Shown here piece after piece: positions 1 to 47,680 of a stretch of 47,680 bases of DNA. The DNA is taken from assembly GCA_003331935.1 (NCBI GenBank), contig QOQE01000014.1, positions 1 to 47,680 of the forward strand. The letters run 5' to 3'. The translations under genes and the position numbers were made by a program. The DNA is from Alphaproteobacteria bacterium (GTDB lineage: Bacteria > Pseudomonadota > Alphaproteobacteria > Rhodobacterales > Rhodobacteraceae). The number at the start of each line of letters is the position of its first letter. Position 1 is the first letter of the stretch. The notes under the pieces were generated by a model that was not told where the DNA came from, did no database searches, and saw nothing but the letters and a program-made list of their open reading frames with translations.

Positions 1-1
1 A

Positions 2-568
2 ACTATCATCACTCCAGTGATCGTTGTTTTATATAGTGGGAGTGAACTTAATGATGCTAATTTACAAAGAGAGATAATGAATTCAGGTAGCTTGGTAGTT
101 TTATGCCTACTTTCAATTATTGGTGGCTTGCTATTAAAAGTATTAAATTTTCCAGCACCCTTCTTGATTGGAGCAATGCTTATATCAGCTCTTTCTCATG
201 GCACAAATTTGACCCCTGGATATGTGCCGAATTTGTTAGAGGGTATAGCTTTTGCAATTTTAGGTACAGTAATCGGGGCACGGTTCGTGGGCGTCGAAAT
301 GAAGAGTCTTAAATCATGCCTAGTAAGTGGATTAACTATTACGCTAGCGGGGGTATTTATTTGTTTCCTTGCAACATCTATAATTTATAAAATCACGGGA
401 ATTCCAATTATCCATATATTTATAGCTATTGCGCCTGGAGGACTCGAAACGATGGTAGCTATGGGTGGATTGGTAGATGCTGAACCGACTTATGTAGCTT
501 TCCACCATGTAATGCGACTCTTTTTTATTGCCCTTCTCATTCCAATTGTCTTAAAGAAAATAATTTAG
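2..568 (+). CDS. AbrB-family membrane protein, C-terminal part (5' truncated by window)
   Basis: The reading frame is open from base 2 with no stop, so the gene starts before the window; an internal GTG at 17 is not the real start. About 188 residues are visible. They are strongly hydrophobic, with roughly five membrane segments, and carry the motif IAPGGLETMVAMGG and a late FHHVMRLFFI segment. Both are typical of the AbrB / putative ammonia monooxygenase membrane family (DUF-type inner membrane proteins of about 350 residues with a duplicated half). What is visible fits the second half. The function of the family is poorly defined; a transport or regulatory role has been suggested. It ends 5 bases before the convergent MFS gene, with no obvious hairpin terminator. 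The family call is fairly secure, the function is not. Confidence 0.75.
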   Translation, partial: TIITPVIVVLYSGSELNDANLQREIMNSGSLVVLCLLSIIGGLLLKVLNFPAPFLIGAMLISALSHGTNLTPGYVPNLLEGIAFAILGTVIGARFVGVEMKSLKSCLVSGLTITLAGVFICFLATSIIYKITGIPIIHIFIAIAPGGLETMVAMGGLVDAEPTYVAFHHVMRLFFIALLIPIVLKKII

Positions 569-573
569 CGCGT

Positions 574-1779
574 TTATATTTCTTTATAAAATTTCCTACC
601 ATTAAGTGCAGGACTTTGTGACGGTAATAAAATAGATGCCAAAACGATAACAATGGAAAATAGACTTAAAAAGCTAAAAAGGTCTGATAATTGATACCCT
701 TTTTCTAGCATAAAACTACACGTTGGAAGCACAGTAGCACCTACTCCAAGATTGAGAACAAATTTCATGCTAAGAACACGATTTCTCCAATTGTCTGGAA
801 CATATCTTACCATAACAGCATCAATTATTGGAATTTGCCCGAAAACAAAACAGACCGCTAACGTCATTAAAAAAAACAGCTTATAACCATCGAATTGAGA
901 AGCGAGATATATAAAGATAATCTGCCCGGTCGAGACGATAAATAAAACTTTCCTAGGGGACATACGATCAATCAACCAACCAACAAGGACCTGCGAAAAA
1001 GAAGAGATTGCATAGACTAAAGATGCAAGCAATCCTGTTAGGGCAACAGAGAGCAGAAGGTCTTCCATATAGAGTTCTAAATACCGGGGAACAAGAAAAG
1101 TAACTGCAGTGAACACAAAACCTCCAAAGGTAGTGCTTATGCCCAAAGCTACCAATGCTTGCTTCCAGCCGGGGGAAAATTTCTCAGACTTTATTTGCAC
1201 TGACACCTCACTGGACTGGTCCACTGGCTTTAGAGCTAAAGCAAAAAGTATCCCGTAAATAATACATACTGCTCCGGATACAAAGAAAGCTATCTTCCAA
1301 TTACTATAAAAAATAATTACTCCTGTAACTAAAGGAGCACTAGCAACCCCCATGTTTCCAAATAATCCGTTTATACCAAGACGTAGGCCAACACGCTCTT
1401 TTGTCTCCAATAGCATTGCTATTCCAACTGGGTGGAAAATCGCCGCAAAAAAACCCAGGCTAGATAGACCGAGCAACAAATGAAATGATGTATGGGAGAA
1501 GCTTATAAGAATCGATGAGATACCGATACCGAAATGAAAGACTACCATAATGATAGATCTAGAGTAAATATCTGCTAATCTGGCAGCGATCGGAGACGCA
1601 ATGCCAAACAAAATGAACCCTAGAGTTGCCACTTGAATGGTTTCACCATAGGTTAAACCTATTTCATGACCTGCATCATAAGCTGCTTTGGCAAAAACAA
1701 GAATTATAAAATGATCTAAAAAATGACTGACATAAAGATATATGTCTGGAATTTTTTTGTTTCGAAACCATGAAAGCAT
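574..1779 (-). CDS. MFS transporter, fosmidomycin-resistance-like
   Basis: A 401-residue protein with about twelve hydrophobic segments, the usual length of a major facilitator. The segment around LGFFAAIFHPVGIAML resembles the FHP motif of Fsr-type (fosmidomycin resistance) drug exporters, and a cytoplasmic loop with RMSPRK lies between the two six-helix halves. ATG start at 1779. It most likely acts as a proton-coupled exporter in the inner membrane; the substrate cannot be read from the sequence. It is transcribed divergently from the YghU-type gene at 1888 across a 108-base gap and converges with the AbrB gene. MFS is near certain, the Fsr-like subgroup is likely. Confidence 0.85.
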   Translation of the reverse strand: MLSWFRNKKIPDIYLYVSHFLDHFIILVFAKAAYDAGHEIGLTYGETIQVATLGFILFGIASPIAARLADIYSRSIIMVVFHFGIGISSILISFSHTSFHLLLGLSSLGFFAAIFHPVGIAMLLETKERVGLRLGINGLFGNMGVASAPLVTGVIIFYSNWKIAFFVSGAVCIIYGILFALALKPVDQSSEVSVQIKSEKFSPGWKQALVALGISTTFGGFVFTAVTFLVPRYLELYMEDLLLSVALTGLLASLVYAISSFSQVLVGWLIDRMSPRKVLFIVSTGQIIFIYLASQFDGYKLFFLMTLAVCFVFGQIPIIDAVMVRYVPDNWRNRVLSMKFVLNLGVGATVLPTCSFMLEKGYQLSDLFSFLSLFSIVIVLASILLPSQSPALNGRKFYKEI

Positions 1780-1887
1780 GCTAGTTTACTAGCACGATTT
1801 GTTGGCAACGCTATAACGAAATAAAAATTTTGCTTATTGCTTCCGGAAACCGGTCATGTTTCATAGGTACTTATAAAGGGCATCAAA

Positions 1888-2763
1888 ATGAATGAAAAAA
1901 ATACATACGTTCCACCCGAGATTTGGAAATGGGATAAGCCTAGCGGGGGAGCATTTGAAAGCATTAACAAACCTACGGCTGGAGCTTCTTTTGACCAAGA
2001 CCTACCTAGAGGAAAGCATCCTTTGCAACTATACTCTCAGGGTACTCCGAATGGCGTAAAAATAACATTAATGTTAGAAGAGCTTTTAGCTTTGGGGCAT
2101 AAAGGCGCTGAATACGATGCTTGGCTCTGTCGAATAAATAAAGGTGAACAGTTTTCATCCGGCTTTGTCGAAATAAACCCTAATTCAAAAATTCCAGCTT
2201 TACTAGATCAATCAGATGGTAAAGAACAACGAGTATTTGAGTCCGGAGCTATTCTTCTATACTTGGCTGAAAAATTTTCAGAGTTTTTGCCAACAAAGCT
2301 AAACGAGCGCACTGAATGTCTTTCTTGGTTATTTTGGCAAATGGGTAGCACGCCCTATTTAGGAGGCGGATTTGGGCACTTTTATGCATATGCACCTGAA
2401 AAGTTTCAATACCCAATAGACAGATATGCTATGGAAACCAAACGTCAGCTAGACGTATTGGACCAGCAATTAAGTGGGTCTGAATTCGTTGCTTGTAATA
2501 AATTCACAATTGCAGACATTGCAACTTGGCCTTGGTATGGGCAGCTTGTACTAGGACGATTGTATAGCGCTGGTAATTTTCTGGACGTTACTTCATATAA
2601 AAATGTGGTAGCTTGGGCTGAGAAAATAGATAAAAGGCCCACAGCAAGTAGAGCGCGAATGGTTAATCGTGTAGTAGGAAATTCAAAGTTTCAATTACAC
2701 GAGAGACATGCAGCTTCAGATTTTGAATTAAAGACACAGGATAAGCTTAACGTTTCCGAGTAG
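1888..2763 (+). CDS. yghU: YghU-type glutathione S-transferase / disulfide-bond oxidoreductase
   Basis: A 291-residue protein that matches what I recall of Escherichia coli YghU along its length. The N-terminal part has WKWDKPSGGAFESINKP, then KHPLQLYSQGTPNG (thioredoxin-fold start with the TPNG glutathione-binding turn), GFVEINPNSKIPAL, and VFESGAILLYLAEKF (the ES pair that binds the glutathione gamma-glutamyl group). The C-terminal helical domain has GGGFGHFYAYAP and ends with LHERHAASDFE. YghU-type enzymes bind two glutathiones and reduce disulfides and organic peroxides rather than conjugating xenobiotics. The ATG at 1888 is preceded by AAAGGG. It is a single gene upstream of the glycine riboswitch. 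Confidence 0.92.
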   Translation: MNEKNTYVPPEIWKWDKPSGGAFESINKPTAGASFDQDLPRGKHPLQLYSQGTPNGVKITLMLEELLALGHKGAEYDAWLCRINKGEQFSSGFVEINPNSKIPALLDQSDGKEQRVFESGAILLYLAEKFSEFLPTKLNERTECLSWLFWQMGSTPYLGGGFGHFYAYAPEKFQYPIDRYAMETKRQLDVLDQQLSGSEFVACNKFTIADIATWPWYGQLVLGRLYSAGNFLDVTSYKNVVAWAEKIDKRPTASRARMVNRVVGNSKFQLHERHAASDFELKTQDKLNVSE

Positions 2764-2843
2764 TAGCAATTAATTAAAGTCAGATTTTTTATTAACCAAA
2801 TTTCTTGTAAGTTAAGCACTTTTGTAATACGCTTTGAAATTAT

Positions 2844-2990
2844 CGGGAGAAACTAGTAATAGTTGCCGAAGGAGCAACCGCCCCGGAAACTCTCAGGCAA
2901 AAAGGACCGGTATATACTATATACTCTGGAGAGAGACCTTAGAAAGGTCCGCCGAAGGGATAACGATCTCAGGCAAATGAACAGAGGGGG
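2844..2990 (+). promoter_or_regulatory. Tandem glycine riboswitch (two aptamers) upstream of gcvTHP
   Basis: Aptamer 1 (about 2845-2933) opens with GGGAGA, then GCCGAAGGAGCAACCGCC, CTCTCAGGCAAAAAGGACCG and the closing CTCTGGAGAG. Aptamer 2 (about 2931-2988) carries GCCGAAGGGATAACG, ATCTCAGGCAAA and ACAGAGGGGG. This is the standard paired glycine aptamer layout (gcvT motif) with a short linker. It lies directly before gcvT, so glycine binding is expected to switch the cleavage operon on. The expression platform downstream is described separately. Confidence 0.95.
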
Positions 2991-3067
2991 CATTCACGGA
3001 TGTGTTTTTTGCACGTCTTGAACGAATGCCGGTAAAAAATATCAAACCGGAAAAAGAAAGGTGAGTT
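2989..3067 (+). promoter_or_regulatory. Putative riboswitch expression platform and gcvT leader
   Basis: The end of aptamer 2 runs into GGCATTC (2989-2995), which can pair with GAATGCC (3024-3030). An inner ATGTG/GCACGT pairing flanks a T-run at about 3004-3010. No long U-tract follows the outer stem, so a plain terminator is not obvious. The ribosome site AAAGGTGAG (3057-3065) lies 27 bases further on. Control could be at transcription or at translation of the TTG-started gcvT; the sequence does not decide. Confidence 0.45.
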
Positions 3068-4201
3068 TTGAATAAGCTTAACAGAACAGCGCTTTATGAT
3101 CTTCATAGATCGCTCGGTGCGAAATCAATACCTTTCGCTGGATACGAAATGCCTGTCAATTACCCTTTAGGGATTATGAAGGAGCACTTGTATTGTAGAA
3201 AGTCTGCGGGGTTGTTCGATGTTAGCCATATGGGACAGTTAATCATTCGGTCTGCCACACAATCTATGCAATCTATCGCTACTGAATTAGAGAAGTTATT
3301 ACCCATCGATATTTTAGGACTTGGAGAAGACAGACAGAGATACGGATTTTTACCGAATAGGCAGGGAGGAATCATAGATGATCTCATGATATCAAATAGA
3401 GGCGATCACTTCTTTGTAGTAATAAATGCCTCCAGAAAAGAAATCGATTTTAAATATTTTAAGGAAAATATTTCCAAAGAAATCGATGTTGAATTGATAA
3501 GTACAAGATCACTTATTGCTATTCAGGGCCCAAAATCAGAAAAAATATTATCTAGTCAAATTGGAGAATTAAGTTCCTTAAATTATCTCGATGTCAAAAA
3601 CTTTACATACAACGGAGAGATACTTTGGGTATCACGATCAGGCTATACCGGGCAAGATGGATTTGAGATATCAATACCAAATAGTTTATGTGAAGTTTTC
3701 TGTAAAAGTATTCTTGAACAAAAAGGGATTGAACCTATTGGACTGGGAGCAAGAGATACCCTTAGACTGGAATGTGGGCTTTGCCTATATGGACAAGACC
3801 TAAACGAGACCATAACCCCAATAGAAGCTGGTTTAAAATGGGCTATACAGAAAGTTAGGCGTACCGGAGGAGAACGAGAGGGAGGTTTTACTGGGCAAGA
3901 GAAGATTTTAGCACAAATCGACACTCCACCTTCTTTCAAAAGAGAGGCTTTTTTCCCTGATGGGAAAGCTCCATTGAGATCTGGCACCAAACTGTTTAGT
4001 GATGATAGCGGCAAGAATGAAATCGGATTAATCACATCTGGTAGTTACTCACCAACTCTTGAAAGACCAATTTCAATGGGATATTTGAATTATACTAAAT
4101 TCAAAGTTGGTGATCCCATTTTTGGTGAACTAAGAACTAAGTTCTTTCCAATAAAACGCACAAAACTACCATTTGTTCCAACTAGTTTTAAAAGAAATTA
4201 A
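3068..4201 (+). CDS. gcvT: Glycine cleavage T protein (aminomethyltransferase)
   Basis: A 377-residue T protein, a normal family length. It transfers the methylene group from the aminomethyl-lipoyl H protein to tetrahydrofolate and releases ammonia. Family landmarks are the N-terminal [66 protein letters not shown] and a C-terminal [17 protein letters not shown]. The start must be TTG at 3068: the in-frame codon two before it is a stop, and AAAGGTGAG lies at the right distance upstream. First gene of gcvT-gcvH-gcvP, 14 bases before gcvH, under the tandem glycine riboswitch. Confidence 0.96.
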
Positions 4202-4215
4202 GAGGAGATAGTAAA

Positions 4216-4575
4216 ATGAAATTCACAGAAGAACATGAATGGCTTGAGCTTGATGGAGATACGGTGAAGGTTGGTATCACAGAATACGCTGCAGAACAAT
4301 TGGGAGATATCGTGTTCGTTGAGCTACCAGATGTAGGAATATCGGTTACCAAGGGGCAGGAAATAGTTGTAATAGAAAGTGTGAAAGCAGCTTCTGATAT
4401 CTTAGCCCCTCTCGATGGTGAAATTACGGAAATCAATGACGCAATAGTGGATGACCCATCCATGGTTAATAATGACCCAACTGGCGAAGCATGGTTTTTT
4501 AAGATGTCATTAAAAAACCAAAGCGAGCTTGATGGCTTAATGAGTGAAGACGAATATAAGAAACATATAGAATAA
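4216..4575 (+). CDS. gcvH: Glycine cleavage H protein (lipoyl carrier)
   Basis: A 119-residue H protein. It shuttles the aminomethyl group between P and T proteins on a lipoyl arm. The lipoylated lysine is K57 in [11 protein letters not shown], with the usual opening [10 protein letters not shown] and the late [10 protein letters not shown]. The ATG is preceded by AGAGGAGA, a strong ribosome site. It sits between gcvT and gcvP in the same operon. Identification is secure. Confidence 0.97.
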
Positions 4576-4596
4576 TTATATTATTAGGGGGAAAAA

Positions 4597-7470
4597 ATGA
4601 ACTTTGAAAATAATAACTTCGAGCCTACCGAGTATTTACCTTATGACTTTGCCAATAGAAGGCATATAGGTCCATCACCTGAGGAAATGGAAAAGATGCT
4701 CAAGCTTCTTGGGTTAACCAACATTGATCAATTAATTGACCAGACAATTCCTACAGGCATAAGACAAAAAAAATCGCTTGATTGGGATAAGCCAAAGTCT
4801 GAGCGAGAGATGCTTTTCCATCTGAGAGAAACAGCTTTGCTAAACAAAAAAATGATGAGCTTAATAGGTCAAGGATATCACGGAACTATTACACCTCCAG
4901 CGATTCAAAGAAATGTCTTAGAAAACCCAGCCTGGTACACTTCTTACACACCATATCAACCAGAAATTTCTCAAGGGCGTTTAGAAGCTCTCCTCAATTT
5001 TCAAACAATGGTGAGTGACCTTACTGGGTTGGAAATAGCGAATGCATCTCTACTTGATGAAGCTACTGCCTGTGCAGAAGCAATGACAATGGCAAAAAGG
5101 ATAGCTAAAAATAAGTCAATTAAATTTTTTGTTGACCATGAATGCCACCCACAAAATATTGAGGTTCTAAAGACAAGGGCAGAACCGCTTGGTTTAAAGA
5201 TAATTGTTGGTGATCCTGATAAAGATATTGATTGTGAAGATTGTTTTGGAGCAATATTCCAATATCCTGGAACTTTTGGTGCACTGAGGGATTTTACAAG
5301 TTTAGCGGCTAAACTTCACGAAAAAGGTGCTCTTGCTATCATTTCTGCGGATCCAATGTCATTAACTTTACTTAAGGAACCGGGTTCCATGGGAGCGGAC
5401 ATTGCTGTTGGATCAACACAAAGATTTGGTGTTCCTCAGGGGTTTGGAGGACCTCATGCTGCCTATATGGCTACTAAAGAAACTTACAAACGCTTTTTAC
5501 CTGGCAGGATTGTTGGTGTTTCGATTGATAGCAGGGGCAATAAAGCATATCGATTGGCACTGCAGACCAGAGAACAGCACATTAGACGTGAGAAGGCTAC
5601 AAGTAATGTGTGTACGGCACAAGCTCTACTAGCGGTTATGGCTTCTTTTTATGCTGTAATGCATGGTCCAGACGGTTTAAAAGCTATCGCTCAAAGGATT
5701 CATAGAAAAACCGTAAGATTAGCAAAGGGATTAGAGGCAAACGGTTTCAATGTGGAGCAAAAGTACTTTTTTGATACTATTACAATAGACGTTGGGCCAA
5801 TGCAAAATGTAATTCTAAAATCAGCAAATAGCGAAGGAATTAACCTTCGGAAAATAGGTGACTCTAGAATAGGAGTGTCATTAGATGAAAGAACTAGGCC
5901 AGCTATCATTGAGGCAGTTTGGCGATCATTTGGTATAAAACGAAAAGATAATGACTTAACGCCAGATTACCGAATTCCAAATAAATTATACAGAAAAACT
6001 GATTTTCTTACGCATCCAGTATTTCATATGAATAGGGCAGAAAGCGAGATGACAAGATACATGCGGCGTCTCGTTGACAGAGATATAGCTCTGGACAGAT
6101 CTATGATACCCCTTGGATCATGTACTATGAAACTCAATGCAGTTGCAGAAATGCTCCCATTATCTTGGCCAGAGTTTTCTCAAGTTCATCCATTTGCTCC
6201 TGAGGACCAAACTTTAGGCTATCAAACGATGATAGATAGTTTGTCTAAAATGTTATGCGATGTCACCGGATATGACTCTATATCAATGCAATCTAATTCA
6301 GGAGCCCAGGGCGAATATGCAGGACTACTAACAATTGGGCGATACCATAGGTCACGCGGCGATAATAACAGAGACATTTGTTTAATTCCTATGTCAGCAC
6401 ATGGTACAAATCCGGCATCAGCCCAGATGGCTGGGTTGCAGGTCGTTCCAGTCAACACATCAGATAATGGAGACGTAGACATTAAGGACTTTGAAAGTAA
6501 AGCAAAGGAATTTAAGGATAGACTGTCATGCTGTATGATAACCTATCCTTCAACTCATGGTGTATTTGAGTCTCATGTTTCTAAAATTTGTGAAATTACC
6601 CATAAGTTCGGCGGGCAGGTTTACCTTGATGGAGCAAACCTTAATGCGATGGTTGGACTTGTAAAGCCAGGAGAAATTGGGGCTGATGTCAGCCATTTAA
6701 ATCTCCACAAAACTTTTGCAATCCCTCATGGGGGTGGAGGACCCGGCATGGGGCCAATAGCGGTCAAAGATCATTTGACTCCATTTCTTCCTGGTAATCC
6801 TCTCGAGGATACTGATGGGGGAGCCGTATCCGCTGCTCCATTTGGATCAGGTTCAATATTAACCATTTCTTGGGCTTATTGCTTGATGATGGGCGGAACA
6901 GGGCTTACCCAAGCTACCAGAGTAGCCATTTTGAATGCTAACTATATCGCAAAAAAATTAGGGGAGTTTTATCCCATTCTTTATACGGGTCCAGACGAAA
7001 GAATAGCTCACGAATGTATTATAGACATTAGGCCACTAACTAAAGATACGGGCGTTACTGTTGATGACATATCAAAAAGATTGGTTGACTGCGGTTTTCA
7101 CGCACCAACAATGAGCTTCCCTGTAGCAGGAACTCTTATGATTGAGCCAACTGAAAGTGAGACTAAGGCAGAACTTGATAGGTTTTGTGATGCTATGATA
7201 GCAATTTTCCATGAGGCAAAGGATATTGAGGAGGGTCGTATTGATCCAGATAATAATCCGTTGAAAAACGCTCCTCATACAGTTGAAGATCTGGTTGGAG
7301 AGTGGGACAGACCGTATACCAGAGAACAAGCTTGTTTTCCTCCTGGTTCTTTTCGGATCGATAAGTATTGGCCTCCGGTAAATAGAATTGACAATGTTCA
7401 TGGGGATAGGAATCTAATTTGTACATGTCCGCCCATGTCTAGCTTTGAAGAAGACACCAAAGGGAACTGA
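4597..7470 (+). CDS. gcvP: Glycine dehydrogenase (decarboxylating), P protein, single-chain
   Basis: A 957-residue P protein of the fused type, equal in length to the E. coli enzyme. It decarboxylates glycine with pyridoxal phosphate and passes the aminomethyl group to GcvH. The N-terminal half (about 1-460) contains [10 protein letters not shown] and the inactive PLP-fold copy. The C-terminal half holds the PLP site, with Schiff-base lysine K705 in HLNLHKTF followed by the glycine-rich [12 protein letters not shown]. It also has [14 protein letters not shown] good ribosome site (AGGGGGAA) precedes the ATG. Last gene of the operon; no serine dehydratase or lpd gene follows, so the L protein must be encoded elsewhere. 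Confidence 0.97.
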
Positions 7471-7565
7471 TTTTTTTTATAGCTTTTTATTATATGTTCG
7501 TTTTACACTGGGGTTGATATGGGCAATAACTGTCCTATTAAAACCGAAACTTTCTATAACTAAAA

Positions 7566-9335
7566 ATGTCAAAAGTTAAGCGTAAACTAACCACCATCCT
7601 TGCTACCGATTGTGTCGGGTTTAGCAAAAGAATGGACGAGAACGAAGAACTAACACTTGAAAACCTAAAAGCCTGTAGATCTATAATTGACCCACAAATA
7701 AAAGAATTTGGGGGAAGAATTTTCTATACAGCAGGTGACTCAGTTATAGCTGAGTTTGAAAGCCCGGTTGAATGCGTTAATGCGGCAATAGGTTTTCAAA
7801 AAGCAATAAATGACCGAAATAATACTATTCCTAACGACTCACGACTTGACTGGAGAGTAGGTATCCATCTGGATGACGTCATTATAGAAGGAGATAATGT
7901 CTATGGTAATGGCGTTAACATTGCCGCGAGACTAGAGACTGCCTGTACCCCTGGACAAATACTTCTTTCAACAGCTGTGCAAGATCAAGTTAATAAAAGG
8001 ATAAGCTTTACTATTGAAGACGCAGGGACCAAATCCTTAAAGAATATTGATGAAGCCTTTCAAGTATATGGAATCTCACCTTCTGGCGAAAAAATTTCTA
8101 AGACTGATGCTTTAAAAGAAAAAGACGCGCAAGAAGCAGTTAAAAGTTATAAGCCAAAATTAGCAGTTCTGCCTTTTGATAATATGAATAATGACGAAGA
8201 TAGCGGGTATTTAGTCGACGGTGTTGTTGAAGATCTGATTACAGAATTTTCAAGAATACGAGAACTTGAGGTCTTATCCCGACAGTCTTGTTTCGAATTC
8301 CGTGATGCTTCCAGTAGTATAAGAGATTTTTGTAAAAAATTTGGAGTAGATTACGCAGTTTCAGGCAGCATTCGCACATCTGGAAAGCGAGTTAGAATTT
8401 CTGTCGAGCTATCTGACTCGAGTGACGGCAATGCTCTTTGGAACAACAAATATGATCGTATCCTAGAAGACATTTTTGATGTGCAAGACGAAATTGTAAG
8501 AAAAATATCGTTAGCACTTTTAGGTGAGATTGAAATTTCTAGCCTAGAGCGAGCCAATCGTAAACCAACAGAAAATCTTACTTCGTATGAATTATTGTTA
8601 AGGGGAAAAGTATTACACCACAAATTTAAAAGGGAGGCATGCCTAGAAGCTATTGAGTCCTTTAATCAAGCAATCCAAGCCGATAATAATAATGGTCAGG
8701 CATATGCTTGGAAGGCTTGCGCTATAGGCCAAGGAATGGGACGCGGATACTTGGAAGGCGAAAGGCAAGATTGGTGGGATAAATCAATGCAGTGTATAGA
8801 GAAAGCACAACAGCTAAATGACAATGATTTTGAAGTCCATAGAATGCTTGCTGAAGTTGCATTAAGTACACACGACTTCAAAGCCGGAGAAAGACATGCA
8901 CGTACCTCATTCAAAATGGTACCGAATGATCCAAGAGTATTATCCGTATATGGAGAGATACTATCTAGAACTGGTTCAACAGAAAGGGGAATAGAGCTTC
9001 TAGAAAGTGCCCTTGAATTGGACCCGATACCAATGGGAAAAACAAATACAGACCATAGAACAAGAGCCGTTCTTTTTGGTTATTTTATGGACAGAAACAG
9101 TAAAAAATGTAGAGACCTCATAAATAACTTACAGGATATTGACTTTAAGTCATGGCTGGTAACTGCAAAAATTTGTGATGATGAAGAGATAGGATATGAA
9201 TCGGAACCATGGTTCGCTGAGAATAAAGACCACTTCAGGGAAATGGACTGGGGAATGGAAATAGACAGGTTTCACTTAAATAATGAAGGTCTACAAAAAT
9301 CTCTTGAAAGCTTCGTCGAAAGTGTCTTCAATTAA
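7566..9335 (+). CDS. Class III adenylate/guanylate cyclase with TolB-like and TPR domains
   Basis: A 589-residue soluble protein. Residues 1-170 form a class III nucleotide cyclase domain: metal aspartates D15 in LATDCVGFSKRM and D58 in TAGDSVIAEF, then the substrate-binding segment NGVNIAARLE, which keeps the catalytic Asn and Arg. From about residue 195 (PKLAVLPFDN) comes the TolB-N-like domain often attached to these cyclases, and from about 340 a set of TPR helices. This architecture is common in rhizobial-type alphaproteobacteria. The usual Lys before the second metal site (KTTGD) is Tyr (FYTAGD), so base specificity is unclear. No membrane segments. It converges with the MaoC gene, 4 bases apart. 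Confidence 0.88.
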   Translation: MSKVKRKLTTILATDCVGFSKRMDENEELTLENLKACRSIIDPQIKEFGGRIFYTAGDSVIAEFESPVECVNAAIGFQKAINDRNNTIPNDSRLDWRVGIHLDDVIIEGDNVYGNGVNIAARLETACTPGQILLSTAVQDQVNKRISFTIEDAGTKSLKNIDEAFQVYGISPSGEKISKTDALKEKDAQEAVKSYKPKLAVLPFDNMNNDEDSGYLVDGVVEDLITEFSRIRELEVLSRQSCFEFRDASSSIRDFCKKFGVDYAVSGSIRTSGKRVRISVELSDSSDGNALWNNKYDRILEDIFDVQDEIVRKISLALLGEIEISSLERANRKPTENLTSYELLLRGKVLHHKFKREACLEAIESFNQAIQADNNNGQAYAWKACAIGQGMGRGYLEGERQDWWDKSMQCIEKAQQLNDNDFEVHRMLAEVALSTHDFKAGERHARTSFKMVPNDPRVLSVYGEILSRTGSTERGIELLESALELDPIPMGKTNTDHRTRAVLFGYFMDRNSKKCRDLINNLQDIDFKSWLVTAKICDDEEIGYESEPWFAENKDHFREMDWGMEIDRFHLNNEGLQKSLESFVESVFN

Positions 9336-9339
9336 TTGG

Positions 9340-9801
9340 CTAAGCTGGATACATTAAGGATAACGTTTCTGCATACATAGCTAATCTCTCAGTTCCCTTA
9401 ATTTCCATAATTCTTTCAATTCTTAAGAGAACAGAATCATCGTCACGTAAAGTTACCTGCGCTATTTTTGATTTTAGCCTTATAAATGAACCCACTTTTA
9501 CCGGAGAAATAAATCGAACTTTATCGATACCATAGTTAAGAGTGTGTTTTAACAACTCAATATGAATTTTATGCTTTCCTAAACTGGGAGAAATACAAAG
9601 AGTTAATAAGCCATGAGCAATTGTTTTTCCCCCTGGCATTTCATCGAGAGCTCTATCAGAGTCTACATGGATCCATTGATCATCACCTGAAAGTTTTGCA
9701 AAGGCATTAATAAGTTCTTGATTAATTAAAAACCAATCACTACACCCTAAATCATAATTCTCAAATTTCTTTAAGTCTTGCGGATACCTTACTTTTAGCA
9801 A
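9340..9801 (-). CDS. MaoC-like (R)-specific enoyl-CoA hydratase / dehydratase
   Basis: A 153-residue single hot-dog-fold protein. The hydratase motif is SGDDQWIHVD, giving the expected catalytic pair D40 and H45, followed by GGKTIAHGLLTL, the helix-capping part of the MaoC signature. It likely hydrates a trans-2-enoyl-CoA. The start is TTG at 9801, directly after the stop codon of the upstream thiolase (TAATTG), with no other start before residue 55. The two genes are therefore almost certainly co-transcribed and perhaps translationally coupled. Together they suggest a fatty-acyl or ketoacyl-CoA route. Confidence 0.88.
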   Translation of the reverse strand: MLKVRYPQDLKKFENYDLGCSDWFLINQELINAFAKLSGDDQWIHVDSDRALDEMPGGKTIAHGLLTLCISPSLGKHKIHIELLKHTLNYGIDKVRFISPVKVGSFIRLKSKIAQVTLRDDDSVLLRIERIMEIKGTERLAMYAETLSLMYPA

Positions 9802-11004
9802 TTACAAAACCTCGAAGAGACCTGCAGCTCCCATACCGCCACCGACACACATAGTGCAAACAACGAACTTTGCATTTCGTCGCTTCCCTTCAATTAATGC
9901 ATGACCTACAATTCGAGCACCCGTCATACCAAATGGGTGACCTATAGATATTCCCCCACCATTTACATTTAGAATTTCATTAGGGATACCCAATCGATCT
10001 CTGCAGTAAATTACTTGACTTGCAAAAGCTTCATTAAGCTCCCAGAGATCAATATCGTCCATTTTTAACCCACTATTTTTCAGAAGCTTTGGTACCGCAT
10101 ATACCGGACCTATCCCCATTTCATCTGGATTGCACCCCGCTACTGCCATCCCTCTATAAACCCCCAGTGGATTCAAGCCCCTTCTCTCTGCCTCTTTTGA
10201 CTCCATTAAAACACTTGCTGAGGCTCCATCCGATAATTGTGAGGCATTGCCTGCAGTGATGTGACTACCTTCATTTATATGAATGCCATCTTTAAAAACG
10301 GGTTTGAGTGCAAGCAAGCCCTCCAAACTCGTATCGGGACGGTTCCCCTCATCCTTCATTAAATTTACTTCATGGTAAGTCTCAACTTTGGTTTCTTTAT
10401 CAAAGTATTTCATTATCGACTTCAGAGGAACAATTTCATCATCCATTAACCCTTTTCTTTGCGCAGCCGCCGTTCGCAATTGGGATTGTAACGCATACTC
10501 ATCCTGTTGTTCACGTGATATCCCATATCGATCTGCTACTGTTTCAGCTGTTTCGATCATAGTCATGTATAGATCAGGTATTTCACTCACAAGCCAAGGA
10601 TCTCTTGCATTATCTGTTCTAAAATTTTCATTTCTGACTAACGAGACGGATTCCACTCCACCTCCCACGGTAACATTCATTCCATCATCAATTATTTGTT
10701 TAGCAGCGGTCGCAATCGCCATCATGCCGGATGCACACTGCCTGTCTATTGACATACCAGCAACACTTGTGGGAAGGCCTGCCCTAAGCAACGATTGTCT
10801 AGCAATATTACCCTGCTGTGTGCCTTGTTGAGCCGCAGCGCCCAATACTACATCATCAATATCACTAGGTTCTACTTTAGCCCGTTTCACTGCCTCTGAT
10901 ATAGAATGACCCGCTAAGGTTTGAGCATGCGTATTGTTGAACGAACCTCGATATGCTTTACCAATTGGCGTCCTTGCTGTAGATACTATAACTGCTTCTC
11001 TCAT
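9802..11004 (-). CDS. Thiolase (acetyl-CoA C-acyltransferase family)
   Basis: A 400-residue thiolase starting at the ATG at 11004, which has GGAGATAA at proper spacing and gives the family start [16 protein letters not shown] longer frame to 11076 adds 24 residues that do not look like thiolase. Active-site residues are nucleophile C90 in DRQCASGMM, His in [10 protein letters not shown] and the second Cys in [13 protein letters not shown]. It catalyses reversible condensation or cleavage of acyl-CoA and acetyl-CoA; chain-length preference cannot be read. Operon with the MaoC hydratase downstream, and divergent from the BLUF gene at 11096. Confidence 0.93.
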
Positions 11005-11095
11005 CAGAATTATCTCCTTGGTAATCTTGATTTGGTTTGTAACACTGTATACTTTACCATAATAATTTAAGGTCAAATATAATTAAAATTTTACT

Positions 11096-11530
11096 ATGTT
11101 GAATTATATTATTTATTACAGTTTCTCGCGATCCGAAGTGAGCAGTATTGAGCTAGAAGGAATTTTAAGGAAAGCAAGAGACTGGAACCAGGCTCATGAA
11201 ATTACTGGATTGCTGATTTATAGGTTTAATAAAATGTTTAAAAGAGGCAATTTTCTTCAAATTATCGAGGGACCCAAAAATTCAATATTGTTAGCGTGGG
11301 AAAGAATATCGGCTGATCCAAGACATCACACCATAACGGTCCTAGAAGATGGGAACTTTGTGGAGAGAAATTTTTCAGCTTGGTCTATGGGTTTAAAGAA
11401 TCTTGATACTGAGATGCTTCGGGAGGTTCCAGGATTTATTAATATTAATAATGACCATTTTTGGTCAAATCCAAATAATTTGAAGCCTACTGCTCTAGAA
11501 CTATTGAGGAATTTCTATGATATGGGTTAA
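11096..11530 (+). CDS. BLUF-domain blue-light photoreceptor
   Basis: A 144-residue protein in which a BLUF (FAD blue-light) domain fills about residues 1-110. All photocycle residues appear: Y7 in YIIYYS, N31 in RDWNQAHEITG, Q55 in NFLQIIEG, and W96/M98 in FSAWSMGL. Compared with AppA or Slr1694 there are about six extra residues (RFNKMFKRG) in the hairpin just before the key Gln. The remaining 35-45 residues are a short C-terminal tail with no output domain, so it would signal by protein contact. It is divergent from the thiolase gene across about 90 bases. No partner is evident next to it; the cyclase genes nearby are only possible partners. Confidence 0.9.
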   Translation: MLNYIIYYSFSRSEVSSIELEGILRKARDWNQAHEITGLLIYRFNKMFKRGNFLQIIEGPKNSILLAWERISADPRHHTITVLEDGNFVERNFSAWSMGLKNLDTEMLREVPGFININNDHFWSNPNNLKPTALELLRNFYDMG

Positions 11531-11541
11531 AAATACAAAAC

Positions 11542-11703
11542 CTATGAAGACTTGATTATTTTCTGTTTAGCTTCTGAACTTATAGCTACTACCACACCCT
11601 TGGTTATTATTTTTGTTTTTTCAAAGGACTCTTTTTTTTCATCCATACCTTCAAGCTTGACTATTCTTTTCAAGCCTTCAGTTAGTACTTTAGAAGTCAG
11701 CAT
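11542..11703 (-). CDS. Possible small protein of 53 residues after the aminopeptidase
   Basis: After the aminopeptidase stop (11711-11713) an ATG at 11703 opens a frame of 53 lysine- and glutamate-rich residues beginning MLTSKVLTEGLKRIVKLEG. The frame continues upstream inside the aminopeptidase end, so it might be chance. A possible ribosome site, AAAGGTGAG, lies about 15-20 bases upstream, further than ideal. I recognise no family and see no signal peptide or membrane segment. It fills the gap between the aminopeptidase and the convergent BLUF gene. Confidence 0.3.
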   Translation of the reverse strand: MLTSKVLTEGLKRIVKLEGMDEKKESFEKTKIITKGVVVAISSEAKQKIIKSS

Positions 11704-11710
11704 ATCTGTT

Positions 11711-12946
11711 TTAATCAACCCACTCACCTTTCCTAAATATGGGGACGGTCTCTCCATTTTTTCCAAAACCATCAATATCTATTTCTCCCGACCCGATCAT
11801 CCAATCAATGTGGATCATGCTTGAATTGCCACCTCTGTCCTTAATTTCAGAAGTTGAAAGGTTCTTTTCTCCTTTGAAACACTTCGAATAACATTGCCCA
11901 AGTGCTATATGACATGCGGCATTTTCATCAAATAGTGTATTGTAAAAGAGAAGTCCTGAGCTTGAAATTGGAGAGCTATTAGGAACAAGTGCTACTTCCC
12001 CTAATCTGCGGGCACCTTCATCTGAATCCAATACCTTTTTCAAAACAGCCTCACCCTTACTAGCATTTGCCTCAGTTATACTTCCTTTTTCAAATACAAC
12101 TCGAATATCATCAATTAATGTTCCTTGATGAGATAGCGGTTTAGTAGAAGACACATGCCCCTCAACTCTAAGGGCATGTGGTGTTGTAAAGACTTCTTCA
12201 GACGGAATGTTGGGATTACAAATTATTCCGTTTTGAGACATTGAGGCACCACCCATCCACTCATGATCATCAGCCAAACCAACTTTTAGGTCTGTTCCAG
12301 GTCCCTTAAAATGTATCTCTTTGAAATCTTTTTGATTCAGCCACTCTCTTTTTTCTTTAAGCTTTTGATTATGTATGTTCCAAGCCGCTACTGGATCATC
12401 AGTATTGACACGCGATGCCATGAATATAGCCTCTGCTAATCGGCTTTGTGCTTCTCCCTCAGCTAAATCTGGGAACATCCTCTTGGCCCAGGCTAAACCA
12501 GGCCATGCTATTATGTTCCAGTTAATATCAAATTGCGTAATTCTTTCTCTTGCTGGTTTGTAAGCTTTAGAATTAGCTTTGTTCGCTCGTCCAACCTTTT
12601 CTGGGTCCATATCTGACAACAACATCGGATCATCTCCAGCTATTGCCATTCTAGCCGTATTATTGTCAAAGGCTTCGCCCATGCCCTTATAGAGCCAATC
12701 TGCTGCAACGTCAAAGCTATCATCGGATGCATATTTATATCTTGCTAGCGTAATTTCACTATCGGAAAAGAATGGAGTGACTAAACCAGCTCCTGCTTTG
12801 TAGGCGTGTTTGGCTATAAATCTGACTAACGGTAATGCATCTGAAGGAGCCGTAATCAACAAATTTTGTCCTCGTTGCAAACCCAAGCCAGTATTAACTG
12901 AAAGCTCAGCGAGCTTTTCTAACTTCTCAATGTCTATTGAATGCAT
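11711..12946 (-). CDS. Aminopeptidase, M29 family (thermophilic-type metalloprotease)
   Basis: A 411-residue cytoplasmic metallo-aminopeptidase of the AmpS/AmpT (M29) family, normal length. The ligand motifs appear in order: the Glu in NIPSEEVFTTP, the Glu in LGEVALVP, His and Tyr in CHIALGQCY, and the His-x-Asp pair in MIHIDWMIG. The family removes N-terminal residues from short peptides using two metal ions. Opening segment LAELSVNTGLGLQRGQNLLI is typical. ATG at 12946. It fits with the peptide ABC importer and the ArgE-like deacylase further along, as part of peptide use. Confidence 0.92.
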   Translation of the reverse strand: MHSIDIEKLEKLAELSVNTGLGLQRGQNLLITAPSDALPLVRFIAKHAYKAGAGLVTPFFSDSEITLARYKYASDDSFDVAADWLYKGMGEAFDNNTARMAIAGDDPMLLSDMDPEKVGRANKANSKAYKPARERITQFDINWNIIAWPGLAWAKRMFPDLAEGEAQSRLAEAIFMASRVNTDDPVAAWNIHNQKLKEKREWLNQKDFKEIHFKGPGTDLKVGLADDHEWMGGASMSQNGIICNPNIPSEEVFTTPHALRVEGHVSSTKPLSHQGTLIDDIRVVFEKGSITEANASKGEAVLKKVLDSDEGARRLGEVALVPNSSPISSSGLLFYNTLFDENAACHIALGQCYSKCFKGEKNLSTSEIKDRGGNSSMIHIDWMIGSGEIDIDGFGKNGETVPIFRKGEWVD

Positions 12947-13050
12947 GGTAACAAACCTTTCACAATAAATTAGAAGCTTTACTAATCCAAAGATCTATTA
13001 GTGCGAACATGGATAAGACTTGCTTTTATTAGGAGTACTATAGGAGATAA

Positions 13051-13734
13051 TTAGCCTTTTAGAGAAATCAACCTTGGGTCAAATATCGCTGGTAGAGATT
13101 TCTTTTTGTATCTTTTTAACATAGCAAGCAATCCAACATCAAGCAGACACTCTATTCCTATAACCGTCGAGTAAGCTAAAGAGAATATCCCAACATTGTA
13201 AAATGTTTCTTGATTAAATCCTTGACCATAGAAACACCAAAACGCTACCCACATAATTATTCCACCTTGATACAGTCCAGTAAGTGTCAAAACATGCCTA
13301 TACCGTAAATCGGTATAAGTACTGTTGGGTGGGATAACATTTTTTGACATATACGATACAGCAAATAACGGGAAAAGTAAGGTTGATATGTTTATATAGA
13401 GTTGTGGTAAGTCTGATGGGGCGAACAAAAATCCTTGTAAAGACAATCCAGCGACAAGACCAAAAGCCGCTGCCCCGGCCCCAAAAAATAAAAACAAAGT
13501 GGTACCGAAGATAAAATGGACCTCAGATACGCCTAACGGATATTGTGGTAGAACTTCAAAAAAAGAAAAAACCAAAATGGTCGTTATTAAACATCTCAAG
13601 CCAGTTACCAACACAGATGTATTGGTTAGAATTCGCTGAATTATCATTTTCAGTCCTACAGCTATCGCAGTTGCTCCAGTGAGATAACTAAGTCCTATTT
13701 TTGCGCCATTTACTACGCCTGGTTCTATATGCAT
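13051..13734 (-). CDS. CbiM-like energy-coupling-factor permease (cobalt/metal uptake type)
   Basis: A 227-residue membrane protein with about six hydrophobic segments. Its N terminus MHIEPGVVNGAKIGLSY places a histidine at position 2, as in the MHIPDG start of CbiM/NikM, where this His binds the metal. It fits a divergent CbiM-type substrate component seen in marine alphaproteobacteria. Classical systems also need CbiN, CbiQ and an ATPase CbiO, and none of these is adjacent. No cobalamin riboswitch is visible in the 96 bases upstream. AAAGGAAAA precedes the ATG. The family is likely; cobalt as substrate is only inferred. Confidence 0.7.
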   Translation of the reverse strand: MHIEPGVVNGAKIGLSYLTGATAIAVGLKMIIQRILTNTSVLVTGLRCLITTILVFSFFEVLPQYPLGVSEVHFIFGTTLFLFFGAGAAAFGLVAGLSLQGFLFAPSDLPQLYINISTLLFPLFAVSYMSKNVIPPNSTYTDLRYRHVLTLTGLYQGGIIMWVAFWCFYGQGFNQETFYNVGIFSLAYSTVIGIECLLDVGLLAMLKRYKKKSLPAIFDPRLISLKG

Positions 13735-13830
13735 TAAGTTTTCCTTTTAAATCTATTGGTAAAATCGTAGTTTAGTAATCATAATTCTGTCAACAAAAAC
13801 TGGCACTAAAACTCAAAGATTTTTATTTTT

Positions 13831-14988
13831 TTAAGAAAGCTTTTTGATGAGGTTTTTCATAAAGCTTAGCCCAAGTTCAAACTGTGATTTTTCAATATAC
13901 TCATTAGGCTGATGAGCAACAGAAATATCACCTGGGCCACATATTACTGCAGAATATCCCTTTTCCTGAAATTGACCGGCCTCAGTACCATAAGAAACAA
14001 AATGGTTTCCATTATCACCAGTAATTTGCCTGACAAAAGTTTCCGCTTCACCATTAGTTTCAGGTCTTAAGCCAGGCACTGCTGACCTATTTGAAACAAC
14101 AATTTTTGCATCTCCAGAAATAGTCTTCATTTCGGACTCTATTTCTTTCACTTTTTCGTTATATTTTTCAATCCAAAAATCAACTTTCTGATCAGAGACC
14201 ACTCTAATATCCATTTCAAAATTACAATCTTTGGAAGTGATATTATGTGCTGTTCCACCTTTGATTACGCCCACATGCAAAGTGGTATAAGGAGGATCAA
14301 ACAAATTAGCAGTTTCAGTTCGCTCAGCTGCCTTATTGGCTACGTTCTGCTGATTAGCCCAATCAATCAACTTTGCTCCATTCATTATTGCACTTACACC
14401 TCTATCTAAGATTGAAGAGTGAACCTCTTTTCCAACTAAATGCGTTGTGAAACCCAAAGCGCCCTTGTGTCCAGTGACTGCAAGCATGGTAGAGGGCTCC
14501 CCAACAATAACCATACTAGCCTTCGGCAATTGCTTTATCATTTCATCAATCATTGGCGGAGCGCCAATACAACCCACTTCCTCATCATAGCTAAGCGCTA
14601 TTTGAAGAGGTCTTTTCACATCACTTTTTTTAGCTTCTATCATCGCCCAAATCGACAATGCATCAAACCCTTTCATATCGCATGATCCACGACCATAAAG
14701 CCTATTGTTCTTTTCAGTCAGCACCCAAGGATCAGTACTCCAATCTTGGCCTTCAACCGGAACAACGTCGGTATGCCCCGATAGCACCACTCCTCCTTCT
14801 ATAAGTGGACCAACATGCGCAAAAAGGGACGCCTTATTATTGTCTTCATTATATTTTCTAAATGTTTTTATATCAAACGAGTTAAAATATTTCTCTACCC
14901 AATCTACCAGCTCAAGATTACTTCTATCGCTTACAGTAGGAAAGCTAACTAATTTTTCTAAAATTTCTAATGCCGAGAGTTCAGTCAT
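13831..14988 (-). CDS. argE: ArgE/DapE-family deacylase (acetylornithine deacetylase-like)
   Basis: A 385-residue M20-family metallohydrolase closest to ArgE. Residues visible: metal ligands H72 and D74 in SGHTDVVPVEG, bridging D104 in GRGSCDMKG, catalytic base E136 and ligand E137 in SYDEEVGC, then GEPSTMLAVTGHKGAL and the final His in ISVAHQPNEY. It would hydrolyse an N-acyl amino acid, classically N2-acetylornithine. It starts 5 bases after the upstream ABC ATPase gene ends, in the same direction, so it is probably co-transcribed with it. This suggests that an N-acylated amino acid or peptide taken up by ABC system 1 is its substrate, which is an inference. Confidence 0.85.
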   Translation of the reverse strand: MTELSALEILEKLVSFPTVSDRSNLELVDWVEKYFNSFDIKTFRKYNEDNNKASLFAHVGPLIEGGVVLSGHTDVVPVEGQDWSTDPWVLTEKNNRLYGRGSCDMKGFDALSIWAMIEAKKSDVKRPLQIALSYDEEVGCIGAPPMIDEMIKQLPKASMVIVGEPSTMLAVTGHKGALGFTTHLVGKEVHSSILDRGVSAIMNGAKLIDWANQQNVANKAAERTETANLFDPPYTTLHVGVIKGGTAHNITSKDCNFEMDIRVVSDQKVDFWIEKYNEKVKEIESEMKTISGDAKIVVSNRSAVPGLRPETNGEAETFVRQITGDNGNHFVSYGTEAGQFQEKGYSAVICGPGDISVAHQPNEYIEKSQFELGLSFMKNLIKKLS

Positions 14989-14992
14989 TTAT

Positions 14993-16300
14993 TTAATAGC
15001 CACAATCCGTTATCAGTACATAGTGATTTTTTGCTACCTCTTTATATTCCGAGGGCGCTGGATCATGGGACAAATCATGAATAGGCGATGGAAGAGGTTT
15101 GAAGTTTAAATCTCTTTCGGACTTCCTCTTATCCGGGTCCGCAATAGGTACCGCTTTCAAAAGATCCTGTGTGTAAGGATGCTGAGGATTACGAAAGATC
15201 GATGGACGAGGCCCTATCTCTACCAGGCGGCCTAAATACATAACACCAACATCATGGCTTACGCGTTCAACAACGGCCATATCATGGCTTATGAATAAAA
15301 AGGAAAGACCCAAATCAACCTGGAGTTCCATCATTAAGTTTAACACTTGTGCCTGTACCGATACGTCCAACGCACTCACTGCTTCATCTGCTATGATCAT
15401 CTTAGGGTTAAGTGCGAGCGCACGCGCAATTGCTATCCGCTGACGCTGGCCACCAGAGAGTTCGTGAGGATAGCGTTGCATGAAACTTCGTGGTAACTTT
15501 ACACGATCAAAGAGATCACCAATCTTCTCTTGCAATACTTCACGCTTCACCGTTCCATAATTACGTAATGGTTCCGCTACTTGATCTACTAACATCATTT
15601 GGGGATTTAATGAAGCAAACGGATCTTGAAAGACCATCTGGATATTACTACGGGCTTCCCGCATATCTTTTGGATTTAGTGATAGTATATTCTGACCGTC
15701 TAAATTCACGTTCCCTGATGTGGGTTCTACCAATCGAATGAGCGATCGGCCTACCGTTGACTTACCACATCCTGATTCCCCTACAAGGGAAAGTGTCTTT
15801 CCTTTCATGATGGTAAAAGATACATCCTCAACAGCATGGACGCGTGCTACTGTTCTGCGAAAGACCCCTCCTTTGACAGGATAGCGGGTCACTAGATTGT
15901 TCACTCTGAGCAAAGGTTCGTTAGTGCCAACAATGGGCTTTAAAGCATTTGTCTTTTTCTCTCCTACTAACCGCATGGGTTCAGGATATTTCTTGCTTGC
16001 CATCTCTCCAAGTTTTGGAACCGCCGCTAAAAGGGCCTTTGTATACTCATGCTGAGGATTATTAAAAATCTCATGCACCGTTCCCTCCTCAACTTTTCTA
16101 CCTTGGTACATAACCACCACGCGATCGGCCATTTGCGCTACCACCGCCATGTCATGCGTAATAAACATCACGGCTGTACCTGTTTCTTCCTTTAACCTAT
16201 TAATTAAGGCAAGAATCTCTGCTTGAATGGTGACATCCAGTGCCGTTGTTGGTTCATCGGCAATTAAAAGTCTTGGCTGGCACGCTAATGCGATAGCAAT
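14993..16300. repeat. Near-identical long repeat, copy 1 (in ABC ATPase gene)
   Basis: This block aligns without gaps to 41046-42353 at a constant offset of 26,053 bases, in the same orientation. In a 137-base sample (15121-15257) I count 7 differences. Similarity falls off sharply beyond about 16300 towards the start of the gene and stops just past the stop codon. It looks like recent duplication or gene conversion confined to the last two thirds of the gene. Confidence 0.9.
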
Positions 16301-16822
16301 TACTACCCTCTGCCTCATTCCACCAGAAAGCTCATGTGGGAATTGCTTTAATCGTCTTTCAGGCTCGGGTATTTTGGCCATAGTCATGAGCTCTAAAGCT
16401 TTTTTCTTAGCTTCTGACTTTGAAAACCCTTTATGAACTATCAGTCCCTCGGTTAATTGTCGTTCAACAGTAAAAACTGGATTAAGCGCTGTCATAGGCT
16501 CCTGAAATATCATTCCTATCTCATTACCTCTGATATTTCTCATTTGTGATTGCTTAGAGACTGCAACGTCAATCATGCCCTTCTCACCTCGATTGAACAT
16601 CAGTTTGCCTCCAGCTAAGGCACCTCCACCAAACTCTACAAGTCTCATCATAGAGAGAGAGGAAACAGATTTTCCTGAACCCGATTCCCCTACCAAACAT
16701 ACCGTTTGCTGCGGTTTTATCTGAAAAGAAATATCTTCAACTGCAACCACCCGCCCATCTTTTGTGTCGAACTCTACCCGTAAGTTTTCAAAGGAAGCAA
16801 GGGGTTCATTTTCGTCAAGCAT
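14993..16822 (-). CDS. Peptide-type ABC transporter, fused dual ATPase (DppD-DppF type), system 1
   Basis: About 609 residues holding two complete ATPase domains in one chain. The first has Walker A GESGSGKS and signature LSGGMRQRV; the second, from about residue 300, has GESGCGKST and LSGGQRQRI. Each has an IADEP-type Walker B ([24 protein letters not shown]) and an oligopeptide C-terminal extension ([20 protein letters not shown]). I chose the ATG at 16822; the frame extends to a TTG at 16870 without family-like sequence. It powers the divergent binding protein and permeases at 16995-20651. From about base 16300 to the stop it is nearly identical to the system 2 ATPase at 41046, but its first domain is clearly different. 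Confidence 0.92.
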
Positions 16823-16994
16823 GTGTTTAATTTCGACTCTTTTGTTAACTATTTCGAATCCATGATACAACTTGAATTACATCATTTACAATGACAAAAC
16901 GATATTGCATACTCAATCTCTGCTTATAACGGGTTTTGGAATCAGATACCTGTAACCTTTTCTGATTTTAGGCCCTTAACTTGGGAGAAATTAT

Positions 16995-18692
16995 ATGCGT
17001 ATAAAATCTTTATTTGTAGGATTGGCGGCAGCTCTTATTGCTACGGCTAGTTTTGCAGGAAGGGGTTCCGATGGAAATGTCAGCATTATCTATTGGCAAG
17101 CACCTTCTATTTTAAATCCATATCTTTCAGGCGGAACTAAGGATATTGAGTCGTCTTCGATGATCATAGAGCCGTTAGCAAGATATACTGAAACAGGAGC
17201 TCTCGTTCCTTATCTCGTGGACGAAGTTCCTACAGTTGGAAACGGTGGCGTTAGTGCTGATCTTAAGTCAATTACGTGGAAATTGAAAAGTGGCCTTAAA
17301 TGGTCAGATGGGAGTCCAGTAACTTCAAAGGATGTTAAGTTTACTGGAGATTACTGCATGGACCCTAATGGGGGATGTGCTCAATTGGAAAAATTTGATG
17401 GCGTAACAAGCATTGAAACGCCAGACGATAGAACAATCATCGTAAGTTTTTCTGCTCCAAAGCCAAATCCTTACGGCCCTTTTGTGGGAGGACAGTCACC
17501 AATTCTTCAAGCGAAGCAATTCGCTAATTGTATGGGTGCTAAAGCTCCGAACTGTACCGCAGAAAACTTTGGACCAATAGGTACAGGACCTTTTGTTGTG
17601 ACAGAATTCAAGCCAAATGATGTTATTCAGATGAAGGCTAATGACAACTATAGGGATCCTAATAAACCAGCTTTTGCAACTGTCACCTTTAAGGGTGGTG
17701 GAGACGCGACAGCAGCTGGTAGATCAGTGCTCGAGACAGGCGAATTCGATTATGCTTGGAACCTACAGTTAGCACCTGAAGTTATTGCAAACATGGAAAA
17801 AGCTGGCAAGGGTGTTGCTATAGCAGGTTTTGGACCGCTAGTCGAGAGATTGGAAATGAATATGACAGACCCATCTCCCTCGCTGGACGCAGATACAAGG
17901 TCAACTCGAAAAGCACCACATCCATTTCTCTCTGATATAAACGTGAGAAAAGCCTTATCTATGGCAATTGATAGACCGTTGCTTGTTGAGATAGGTTATG
18001 GAAAAGCAGGAGACGTGACTTGTGACCTAGTTCCAGCACCTGATCTTTATGCTGCTAAAAACACGCATTGCCTCAAGCAGGATATAGCTGGCGCTAATGC
18101 ATTGTTAGAAAAAGCAGGTTGGAAAAAAGGATCTGATGGCATAAGAGCTAAAGATGGTGTGAAACTATCCATTCTTTATCAAACATCTACTAATGCTGTT
18201 AGACAGGACTTCCAAGCTCTGATCAAAGAGTGGTGGCAGCAAATAGGTGTTGAGACAGAACTCAGAAACCTTAATGCCTCTGTTTTCTTTGGTGGTGACC
18301 CAGGCTCTCCTGATACGTATCAGAAGTTCTATGCTGATGTTGAAATGTATGCGAATACGTTTGATGGGACAGACCCACAAGCTTATCTATCAGCGTATAG
18401 ATGTGGAAATGAGCCTAAGCCAGAAAGTCAATGGCAAGGCGCAAACATCAATAGATATTGTGACCCAGCCTATGATGCACTTTTGGATAAGCTATCGGCT
18501 ACCGGTGATCTCAAGAAGCGAGGCGAAATCGGTATTCAACTGAACAATATGCTTACCAAGGACAGCTATACAATAGTACCTTTGGTACATAGGGGAAGAG
18601 TTTCAGCTCATGCCAAATCTCTTGGCGGAGTGGTGTTAAACACATGGGACTCAGAACTGTGGAACGTTGCCGATTGGTATCGTATAAAGTAA
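16995..18692 (+). CDS. Peptide-type ABC transporter substrate-binding protein, system 1
   Basis: A 565-residue SBP_bac_5 (DppA/OppA class) periplasmic protein. A signal peptide is clear: MRIKSLF, then a hydrophobic core, ending ATASFAG. The family region SDGSPVTSKDVKFT, the central GTGPFVVTEF and DINVRKALSMAIDRPLLVE are typical of the class. Several Cys pairs in the mature part may form disulfides. GGGAGAAA precedes the ATG. It delivers an oligopeptide or related ligand to the two permeases downstream. A strong terminator hairpin follows 4 bases after the stop, so it is probably made in excess over the permeases. Confidence 0.93.
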   Translation: MRIKSLFVGLAAALIATASFAGRGSDGNVSIIYWQAPSILNPYLSGGTKDIESSSMIIEPLARYTETGALVPYLVDEVPTVGNGGVSADLKSITWKLKSGLKWSDGSPVTSKDVKFTGDYCMDPNGGCAQLEKFDGVTSIETPDDRTIIVSFSAPKPNPYGPFVGGQSPILQAKQFANCMGAKAPNCTAENFGPIGTGPFVVTEFKPNDVIQMKANDNYRDPNKPAFATVTFKGGGDATAAGRSVLETGEFDYAWNLQLAPEVIANMEKAGKGVAIAGFGPLVERLEMNMTDPSPSLDADTRSTRKAPHPFLSDINVRKALSMAIDRPLLVEIGYGKAGDVTCDLVPAPDLYAAKNTHCLKQDIAGANALLEKAGWKKGSDGIRAKDGVKLSILYQTSTNAVRQDFQALIKEWWQQIGVETELRNLNASVFFGGDPGSPDTYQKFYADVEMYANTFDGTDPQAYLSAYRCGNEPKPESQWQGANINRYCDPAYDALLDKLSATGDLKKRGEIGIQLNNMLTKDSYTIVPLVHRGRVSAHAKSLGGVVLNTWDSELWNVADWYRIK

Positions 18693-18696
18693 ATTT

Positions 18697-18738
18697 AAAG
18701 GAGGCGCAGTTAAAAAGCTGCGCCTCCTTTTTTTTTTG
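18697..18738 (+). terminator. Strong intrinsic terminator/attenuator between binding protein and permease
   Basis: A perfect 13-base stem: AAAGGAGGCGCAG (18697-18709) pairs with CTGCGCCTCCTTT (18718-18730) around an 8-base loop, followed by a long T-run. It sits between the binding-protein stop and the first permease start at 18746. It should stop most transcripts, letting a minority continue into the permeases. Confidence 0.92.
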
Positions 18739-18745
18739 CCTATAG

Positions 18746-19753
18746 ATGCTCACTTACATTTTCAGACGCTTATTAATTTCAATACCTACTCTAATTTTTA
18801 TTAGTTTGGTCATCTTCCTTTTATTAAATCTTGCGCCTAATGATCCTATGGCTCAAGTGCCCTTGACAGTGCCTCCAGAAGTTAAACAAAAGATGAGAGA
18901 GGCTCTTGGTTTAGGACAACCATTATATGTACAGTTTTTGAAATGGCTAATACAGCTTTTCTGGATAGAGCCACAAGTATTTATTGATTACATGTTTAAT
19001 ACTAGTTTTTCAGAGGACAAACTACGGGTAATAAGCTGGCAAACACGTAGTCCAGTAATGGATATAATTGTCCAACGAATGCCACAAACACTTTGGGTGG
19101 TTGGCATGTCCTATGTTGTTGGAATACTTATAGCCATCCCTATAGGAATATATTCCGCTTACAAACAATACTCAGTTTTTGATCAGGTCGGTACTTTTGT
19201 CACTATGATCGGTTATTCAGTGCCACCATTTTTCACTGGGGTTTTTGTTATAGTGATTTTTTCTGTTCAATTAGGGTGGTTGCCATCAATTTATGACACT
19301 ACACATTCTGTAGTTGATTGGGAGACCTTCAAAGTTCAGTTAAAACAAATGGTAATGCCGGTGATGGTTCTAGCACTCCAAACAACGGCTATGATAAATA
19401 GATTTATGCGCGCAACGATGCTTGACAATTTAAATCAAGATTACGTGAGAACCGCAAGAGCAAAGGGCCTGAGCGAATGGACCGTCGTAATGATCCATGT
19501 ATTGAGAAATTCAATGATCCCCGTTATTACCGTTATCGCCTTAAATGTTCCGGCAATTTTTGGGGGTGCAATCATTACAGAACAGGTATTTAAAGTAAAT
19601 GGCATAGGTCAGCAATTAATTGGTGCAATTTATGCAAATGATCTTCCAACAGTCCAAACGATTACTTTTATGTTTGCTGTTTTGATAGTGCTTTTTAACT
19701 TATTGGCTGACATCATTTATGGAATACTTGATCCAAGGATACGCTATGACTGA
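18746..19753 (+). CDS. Peptide-type ABC transporter permease (DppB class), system 1
   Basis: A 335-residue inner-membrane permease. It opens MLTYIFRRLLISIPTLIFIS, the standard DppB/OppB first helix, has LNLAPNDPM after it, and carries the EAA loop as YVRTARAKGLSEWTV followed by HVLRNSMIPVI. About six membrane helices. The ATG at 18746 follows directly on the T-run of the terminator and has no Shine-Dalgarno sequence beside it; the only AAGGAGG lies inside the hairpin about 45 bases upstream. The next gene overlaps it by 8 bases. Confidence 0.93.
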   Translation: MLTYIFRRLLISIPTLIFISLVIFLLLNLAPNDPMAQVPLTVPPEVKQKMREALGLGQPLYVQFLKWLIQLFWIEPQVFIDYMFNTSFSEDKLRVISWQTRSPVMDIIVQRMPQTLWVVGMSYVVGILIAIPIGIYSAYKQYSVFDQVGTFVTMIGYSVPPFFTGVFVIVIFSVQLGWLPSIYDTTHSVVDWETFKVQLKQMVMPVMVLALQTTAMINRFMRATMLDNLNQDYVRTARAKGLSEWTVVMIHVLRNSMIPVITVIALNVPAIFGGAIITEQVFKVNGIGQQLIGAIYANDLPTVQTITFMFAVLIVLFNLLADIIYGILDPRIRYD

Positions 19754-20651
19754 TAACAGCACTATCACTGTAAAACCACGTAGTAAGATTAGAGATGTTT
19801 GGGATCAGTTCAAGAGCCATAAGGGGGCTCTTTTAGGTGCGATAATATTCTTTTCAATTGTATTGCTAGTGATGGTAGGACCCTTCGTTTGGCCTTTTGA
19901 TGCAAATCAAATCGATATTCGATCAAGAAACCAAGGTCCGAGCCTATTGCATCCCTTTGGAACTGATCAATTAGGTAGAGATACCTTAGCAAGAATGATG
20001 GCTGGTGGCCGTACATCGATAGCAGTTGGATTAGCTGCAATGGCTCTTTCTTTGTTTTTCGGAAGTTTCATAGGTGTAACAGCCGGTTTTTACAAGAAAC
20101 TGGATGGAGTTCTTATGAGGTTCACTGATCTATTCCTTTCCTTGCCTTTACTCCCTCTACTTTTAGTCATGATGCTTTTATTCAGGGAGCCTCTTAGCCA
20201 GGCATATGGACCAGAAAAGGGCATGTTTGTTTTAATAGTAGTGTCTATTGGCATTACCAGTTGGATGCCTACAGCCAGAATAGTGCGAGCTGATGTTCTT
20301 GCTCTTAAAGAAAGGGAGTTTGTACTAGCCGCCAAAGCAAGCGGCACTTCGGATACTTTGATTATCTTAAGGCATATCATGCCAAACGTCTTATCACCCA
20401 TAATGGTATCCGCGACTCTTGGCATTGCTAATGGTATTATCACGGAAAGTGCACTATCTTTTTTGGGCTTAGGATTTCCGCCCGATTTTCCTACTTGGGG
20501 AAGACTTCTAAACGATGCAGTTGATTATTTACAGCAGTATCCTGAAAGGGTTTTTTGGCCAGGACTAGCGATTTCGTTGACCGTTCTAAGCATTAATTAT
20601 CTAGGTGACGGGCTTAGGGATGCTCTCGATCCAAGAATGCGTAAAAGATAA
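19746..20651 (+). CDS. Peptide-type ABC transporter permease (DppC class), system 1
   Basis: A 301-residue permease using the ATG at 19746, which overlaps the DppB stop (ATGACTGA) and implies translational coupling. A longer frame from 19719 would overlap more and lacks support. It has the DppC-type N-terminal cytoplasmic stretch, the segment HPFGTDQLGRDTLARMMAGGR, and the EAA loop REFVLAAKASGTSDTLIILRHIMPN. About six membrane helices. The motif SALSFLGLGFPPDFPTWG near the end is diagnostic for this class. No ATPase gene follows; the divergent fused ATPase at 14993 serves that role. Confidence 0.93.
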   Translation: MTDNSTITVKPRSKIRDVWDQFKSHKGALLGAIIFFSIVLLVMVGPFVWPFDANQIDIRSRNQGPSLLHPFGTDQLGRDTLARMMAGGRTSIAVGLAAMALSLFFGSFIGVTAGFYKKLDGVLMRFTDLFLSLPLLPLLLVMMLLFREPLSQAYGPEKGMFVLIVVSIGITSWMPTARIVRADVLALKEREFVLAAKASGTSDTLIILRHIMPNVLSPIMVSATLGIANGIITESALSFLGLGFPPDFPTWGRLLNDAVDYLQQYPERVFWPGLAISLTVLSINYLGDGLRDALDPRMRKR

Positions 20652-20722
20652 TTCAATTAAGCTTATTATTTTTTCTGCCTATGCTACTTTCTAGCTAAGA
20701 CAAAATTATCTCCAAAAACTTT

Positions 20723-21523
20723 TTATGATGGTTTTTTTATACATTTTGTCATTAAAAAGTCTTGTTTAAGAAAATTGTTGGAAAAAAACTTTTTAATCAA
20801 ATCTAAAGCAGAATTACGCAAATCTGTTAATTTAGTTGGATCCTCGCCTAAGGCTTTCACTAAATTCGCTAGTGGGCCAGCATTTTTCTCAAATAATTTT
20901 AGCATATGTTCAGGACTCATTGTGGGTGCATACATGGTATCTCTTCCAAATTCAATTTTTTCAAAGTGATTTTCTAATCGCTCTTGTATTATTGTCATAT
21001 CTCCCCACAATACTGGTGATGCAACTTCAGCAGGTAATGGCGGAGAAAAATCCTCTATTAACTTGAAAAATTTACCCATAAATAATTCCTTTGGCCAAGT
21101 AGAAAACGCCAATGTTCCACCTGGTTTTAAAACCCTTGCTAATTCTTTCGTTACAACCTCAGGTCTTGGGGCAAACATATGACCATATTGGCTAACAACT
21201 ACATCAAACTTTCGATCATCATAAGGTAGAAATTCTGCATCACCTTCTATAAAATTTGCCTCAAGCCCCATTATTTTTGAATTTTCCTTAGCTCTACTTA
21301 TAAGTTCTGGGGTCAGATCAACTCCTTCAACATGTGCACCAGCTCTTGATGCAGTTAAAGCAACCACCCCTGTACCGCAAGCAACATCCAGAAGCCTCAT
21401 TCCCTTTTTTACATTAGCAAACTCTACAAGTTTCGGGGCTGCAGTGCTAGTCAACGCTTCAAAGGAAATAAAAGACGCCCAACCTATCTTAGCTTTTTCT
21501 TTTAACTCCGCTATTTTATTCAT
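20723..21523 (-). CDS. Class I SAM-dependent methyltransferase (UbiE/Methyltransf_11 type)
   Basis: A 266-residue protein beginning at the ATG at 21523, which has GGAGGGG at good spacing; the frame runs further up to 21586 without a ribosome site. SAM-binding motif I is LLDVACGTG (residues 45-53), followed by the acidic VEGVDLTPELI, IEGDAEFLPYDDRKFDVV and VLKPGGTLAF. This is the pattern of small-molecule methyltransferases of the UbiE/COQ5-like group. The substrate is unknown. The upstream region, shared with the divergent DUF1127 gene, contains two palindromic repeats. Confidence 0.85.
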   Translation of the reverse strand: MNKIAELKEKAKIGWASFISFEALTSTAAPKLVEFANVKKGMRLLDVACGTGVVALTASRAGAHVEGVDLTPELISRAKENSKIMGLEANFIEGDAEFLPYDDRKFDVVVSQYGHMFAPRPEVVTKELARVLKPGGTLAFSTWPKELFMGKFFKLIEDFSPPLPAEVASPVLWGDMTIIQERLENHFEKIEFGRDTMYAPTMSPEHMLKLFEKNAGPLANLVKALGEDPTKLTDLRNSALDLIKKFFSNNFLKQDFLMTKCIKKPS

Positions 21524-21642
21524 ATTTACCCCTCCTTGATATTCTATCTTCATCATATCACCAACAACTACTAAATGTTCATTCAAATTTAGCCAAAATA
21601 GCTCGTGCTATGCATTTATTAGATATTAGGTTAACAAAAATG

Positions 21643-21712
21643 ACAATTGTAGTTCAACATTAAACTAAATATAAGTCAAGAAGTCACAATTGGTTTAACT
21701 TTAAACGAAATA
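21643..21712. promoter_or_regulatory. Pair of palindromic repeats, likely operators, before the DUF1127 gene
   Basis: Two related copies lie at 21643-21671 and 21686-21712. Each has ACAATTG followed by a dyad: GTTCAACATTAAAC (first, one arm mismatch) and GTTTAACTTTAAAC (second, perfect six-base arms GTTTAA/TTAAAC), then TAAATA or GAAATA. The dyads are 41 bases apart, about four helical turns. They lie between the divergent methyltransferase and DUF1127 genes, where a dimeric regulator could bind both and act on either. The regulator is unknown. Confidence 0.55.
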
Positions 21713-21722
21713 GGAGATCAGA

Positions 21723-21953
21723 ATGTCTGTAACGAAACCAACAATAGTATCCACCTCATTCTTTGAGAAAATAGGTCAAGCATTTACACTTGCATACTTC
21801 GCTACCGTAGATAGGGTAAAAAAGAGAAAAGAGTATTTAAAAACAATTCGAGAATTAGAAAAGATGTCCGACAGAGACCTATCGGATATAGGGTTTAGCC
21901 GAGGCGAGATAAAAGCCAGAGCTTTAAAGAGCATTTATAAGATAAATATCTAG
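21723..21953 (+). CDS. DUF1127 (YjiS-like) small protein
   Basis: A 76-residue protein with the DUF1127 signature at its C-terminal half: LEKMSDRDLSDIGFSRGEIKA, preceded by a basic helix RVKKRKEYLKTIRE. This family is widespread in alphaproteobacteria. Members studied so far are linked to RNA maturation, phosphate and carbon metabolism or stress; the role here cannot be fixed. AGGAGA precedes the ATG. It stands alone, converging with the EthD gene and preceded by two palindromic repeats suggesting tight control. Confidence 0.88.
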   Translation: MSVTKPTIVSTSFFEKIGQAFTLAYFATVDRVKKRKEYLKTIRELEKMSDRDLSDIGFSRGEIKARALKSIYKINI

Positions 21954-21990
21954 ACGTTTGGCTCTGAAAATTGCGTTATTGATGGGTTGT

Positions 21991-22299
21991 TTAACCTACA
22001 ACCTCACCTAACATCATTATCGGATTTGTATTGTAATAGTTTCCGATATCCTTAAATACAGGGCCACCTTTCTTCATCGCAGCTCTCATCTCGTCATTGT
22101 TTTCAAAAATAACTGTAGCAATTGCGTAATAAGGGGAGGGCACGTCCTTCCCGCCTGACATGCCTTTTGTGACGATCATGTTTTGTATATGATCTGACCA
22201 ATTTTCCCTAATTATTGCTAAGTGCTTCTCAACGTAATAGTCGATATCAAAATTCGTGTCATCATTTATTGGGTACACTACCTGCATTGATACTGCCAT
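21991..22299 (-). CDS. EthD-family protein
   Basis: A 102-residue ferredoxin-like-fold protein of the EthD family. It has the usual pattern VVYPINDDTNFDIDYYVEKH near the start, YYAIATVIFENNDEMRAAM in the middle and a final dimer strand NYYNTNPIMMLGEV. Such proteins are small dimeric enzymes or accessory proteins in oxidative degradation (first known beside ethyl tert-butyl ether oxidation). Its substrate is not evident. It lies 11 bases after the receiver-cyclase gene in the same direction, so it may share the signalling operon transcript. Confidence 0.8.
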   Translation of the reverse strand: MAVSMQVVYPINDDTNFDIDYYVEKHLAIIRENWSDHIQNMIVTKGMSGGKDVPSPYYAIATVIFENNDEMRAAMKKGGPVFKDIGNYYNTNPIMMLGEVVG

Positions 22300-22310
22300 T
22301 TTATTCTCTC

Positions 22311-23360
22311 CTAACTATTGACCCCAAGAAGTTGCAAAACCTCTATATTATTGTCACTTTTAAGTTTCATTAAGCCTTTTGATTTCACATCGACATCACT
22401 TCTGACTGACATCCAAGCTTCGTTAGAAATCAAAATCTCATTAGGCTCCGTTCTATCGCATATATTAAACGCTGTATTTACATTACCGCCCAACACATCA
22501 AACTGAAAGCTCTTTTTTCCAATTAGCCCTGCTACCAATGGTCCTGAGTGTATGCCTATATGTATTGCCCAATTTGGGTCGGACTCTATAGCTATTTTTT
22601 TTAAGTTAATTGCACATCGAGAGGCTGCGAGTACCTGATTATCTAAACTTCTGGTCAAGCCTCCAGTCGCTAATATGGCATCGCCAACCGTCTTTATTTT
22701 CTCTAAACCAAATTTTTCAATTTCACTTTCAAATTTTTCAAATATCTCTTGTAGATTTTCCACTACATTTTCAGGCGGATTAGATTCACAAAAGGCAGTA
22801 AACCCAACAAGATCACATACCAAAATTGCAATGTCCTCATATTTTCTAGGCCTTACTAAGCCAGATGAGTTTAGCTCTTCTGCTATTTTTTCTGGTAGAA
22901 TCTGTTTCAAAAATGCTTGAGTTCTTTTTTTGTCTGCCTCTACTTTACTTAGATAGTTTTCTTCACTATCTCTAAACCGCTTCTTTTCAAGACATGCAGA
23001 AACACGTGCTTTAAGTAGCGTGGCATTGATTGGTTTTGTAATGTAATCTTCTGCGCCATTGCTTATACATTCTGCCGTTGTCTCAATCTCGTCTGCTGCA
23101 GTTACCATTACAACTGGGATACCACGATTTTTTGGATCAGCCTTAAGGGTTTTAAGCACATCCAAACCACTTATGTCTGGCATCATTAAGTCAAGCAATA
23201 TGAGATCAAAGCTTTCTTCTTTTACCAACTCTAAAGCTTTTTTCCCGCAATCAGCCTGACTAATTTCAGTATACCCGTTCCTTGATAGTCTTCTTTCAAG
23301 AGTAAATCTGTTATCTTCAATATCGTCAACTATAAGTATTTTTTGGTTAAAAGAATTCAT
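22311..23360 (-). CDS. Response regulator with class III adenylate cyclase output
   Basis: A 349-residue protein. Residues 1-125 are a receiver with acidic pair D12/D13, phosphoacceptor D57 in LILLDLMMPD and K109 in YITKP. A helical linker (about 128-172) leads to a class III cyclase domain (175-345): metal ligands D183 (CDLVGFT) and D227 (KTVGDAI), purine-selecting K223 and D288 (FQFDVLGG), which predict ATP as substrate, and N295. The transition-state arginine four residues after N295 is N299 instead, so activity is uncertain. Third gene of the kinase operon, one base after the receiver gene. Phosphorylation by the upstream kinase is a strong inference from this order. Confidence 0.9.
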   Translation of the reverse strand: MNSFNQKILIVDDIEDNRFTLERRLSRNGYTEISQADCGKKALELVKEESFDLILLDLMMPDISGLDVLKTLKADPKNRGIPVVMVTAADEIETTAECISNGAEDYITKPINATLLKARVSACLEKKRFRDSEENYLSKVEADKKRTQAFLKQILPEKIAEELNSSGLVRPRKYEDIAILVCDLVGFTAFCESNPPENVVENLQEIFEKFESEIEKFGLEKIKTVGDAILATGGLTRSLDNQVLAASRCAINLKKIAIESDPNWAIHIGIHSGPLVAGLIGKKSFQFDVLGGNVNTAFNICDRTEPNEILISNEAWMSVRSDVDVKSKGLMKLKSDNNIEVLQLLGVNS

Positions 23361-23361
23361 G

Positions 23362-23733
23362 CTATCCTGGAACTTCTATAAATTTGCCAATCTTTTCGAG
23401 CAGTCTTTTTATATCAACAGGTTTCGTATCATAATCGCTACACCCCGCCTTTAAAGCCCTATCGCGATGTTCTGGCATCGCATGAGCGGATAAAGCTATA
23501 ACCGGAATATCTTTTACTGCTTCGATCTCTTTAATTTTAGCAGTGGCCGTCCAACCATCCATCGTTGGCAAACTCAAATCCATTAAAATAAGATCAGGAG
23601 ATTCGTCTATCGCCTTGTCTATACCTTCTTGACCATCACCCGCAATTATAATATCGAACCCTTTCTTTTTTAAACGACGGGTAAGCATATAGATATTATC
23701 AGCGTTATCCTCTACATATAAAATCTTGGTCAT
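23362..23733 (-). CDS. Single-domain response regulator (DivK-like)
   Basis: A 123-residue stand-alone receiver with acidic residues E8/D9, phosphoacceptor D52 in LILMDLSLPTMDGW, the signalling Ser in VIALSAHAM and Lys in YDTKPVD. The sequence around the phosphosite and the AHAM motif resemble DivK and other Asp-relay receivers linked to hybrid kinases. No output domain, so it probably carries phosphate between the kinase and another partner or inhibits the kinase. Its start overlaps the kinase stop (ATGA), and it ends one base before the receiver-cyclase starts, a tight three-gene unit. Confidence 0.93.
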   Translation of the reverse strand: MTKILYVEDNADNIYMLTRRLKKKGFDIIIAGDGQEGIDKAIDESPDLILMDLSLPTMDGWTATAKIKEIEAVKDIPVIALSAHAMPEHRDRALKAGCSDYDTKPVDIKRLLEKIGKFIEVPG

Positions 23734-26700
23734 TCATTGCCTCCCGCAACTGATTCAATCGTCTCAACTAGTTGATCAGCTATTCCAATGTCAGTCATAG
23801 ACGATTTTTCTAACACGCGGGTAGTTTCAGATGATAAGAACTTTTTATCATTTTCGTCTAAATCAGCTCCCGTAATCACAACTACTGGTACCTGATTTTT
23901 ATAATCTTTTCGATAAAACTCTAAGAACTCAAAACCATTCATTTTTGGCATCATTAGATCTAGAAGAATCAAATCTGGTTTCTTGCTAGTCTTGTTATCT
24001 AATATTTCCAAAGCTTCCCTTCCGTTGCATGCTTCCAACACATGGTAGTCGGCACCCGTGAGAGCCTCTTTTATAGTGAACCTCAAGTCTTCATTATCTT
24101 CCACTATCATAATAACTTTTCCGGGTTTGCTGCCTAGCAGTTTGCCTATAGATCCGATTAATCTATCTCTCTCTACTGGTTTTGATAGGTAGTCAGCTGC
24201 CCCTAATGAGAAGCCCTTTTTCTTTTCATCAATTATAGAAGCCATTACTACAGGAATATGCGCAACTTCTTTGTCTGCTTTCAACGTACGCAATACCGAC
24301 CATCCATCCATCTCGGGCATCAAAATATCCAAAGTAATAGCATCGGGTTTATATTCTCTGGCCATCTTTATACCTTGAGCTCCATCAAGTGCTTGGAGTA
24401 CGCTAAAATTATTTTTTTCCAGGTGTCTGGTCATGAGATCTCTAATTGTGGGATCATCATCGATAACCAAAATTGTACTTCTTCCATCTTTCTTTGATAC
24501 TAAAGCAGTTTCTCGATTGAGACTCTCCAAATCCTCAGCATCGATATCAGATGTTCCTTCAATTTCAACATCCTGAATAGTAACGGTAAATGTTGTTCCT
24601 TTACCTAATTCACTTTTGACCGCAACGTCACCTCCCATTAATCTTGCAAGATTTTGCACGATAGTAAGACCGAGGCCTGTCCCTCCGTATTTCCTTGTGG
24701 TAGACGCATCAGCTTGGGTGAATGCCTGAAATAGCTTATCGATTTGCTCTTGCGTCATACCGATTCCAGAGTCGTTTACATCAATCTGAATAAGTTTCGT
24801 TTTTGAGCTGTTTCTGACTTTTACGTCTATAGAAATCTCACCATTTTCACAAAATTTAGCAGCATTTGAAATTAAGTTAAGAACAATTTGCTTAGTCCGA
24901 GTTACATCTGCATTAATAAAAGTGATGCTTGGTTCTATATTCAGCAAAAGTTTATTGCTCTTTTGTTCAACCAAAGTTCGAGAGGTGTCAGCGACTTCCT
25001 CTAACAAGGCTGGCAATGAAAAGCTTTCATTGTATAATTCAACCTTTCCAGCCTCTATCTTGGATAAATCTAGAACATCATTTATAAGATTAAGCAGATG
25101 TTTGCTTGCTCCGTGGATACGCTCTAAAGGCTCCAAATAATCATCATTTCCATCATCCTCTGCATCCTCTTTTAGCATTTCGGTTAACCCGATTACAGCA
25201 TTTAGTGGCGTTCTAAGCTCATGGCTCATGTTTGCCAAAAACTGGCTTTTTGCCTTATTAGCTCCATCAGCTTGCTCTTTGGCAACATTTAGTTCTTCGA
25301 CAATTGTTTCTAGATCTAACTCTCTTTGTTTTAAATCAGTAATATCTGAGAAAATTTGGATGAGCGATTTGTCGGGCAGTCGCCGACTTGAGATTTGTAA
25401 CATCCTTCCTTCTTTTGTAGGAGGCAAATAATTGATCTCTGTACCTGTTATGGCATTTCTTTCCTTTACTCTATTTTCTACCCATTTTTCAAAATCTTCA
25501 TCGGAAAGATTTAAAATTCCACTAGTTATGAAGAGCTTTGATGCTTCCCTAAAGGTTTGCCCGACTTCCAGAGCTTCACCAAATATTGTTTCCATATAAT
25601 TGTTAGAAAGCGATAGTTTATCATCTTTGTCCCAATATAAAATTCCCGCCTCAATATTATTGATAGCGTTACTAACCAGCTGTTGTGCCTCTTCAACTTT
25701 TATTTCTAAAGCTTTCCTTTTTTCAATATTTTCAACAATACCAGTTAGTTTTATTGCCCTTCCTTTTTCAAAGGTTGCTTTGGCTCTAGTTTCATACCAA
25801 TATTCTGATCCGTCACTCATTCTATTCAAATGCTCAACCCTGACCTCATCGGAATTACCCTTTATATGCTCTTTGAATGCATTTATGTAATCTTCTCGAT
25901 ATTCCTCTTTTATGAGTTTGTATGCATCGTCAGCATTGACCATTAAATTAGTATCAACATCTCCCCACTCATTGCTTAAATTCTCAGGCACCTCATACAT
26001 TATTTTTCCGGAGAGCAAATCACTCTCGAACACTATGGAGTTTAAGTCGCCTAATACTCGTGAAAACCTCTCTTTTTGAAGTTCCACTACCTCCTCATGC
26101 TTTTTCTGTTCGGATATATCGGTGAAGTTCTGTATAAATCCTCCATCGTCTAGCATTCTTGATGTTGCCAAAAAAGTTAAGTCACCCATTTTTGATTCAA
26201 CGGTTATTCCTTCTTTGTTTTCAAGCATTCTGCCTTTTTGTATGCCCATATACTCTTCAACACTTATGCCCTTGGGTAAGGTTAGACCTCTCTTAAGAAG
26301 ATGATTTAGCATATCTCGGCGATCAACACCTGGCTTTAAATCATAACCCCAATCTCTCTTATTTCTAACTCTGGCAGCATCATTACAGAAGAATAACTTG
26401 TTCTCAGCGTCCCAAATAGTGACTGGGTTTACAAGCTTATCAACGCCATCATATAATCGTTCTAATTCAGCCTGTTTTTCTTTGATTTCAGATATATCGG
26501 TGTAACTTTGTATGTAGCTTCCATCATCCAGTCCTACTGTATTTGCTATCCAATTTCCTAATTCAATAGTAACACCTGTCTTACTTGACTTCAGTTTTTG
26601 CCAACTCTGGCTTATGTACTCATCAATAGTTTGCTTGGGTGGCAAGCTGAATAATCCGATCTTTATGGAGTTCTTTATCAGTTGTCGCCTGTGTACACCT

Positions 26701-29147
26701 ATTTTTAAATCAAAACCAAAGTTTTTTTGAACCTCAACTGCAGCCTTATTGCAAAAAGCAACCTTATGATCTGAGTCCCACAAAATTGTTGCATTATTCA
26801 AAACGTCTATACCGTTATAAATACGATTTAAATCCTGTTCTCGTTTTCTCAGCTCCGTCACATTTGAAACAGTTTGAATCCAGTCACCACTATTCAATCT
26901 AAAGCCAGTTACCATAGCGAAAATAGTTTCGCCTTTATATTCTGTTTCAAACTCTATGCTAGCTCCCTCGCCATCCTTAGAAGCAGCATCAACTCTTTTC
27001 ATAAAGTCTTTGTGGACCTTCTCTGCCGAACTAGAGCCGTAATCCATTGCCCCTTTATTAATTTGATTCCGAAGCATATCAATTCTTGATACCCCTGCAT
27101 CTAATTGAAAACCAATATTTTGTTGAAAATCTCTAAGGTTCTTATTAGCGTATATAAGCCTATCATCTTTATCCCAAAACGCCATCCCAGTTCCCATTTG
27201 CTCTAGCCCTTCTTGAAGGCGTAAAAGCTCTTTTTCCTTCTTTCTTAATTCTGTAATGTTTGCATAACTTTGGATATATGAACCATCTTCAAGAAGTTTT
27301 ACGGAATATAGTAATGTCTTTTCATTTACATTTATTTCACCTTGCAAGCCTTCTGGGTTTTCTTTCATTAATTCCATGGACTCATCAATCCATTCTTTAA
27401 TAGATTTCCCTTTTGGTACAGGAGAGGCATTCTTTGCTTCCTGGTTTTTAAGCATATCGTGCCTTGAGACCCCTGGCTCAAACTGGAAACCTATTTCACC
27501 TTGCACTTGCTTCATGGATTCATTTGAAAATAGGAGCTTATGGTCCTTGTCCCAAACGACAATTCCTGTTTGCATCGTATCTATTGCATCGGTAAGTCTT
27601 TTCAAAGAAAGCTCTCTAGTTTTCTGCTCAGTTATATTTGTAGTCGTTGTAATATAATCTCCGCTACTTAACCGTTGCGCACTATTAAGCATAAAGTTTT
27701 TTTCACCCTTCCACTCGCTTTCAATTTCACGGGTAACCGCCTCATCTGACGAGTCCATCATCTGAATAAATTTCTTATGATAATCCTCTGCTGACTCATT
27801 ACCCAGAGACAGCCCACCTTTTTTGAAAGAATTGTCTAACATATCCAACCGGTTAGTCCCAGGCTTCATGTCGAATCCATAGTCACTTTGGAAATCACGC
27901 ATAATTTTATTTGCGTAAACTAAATTGTCTTCAGAGTCCCAATAAGCCATTGCAGTGGACATCTGGTCAACGCCGTCTCGAAGTCGCTCAAGCTCTTTTT
28001 CCTGATTTTTTAGATGTGTTACATCTGAAATCACTTGAAGAACATTCCCATCCTCAAGCTTTTTTTCTGTAACCATTGAATAAGTGCCATCGCCCAATTT
28101 GTAAGTTGTAGTATTTTCACCTTCAAAATTTTCAAAGTACGATATACCTTTTTCAATCCAGCCTTCTTTGGTTTCATTAGGAGGCAGCTCATAAAAATCA
28201 TTCTCTACCTGACTTGTCATTGATTCCTTCCAGGTCATACCAACTTCAGTTTTTATTCCGAAATCATCATTTCTCTTTTTTAAGTATTTGTTGAATCGGA
28301 GCAGTCGCTTGTTTTTATCCCACAGCTGAATCCCATAGGACATGTTATCTATAGAGGAAGATAGGATCTTTTCTTGGACTTCTTTTTCCTCAAGCTCGGT
28401 TACGTCGTTTAATATCGTTAGAATACCACCATCATCCAGCTTATTTTCGGTTCTAATAACAGTCTTGCCATCTCTATATTTTATTTTCGTAGATTTGGAA
28501 GTTAGCTCTGCTCTTTCTTTTATTCTCTTTTTTACAAAATCTTCAACCACAAAATTTTCAGGCACTGAATAAAGACCCGCTGAAAACTGATTAGTTAGAA
28601 ATTCTGCATAGGTCATTCCTTCCTTAAGATGTATGCCTTCGGATGCATTCTCCTTTCTAGCGAGCTCATTTACTTTAATTAGCTTTTCTTCTTTATCCCA
28701 AAACATCACATGCGAAGGAATTGAGTCTATCGCATTCGAAAGCCTCGACTGCATGATATCTCTTTTCTTTCTTTCTGTAACGTCAATGACAACGGTAATC
28801 ATATGGCCATTGTTTGAAGCTGTTTCTCTAATATTGTACCAATCTCCTCCATCAGCTTCAAACTCATCTTCAAGGGAAAGTTTTTCTTGCCTTGCTTTTT
28901 CCCTCAATGAAAATCTTTTTTTTATATTTTCTTCGCTATGGATAGTGTCAGGCATACTTGCCACATCGTTCCAAGCCTTTTTAAAATTTATGCCCAAAGA
29001 GGGTTTTATAAGCAGGTTCTTTTCTAAAACATCACCATAAATCCTATTAAAACCGATAAGATTATCGTTCTCATCCCAAATTCCTAAACCCTGTTTTGCG
29101 TTATCAAACGCATCTAACATGGCCTGCATAGCTCCGTTATCTGTCAT
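23730..29147 (-). CDS. Giant soluble hybrid histidine kinase with ten PAS domains and two receivers
   Basis: About 1805 residues from the ATG at 29147, which has GGTGGAG before it; a TTG at 29165 is weaker. Ten PAS domains follow at a spacing of about 126 residues, marked by WD pairs near residues 23, 149, 275, 401, 531, 657, 789, 912 and 1172; a different PAS without the WD pair lies near 1035. Then comes HisKA with phospho-acceptor H1309 in ANMSHELRTPLNAV, the ATPase domain (NLISNAAKF, DSGIGM, GGTGLGLTI), receiver 1 (LDILMPEMDG) and receiver 2 (LLDLMMPKMNG, with LEKSS instead of the usual KP). I see no membrane segment or signal peptide, so it should sense inside the cell. First gene of an operon with a receiver and a receiver-cyclase. 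Confidence 0.93.
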   Translation of the reverse strand: MTDNGAMQAMLDAFDNAKQGLGIWDENDNLIGFNRIYGDVLEKNLLIKPSLGINFKKAWNDVASMPDTIHSEENIKKRFSLREKARQEKLSLEDEFEADGGDWYNIRETASNNGHMITVVIDVTERKKRDIMQSRLSNAIDSIPSHVMFWDKEEKLIKVNELARKENASEGIHLKEGMTYAEFLTNQFSAGLYSVPENFVVEDFVKKRIKERAELTSKSTKIKYRDGKTVIRTENKLDDGGILTILNDVTELEEKEVQEKILSSSIDNMSYGIQLWDKNKRLLRFNKYLKKRNDDFGIKTEVGMTWKESMTSQVENDFYELPPNETKEGWIEKGISYFENFEGENTTTYKLGDGTYSMVTEKKLEDGNVLQVISDVTHLKNQEKELERLRDGVDQMSTAMAYWDSEDNLVYANKIMRDFQSDYGFDMKPGTNRLDMLDNSFKKGGLSLGNESAEDYHKKFIQMMDSSDEAVTREIESEWKGEKNFMLNSAQRLSSGDYITTTTNITEQKTRELSLKRLTDAIDTMQTGIVVWDKDHKLLFSNESMKQVQGEIGFQFEPGVSRHDMLKNQEAKNASPVPKGKSIKEWIDESMELMKENPEGLQGEINVNEKTLLYSVKLLEDGSYIQSYANITELRKKEKELLRLQEGLEQMGTGMAFWDKDDRLIYANKNLRDFQQNIGFQLDAGVSRIDMLRNQINKGAMDYGSSSAEKVHKDFMKRVDAASKDGEGASIEFETEYKGETIFAMVTGFRLNSGDWIQTVSNVTELRKREQDLNRIYNGIDVLNNATILWDSDHKVAFCNKAAVEVQKNFGFDLKIGVHRRQLIKNSIKIGLFSLPPKQTIDEYISQSWQKLKSSKTGVTIELGNWIANTVGLDDGSYIQSYTDISEIKEKQAELERLYDGVDKLVNPVTIWDAENKLFFCNDAARVRNKRDWGYDLKPGVDRRDMLNHLLKRGLTLPKGISVEEYMGIQKGRMLENKEGITVESKMGDLTFLATSRMLDDGGFIQNFTDISEQKKHEEVVELQKERFSRVLGDLNSIVFESDLLSGKIMYEVPENLSNEWGDVDTNLMVNADDAYKLIKEEYREDYINAFKEHIKGNSDEVRVEHLNRMSDGSEYWYETRAKATFEKGRAIKLTGIVENIEKRKALEIKVEEAQQLVSNAINNIEAGILYWDKDDKLSLSNNYMETIFGEALEVGQTFREASKLFITSGILNLSDEDFEKWVENRVKERNAITGTEINYLPPTKEGRMLQISSRRLPDKSLIQIFSDITDLKQRELDLETIVEELNVAKEQADGANKAKSQFLANMSHELRTPLNAVIGLTEMLKEDAEDDGNDDYLEPLERIHGASKHLLNLINDVLDLSKIEAGKVELYNESFSLPALLEEVADTSRTLVEQKSNKLLLNIEPSITFINADVTRTKQIVLNLISNAAKFCENGEISIDVKVRNSSKTKLIQIDVNDSGIGMTQEQIDKLFQAFTQADASTTRKYGGTGLGLTIVQNLARLMGGDVAVKSELGKGTTFTVTIQDVEIEGTSDIDAEDLESLNRETALVSKKDGRSTILVIDDDPTIRDLMTRHLEKNNFSVLQALDGAQGIKMAREYKPDAITLDILMPEMDGWSVLRTLKADKEVAHIPVVMASIIDEKKKGFSLGAADYLSKPVERDRLIGSIGKLLGSKPGKVIMIVEDNEDLRFTIKEALTGADYHVLEACNGREALEILDNKTSKKPDLILLDLMMPKMNGFEFLEFYRKDYKNQVPVVVITGADLDENDKKFLSSETTRVLEKSSMTDIGIADQLVETIESVAGGNE

Positions 29148-29235
29148 AAAAAACTCCACCAACAAAAGAGAACAAATTCAATAATTTGCTCTCATTCAAT
29201 TAAATATCGATTCGTTGAAAATTTGAATTGATTTT

Positions 29236-29769
29236 TTAAAATTCAATTAAGTATTTGGATTCAATTCCTATATCTTGTAATTTTTTCAAACCTCCCAATT
29301 GTGGGAGATTTATAACAAATCCAGCTCCTAGAACGTTTTTATTCTTAAATTTAGCTATAAGATCTAGAGCAGCTATTACTGTCCCTCCGGTAGCTAAGAG
29401 GTCATCAATTATTAAAAGGTTTTTGTGACCATCTAAGGCATCTTTATGTATGTGCATATCCGTAGCGCCATATTCCAACTCATATGAGACACTATAAGTC
29501 TCCCAAGGTAATTTTTGAGGCTTTCTCAAAGGGATAAAAGCAGCGTCAAGATTACATGCTAGTGCTCCAGCCATAATAAACCCTCTAGACTCAATGCTTA
29601 GAATTGCATCTATTTCAACATCAGCCCATTGCTTTGTCATTCCATCAATCATCTTTTTGAAAAGACTGGCATTTTGAAGAAGGGTTGTAATATCTCTAAA
29701 TTGCACACCCTTAACAGGATAATCAGGTACCGTCCTTATACTATCTTTAAGATCTTGAAACTCTTTCAT
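29236..29769 (-). CDS. apt: Adenine phosphoribosyltransferase
   Basis: A 177-residue enzyme of normal length that makes AMP from adenine and PRPP. The PRPP-binding loop LLIIDDLLATGGT lies at 118-130, with the family segments VKGVQFRDITTLL (near the start) and SIESRGFIMAGALA (57-71). The ATG at 29769 lies inside the end of the upstream permease gene, overlapping by 23 bases, so the two are co-transcribed. Identification is secure. Confidence 0.95.
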   Translation of the reverse strand: MKEFQDLKDSIRTVPDYPVKGVQFRDITTLLQNASLFKKMIDGMTKQWADVEIDAILSIESRGFIMAGALACNLDAAFIPLRKPQKLPWETYSVSYELEYGATDMHIHKDALDGHKNLLIIDDLLATGGTVIAALDLIAKFKNKNVLGAGFVINLPQLGGLKKLQDIGIESKYLIEF

Positions 29770-30640
29770 TAATTTGCGCCCTTTCCTCGGCTTTTATATT
29801 AATGTAGTTCCCTACAAACACTAAAGCTGAACCTAAAATAATGTACCATGTTAGCACCTCATTATAGAATAAGTAACCTACCATAGAAATTAAAGGTAAT
29901 CGCACAAAATCGATAGGCATAACAACAGAAACTGGAGCTAAACTAAATGCCTTGGTCATGCAAAGGTGCGCTGTTAATCCAGTAACGGAAACTACAAGCA
30001 AGAATGGCAAATCGGTCTGTGTAGGTATCCTGATATCAAAGTCATATCCAGCACAAATGAGGCTAAAAGCAGTTTGCATAATCACTAACCAAAAGAGTAT
30101 GCAAGTCAGACTAAACTTGCGTGTCAGCAATTTCGTGGCAATGGCTGTTGCTGCGAAGCAAACAGGCAGGAGAAACGCTGCTATCAATGCCCAGCTTATA
30201 GTATTTAGATCGGGTCTTGCCACAAACATAATACCAAGAAAACCAATAGCCGCTGCGATAAGCTTTTCCTTGGTGAGTAATTCACCCAAAAAAATAGGTG
30301 CTAGAAAAACAATAAAAAGAGGGGTAGAAAACTCAAAAGCGAATAGTTGAGAGAACGGAATTAAAGCAATAGCGTAAAACCAAAAGTTCTGTCCACCGAA
30401 GTGACTTATGTTTCTTATAAAATGTAGTGAAAGGTTTTCCACCCGTATTTGATGTAGAGTTTTGAAATATTTTCCAAAAGCTAAGACTAGAAGAATTCCT
30501 ACCAAAGACCGATAGAGCATAATCTCAAAAGTGTCTAAGGATGAAAACAATTCTCTTCCTGAAACAGCCATCAGAGTGAAGGAGATCATAGCTCCAAGCA
30601 TCCAAAAAATGGACTGGGTCAACTGTGAGAATTGAGCCAT
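29747..30640 (-). CDS. EamA/DMT-superfamily permease
   Basis: A 297-residue membrane protein with about ten hydrophobic segments, built as two EamA repeats. Typical segments are FWMLGAMISFTLMAVSGREL at the start, YRSLVGILLVL, and LAPVSVVMPIDFVRLPLISM with GYLFYNEVLTWYIILGSALV in the second repeat. It is likely a metabolite or drug exporter in the inner membrane; the substrate is unknown. It overlaps apt downstream and starts 7 bases after the SDR gene ends. Confidence 0.88.
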   Translation of the reverse strand: MAQFSQLTQSIFWMLGAMISFTLMAVSGRELFSSLDTFEIMLYRSLVGILLVLAFGKYFKTLHQIRVENLSLHFIRNISHFGGQNFWFYAIALIPFSQLFAFEFSTPLFIVFLAPIFLGELLTKEKLIAAAIGFLGIMFVARPDLNTISWALIAAFLLPVCFAATAIATKLLTRKFSLTCILFWLVIMQTAFSLICAGYDFDIRIPTQTDLPFLLVVSVTGLTAHLCMTKAFSLAPVSVVMPIDFVRLPLISMVGYLFYNEVLTWYIILGSALVFVGNYINIKAEERAQINERVSRS

Positions 30641-30647
30641 TTATTTT

Positions 30648-31400
30648 TTATTTTTTTGGAATTTGATCTGTGAGGCCTGCTACATACAGTCTATTCCAAG
30701 TAGGGCTGATGGTGATCTCGTTTATGCATACTCTGGGTGGTAGTTTCGCTAAAAAAGCAACAGTCTCCGCACAGTCTTCTGGTTGAACCATTTTCTCCTT
30801 ATCTTCTTTAGATACAGGAATAGGCCTTTTATCCAGAATTGGGGTAGCAACCTCACCGGGGCAAAGGGCACAAGCTCTCACACCGAAATGACCAGCTTCC
30901 ATATTGATCCCTTCGGTTAAAGCATTTACTCCGTGCTTAGCTGCTGTGTATGCAGGTCCAGTTAGTGTCGTCACATATTTCCCAGCCCAAGATGAGACAT
31001 TTATAATTAGCCCTTCCCTTTGCTCCTTCATTGTTTCTAATACCAATCGATTTGTATAGAATACCCCGTTTAAATCAATTTTAATGATTTGGTCAAAATC
31101 CTTTTCTGATACGTTATGCCAGTTTCTGTTTTTTGCATTTAAACCCGCACTAGCAACCAAAACGTCTACCCGACCATAGTCGGATATGATATCTTCAAAA
31201 ACGACTTTTACGTCTTCGTAATTTGAAACATCAAGAGGTTTTACCGAAACCTGTCCCTCACATTTTGATGCTACCATATCCAGAGTTTCTTTGGTTCTTC
31301 CAGAGAGGACAACTGCGAAACCCTCTGATGCAAGCTTAATAGCTGAAGCCTCACCAATACCAGATCCAGCGCCGGTTATCCACGCTACCTTATTTACCAT
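30648..31400 (-). CDS. Short-chain dehydrogenase/reductase
   Basis: A 250-residue classical SDR starting at the ATG at 31400, which has AAAGGAAA before it; the longer frame to 31496 adds unrelated residues. The NAD(P) motif is TGAGSGIGEA (10-19). SGR at the end of the second strand hints at NADP. The catalytic set is N111, S137 (NVSSWAG), Y151 and K155 (YTAAKHG). The substrate cannot be told. First gene of an apparent unit SDR - DMT permease - apt, divergent from the cold-shock gene. Confidence 0.9.
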   Translation of the reverse strand: MVNKVAWITGAGSGIGEASAIKLASEGFAVVLSGRTKETLDMVASKCEGQVSVKPLDVSNYEDVKVVFEDIISDYGRVDVLVASAGLNAKNRNWHNVSEKDFDQIIKIDLNGVFYTNRLVLETMKEQREGLIINVSSWAGKYVTTLTGPAYTAAKHGVNALTEGINMEAGHFGVRACALCPGEVATPILDKRPIPVSKEDKEKMVQPEDCAETVAFLAKLPPRVCINEITISPTWNRLYVAGLTDQIPKK

Positions 31401-31549
31401 GATAATTTCCTTTATTAAATTATTCTGAAATACTACAGAGATATCACTCATATTAACAAAAAAACTAAAATTAGAAAAAATAAATTGAAAAGACACAATA
31501 ATTAGTCTATCGCTATCACGAACGAAATTTTTAGTATGCAGTTTACGCT

Positions 31550-31578
31550 TATTATTTTGTCTCTTTTATAAAATAATA
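31550..31578 (+). promoter_or_regulatory. AT-rich hairpin in the cold-shock gene leader region
   Basis: TATTATTTT (31550-31558) can pair with AAAATAATA (31570-31578), a 9-base AT-only stem in the region between the divergent SDR and cold-shock genes, 54 bases before the cold-shock start. If transcribed, it could be a weak temperature-dependent structure; it could equally be AT-rich promoter DNA. Confidence 0.25.
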
Positions 31579-31632
31579 TCCTAAAATGCAGCCTAAATAA
31601 CGAATAATATGCGCGGTCAAAGGAGATTTATA

Positions 31633-31836
31633 ATGACTAAAGGTATCGTAAAATGGTTCAACCAAAAAAAGGGCTACGGTTTTATAGCGCCAGAAGGTGA
31701 AGATAAGGACGTATTCGTTCACATCACCGCTGTACAGGCTGCTGGTCTTAAAAGACTTGATGAGGACCAAGAGGTTTCCTTTGAAATAGAAGAAGTAGAC
31801 GGCCGCAAATCTGCCATCAATATAAAAGTTGATTGA
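31633..31836 (+). CDS. Cold-shock-domain protein (CspA family)
   Basis: A 67-residue single cold-shock domain. RNA-binding motifs RNP1 (KGYGFI) and RNP2 (VFVHI) are intact, with the family start [18 protein letters not shown]. The ATG at 31633 has AAAGGAGA at ideal spacing; the frame from 31609 adds eight unneeded residues. It binds single-stranded RNA/DNA as a chaperone. The stop codon lies in a small hairpin, and the MttB-family gene starts 29 bases later, so read-through transcription is possible. Confidence 0.95.
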
Positions 31837-31855
31837 GATTTTTAGTTAATCTCAA
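31833..31855 (+). other. Hairpin overlapping the cold-shock gene stop codon
   Basis: TTGAGATT (31833-31840) pairs with AATCTCAA (31848-31855) around a 7-base loop. An A-run, not a T-run, follows on the plus strand, so it is not a standard terminator for the cold-shock gene. It may protect the 3' end of the message or separate it from the following gene. Confidence 0.4.
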
Positions 31856-31865
31856 AAAATAATTT

Positions 31866-33389
31866 ATGAGCCGTAGGAGAGGTGCACGTTCCAGGGCATC
31901 ACTGGGTATAGACGCTGATAGGCCTGCTTTTGTATTGCAAGCTTTTGGCGATCATCTAAACACGCTTACAAACAAAGAAAAGCATGAGATCAACGACGGT
32001 GTATTACACATATTATCTGAAATAGGTTTCGAACAACTTCCCAGATTTTTAGAGTGCTTTATTGATAATAAAACTATTATTAAGAAAAATAACAGATACT
32101 GTTTTGGGATTGAGCTTATTGAGCAATGCTTAAGTTCAACAAATAATGAAATTCTACTATATAGACAAAATCAGGAAGGCTACTTAAGTCTTTCAAATGG
32201 AAACGTTTACTGCGGCACAGGGGGTGCAGCTCCACTTATTTTGGATTTCAAAAAAAAAATTTACCGGCCCTCATTAAAGAAAGATCTTTTGAGTGCAGCA
32301 AGAGTAGTCGATAAACAAGAGAACCTTAGTTTTTTTTCAAGACCTCTAGTGTTGACAGATGTTTCGGATCCAGATCTCATGGATATATATACTGCGGTCA
32401 TATCGTTATCTGCTACTCAAAAGCATGTTATGACTAGTGTCACAAATCACAGAACCGTCGAAAAACTCGCTAAGGTCTGCTATCTATTAGCTGGTGGAGA
32501 AGGCGCTTTTAGGAAATCCCCTTTCTTATCTTTAAATATCAACTTCATAGTTCCCCCACTTAGGCTAGAGCCCGAAGCATGCGAAGTTATGAAAGAGAGT
32601 GTTAAATACGGTATTCCCATTATGGCCAACGTTTTTGGCCAGAGGGGAGCATCGAGCCCGGTTAGTGTTGTTGGATCTGTTTGCCAAACGATCGCAGAGA
32701 CATTATCCGGCTTACTTATATGCTGGCTTTTGGACCCGAATTCTAAAGTCATTTGTGGCCCTAGATCTATGGTAACGGATCTAAGGACAGGTGGTATGGC
32801 TGGAGGAAGCGGGGAACAAGCTCAAACGTCCTCGTTATTGAGTCAAATGATGCGTTACTACAATCTCCCAAACTCCTCAATTGCGGGGGCATCAGATAGC
32901 AACATTCCTGATTACCAAGCCGGTTATGAGAAAGCTCTTACAATAGCAACCTCAGCTCAGTCGGGGGCAAACTTAATAACCCAAGCAAGCGGTATGCTTA
33001 GCAGTCTCATGGGAGTATCCCTGGAGTCATTTATTCTTGATAATGAACTATGCGGGTCTGTCCTAAGCTCGATGCGTAGCGTAGACGTGGCGGCTTTGGA
33101 CAATGATCTAAAGTCAATAAAACGCGTAATTATGCAGGATAAACACTTTCTAGGGGAATATGATACCTTGAAAAGAATGAACACAGACTTCAATTATCCA
33201 AAGTCCGCGAAAAGATTATCGCCTGATATTTGGATGCAGGAGAAAGATAATATAATGTTAAACGAAGCCAATAAAAACCTTGAAGGATTACTTTCTGGTA
33301 ATTTTGAAAGCCACGTCAGCGAGGAAACTCTTAAAAAAATAGAGACCGATTTTGATATCAATTTGGACGTAGTTTATGGACAAAGCTAA
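31866..33389 (+). CDS. MttB-family (trimethylamine methyltransferase-like) protein, non-pyrrolysine
   Basis: A 507-residue COG5598/MttB-family protein. The start MSRRRGARSRAS and the segments NGNVYCGTGGAAP, DLMDIYTAVISLSATQKHV, SSPVSVVGSVCQTIAE and TDLRTGGMAGGSGEQA are family-like. It reads through without an amber codon, so it belongs to the non-pyrrolysine group. Studied members demethylate glycine betaine or other quaternary amines and pass the methyl to a corrinoid protein. No corrinoid protein or methylcobamide:THF methyltransferase gene is adjacent. The ATG has no Shine-Dalgarno sequence. The stop abuts the 3' end of a convergent tRNA gene. Confidence 0.85.
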   Translation: MSRRRGARSRASLGIDADRPAFVLQAFGDHLNTLTNKEKHEINDGVLHILSEIGFEQLPRFLECFIDNKTIIKKNNRYCFGIELIEQCLSSTNNEILLYRQNQEGYLSLSNGNVYCGTGGAAPLILDFKKKIYRPSLKKDLLSAARVVDKQENLSFFSRPLVLTDVSDPDLMDIYTAVISLSATQKHVMTSVTNHRTVEKLAKVCYLLAGGEGAFRKSPFLSLNINFIVPPLRLEPEACEVMKESVKYGIPIMANVFGQRGASSPVSVVGSVCQTIAETLSGLLICWLLDPNSKVICGPRSMVTDLRTGGMAGGSGEQAQTSSLLSQMMRYYNLPNSSIAGASDSNIPDYQAGYEKALTIATSAQSGANLITQASGMLSSLMGVSLESFILDNELCGSVLSSMRSVDVAALDNDLKSIKRVIMQDKHFLGEYDTLKRMNTDFNYPKSAKRLSPDIWMQEKDNIMLNEANKNLEGLLSGNFESHVSEETLKKIETDFDINLDVVYGQS

Positions 33390-33466
33390 TGGCGATGACG
33401 GAAGGATTCGAACCCTCGACCCCCAGAGCCGAAATCTGGTGCTCTATCCAGCTGAGCTACGTCACC
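33390..33466 (-). tRNA. tRNA-Arg, anticodon TCG
   Basis: A full cloverleaf of 77 bases including an encoded CCA. Acceptor GGTGACG pairs with CGTCATC (one G-T pair), D-arm GCTC/GAGC, anticodon stem CCAGA/TCTGG with loop TTTCGGC (anticodon TCG, G at 37), T-arm with TTCGAAT. It would read CGA and possibly other CGN codons. Its CCA end directly touches the stop codon of the convergent MttB-family gene. Confidence 0.95.
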
Positions 33467-33475
33467 ACCTAAAAA

Positions 33476-33481
33476 ATATTA
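33476..33481 (-). promoter_or_regulatory. Possible -10 box of the tRNA-Arg promoter
   Basis: On the minus strand TAATAT lies 9 bases before the first base of the tRNA, a suitable place for a -10 element with the transcript starting at or near the tRNA 5' end. No clear -35 box is found at 17 bases. Confidence 0.35.
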
Positions 33482-33547
33482 CCACGAATTAACAAGCAGT
33501 TTCCAGAGTGTTTATTAACTTTAGTCAATATTTTATTTTTTAACGGA

Positions 33548-36361
33548 TTACTTTGGCTTTTCTACTTTTGTGATTTTTGCAGCTGAAAATTTAAATTCTG
33601 GAATCTTACCATAAGGATCAAGCTGGGGATTGGTAAGAAAGTTTGCTGGTGCTTCGTTATAACAGAAAGGCATAAACAACATTCCTTGTGTTACATCTCT
33701 ATCAAACTTTAATTGAAGTATAACTTCACCACGTCTTGTCTTAACGGAAACCCAATCTCCTTTTGAAAATCCCTTAATTTTTGCATCTCTTGGATGCATA
33801 CTGACAACAGGGATTGGCTCTTGAGCCTCCAAATTGGAGGATCTCCGTGTCATAGCACCTGTATGCCAATGCTCTAGTACCCTTCCAGTCGTTAATACTA
33901 GTGGATATTCCTCGTCGGGCAACTCATCTGGTGGCAGCAAATCAGTAGGGACTATAGTTGCTTTGCCGGTTGTAGTTGGGAACCCCGAAAAAAAAATAAT
34001 TTCTTCACCCGGCAAATCAGTCGCGAAACTTGGGTAGCAAACAGAACTCTCTCGTTCTAACCTAGACCAGTCAATATTATCTAAACTCTCCATATGGCCT
34101 GCCATTTCTGTATAGACTTCCGACACATTTTCGTAATTCCAATCCAATCCACATCTCTTGGCCAATTCTACTATTAACTCCCAATCTTGTCGTGCGTCTC
34201 CGGGCATATCGACAACAGGTCTTCCCAATTGCACTTGCCTATTGGAATTGGTGTATGTACCAAGCTTTTCTGCCTGAGCCGAGGCTGGAAAAATTATATC
34301 TGCAAACCAAGCAGTTTCAGTGAAAAATATATCTTGAACAACCAAATGATCTAAAGTGCTTAGCGCTGCTCTAGCATGGGCCTGATCGGGGTCGCTCATG
34401 GCCGGGTTTTCTCCCATGACATACATTCCATTAATTTTGCCTTCATTAATAGCATTCATTATTTCTACAACAGTTAGGCCTTTATTTGGATCTAATGATC
34501 GACCCCATGCGTCTTCATAGTTTCTTCTAATATCTTCACTTTCAACAGATTTATAATTTGGGTATGTTATCGGAATAAGGCCAGCATCTGATGCTCCTTG
34601 CACATTATTTTGTCCCCTCAGCGGATGTAATCCTGTCCCTTTTCTTCCTATTTGTCCTGTGATTAGCGATAAAGCAATCAGACACCGAGCATTATCAGTT
34701 CCATGCACATGCTGACTTATTCCCATTCCCCAAAAAATGATACTATTATTAGAAGTAGCAAAAACTCTTGCTAAATCCCTAAGATATTCCGAGCTCACAC
34801 CACAAACTGGCTCCATTGCTTCGGGAGTAAAATCCTTTACTTTCTCTGAAAGTGCCTGGAACCCGTCTACATTAGCCTGAATATATTGCTCGTCGTATAG
34901 TTTTTCTTCAATTATTACATTAATCATTGCGTTAAGCATTGCGACGTCTCTTCCAGCATTGAATACAACAGGATGGCTAGCCAAACGCATTAGGCCCTGA
35001 CGTCTTGGGTCCATAACAATTAATTTTTTACCTTTTTTTGCTGCTTGTTTGAAATATGTCGCAGCCACAGGATGATTCTGTTCAGGCCTAGCACCTATAA
35101 TTAAAATACAGTCACTATCTTCAGCTGCTGTGAACGGGGCTGACACCGCGCCTGACCCAATACCCTCCATCAATGCTGCTACACTAGAAGCATGACAAAG
35201 TCGCGTACAATGATCAACATTATTGGTTCCAAAGCCTTGTCTGATAAATTTTTGAAATAAATAGGCTTCTTCATTTGTACCTTTGGCTGAACCAAAGCCA
35301 CTTAAGGCTTGCCCTCCCTTTTCTTTGAGAATTTTCAAAAATTTATCACCAGCCAAATCCAGAGCTTCGCCCCAAGATGCCTCTCTAAAAACTTTTTTGA
35401 TATCAGAAAAATTGTAGCTGCAATTTGGGTCTTTTGTTACATCTTTTCTCCTAATCAAAGGCTTTGTCAATCTTTCAGAATTCATTACATAATCCATTCC
35501 AAATCTGCCCTTAACACAAAGTTTTCCTCTGTTTGCAGGTCCTTGAATGCCATCGACAGCAACTATCTTATTATTCTTTACACTTACTTCTGTTCTACAA
35601 CCCACACCGCAGAAAGGACATACACTCTCGATTTTTTTGTCAGGATAAACTTCCCTTACCGTACCCTTATCGTTGAGCAGGGATTTTTCCATCAAAGCAC
35701 CTGTAGGACAAGCTTGGACACATTCTCCACATGCAACACAAGAGGAAACACCCATAGCGTCAGTAATATCAAAAGTAGGTACTGTATCAATCCCTCTATT
35801 AGCCATTCCAATTACGTCATTTACCTGAACTTCCTTACAAGCTCGCTCACAGAGCCCACAAGAAATACATGCATCCAAGTTGACAGATATAGAGGGATGG
35901 GAGGCATCATGGAAGATACTATCAACAGGAATTTCTTTTTTTGCGCCTGGCCTTCCACTTGGAAAACTAGGGCTAGAGAAGTTTGCTTCAGCCGCTTGCG
36001 ACCAAAAATGGGACTCTGGATCTGGGCTAGTTTCTCGTTTAGGCATATCGGATGCCAAAAGATCAAATACAATCTTTCTGTTACTCTCTACTCTATCACC
36101 TTTTGAAAATACTGTCATTCCCTCTGAGGGAGTTCTAACGCATGATGCTGCCAAAACTCGTTCACCTTCTATTTCAACCATACAGGCTCGACAATTCCCA
36201 TCAGCTCTATATCCTGGGGCATCTTTCCAACAAAGGTGGGGAATACTTATTCCCAGCCGCTTGGCTACTTGCCAGATAGTCTCTCCATTTTTAGCGGTAA
36301 CTTTCTTACCATCTAACATGAAGGAAATTTCCTCAGGTATATTTGAATTATCTAGGCTCAA
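33548..36361 (-). CDS. NAD-dependent formate dehydrogenase, catalytic alpha subunit (FdsA/Fdh1A type)
   Basis: A 937-residue molybdopterin or tungstopterin enzyme oxidising formate to CO2. In order: an N-terminal [2Fe-2S] domain (CWKDAPGYRADGNCRAC), two [4Fe-4S] motifs (CISCGLCERAC, CVACGECVQAC), a further cluster site (CPFCGVGC), then the catalytic domain. The metal ligand is C389 in HCTRLCHASS, a Cys rather than selenocysteine. ENPAMSDPDQ and the C-terminal LTTGRVLEHWHTGAMTRRS are typical. The start is TTG at 36361 with AGAGGA in the end of the preceding gene; an ATG at 36319 is a possible alternative. It pairs with the fused beta subunit upstream, one base apart. Confidence 0.92.
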   Translation of the reverse strand: MSLDNSNIPEEISFMLDGKKVTAKNGETIWQVAKRLGISIPHLCWKDAPGYRADGNCRACMVEIEGERVLAASCVRTPSEGMTVFSKGDRVESNRKIVFDLLASDMPKRETSPDPESHFWSQAAEANFSSPSFPSGRPGAKKEIPVDSIFHDASHPSISVNLDACISCGLCERACKEVQVNDVIGMANRGIDTVPTFDITDAMGVSSCVACGECVQACPTGALMEKSLLNDKGTVREVYPDKKIESVCPFCGVGCRTEVSVKNNKIVAVDGIQGPANRGKLCVKGRFGMDYVMNSERLTKPLIRRKDVTKDPNCSYNFSDIKKVFREASWGEALDLAGDKFLKILKEKGGQALSGFGSAKGTNEEAYLFQKFIRQGFGTNNVDHCTRLCHASSVAALMEGIGSGAVSAPFTAAEDSDCILIIGARPEQNHPVAATYFKQAAKKGKKLIVMDPRRQGLMRLASHPVVFNAGRDVAMLNAMINVIIEEKLYDEQYIQANVDGFQALSEKVKDFTPEAMEPVCGVSSEYLRDLARVFATSNNSIIFWGMGISQHVHGTDNARCLIALSLITGQIGRKGTGLHPLRGQNNVQGASDAGLIPITYPNYKSVESEDIRRNYEDAWGRSLDPNKGLTVVEIMNAINEGKINGMYVMGENPAMSDPDQAHARAALSTLDHLVVQDIFFTETAWFADIIFPASAQAEKLGTYTNSNRQVQLGRPVVDMPGDARQDWELIVELAKRCGLDWNYENVSEVYTEMAGHMESLDNIDWSRLERESSVCYPSFATDLPGEEIIFFSGFPTTTGKATIVPTDLLPPDELPDEEYPLVLTTGRVLEHWHTGAMTRRSSNLEAQEPIPVVSMHPRDAKIKGFSKGDWVSVKTRRGEVILQLKFDRDVTQGMLFMPFCYNEAPANFLTNPQLDPYGKIPEFKFSAAKITKVEKPK

Positions 36362-36362
36362 A

Positions 36363-38045
36363 TTAAAATTCCTCTGGAAAATGGTTTATAAGATGAGACA
36401 CACAATTGCTGGCTGCTTGGCCTAAACCACAAATCGAACTGTCGCTCATCACCTTAATTAATGCGTTATATAATTCAAGTTCCTTATTATTTTCTTCTAA
36501 AAGCCTAATCATTTTGTCAGTGCCAGATCTACAAGGAGTACACTGCCCACAACTCTCATGTTTAAAAAAGCGCATCGTGTTTAGTACTGCATCCTTAATA
36601 TTGTCCTTGTCTGATAAAACAACTATTGCGTGAGAGCCGATAAAACCCCCAAACTTTTCAAAGGTTCCAAAATCAAGTGGTAAATGGGCTAGATGAGCTG
36701 GAAGTATGCCTCCAGATGCTCCTCCTGGAAAGAAAGCTTTTAAGATATGACCATCTTGCATCCCTCCACAATAATCCGTTATTAACTTAGAGAGTGGTAT
36801 GCCTGCTGGAGTAAGCTTAACTCCAGGATTTTTTACTCTACCCGATACAGAAAAAGATCTAATTCCAGAGTGTTTATCATCCCATCCCTTATTTTTGAAC
36901 CAGTCGACACCATTTTCAATTATTTCGGGGAGCCAGTTCAAAGTTTCAATATTATGATTGAGCGTAGGTTTTCCAAATAATCCTACTTCAGCAATGTACG
37001 GCGGCCGATGTCTTGGCACCCCTCTTTTTCCTTCGATACTTTCAATCATGGCACTTTCCTCACCGCAAATATAAGCGCCGGCGCCTCGCCTAACTTCAAT
37101 CGGAATGGTTGCTATCTTTTCTTTCTCAATAGACGCTATCTCTGTCTTCAAAATTTCTAATACCTCTGGATATTCATCACGCATGTAAATATAAATTTTC
37201 TCACACCCAACAATTTTGGCCGCAATCAAAGCTCCCTCGAGCATTTGATGAGGTCGGCTTTCCAACCAAAATCTATCTTTAAAAGTGCCAGGCTCTCCTT
37301 CATCTCCATTGACTGTCATAAGACGTGGACCTTTGAACGATTTTACGATTTCCCACTTCCGGCCGGCTGGAAAACCAGCTCCTCCTAACCCTTTTAAGTT
37401 CGCATCGGAAACTGTTTTAATAATATCTTCAGGTTCTATTGCTCCTGTTTTTAATTTGTTAAAAATTCCATAGCCCCCTCGCCCTATGTAATCAACTAAT
37501 GTCTCATATTTTGGCAAGTTAAGAGCAAATGACATTCCAGCACGGTGTACTTCAACAATCTTATCAACATCCATATTATCTATGGGTTCCTTATTAAAAC
37601 GTGCAGCAGGTGCTGACGCGCAGCGGCCAATGCAAGGAACTTTTTCAACTTCTATTTTTTCGGTTTTAAATTTTTCCTTTATCTTTTGGAAAAGAGTATT
37701 TGCTCCAGCCATTTCACATGATAACCCGTCACAGATTCTTAATTTTGATTTAAAGGGTTTTTCTTGATCTTCTTTTATAATATTGAAGTGGTGATAAAAG
37801 CTCCCAACTTCATAAACTTCTGCTTGAGATAATCTAAAAATCTCTGCAAGCGCAGCCATATCTGAAGCATTGATATACCCGTAGGCATCTTGAACTTTAT
37901 GCAAAGCCTCAATAAGAAGATCTCTGCGTATTTCTAGATCCCCTAATATAGACTTTACATTAGCGACCGTGGTATCGTCAACTTGCCTTCCTTTGGGAGA
38001 AAAAAAATCTCGTTTACCTGCTGTGATTTTTTGGATTTTATTCAT
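36363..38045 (-). CDS. NAD-dependent formate dehydrogenase, fused gamma-beta subunit (Fdh1B type)
   Basis: A 560-residue fusion of a NuoE/FdsG-like part (about 1-165; cluster cysteines in CDGLSCEMAG and CIGRCASAP) with a NuoF/FdsB-like part. The latter has GRGGYG, GLGGAGFPAGRKW, the FMN/NAD site GAGAYICGEESAMIESIEGKR and the [4Fe-4S] motif CGQCTPCRSGTDK. It passes electrons from the alpha subunit through FMN to NAD. Separate genes are usual in Rhodobacter; the fusion is as in Methylobacterium FDH1, as I recall it. It is first in a two-gene operon. FdhD and small subunit genes are not present here. Confidence 0.93.
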   Translation of the reverse strand: MNKIQKITAGKRDFFSPKGRQVDDTTVANVKSILGDLEIRRDLLIEALHKVQDAYGYINASDMAALAEIFRLSQAEVYEVGSFYHHFNIIKEDQEKPFKSKLRICDGLSCEMAGANTLFQKIKEKFKTEKIEVEKVPCIGRCASAPAARFNKEPIDNMDVDKIVEVHRAGMSFALNLPKYETLVDYIGRGGYGIFNKLKTGAIEPEDIIKTVSDANLKGLGGAGFPAGRKWEIVKSFKGPRLMTVNGDEGEPGTFKDRFWLESRPHQMLEGALIAAKIVGCEKIYIYMRDEYPEVLEILKTEIASIEKEKIATIPIEVRRGAGAYICGEESAMIESIEGKRGVPRHRPPYIAEVGLFGKPTLNHNIETLNWLPEIIENGVDWFKNKGWDDKHSGIRSFSVSGRVKNPGVKLTPAGIPLSKLITDYCGGMQDGHILKAFFPGGASGGILPAHLAHLPLDFGTFEKFGGFIGSHAIVVLSDKDNIKDAVLNTMRFFKHESCGQCTPCRSGTDKMIRLLEENNKELELYNALIKVMSDSSICGLGQAASNCVSHLINHFPEEF

Positions 38046-38058
38046 AAAACTCCTAGAA

Positions 38059-38114
38059 ACTTAATTTCAATGCAAAAAGCGTTTGCTATGATTTTGTTAA
38101 TATTGAAATTAAGT
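38059..38114. promoter_or_regulatory. Perfect 13-base inverted repeat between fdh and acyl-CoA synthetase genes
   Basis: ACTTAATTTCAAT (38059-38071) is the exact reverse complement of ATTGAAATTAAGT (38102-38114), with 30 bases between. Inside, GCAAA and TTTGC form a second small dyad. It lies in the divergent region between the formate dehydrogenase operon and the acyl-CoA synthetase gene. Arms 43 bases apart (about four helical turns) suit two protein dimers; a cruciform or RNA hairpin is also possible. Confidence 0.5.
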
Positions 38115-38200
38115 CTTTCCCCCATTAAACCTTTTATTTAATCTTATTGCCGTTAGGTAAGAATAACAATAGATATCATTTAATTACGGATGTTTTTCAG

Positions 38201-39817
38201 ATGAATAAACACGATTTGACCATTTTTAAATCCTTTGAAGATATATGTAGAAAAACACCTTCTGCACCTTTTTTAATATCTCCCTCAAGAAATCAAAAAG
38301 ATATGACAACATTTTCTTATCAAGAAACGTTTGATAAAGCTGATAAGATATCAGCAATTTTTTTAGAAAATGGCTACGGCAACAATATGCGAGTTGCTAC
38401 TTTGCTCGGGTCCACTCCAGCGCATTACATCTGTAAACTAGCACTAAATAAAATCGGAGTTTCAGTAGTGCCTATAAATCCTGATTATTCTCCCGACGAG
38501 ACAGCGTATTTGCTGGAAGATAGTGGTTCTGTCTTAGCAATTTGCTCAGAGCATTACATAAAACAGCTCAAAACAGCTATACACTACAAAGATCTTTCTG
38601 TTCCATTAGTCACTTATGACGAAATTGAGACTATTCAACCACTTAAGCAGTTATCTGATTTTGGAGCAAAGGTCCATGGAAAAACCGAAGCAAGTTTACT
38701 CTATACTTCTGGAACAACAGGAAGACCTAAGGGGTGCATATTATCTCATGAATATGAGCTAATGTGTGGTGACGTCTATGCAAATATTGGAGCGCCAATA
38801 AGTTTGTCTTTTGGAAAAGATAAAATTTTGAACCCCTTGCCGAGTTACCACATAAATGCTGGCATAGTTACTTTTTTCGCGGCTATGCTTACTGGGAATA
38901 GCCTTATTCAACCAGAGCGTTTCAGCATTTCAAATTGGTGGGAAGATATCAATGAAACAGAAGCAACCATTTTTCATTATTTAGGTGTCATCATCGCTGT
39001 TTTATTGTCTGATCAGTCTGCGACAAAAGTATCTCTTGGAAAACTTAGGGTCGGATTTGGTGCAGGAGTGGAGCCAGCTTTGCATCAAGAATTTGAGACC
39101 CGATTTGGTATTCCATTAATAGAGTGCTGGGGCATGACGGAAATGTGTCGAGTGCTCTATAATAACGAAGAACCAAGGCAGATACATACCAGAGCAATGG
39201 GAAGACCCCGAGAAGACCTTCAGGTTAAAGTAGTAGATGAAAATGACCAGGAAGTCGCGAGAGGAAGGCCAGGTGAAATGGTCGTCAGGCATTCAGAGAA
39301 AACCCCCAGAGCGGGGGCTTTTAGCGGTTATCTAAATAAAGAAAAAGAAACTGAAAAAGCATGGGGTAATGGTTGGTTTCATACTGGTGATACAGTAATT
39401 ATGGACGAAACGGGGATGTTGTATTTTGTCGATCGAGCAAAAAATATTATCAGGCGTGCTGGAGAAAATATTGCTGCAGCAGAAGTCGAAAACTGCCTCT
39501 TTGAAATAGAAGTTGTATCTAAGATTGCTTGCATAGCAGTGAAGGATGATATCAGAGAGGAAGAAGTTATGGCCTGCGTAGTTCTTGAAGATGGCAAAAA
39601 GGGATCTAAAGAGGTAGCAGAGATGCTTTTCAACCATGCCTTGGAAAAGATGGCATACTTCAAGGCCCCAGGCTATATCTTATTCATGGATGACCTTCCA
39701 GTAACTGGAACTCAAAAAGTTGTTAAACATAAGATCTTTGAACCAGATATTGATCCTAGACACTTAACTGGAGTATTTAACTTTACTCATTTAAAAAAGA
39801 GAAAGCCTAATGATTAA
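38201..39817 (+). CDS. Acyl-CoA synthetase / AMP-forming ligase (CaiC-like)
   Basis: A 538-residue adenylate-forming enzyme. The ATP-binding loop is LLYTSGTTGRPKGC, then ECWGMTEMCR (A5 motif), GWFHTGDTVIMDE with YFVDRAKNIIRRAGENI (hinge and A8) and the late catalytic Lys region TGTQKVVKHKIF. It activates a carboxylic acid to its CoA ester; the layout resembles crotonobetaine/carnitine-CoA ligase and related enzymes, but the substrate is open. I chose the ATG at 38201; the frame extends to TTG at 38147 without a ribosome site. The next gene overlaps it by 8 bases. Confidence 0.88.
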   Translation: MNKHDLTIFKSFEDICRKTPSAPFLISPSRNQKDMTTFSYQETFDKADKISAIFLENGYGNNMRVATLLGSTPAHYICKLALNKIGVSVVPINPDYSPDETAYLLEDSGSVLAICSEHYIKQLKTAIHYKDLSVPLVTYDEIETIQPLKQLSDFGAKVHGKTEASLLYTSGTTGRPKGCILSHEYELMCGDVYANIGAPISLSFGKDKILNPLPSYHINAGIVTFFAAMLTGNSLIQPERFSISNWWEDINETEATIFHYLGVIIAVLLSDQSATKVSLGKLRVGFGAGVEPALHQEFETRFGIPLIECWGMTEMCRVLYNNEEPRQIHTRAMGRPREDLQVKVVDENDQEVARGRPGEMVVRHSEKTPRAGAFSGYLNKEKETEKAWGNGWFHTGDTVIMDETGMLYFVDRAKNIIRRAGENIAAAEVENCLFEIEVVSKIACIAVKDDIREEEVMACVVLEDGKKGSKEVAEMLFNHALEKMAYFKAPGYILFMDDLPVTGTQKVVKHKIFEPDIDPRHLTGVFNFTHLKKRKPND

Positions 39818-40046
39818 GAAAAAGGATTATTACATTTTTGAGTGGCTAGGGGTAATTACAGCAATATTCTATTCAGTATTTGTAGCATTGAACCTCGGTT
39901 TGGAGGTTATCGGGTTTTTCTTACTTTTAGTTTCTGCTATTTCAATTGGAGTATGGGCCTATTTGAATAGTCATCGTGGAATACTTTTATTGCAATTCTT
40001 TTACTCATGTGCTGCGATAATTGGATTATTTAGGTGGTGGAGTTAG
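39810..40046 (+). CDS. Small hydrophobic membrane protein, unknown function
   Basis: A 78-residue protein with three predicted membrane helices: residues about 11-30, 32-50 and 57-75. It begins MIKKKDYYIFEWLG and ends LLQFFYSCAAIIGLFRWW, an aromatic-rich end. I recognise no family with confidence. Its ATG overlaps the stop of the acyl-CoA synthetase (ATGATTAA), so translation is very probably coupled and the two may work together, for example at the membrane during import of the ligase substrate. Its end overlaps the convergent dehydratase by 4 bases. Confidence 0.75.
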   Translation: MIKKKDYYIFEWLGVITAIFYSVFVALNLGLEVIGFFLLLVSAISIGVWAYLNSHRGILLLQFFYSCAAIIGLFRWWS

Positions 40047-41020
40047 TCTTTATAGACTTTTAATATTTCATTGTATCTTTCGAATGAAATATTTGAGCCA
40101 CATGCAATTATTCCAACTTTTTTACCCTCACATTTCTTTTTATATCGCTCTAACAGTCCAGCTAAAGAAGTAGCGCAAGCAGGTTCAACAATAAATCCAA
40201 GCCTATCTCTCATGGTAATCATTGCTCTGCGTATTTCATCATCAGTAACTTTTTCAACTTGATTTACTCTCTTTTTTGCGATGTTAAAAGAAAAGTCCAT
40301 GGCCATTGGAGCGCCTAGGCTGTCAGCTATTGTCTCCACTTTATTAATTCTCACCGCACTATTACTTTCTAAGCTTTGTGCGAAACTATCTGCTCCTGTA
40401 GGCTCTACACCTAATAATTCAACGGACGAATTAATCTGTTCAAGATAGTGTGCCATACCACCTATCAGGCCACCTCCACCGATCGGAATAATTAATATAT
40501 CAATATCACCCATCTGGTCTATAATTTCAGCACAGCAAGTAGCTGAACCAATTATCATGTTTTCTTGATTAAATGGGTGAAGCACAAAGCGGTTTTCATC
40601 CTTTTCGATTTCATCTAATTTAGCAAAGGCATCATCAACATTTTCAGCAAGTATTACTTGAGCGCCAAGACTACGGCATTTATTAATTCTAAATGGGTCC
40701 GCAGTCTTTGGCATAATAATTTTTGCGGAAATATTGTATTGACTTGCACCCCAAGCGGTAGCAATGCCATGATTTCCTCCCGTGACCGTGACAATACCTT
40801 GTGCTTTTTTGCCTTCCTCTAGAGTTTCCAGTCCGATAGCCACACCTCTCGCCTTAAACGAGCCCGTTTGCTGAAATAATTCCAGCTTTATGGATACATC
40901 AGCATTATGAGGAAGAATCTCTTGAATATCATCCTCATTCAATTTAAGCGTTGGCGTGTTTACAATTTTACCTTGCAATACTTCACGAGCCTGATTGATG
41001 TCATTAAACATACTCTGCAT
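40043..41020 (-). CDS. Threonine/serine dehydratase-like PLP enzyme (TdcB/IlvA-type)
   Basis: A 325-residue fold-type II PLP enzyme without the ACT regulatory domain of biosynthetic IlvA. The Schiff-base lysine is K56 in QQTGSFKARG; the phosphate-binding loop is IPIGGGGLIGG; VTVTGGNHGIATAWGA holds the substrate-binding Asn. Likely reaction: deamination of threonine or serine, or of a hydroxy-amino acid such as 3-hydroxyaspartate, or racemisation. I start it at the ATG at 41020, preceded by GAGGAAA; the longer frame to 41056 would overlap the ABC ATPase stop. It is the last gene of ABC system 2, suggesting the importer brings in its substrate or a precursor. Confidence 0.88.
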   Translation of the reverse strand: MQSMFNDINQAREVLQGKIVNTPTLKLNEDDIQEILPHNADVSIKLELFQQTGSFKARGVAIGLETLEEGKKAQGIVTVTGGNHGIATAWGASQYNISAKIIMPKTADPFRINKCRSLGAQVILAENVDDAFAKLDEIEKDENRFVLHPFNQENMIIGSATCCAEIIDQMGDIDILIIPIGGGGLIGGMAHYLEQINSSVELLGVEPTGADSFAQSLESNSAVRINKVETIADSLGAPMAMDFSFNIAKKRVNQVEKVTDDEIRRAMITMRDRLGFIVEPACATSLAGLLERYKKKCEGKKVGIIACGSNISFERYNEILKVYKD

Positions 41021-41045
41021 TATATCTATTTCCTCAATTTGAATT

Positions 41046-42353
41046 TTAATAGCCACAATCAGTTGTCAGTACATAGTGATCTTTTGCTACCTCTTTATAT
41101 TCTGAGGGTACTGGGTCATGGGACAGATCATGAATAGGCGATGGAAGTGGTTTGAAGTTTAAATCTCTTTCGGACTTCCTCTTATCTGGGTCCGCAATGG
41201 GTACCGCTTTTAATAAATCCTGTGTGTAAGGATGCTGAGGATTACGAAAGATCGATGGACGAGGCCCAATCTCTACCAGGCGGCCTAAATACATAACACC
41301 AACATCATGACTGACCCGCTCAACAACAGCCATATCGTGGCTGATGAATAAAAAGGAAAGACCCAAATCAACCTGGAGTTCCATCATTAAATTTAATACT
41401 TGAGCTTGTACCGATACATCTAATGCACTCACTGCTTCATCTGCTATGATCATCTTAGGGTTAAGCGCCAATGCACGCGCAATTGCTATCCGCTGACGCT
41501 GGCCACCCGAAAGTTGATGCGGAAAGCGCCGCATAAAACTTCGTGGTAGCTTTACACGATCAAAGAGATCACCAATCTTCTCTTGCAATACTTCACGCTT
41601 CACCGTTCCGTAATTACGTAACGGTTCCGCTACTTGATCAAAAAGTGGTCGTTGTGGGTTTAATGATGAAAACGGATCTTGAAAGACCATCTGGATATTG
41701 CTACGGGCTTCCCGCATATCCTTTGGATTTAGTGATAGTATATTCTGACCGTCTAAATTCACGTTCCCTGATGTGGGTTCTACCAATCGAATGAGCGAGC
41801 GTCCCACCGTTGACTTACCACATCCTGATTCCCCAACAAGCGAAAGTGTCTTTCCTTTCATGATAGTGAAAGAGACATCCTCAACAGCGTGAACACGTGC
41901 TACCGTTCGTCTCAACACACCCCCTTTTACCGGGTAGCGGGTTACCAAATTATTCACTTTAAGTAGTGGCTCATTCGTTCCAACAATGGGCTTTAAAGCA
42001 TTTGTCTTTTTCTCTCCTACTAACCGCATGGGTTCGGGATATTTCTTGCTTGCCATCTCGCCAAGTTTGGGGACCGCTGCTAAAAGGGCCTTTGTATACT
42101 CATGCTGAGGATTATTAAAAATCTCATGCACCGTTCCCTCCTCAACTTTTTGACCTGGATGCATTACCACAACACGATCTGCCATTTGCGCTACCACCGC
42201 CATGTCATGTGTAATAAACATCACTGCCGTACCTGTTTCTTGTTTGAGCATATTAATCAAAGCGAGTATCTCTGCTTGAATGGTGACATCCAGTGCCGTT
42301 GTTGGCTCATCCGCGATCAAGATTTTTGGCTGGCACGCTAGAGCTATTGCAAT
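41046..42353. repeat. Near-identical long repeat, copy 2 (in ABC ATPase gene)
   Basis: Partner of the block at 14993-16300, same orientation, constant offset of 26,053 bases with no gaps. It begins just past the ATPase stop codon and ends inside the first ATPase domain near the Walker B region. Confidence 0.9.
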
Positions 42354-42848
42354 CATAACTCTTTGTCGTTGTCCACCAGAAAGCTGGAAAGGATAATCAA
42401 AAGCTCTTTTATCTGGATTAGGAATTTTCACAGCATCTAGTAACTCAACCGCACTCGCCCATGCTTTTTCTTTATTTAGATTTTTATGCCGCCTGATAAC
42501 TTCTGAAACCTGTTCTCCGACTGTAAAAAGAGGATTTAGAGAAGTCATCGGCTCTTGAAATATCATTGAAATTTCATTACCTCTTATACCCTCAAGCTCT
42601 GCCTCTGATAATCGAGCTAGATTAATGTTGTCAAATAAGATGTCTCCTGATGAAACCTTTAATATTCCCTCAGGCAATAAGCTCATCAACGACAATGCTG
42701 TTACAGATTTTCCACAACCTGACTCTCCAACAACACACAAAGTCTCACTTTTTTTTATAGTAAAAGAGAGATCGTTTACCACTTTCAGCGTGCCAGCTCT
42801 TGTTCTTGCCTCTATATTCAGTTTATTTATCGAAACTAGGTCTTCCAT
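41046..42848 (-). CDS. Peptide-type ABC transporter, fused dual ATPase (DppD-DppF type), system 2
   Basis: A 600-residue chain with two ATPase domains: Walker A GESGCGKS in both, signature LSGGQRQRV and LSGGQRQRI, Walker [11 protein letters not shown] and [10 protein letters not shown]. Its ATG overlaps the stop of the upstream permease by one base (TAATG), so it belongs firmly to system 2. From about residue 165 to the end it is nearly the same as the system 1 ATPase (14993), whereas the first domain differs in most positions outside motifs. Gene conversion or partial replacement is the likely cause. Confidence 0.94.
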
Positions 42849-43720
42849 TACCTTGACCTAAGTTTTGGATTCAACGCATCATTAAGACCATCACCTACAA
42901 GAGAAATAGCTAGCACTGTTATAAAAATTGCTATTCCAGGAAATGTAACAGTATATGTCGCGTCAAGAATATAAACTCTGTTAGATCCTATCACCTGACC
43001 CCAACTTACGACATTTGGGTCTGACAAACCTAGAAAAGCTAAGCCTGCCTCAAATGTAATTGCCGCTCCTACCAATAAAGCTGATTGCACAATTATTGGA
43101 GCTGCCGCGTTCGGTAAAATAACTTTGAAAATTAGAGCCATATCATTGCTCCCCGAGGAGCGAGAGGCTAAGACAAAGTCTAGCTCCTTTATTCTTAAAA
43201 ACTCTGATCTTGTAATTCTTGCAACACTCGCCCAGCTTACTGCTCCTATCGCTAGAGTTATGGAAAGTACAGATGAACCAAATAGTGCCACAATTACCAT
43301 AGCAAACAATAGGGTTGGTAAAACTTGAAAAAACTCAGTTATTCTCATTAATGTTTCTTCGACCCAACCGCCATAAAACCCCGCAAATGAGCCTATACCA
43401 ACCCCTATAAAACAAGAAACCAAAGCCGCTGAAAAACCTATTGCGATCGACACGCGTGCGCCATTGATAATTTGGGATAAGATATCACGACCTAAATAAT
43501 CTGTTCCTAACAGAAACCCATCGGCTCCTGGAGGCGAAAATGGCATCCATACCATATCAAAGGGATCAGTAGGATAAAAGAGTGGTCCTATAAAGCCCAT
43601 CACTGCGATACCAATAAGAATAATCAGTCCTGTAACTGCTGAGTAACTCTTGAAAAATGTCTGAAAAATTTCTTTAACAGGCTTAATTGTAGGTTCTTCA
43701 ATTTCTTCATTTTCTAACAT
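42848..43720 (-). CDS. Peptide-type ABC transporter permease (DppC class), system 2
   Basis: A 290-residue permease with an N-terminal cytoplasmic stretch, about six membrane helices, GTDYLGRDILSQIINGAR after the first periplasmic loop, the EAA loop as LDFVLASRSSGSNDMALIFKVILPN and the final motif GLAFLGLSDPNVVSWG. This is the DppC/OppC pattern. It ends overlapping the ATPase start (TAATG) and follows the DppB-class gene with a 9-base gap. It forms the channel with that permease. Confidence 0.93.
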   Translation of the reverse strand: MLENEEIEEPTIKPVKEIFQTFFKSYSAVTGLIILIGIAVMGFIGPLFYPTDPFDMVWMPFSPPGADGFLLGTDYLGRDILSQIINGARVSIAIGFSAALVSCFIGVGIGSFAGFYGGWVEETLMRITEFFQVLPTLLFAMVIVALFGSSVLSITLAIGAVSWASVARITRSEFLRIKELDFVLASRSSGSNDMALIFKVILPNAAAPIIVQSALLVGAAITFEAGLAFLGLSDPNVVSWGQVIGSNRVYILDATYTVTFPGIAIFITVLAISLVGDGLNDALNPKLRSR

Positions 43721-43729
43721 GCTTAAACC

Positions 43730-44704
43730 TCAAATTTTTATCCTCGGGTCTAAAGCTTTTAACGTTAAATCTGTTAAAAGATTTCCTACAGTTACCATGA
43801 GCGTTGAGAAAATCAGAATACCTAGTAAAACCGGCGTATCTCTAGATATAATTGAATTAAATGCTAATGTTCCTAAACCTGGCCAACTGTACACTGTTTC
43901 TACCAGAATGGCTCCTGAGACAACGGCAGAGAAACTCAGTCCAGCAAAAGTTATTACAGGAGATAAGGAATTCTTCAGTGCGTGCTTTAGTAATACGTCC
44001 TTCTTGGATAGTCCTTTTGCTTTAGCGGTTCGAACAAAGTCCGCGCCGAGTACCTCTAGCATACTCGCTCTACAAAGACGCGAATAATAGGCGAAAAATA
44101 TAGAGGCCAGCGTTATCATAGGTAAAAATAAGTGTCTAAGTACGTCAAAGAAATGAACGAAAAAATTACTGCTTTCAATTGTTATATCCCTCATACCTGA
44201 GACTGGAAAAATAGGAACGTGGAGTGAGAACGCAATCAATAGAAGAATTCCAGTCCAAAATACAGGAGCTGCGTATCCAAATAGAGAAAACATATTTACA
44301 AAAAGACTTGATAGCCCATTAGGGTTTTGAGCAGCGTATACTCCCAAAAGTATGCCCACGAATATAGACAATATCTGTGCAGAAAAAACTAATAGTAAGG
44401 TGGCAGGAAATCTCTCCATTATCAAGTCAAATACTGGCAAATTGTAAAAGTGAGAATGTCCAAAATCCAATAAAGCAACCTTAACAACATAGTTAAGCAA
44501 CTGAATAAAAAATGGTTGATCAAGCCCATACTGCTTTCTCAGTTCAGCCATATCTTGCTCATCAGCACCCCCCATTGTTTGAGCAATTGTGTCCGCGATA
44601 TCACCAGGAGCTAAATGTAGCATGAAAAAATTTAAGACGACTACGACAAGCAAAACCAAGAGCATGGAACCGAGGCGCCTAATCAGTGAAACGAAAAATG
44701 GCAT
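43730..44704 (-). CDS. Peptide-type ABC transporter permease (DppB class), system 2
   Basis: A 324-residue permease opening FFVSLIRRLGSMLLVLLVVV with LHLAPGDIADT after the first helix. It carries the EAA loop ADFVRTAKAKGLSKKDVLLKHALKNSL and about six membrane helices. It is the DppB-class partner of the following gene. It is separated from the binding-protein gene by 70 bases containing a strong hairpin, as in system 1. Confidence 0.93.
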   Translation of the reverse strand: MPFFVSLIRRLGSMLLVLLVVVVLNFFMLHLAPGDIADTIAQTMGGADEQDMAELRKQYGLDQPFFIQLLNYVVKVALLDFGHSHFYNLPVFDLIMERFPATLLLVFSAQILSIFVGILLGVYAAQNPNGLSSLFVNMFSLFGYAAPVFWTGILLLIAFSLHVPIFPVSGMRDITIESSNFFVHFFDVLRHLFLPMITLASIFFAYYSRLCRASMLEVLGADFVRTAKAKGLSKKDVLLKHALKNSLSPVITFAGLSFSAVVSGAILVETVYSWPGLGTLAFNSIISRDTPVLLGILIFSTLMVTVGNLLTDLTLKALDPRIKI

Positions 44705-44734
44705 GTATATATGACTGAAATATTTTATTGGGAA

Positions 44735-44765
44735 ATGAGAAGGGGCAACTTATGCCCCTTCTCAT
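44735..44765 (-). terminator. Strong hairpin between binding protein and permease, system 2
   Basis: ATGAGAAGGGGCA (44735-44747) pairs perfectly with TGCCCCTTCTCAT (44753-44765) over 13 bases with a 5-base loop. On the minus strand it lies just after the binding-protein stop and before the permease start. Only TTTCCC follows, not a full U-tract, so it may be a partial terminator or an mRNA-protecting hairpin. Confidence 0.7.
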
Positions 44766-44774
44766 CATTATAGT

Positions 44775-46349
44775 TTAATCTTTGATATATGTCATATCCA
44801 TTGGAGAGCTGGTTGCCCAAATTCCCATAGGGGGATTGCCAACCTTCTTGCTGTAAATGGTATGATAAGGAAGAGTATTTGTCCAATACACGGGCAAGTC
44901 ATTTGCCAGCATTTTTTGGAGCTCTGAATATAGAGCTTTTCGCTTATCCATATTGTTTTCTACTCCAGCCTTGTCCATTATCGCATCCACTTTTGGATTA
45001 CTATATTGTTGAGTGTTAGACCAGATGACTCCCTTTTTTATATTTGAGGTCTGATAGGTTCTGTGAACACCTATTACAGGATCTCCCCAATTAAAAACGG
45101 TATCCCAGGTTAGATCAAAATCATGGTTGCTAACAGTTTTCGCCCATGTTGGAAAGTCAGCAGATGCCCTTACAGTTACATCTATACCTATTTTCTTGAG
45201 CGCCGCCTTCGTGTACTCAGCGTTTGGTTTTAGCCCTGGCCAACCAAAGTCGACTGTCAACCCAAACCGCATACCGTCACTACCTTTCTTGTAACCTGCA
45301 TCATCAAGAATCTTGTTTGCCTTATCAATGTCTAAATTATAGGGCTCCACATTTGGCTCATAATAAGGACTTCCAGGATGAATACCAGTTCGTGCCTCAT
45401 CGGCAACGCCGAGCATAATAGCTTTCAGAATAAAGTTTCTGTCTATTGCATAAGCGATAGCCCGTCTTACATTCACGTCCGCCGTTTTTCCATTTTTTGT
45501 ATTGAAGGCTAACCAGTCGATTGGTCCGATGGCTGCATATCCATCAGGCGTTACTGTCAGGTTATCGTTCTTTTTCAATCGAACAATGTTTCTTGCCACA
45601 TTTTCGAAAGCATAAAAATCGATTTCGCCATTTTCAAGTCCTATAGTTCTGGTTGCAGGATCTTTTATAATTTTAAGAACCATCTTATCTAGGTATGGTC
45701 TCCCATCTATGAAAAAGTCATCAAATCGCTCCAAGATGATATGCTCACCTGATTTGAATTCAACGAGCTTAAAAGGACCCGATCCAACAACATTTTCAGA
45801 ATTTTGTGGATGTGTTTTTGGATCTTGACCATCTCCATATACGTGCTCAGGTATTATAGCCATCAATTGTGATGACATGGCTAGCATTAAAGCGGGGTGT
45901 GGAGATGATAATTTTAAAATGGCCGTATGCTCGTCAGGTGTTTCGACCGAAACAACAGGAGCAAACATTGTTTTAAAAGGGTGATTCTTTTTAATTGTTT
46001 CCAAGGAGAACTTTACGTCACTAGATTTAATTGGAACTCCATCATGAAACACAGCATCTTTCACAAGGTTAAGTCTAACTGTTTTTCCGCCATCACTTAT
46101 TTCCCATGACTCAGCAAGATAAGGCTGTGGTTCCCAATTATTGTCATATCGAATTGGTGTTGCAAAGAGCTGTGCGCCTGGAAACCCAGTCACAATTCCT
46201 GATTGAACAGCTGGATTTAAATGTCGTGGGCTATTCCCAACGGCAGCTATCAGCGTACCGCCCTTTTTCGGCTCTGCAAAACTTACGCCTAATGACGTAA
46301 AAATTAGAGTAGCAGTGAGAAGTAACGTTTTTAAAAAATGTTTTTTCAT
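44775..46349 (-). CDS. Peptide-type ABC transporter substrate-binding protein, system 2
   Basis: A 524-residue SBP_bac_5 protein. Signal peptide: MKKHFLK, a hydrophobic stretch, ending SLGVSFA before EPKKGGTLI. Family features are FHDGVPIKSSDVKFSLETIK, VGSGPFKLVEFKSGEHIILE and DVNVRRAIAYAIDRNFILKA. It binds peptides or another small ligand in the periplasm. Only general family resemblance is seen to the system 1 binding protein, so the two importers probably have different ligands despite near-identical ATPase ends. First gene of a five-gene unit. Confidence 0.94.
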   Translation of the reverse strand: MKKHFLKTLLLTATLIFTSLGVSFAEPKKGGTLIAAVGNSPRHLNPAVQSGIVTGFPGAQLFATPIRYDNNWEPQPYLAESWEISDGGKTVRLNLVKDAVFHDGVPIKSSDVKFSLETIKKNHPFKTMFAPVVSVETPDEHTAILKLSSPHPALMLAMSSQLMAIIPEHVYGDGQDPKTHPQNSENVVGSGPFKLVEFKSGEHIILERFDDFFIDGRPYLDKMVLKIIKDPATRTIGLENGEIDFYAFENVARNIVRLKKNDNLTVTPDGYAAIGPIDWLAFNTKNGKTADVNVRRAIAYAIDRNFILKAIMLGVADEARTGIHPGSPYYEPNVEPYNLDIDKANKILDDAGYKKGSDGMRFGLTVDFGWPGLKPNAEYTKAALKKIGIDVTVRASADFPTWAKTVSNHDFDLTWDTVFNWGDPVIGVHRTYQTSNIKKGVIWSNTQQYSNPKVDAIMDKAGVENNMDKRKALYSELQKMLANDLPVYWTNTLPYHTIYSKKVGNPPMGIWATSSPMDMTYIKD

Positions 46350-46536
46350 TTCTCGACCTTTCTAGTTAATTGAATTTTTGCCCGATTTTCACTTAACGCC
46401 CCCATATAATTAGATTGACTTAAGGTAAACTAATTTGCAATAGAAACATTTGATTGATTATCATTCAAAAGTCACATTTAATATTGATGATATCAAGCTT
46501 TCGTATAAACAGAAGTTTTTTTTGAAAGGTTTACTC

Positions 46537-47680
46537 TTGTTAAAGATTTTTAAGGCAAAAAAAATAATTACAATGAACCCTAGAAATCCAGAGGCACAAT
46601 ACATGAGTGTTCTAGATGGTAAAATTGTTCAAGTGGGAGACCTCAATACAATTAAACCTCAGGTTAATTACGAACTGGATAAAAGTTTTGAGAATTACGT
46701 TTTAATGCCGGGCCTTGTTGAAGGGCATAGTCATTTGTTTGAAGGTGCATTGTGGAGTAAATTATATTGTGGCTATTTTGATAGACAAAAGCCAGACGGG
46801 ACAATGAGCCTAGGCATTAAAAATGTAAAAGAGCTTGTTCATAAACTTAAACACGAGAATGAAACCTTACTGGACCCGAACGCACCATTAGCAGGATGGG
46901 GATTAGACCCAATTTATTTTGACGACAAAGCATTAGACAGAAAAATACTGGATGTGGTTTCAGATCAAAGACCGATAGGAATACTACATGCGTCTGGACA
47001 TAAACTCAATATAAACTCAGTAGGCTTAAAGCTGGCAGGTTTTTTGAGAACAGGCATAAATCATGAGGGCCTTCCTCTCGGTGACGATGGTCTTCCATCT
47101 GGGGAGATAAGAGGGGCTGAAACCATTGCTTTAGTAACTAGGCATGTAGGCTTAGGTAAGGATTGGCTCTCAGGAGATGCAAAAGGTCTAAGAAACTTTG
47201 GAAAAATATGCGCCAGAGCCGGAGTCACTACTGCTGCTGACCTTGCGAACCTTCAAACAGATGAGGCTGTTGAAATGATGCTAAAGGTAACATCGGAGCC
47301 AGATTTTCCAGCTCGGATCGTTTCACTGCGATACATGCAAGGGATAAGCCCAAAAGAATTAATCCCTAAAGTCTTAGAGCTCAAAAAAAAATCTACAGAA
47401 AATTTAAGACTAGGTTCAATAAAAATTGTTGCCGATGGCTCAATACAAGGCTTCACGGCTAGACTGAAGTGGCCCGGATATTATAATGGAGCCCCCAATG
47501 GCATGTGGTATACCGCTCCAGAACATATACAAGAAGCCTATGAGCTTGCATTAGAAAATAATATCTTAGTACACACGCATACTAATGGAGACGAGGCTAC
47601 CGAATTAGCTCTGGATTGTCTGGAAGGTGCTCTGGCTAAATTTCCTAAAAATGATCATAGATTTACTTTGCAACATTGTC
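46537..47680 (+). CDS. Amidohydrolase family 3 (YtcJ-like), 3' truncated by window
   Basis: The frame runs off the window end, with 381 codons visible. The start is most likely TTG at 46537, preceded by AAAGG at proper spacing, giving MLKIFKAKKIITMNPRNPEA, which matches the usual NAKIYTMDP-type beginning; an internal ATG at 46573 would cut this off. Metal ligands are H64 and H66 in GLVEGHSHLFEG. GSIKIVADGSIQGFTA and HTHTNGDEATE follow, with LQHC at the edge. Family members hydrolyse N-acyl, amide or cyclic amide bonds; the substrate is unknown. It is divergent from ABC system 2, 187 bases away, so a shared pathway is possible. Confidence 0.88.
   Translation, partial: MLKIFKAKKIITMNPRNPEAQYMSVLDGKIVQVGDLNTIKPQVNYELDKSFENYVLMPGLVEGHSHLFEGALWSKLYCGYFDRQKPDGTMSLGIKNVKELVHKLKHENETLLDPNAPLAGWGLDPIYFDDKALDRKILDVVSDQRPIGILHASGHKLNINSVGLKLAGFLRTGINHEGLPLGDDGLPSGEIRGAETIALVTRHVGLGKDWLSGDAKGLRNFGKICARAGVTTAADLANLQTDEAVEMMLKVTSEPDFPARIVSLRYMQGISPKELIPKVLELKKKSTENLRLGSIKIVADGSIQGFTARLKWPGYYNGAPNGMWYTAPEHIQEAYELALENNILVHTHTNGDEATELALDCLEGALAKFPKNDHRFTLQHC

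Follow-up and report, generated by a model that had tools for sequence, protein, structure and literature searches.

The window, a 47,680-nt stretch of DNA from an alphaproteobacterium of the Rhodobacteraceae, carries on its minus strand the genes for a hybrid histidine kinase, a lone receiver and a receiver fused to a class III cyclase (Table 1). The kinase and lone receiver genes share a 4-nt ATGA overlap, the lone receiver and receiver-cyclase genes are 1 nt apart, and an EthD-family ORF follows the receiver-cyclase gene after 11 nt. The initial annotation took the three overlapping or nearly touching genes as one signalling unit, and related genomes uphold this: the kinase, lone receiver and receiver-cyclase genes are adjacent and in the same order in the window and in all 12 congeneric loci read, one of which is cut by a contig end. 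Separation of the orthologues, which the annotation had named as evidence against such a unit, was thus not seen in congeneric genomes. Identity to the window's proteins across these 12 loci is 85-90% for the lone receiver and 87-95% for the receiver-cyclase. Neither a cyclase nor an EamA orthologue was detected in six of the 22 genus genomes, which are drafts, so that this reflects either absence or an assembly gap. The EthD assignment comes from NCBIfam TIGR02118 (54.9 bits against a cut-off of 30.5), and Pfam gives no match for this ORF. Its co-transcription, suggested earlier, is plausible from the 11-nt gap, but no EthD match adjoins the operon in genome G008.

Table 1 Features of the kinase-receiver-cyclase locus, in window coordinates
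Feature	Position	Strand	Basis or remark
EthD-family ORF, possibly co-transcribed	21991..22299	-	NCBIfam TIGR02118
Receiver-class III cyclase, 349 aa	22311..23360	-	Pfam Response_reg and Guanylate_cyc, structure model
Class III cyclase domain	22329..22850	-	D183, K223, D227, D288, N295 kept
Asn299 codon at canonical transition-state Arg position	22464..22466	-	alignment
Single-domain receiver, 123 aa	23362..23733	-	Pfam Response_reg
Hybrid histidine kinase, 1805 aa, ATG start	23730..29147	-	Pfam and own-repeat profile
Kinase receiver 2 (Asp1730)	23780..24116	-	boundaries approximate, by eye
Kinase receiver 1 (Asp1607)	24153..24473	-	Pfam
HATPase_c	24573..24908	-	Pfam
HisKA (His1309)	25047..25253	-	Pfam, H-box
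PAS array, 10 units	25320..29135	-	own-repeat profile; block-variable part among relatives
PAS unit 10	25320-25691	-
PAS unit 9 (PAS_3-like)	25692-26093	-
PAS unit 8	26094-26471	-
PAS unit 7	26472-26837	-
PAS unit 6	26838-27233	-
PAS unit 5	27234-27611	-
PAS unit 4	27612-27998	-
PAS unit 3	27999-28379	-
PAS unit 2	28380-28757	-
PAS unit 1	28758-29135	-
37-nt block, well conserved in 12 aligned spacers	29199..29235	-
apt-like gene (adenine phosphoribosyltransferase)	29236..29769	-	named by eye

Pfam detects eight stretches of PAS_7, one PAS_3, HisKA, HATPase_c and two Response_reg domains in the kinase. A profile built from the kinase's own repeats resolves nine PAS_7-like units, and the PAS_3-like domain stands ninth in the row, giving ten in total. 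As in a hybrid histidine kinase, there are an H-box, G1 and G2 boxes and a phospho-acceptor Asp in each receiver, and hydropathy reveals no membrane segment (highest 19-residue Kyte-Doolittle mean 1.10). Pfam, the repeat profile and hydropathy therefore agree on the soluble ten-PAS kinase with two receivers of its own that had been described, and the Response_reg matches likewise give four receivers in the operon, two on the kinase, one alone and one on the cyclase. An in-frame TTG would lengthen the kinase ORF to 29165. One PAS_7 unit, folded from a single-unit alignment, adopts a PAS fold (pLDDT 88.5) and matches PAS structures in the PDB that include haem-binding, FAD-binding and unliganded domains. 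Light sensing of the LOV type was considered and rejected, the GxNCRFL motif being absent from all 13 kinase sequences.

The apt-kinase gap ranges from 53 to 88 nt across genomes. The conserved 37-nt block in it is a possible promoter or regulatory site, and the pattern of its 17-nt core occurs once in the own genome. A terminator-like hairpin in the same spacer (29168-29193) was discarded as it is not conserved among the 12 spacers, and terminator-like sites in the region are not above shuffled expectation (five found, shuffle mean 7.0).

Downstream of the kinase, the lone receiver has Response_reg alone over the Pfam cut-off and is a single-domain receiver. Its earlier description as DivK-like holds for this layout; its best PDB match in a non-reciprocal search is PleD (76.5 bits), with DivK second (70.4 bits). 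The cyclase domain scores 106.7 bits against a Guanylate_cyc cut-off of 21.9, and its structure model matches 5o5l with a TMt of 0.85, so that both fold and family are those of class III. Asp183 and Asp227, which we take to be the metal-binding pair, and Lys223 and Asp288, presumably the adenine-specifying pair, are present. The transition-state pair is incomplete: Asn295 is kept, and Arg is replaced by Asn299 in all 13 genus copies. Arg stands at this position in 32 of the 33 outside homologues aligned (the exception is L074) and in all five readable copies among the seven of 12 own-genome cyclase matches that the alignment took in besides the window's gene; of the other two, L034 runs off its contig and L038 was not counted. 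The protein is thus a class III cyclase by fold with an incomplete catalytic set.

Because Asn replaces the transition-state Arg in every genus cyclase, the route to cAMP predicted by the initial annotation becomes uncertain. It is weakened further by the cNMP-binding matches in the own genome, which number only three, all in short ORFs of 116-154 aa. Given the uniform loss of Arg, a receiver-cyclase that has no catalysis left and serves as a protein-binding or ATP-binding output is a real possibility, though not the outcome that we expect, since both metal Asp residues, the Lys/Asp pair and Asn295 are retained and the domain is 93-95% identical in 11 of 12 comparisons despite near-saturated synonymous sites (83% in G008). 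Moreover, class III cyclases elsewhere that lose this Arg become less active and are not known to be inactivated by it.

The input half of the kinase behaves differently among congeneric genomes. The 12 complete arrays, all in open kinase frames, fall into five types with 10, 11 or 12 PAS domains (eight, two and two arrays, respectively). The types recur in separate genomes. In nine of the 12 genome pairs compared, out of 66 possible, no other syntenic gene (12-59 per pair) is as poorly conserved as the kinase, and the remaining three pairs have an array type in common. Array distance is barely correlated with flank distance over 12 genomes (Mantel rho 0.09, p 0.26), whereas the kinase core, the receiver-cyclase and the lone receiver follow the flanks (0.72, 0.71 and 0.76, respectively), although without the two most distant genomes, G000 and G008, the correlation vanishes for every gene tested.

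The genus genomes are drafts of 28 to about 90 contigs and 58-91% completeness, and in G009, G012, G015 and G018 a contig breaks off within the kinase or cyclase gene, so that single arrays carry a risk of misassembly. Long tandem repeats are hard to assemble, and collapsed or chimeric repeats might in principle account for the array differences as a whole. We consider this very improbable, because several genomes carry the same types, each of the 12 complete kinases has an open frame, and the extra PAS of G002 and G014 lies at the identical place: relative to G007, both differ by an exact 390-nt, phase-0 indel of a single PAS at an inter-PAS linker. In addition, PAS_7 units of one array are on average only 26-28% identical (maximum 46%) and are therefore not easily confused in assembly.

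Three comparisons point to exchange of the array. In G005 and G016, eight genes flanking both sides differ at ps 0.03-0.07 (FdhA, MttB and SDR at 0.05-0.07), as does the receiver-cyclase (0.07), but the array differs throughout, its first seven 130-codon windows being 32-59% identical in amino acids, and apt (ps 0.75) and the lone receiver (0.51) are diverged as well. G019 and G008 give the converse picture: nine flanking genes differ at ps 0.69-0.82 and the kinase core at 0.79 (78% amino acid identity), but PAS2-9 are 88-94% identical with ps 0.39-0.63, and the array common to these genomes is younger than their flanks. In G020, the ratio of sites like G005 to sites like G016 reverses within the gene, from 132:10 in apt, 152:4 in PAS1 and 116:9 in PAS2 to 26:85 in PAS8, 11:121 in PAS9, 12:149 in PAS10, 17:218 in the core and 3:39 in the lone receiver. 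This array is a recombinant with a parent switch inside the gene; MT and DppC of G020 also lean to G016 (37:8 and 12:4). In several comparisons, apt alleles travel with the array.

Fast divergence with relaxed constraint, or in-place divergence of old alleles with occasional duplication and no exchange, would be compatible with the low conservation of the kinase in nine of 12 pairs. Consistently, under a loose cut-off (40% UPGMA), all 12 arrays have the same families at units 1-3 and at the last three positions, and the middle units alone differ in family, order and number, so that the outer units represent alleles that diverged long ago and not modules of separate origin. Type A, which G000 has in common with a set of four genomes, differs at a ps of about 0.70, equal to that of the G000 flanks, so that plain descent fits there. 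As a general account, however, divergence in place is highly unlikely. The pn/ps ratio is 0.05-0.11 in five within-type or shared-unit comparisons, the arrays within types being under strong purifying selection, and neither the change of parents inside the G020 gene, nor the young G019/G008 units, nor the contrast between arrays and flanks in G016 and G005 agrees with it.

It is probable that a widespread operon type has acquired in this genus a cytoplasmic sensor that is an exchangeable array of PAS_7 modules. Sequence comparison shows block differences between arrays, a recombinant array in at least one genome and length changes of entire domains, and the transmitter and outputs stay orthologous while the array varies. 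The array might still be exchanged neutrally, moving like any other gene, with all types functionally equivalent. Tracts have indeed been exchanged in DppB, DppC, MT and other flanks as well, but among the genes compared those in DppB and DppC remain at least 83% identical, whereas the array varies in content and domain number; we regard neutrality as rather unlikely. A stronger version of the preferred reading, that the genus pools PAS_7 modules at a syntenic locus, swaps them as units and maintains the types by selection, with the cyclase retuned by loss of its Arg, is offered only tentatively.

In the proposed mechanism, arrays would be exchanged by homologous recombination, with tract ends towards EamA and apt on one side and within the kinase core or shortly past the lone receiver on the other. 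Each array type would read a different combination of internal cues, and compatible helical linkers would join the modules and let HisKA be driven by any chain. Phosphate from His1309 may then reach both receivers of the kinase, the lone receiver and the receiver-cyclase with no HPt protein in between; the own genome, which is 90% complete, gave no HPt match at E 0.001. Because the transition-state Arg is absent, the cyclase is proposed to make cAMP weakly or to have a changed output. If such a module pool exists, each lineage would wire different internal cues into one unchanged phosphorelay, and diversifying or frequency-dependent selection would preserve the array types across species. This bears on the long-standing question of how what a bacterial pathway senses can change without breaking the pathway. 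Here the output half is conserved and the input half is block-variable in close relatives, which include a natural recombinant and show an exact single-domain indel. Such loci offer natural swap experiments on what each PAS unit senses, on the effect of position in the chain and on the match between repertoire and niche, and would show that hypervariable loci can encode soluble sensors and not surface or secreted parts alone.

The initial annotation knew of no described system with this exact set, but the gene set itself is not new: it recurs in records of Alpha-, Beta- and Gammaproteobacteria, Microcoleus and Anaerolineae. The same three genes stand in the same order in Rhodospirillaceae SI072_bin63 (L066), Microcoleus (L067), Methylocystis (L069), Odyssella (L075) and SAR116 (L078), and the kinases of these five likewise have two receivers on the core. 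Outside the genus, 11 of 27 receiver-cyclase loci are flanked by both a kinase and a lone receiver, mostly with other sensor domains, and the kinase carries receivers in eight of these 11; the count is rough, since it rests on two short patterns, the best 80 of at least 568 confirmed matches (53 of the 80 loci, with no receiver-cyclase call, were left out) and small purpose-made domain profiles. Among the matches listed, the closest outside receiver-cyclase is that of L066 (46% identical). Outside cyclases keep the Arg, with the exception of L074, whereas those of the genus have Asn. Spread by phage was dismissed after a viral-contig scan with a single protein, which reaches close relatives only, gave no relative.

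Nine outside kinases have GAF plus one PAS_7, few PAS, Cache-HAMP, 4HB_MCP-HAMP, GAF or HAMP sensors, and a 10-12 unit PAS_7 array occurs in none of them (L075 is incomplete). Three of eight kinase loci in same-class genomes hold five, six and eight PAS_7-like matches. As a control outside the genus, eight long PAS_7 kinase loci gave a single comparable pair, G309 and G220, with two units each, and these kinases look vertical (66% identical overall, units 63 and 68%). Array G+C is 35-37%, the same as in the kinase cores. Descriptions of exchanged or variable PAS arrays were not found in open PMC papers. Ten PAS domains are no record: the accessible text of PMC10468136 reports up to 19 in one kinase, in Aulosira and other cyanobacteria. 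Such multi-PAS histidine kinases share with the window's kinase a long PAS chain before the kinase core.

Pherotype sensor kinases, among them ComP and AgrC, are membrane-located with the signal gene adjacent. ComD of streptococci is a polymorphic kinase whose types are common to S. mitis and S. pseudopneumoniae and whose polymorphism mirrors that of the secreted peptide signal, according to the accessible text of PMC5629823. The window's system resembles these in having a polymorphic sensor on a conserved transmitter, shared across species. However, its kinase is a soluble protein, and the neighbours seen to co-vary with it are apt and the lone receiver; the system is not classed as a pherotype-type sensor kinase. 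CyaC of Spirulina, whose structures 1wc1 and 1wc3 are among the matches of the receiver-cyclase model, likewise has a receiver governing a class III cyclase. CyaC, however, is a single fused protein whose catalytic set is intact, whereas the window's system consists of three proteins and has Asn at the Arg position. The gene set and multi-PAS kinases are thus already known, and what is unusual is the block-variable PAS array and the genus-wide Asn.

The genes for the hybrid kinase, the lone receiver (REC) and the receiver-class III cyclase (REC-cyclase) form a compact set, and their coordinates confirm the ATGA overlap and the one-base gap described in the initial annotation (Table). Its description of a soluble kinase with ten PAS domains and two receivers of its own is likewise upheld by domain matches and hydropathy. 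No membrane segment is found in the kinase by hydropathy. Of its ten PAS domains, nine are PAS_7-like and one, number 9 in order, is PAS_3-like; they precede HisKA, HATPase and two receivers, whose signature residues are in place. All nine PAS_7 matches in the window's own genome (1.56 Mb, 90% complete) lie within this single kinase. One PAS_7 unit, modelled with the remaining eight serving as its alignment, yields a confident PAS fold (pLDDT 88.5). Because the PDB structures it matches are diverse kinds of PAS domain, no ligand is suggested for the folded unit. Elsewhere on the contig, the two dipeptide-ABC ATPase genes share 89% identity across 1342 nt, pointing to duplication or gene conversion within the contig.

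Table. Positions of the operon, its surroundings and other features; window coordinates unless a fetched record (L042, L074) is named
Feature	Position	Strand	Remarks
Receiver-cyclase	22311-23360	minus	one base beyond lone receiver
Lone receiver	23362-23733	minus	ATGA overlap with kinase
Hybrid kinase	23730-29147	minus	PAS, HisKA, HATPase, two receivers
EthD-family ORF			11 nt after receiver-cyclase
37-nt block	29199-29235	minus	upstream of kinase
apt	29236-29769	minus	
Tandem glycine riboswitch aptamers	2834-2994	plus	directly upstream of gcvT-like ORF
gcvT-like ORF	3068-4201		gcvH- and gcvP-like ORFs come next (names by eye)
Second class III cyclase ORF	7566-9335	plus	
BLUF-like photoreceptor ORF	11096-11530	plus	by eye
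Dipeptide-ABC ATPase gene	14993-16870	minus	by eye
Dipeptide-ABC ATPase gene	41046-42848	minus	by eye
MttB-type ORF	31866-33389	plus	trimethylamine methyltransferase-like, by eye; ends beside tRNA-Arg
tRNA-Arg(tcg)	33390-33466		
apt-matching ORF of G002	L042 6688-6909		only 73 aa
Receiver-cyclase of Anaerolineae record	L074 10375-11412		

Full-length REC-cyclase is present in 13 of the 22 genomes of the genus sample, the window's included, and the proposed search for the same gene order found kinase, REC and REC-cyclase together in identical order in 12/12 relatives with full REC-cyclase. The genus genomes are drafts, with contig ends within the locus in four of them; a contig end falls inside the kinase of G012, and G009, G015 and G018 have a partial locus at contig ends. 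Neither the cyclase nor the neighboring EamA orthologue was found in G003, G004, G010, G013, G017 and G021, which are drafts 58-77% complete and uninformative on the operon. The 37-nt block is well conserved across 12 aligned spacers, and the pattern of its 17-nt core is found at a single site in the own genome. These 12 spacers share a GAATC inside the block, a GANTC (CcrM-type) site, which might link the operon to the cell cycle.

The PAS arrays ahead of HisKA are not conserved. When the twelve complete arrays are cut into units and grouped by the units that they have in common at ≥75% identity, five types emerge: A (G000, G001, G005, G006, G020), B (G008, G019), C (G007, G002, G014), G011 alone, and G016, which has 3/10 units in common with C and 3/10 with G020. 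Eight arrays have 10 PAS, two have 11 and two have 12, and PAS_7 units of one array have a mean identity of 26-28%. In the partial array of G015, units 1-2 match G019/G011 at 97% and 88%, unit 3 matches type A at 75%, unit 7 matches G016 unit 6 at 77%, and the remaining four match no unit above 52%; best matches of the five full units in the partial G009 array are 48-74%. At a loose threshold of 40%, units 1-3 and the last three belong to the same families in 12/12 arrays, and family, order and number vary only among middle units. Because of this pattern, the array ends resemble old alleles of the same positions and the middle resembles shuffled modules.

Pairwise comparisons locate the differences. 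G005 and G016 are nearly alike in synonymous differences (ps) in FdhA, MttB and SDR (0.05-0.07), as well as in REC-cyclase, EthD, DppC, DppB and SBP (0.03-0.07), with 0.18 in MT and 0.24 in EamA, but differ over a block of about 6.4 kb comprising apt (0.75), the array (32-59% amino acid identity in the first seven windows), the kinase transmitter part, or core (0.54), and REC (0.51). By informative sites, G020 is G005-like in apt, PAS1 and PAS2 and G016-like from PAS8 through REC; PAS3-7 are also G005-like by unit identity. G019 and G008 share PAS2-9 at ps 0.39-0.63, against 0.69-0.82 in nine flanking genes, and their PAS1 and PAS10 are unlike. G000 shares type A at ps of about 0.70, the same as its flanks, which is consistent with descent. 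G002 and G014 are set apart from G007 by a single exact PAS indel, 390 nt long and in frame, at an inter-domain linker. The ratio of nonsynonymous differences (pn) to ps is 0.05-0.11 in five shared-unit comparisons. Judged from sequence, the array differences are probably exchange, not decay. However, this reading is weakened by the draft state of the genomes with their contig ends in the locus, by recombination elsewhere in the region, where MT and DppC of G020 also lean to G016, and by the fact that end units of all arrays fall into common loose families. Alleles of apt accompany the array in several comparisons.

In 9/12 genome pairs tested, none of the 12-59 syntenic genes is less conserved than the kinase, the other three pairs being those sharing array type. 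Array similarity does not correlate with flank distance (Mantel rho 0.09, p 0.26), nor does apt (0.16), in contrast to REC-cyclase (0.71), REC (0.76) and core (0.72); this contrast depends on two genomes, G000 and G008, staying without G008 (array 0.10 vs 0.51-0.59), whereas without both no gene correlates. Because array G+C equals that of kinase cores, the donors are probably relatives. It is possible that the arrays are exchanged neutrally. Exchange by homologous recombination would give a lineage new inputs, with outputs untouched.

Of the canonical catalytic residues, the two metal Asp, the Lys/Asp pair and Asn295 are present in the cyclase, but Asn299 occupies the transition-state Arg position in 13/13 genus copies. 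Arg stands there in 32/33 outside homologues aligned; the sole exception, L074, is degenerate at further sites too. The cyclase domain nonetheless remains highly conserved, at 93-95% in 11/12 comparisons and 83% in G008. The L074 REC-cyclase, from a similar Anaerolineae operon, is without most catalytic residues and is apparently a pseudo-cyclase retained in the operon. Matches in the own genome number 12 for class III cyclases, 6 for HisKA and three for cNMP-binding domains, the last in ORFs of 116-154 aa. In the proposed mechanism, internal cues would change PAS units, and linker helices would relay the change to HisKA. Because no HPt match is found in the own genome (90% complete), phosphate would pass from His1309 directly to the two internal receivers, REC and REC-cyclase. 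The internal receivers may be sinks or brakes, and cAMP output may be weak.

A species-genome collection was scanned with the receiver-cyclase, and the best 80 of at least 568 relatives were retained; custom profiles recognized the receiver-cyclase gene in 27 of these 80 loci. Among these 27, both a lone receiver and a kinase lie alongside in 11, one or the other in 11, and neither in 5. Receivers are detected on the kinase in 8 of the 11 three-gene loci, which by record title include Alpha-, Beta- and Gammaproteobacteria, Microcoleus and Anaerolineae. The gene set is therefore common; the initial annotation, which knew of no described system with this exact set, is not supported on its novelty. 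Sensor parts of the nine outside kinases scanned contain GAF, Cache-HAMP, 4HB_MCP-HAMP, HAMP or a few PAS. Because the gene set recurs outside the genus with other sensor domains, transmitter and outputs are a reusable module whose inputs are interchangeable over deep time. In the outside operons L068, L069, L070 and L078, these custom profiles give the cyclase gene extra kinase-like matches before the receiver (HK-HK-REC-CYC), which may be weak or false. No description of exchanged PAS arrays or of this operon as a system was found in open PMC literature, an absence of little weight. The closest analogy described is the pherotype polymorphism seen in sensor kinases such as ComD (PMC5629823). 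Unlike the PAS array, ComD polymorphism is matched to a secreted peptide signal (PMC5629823).
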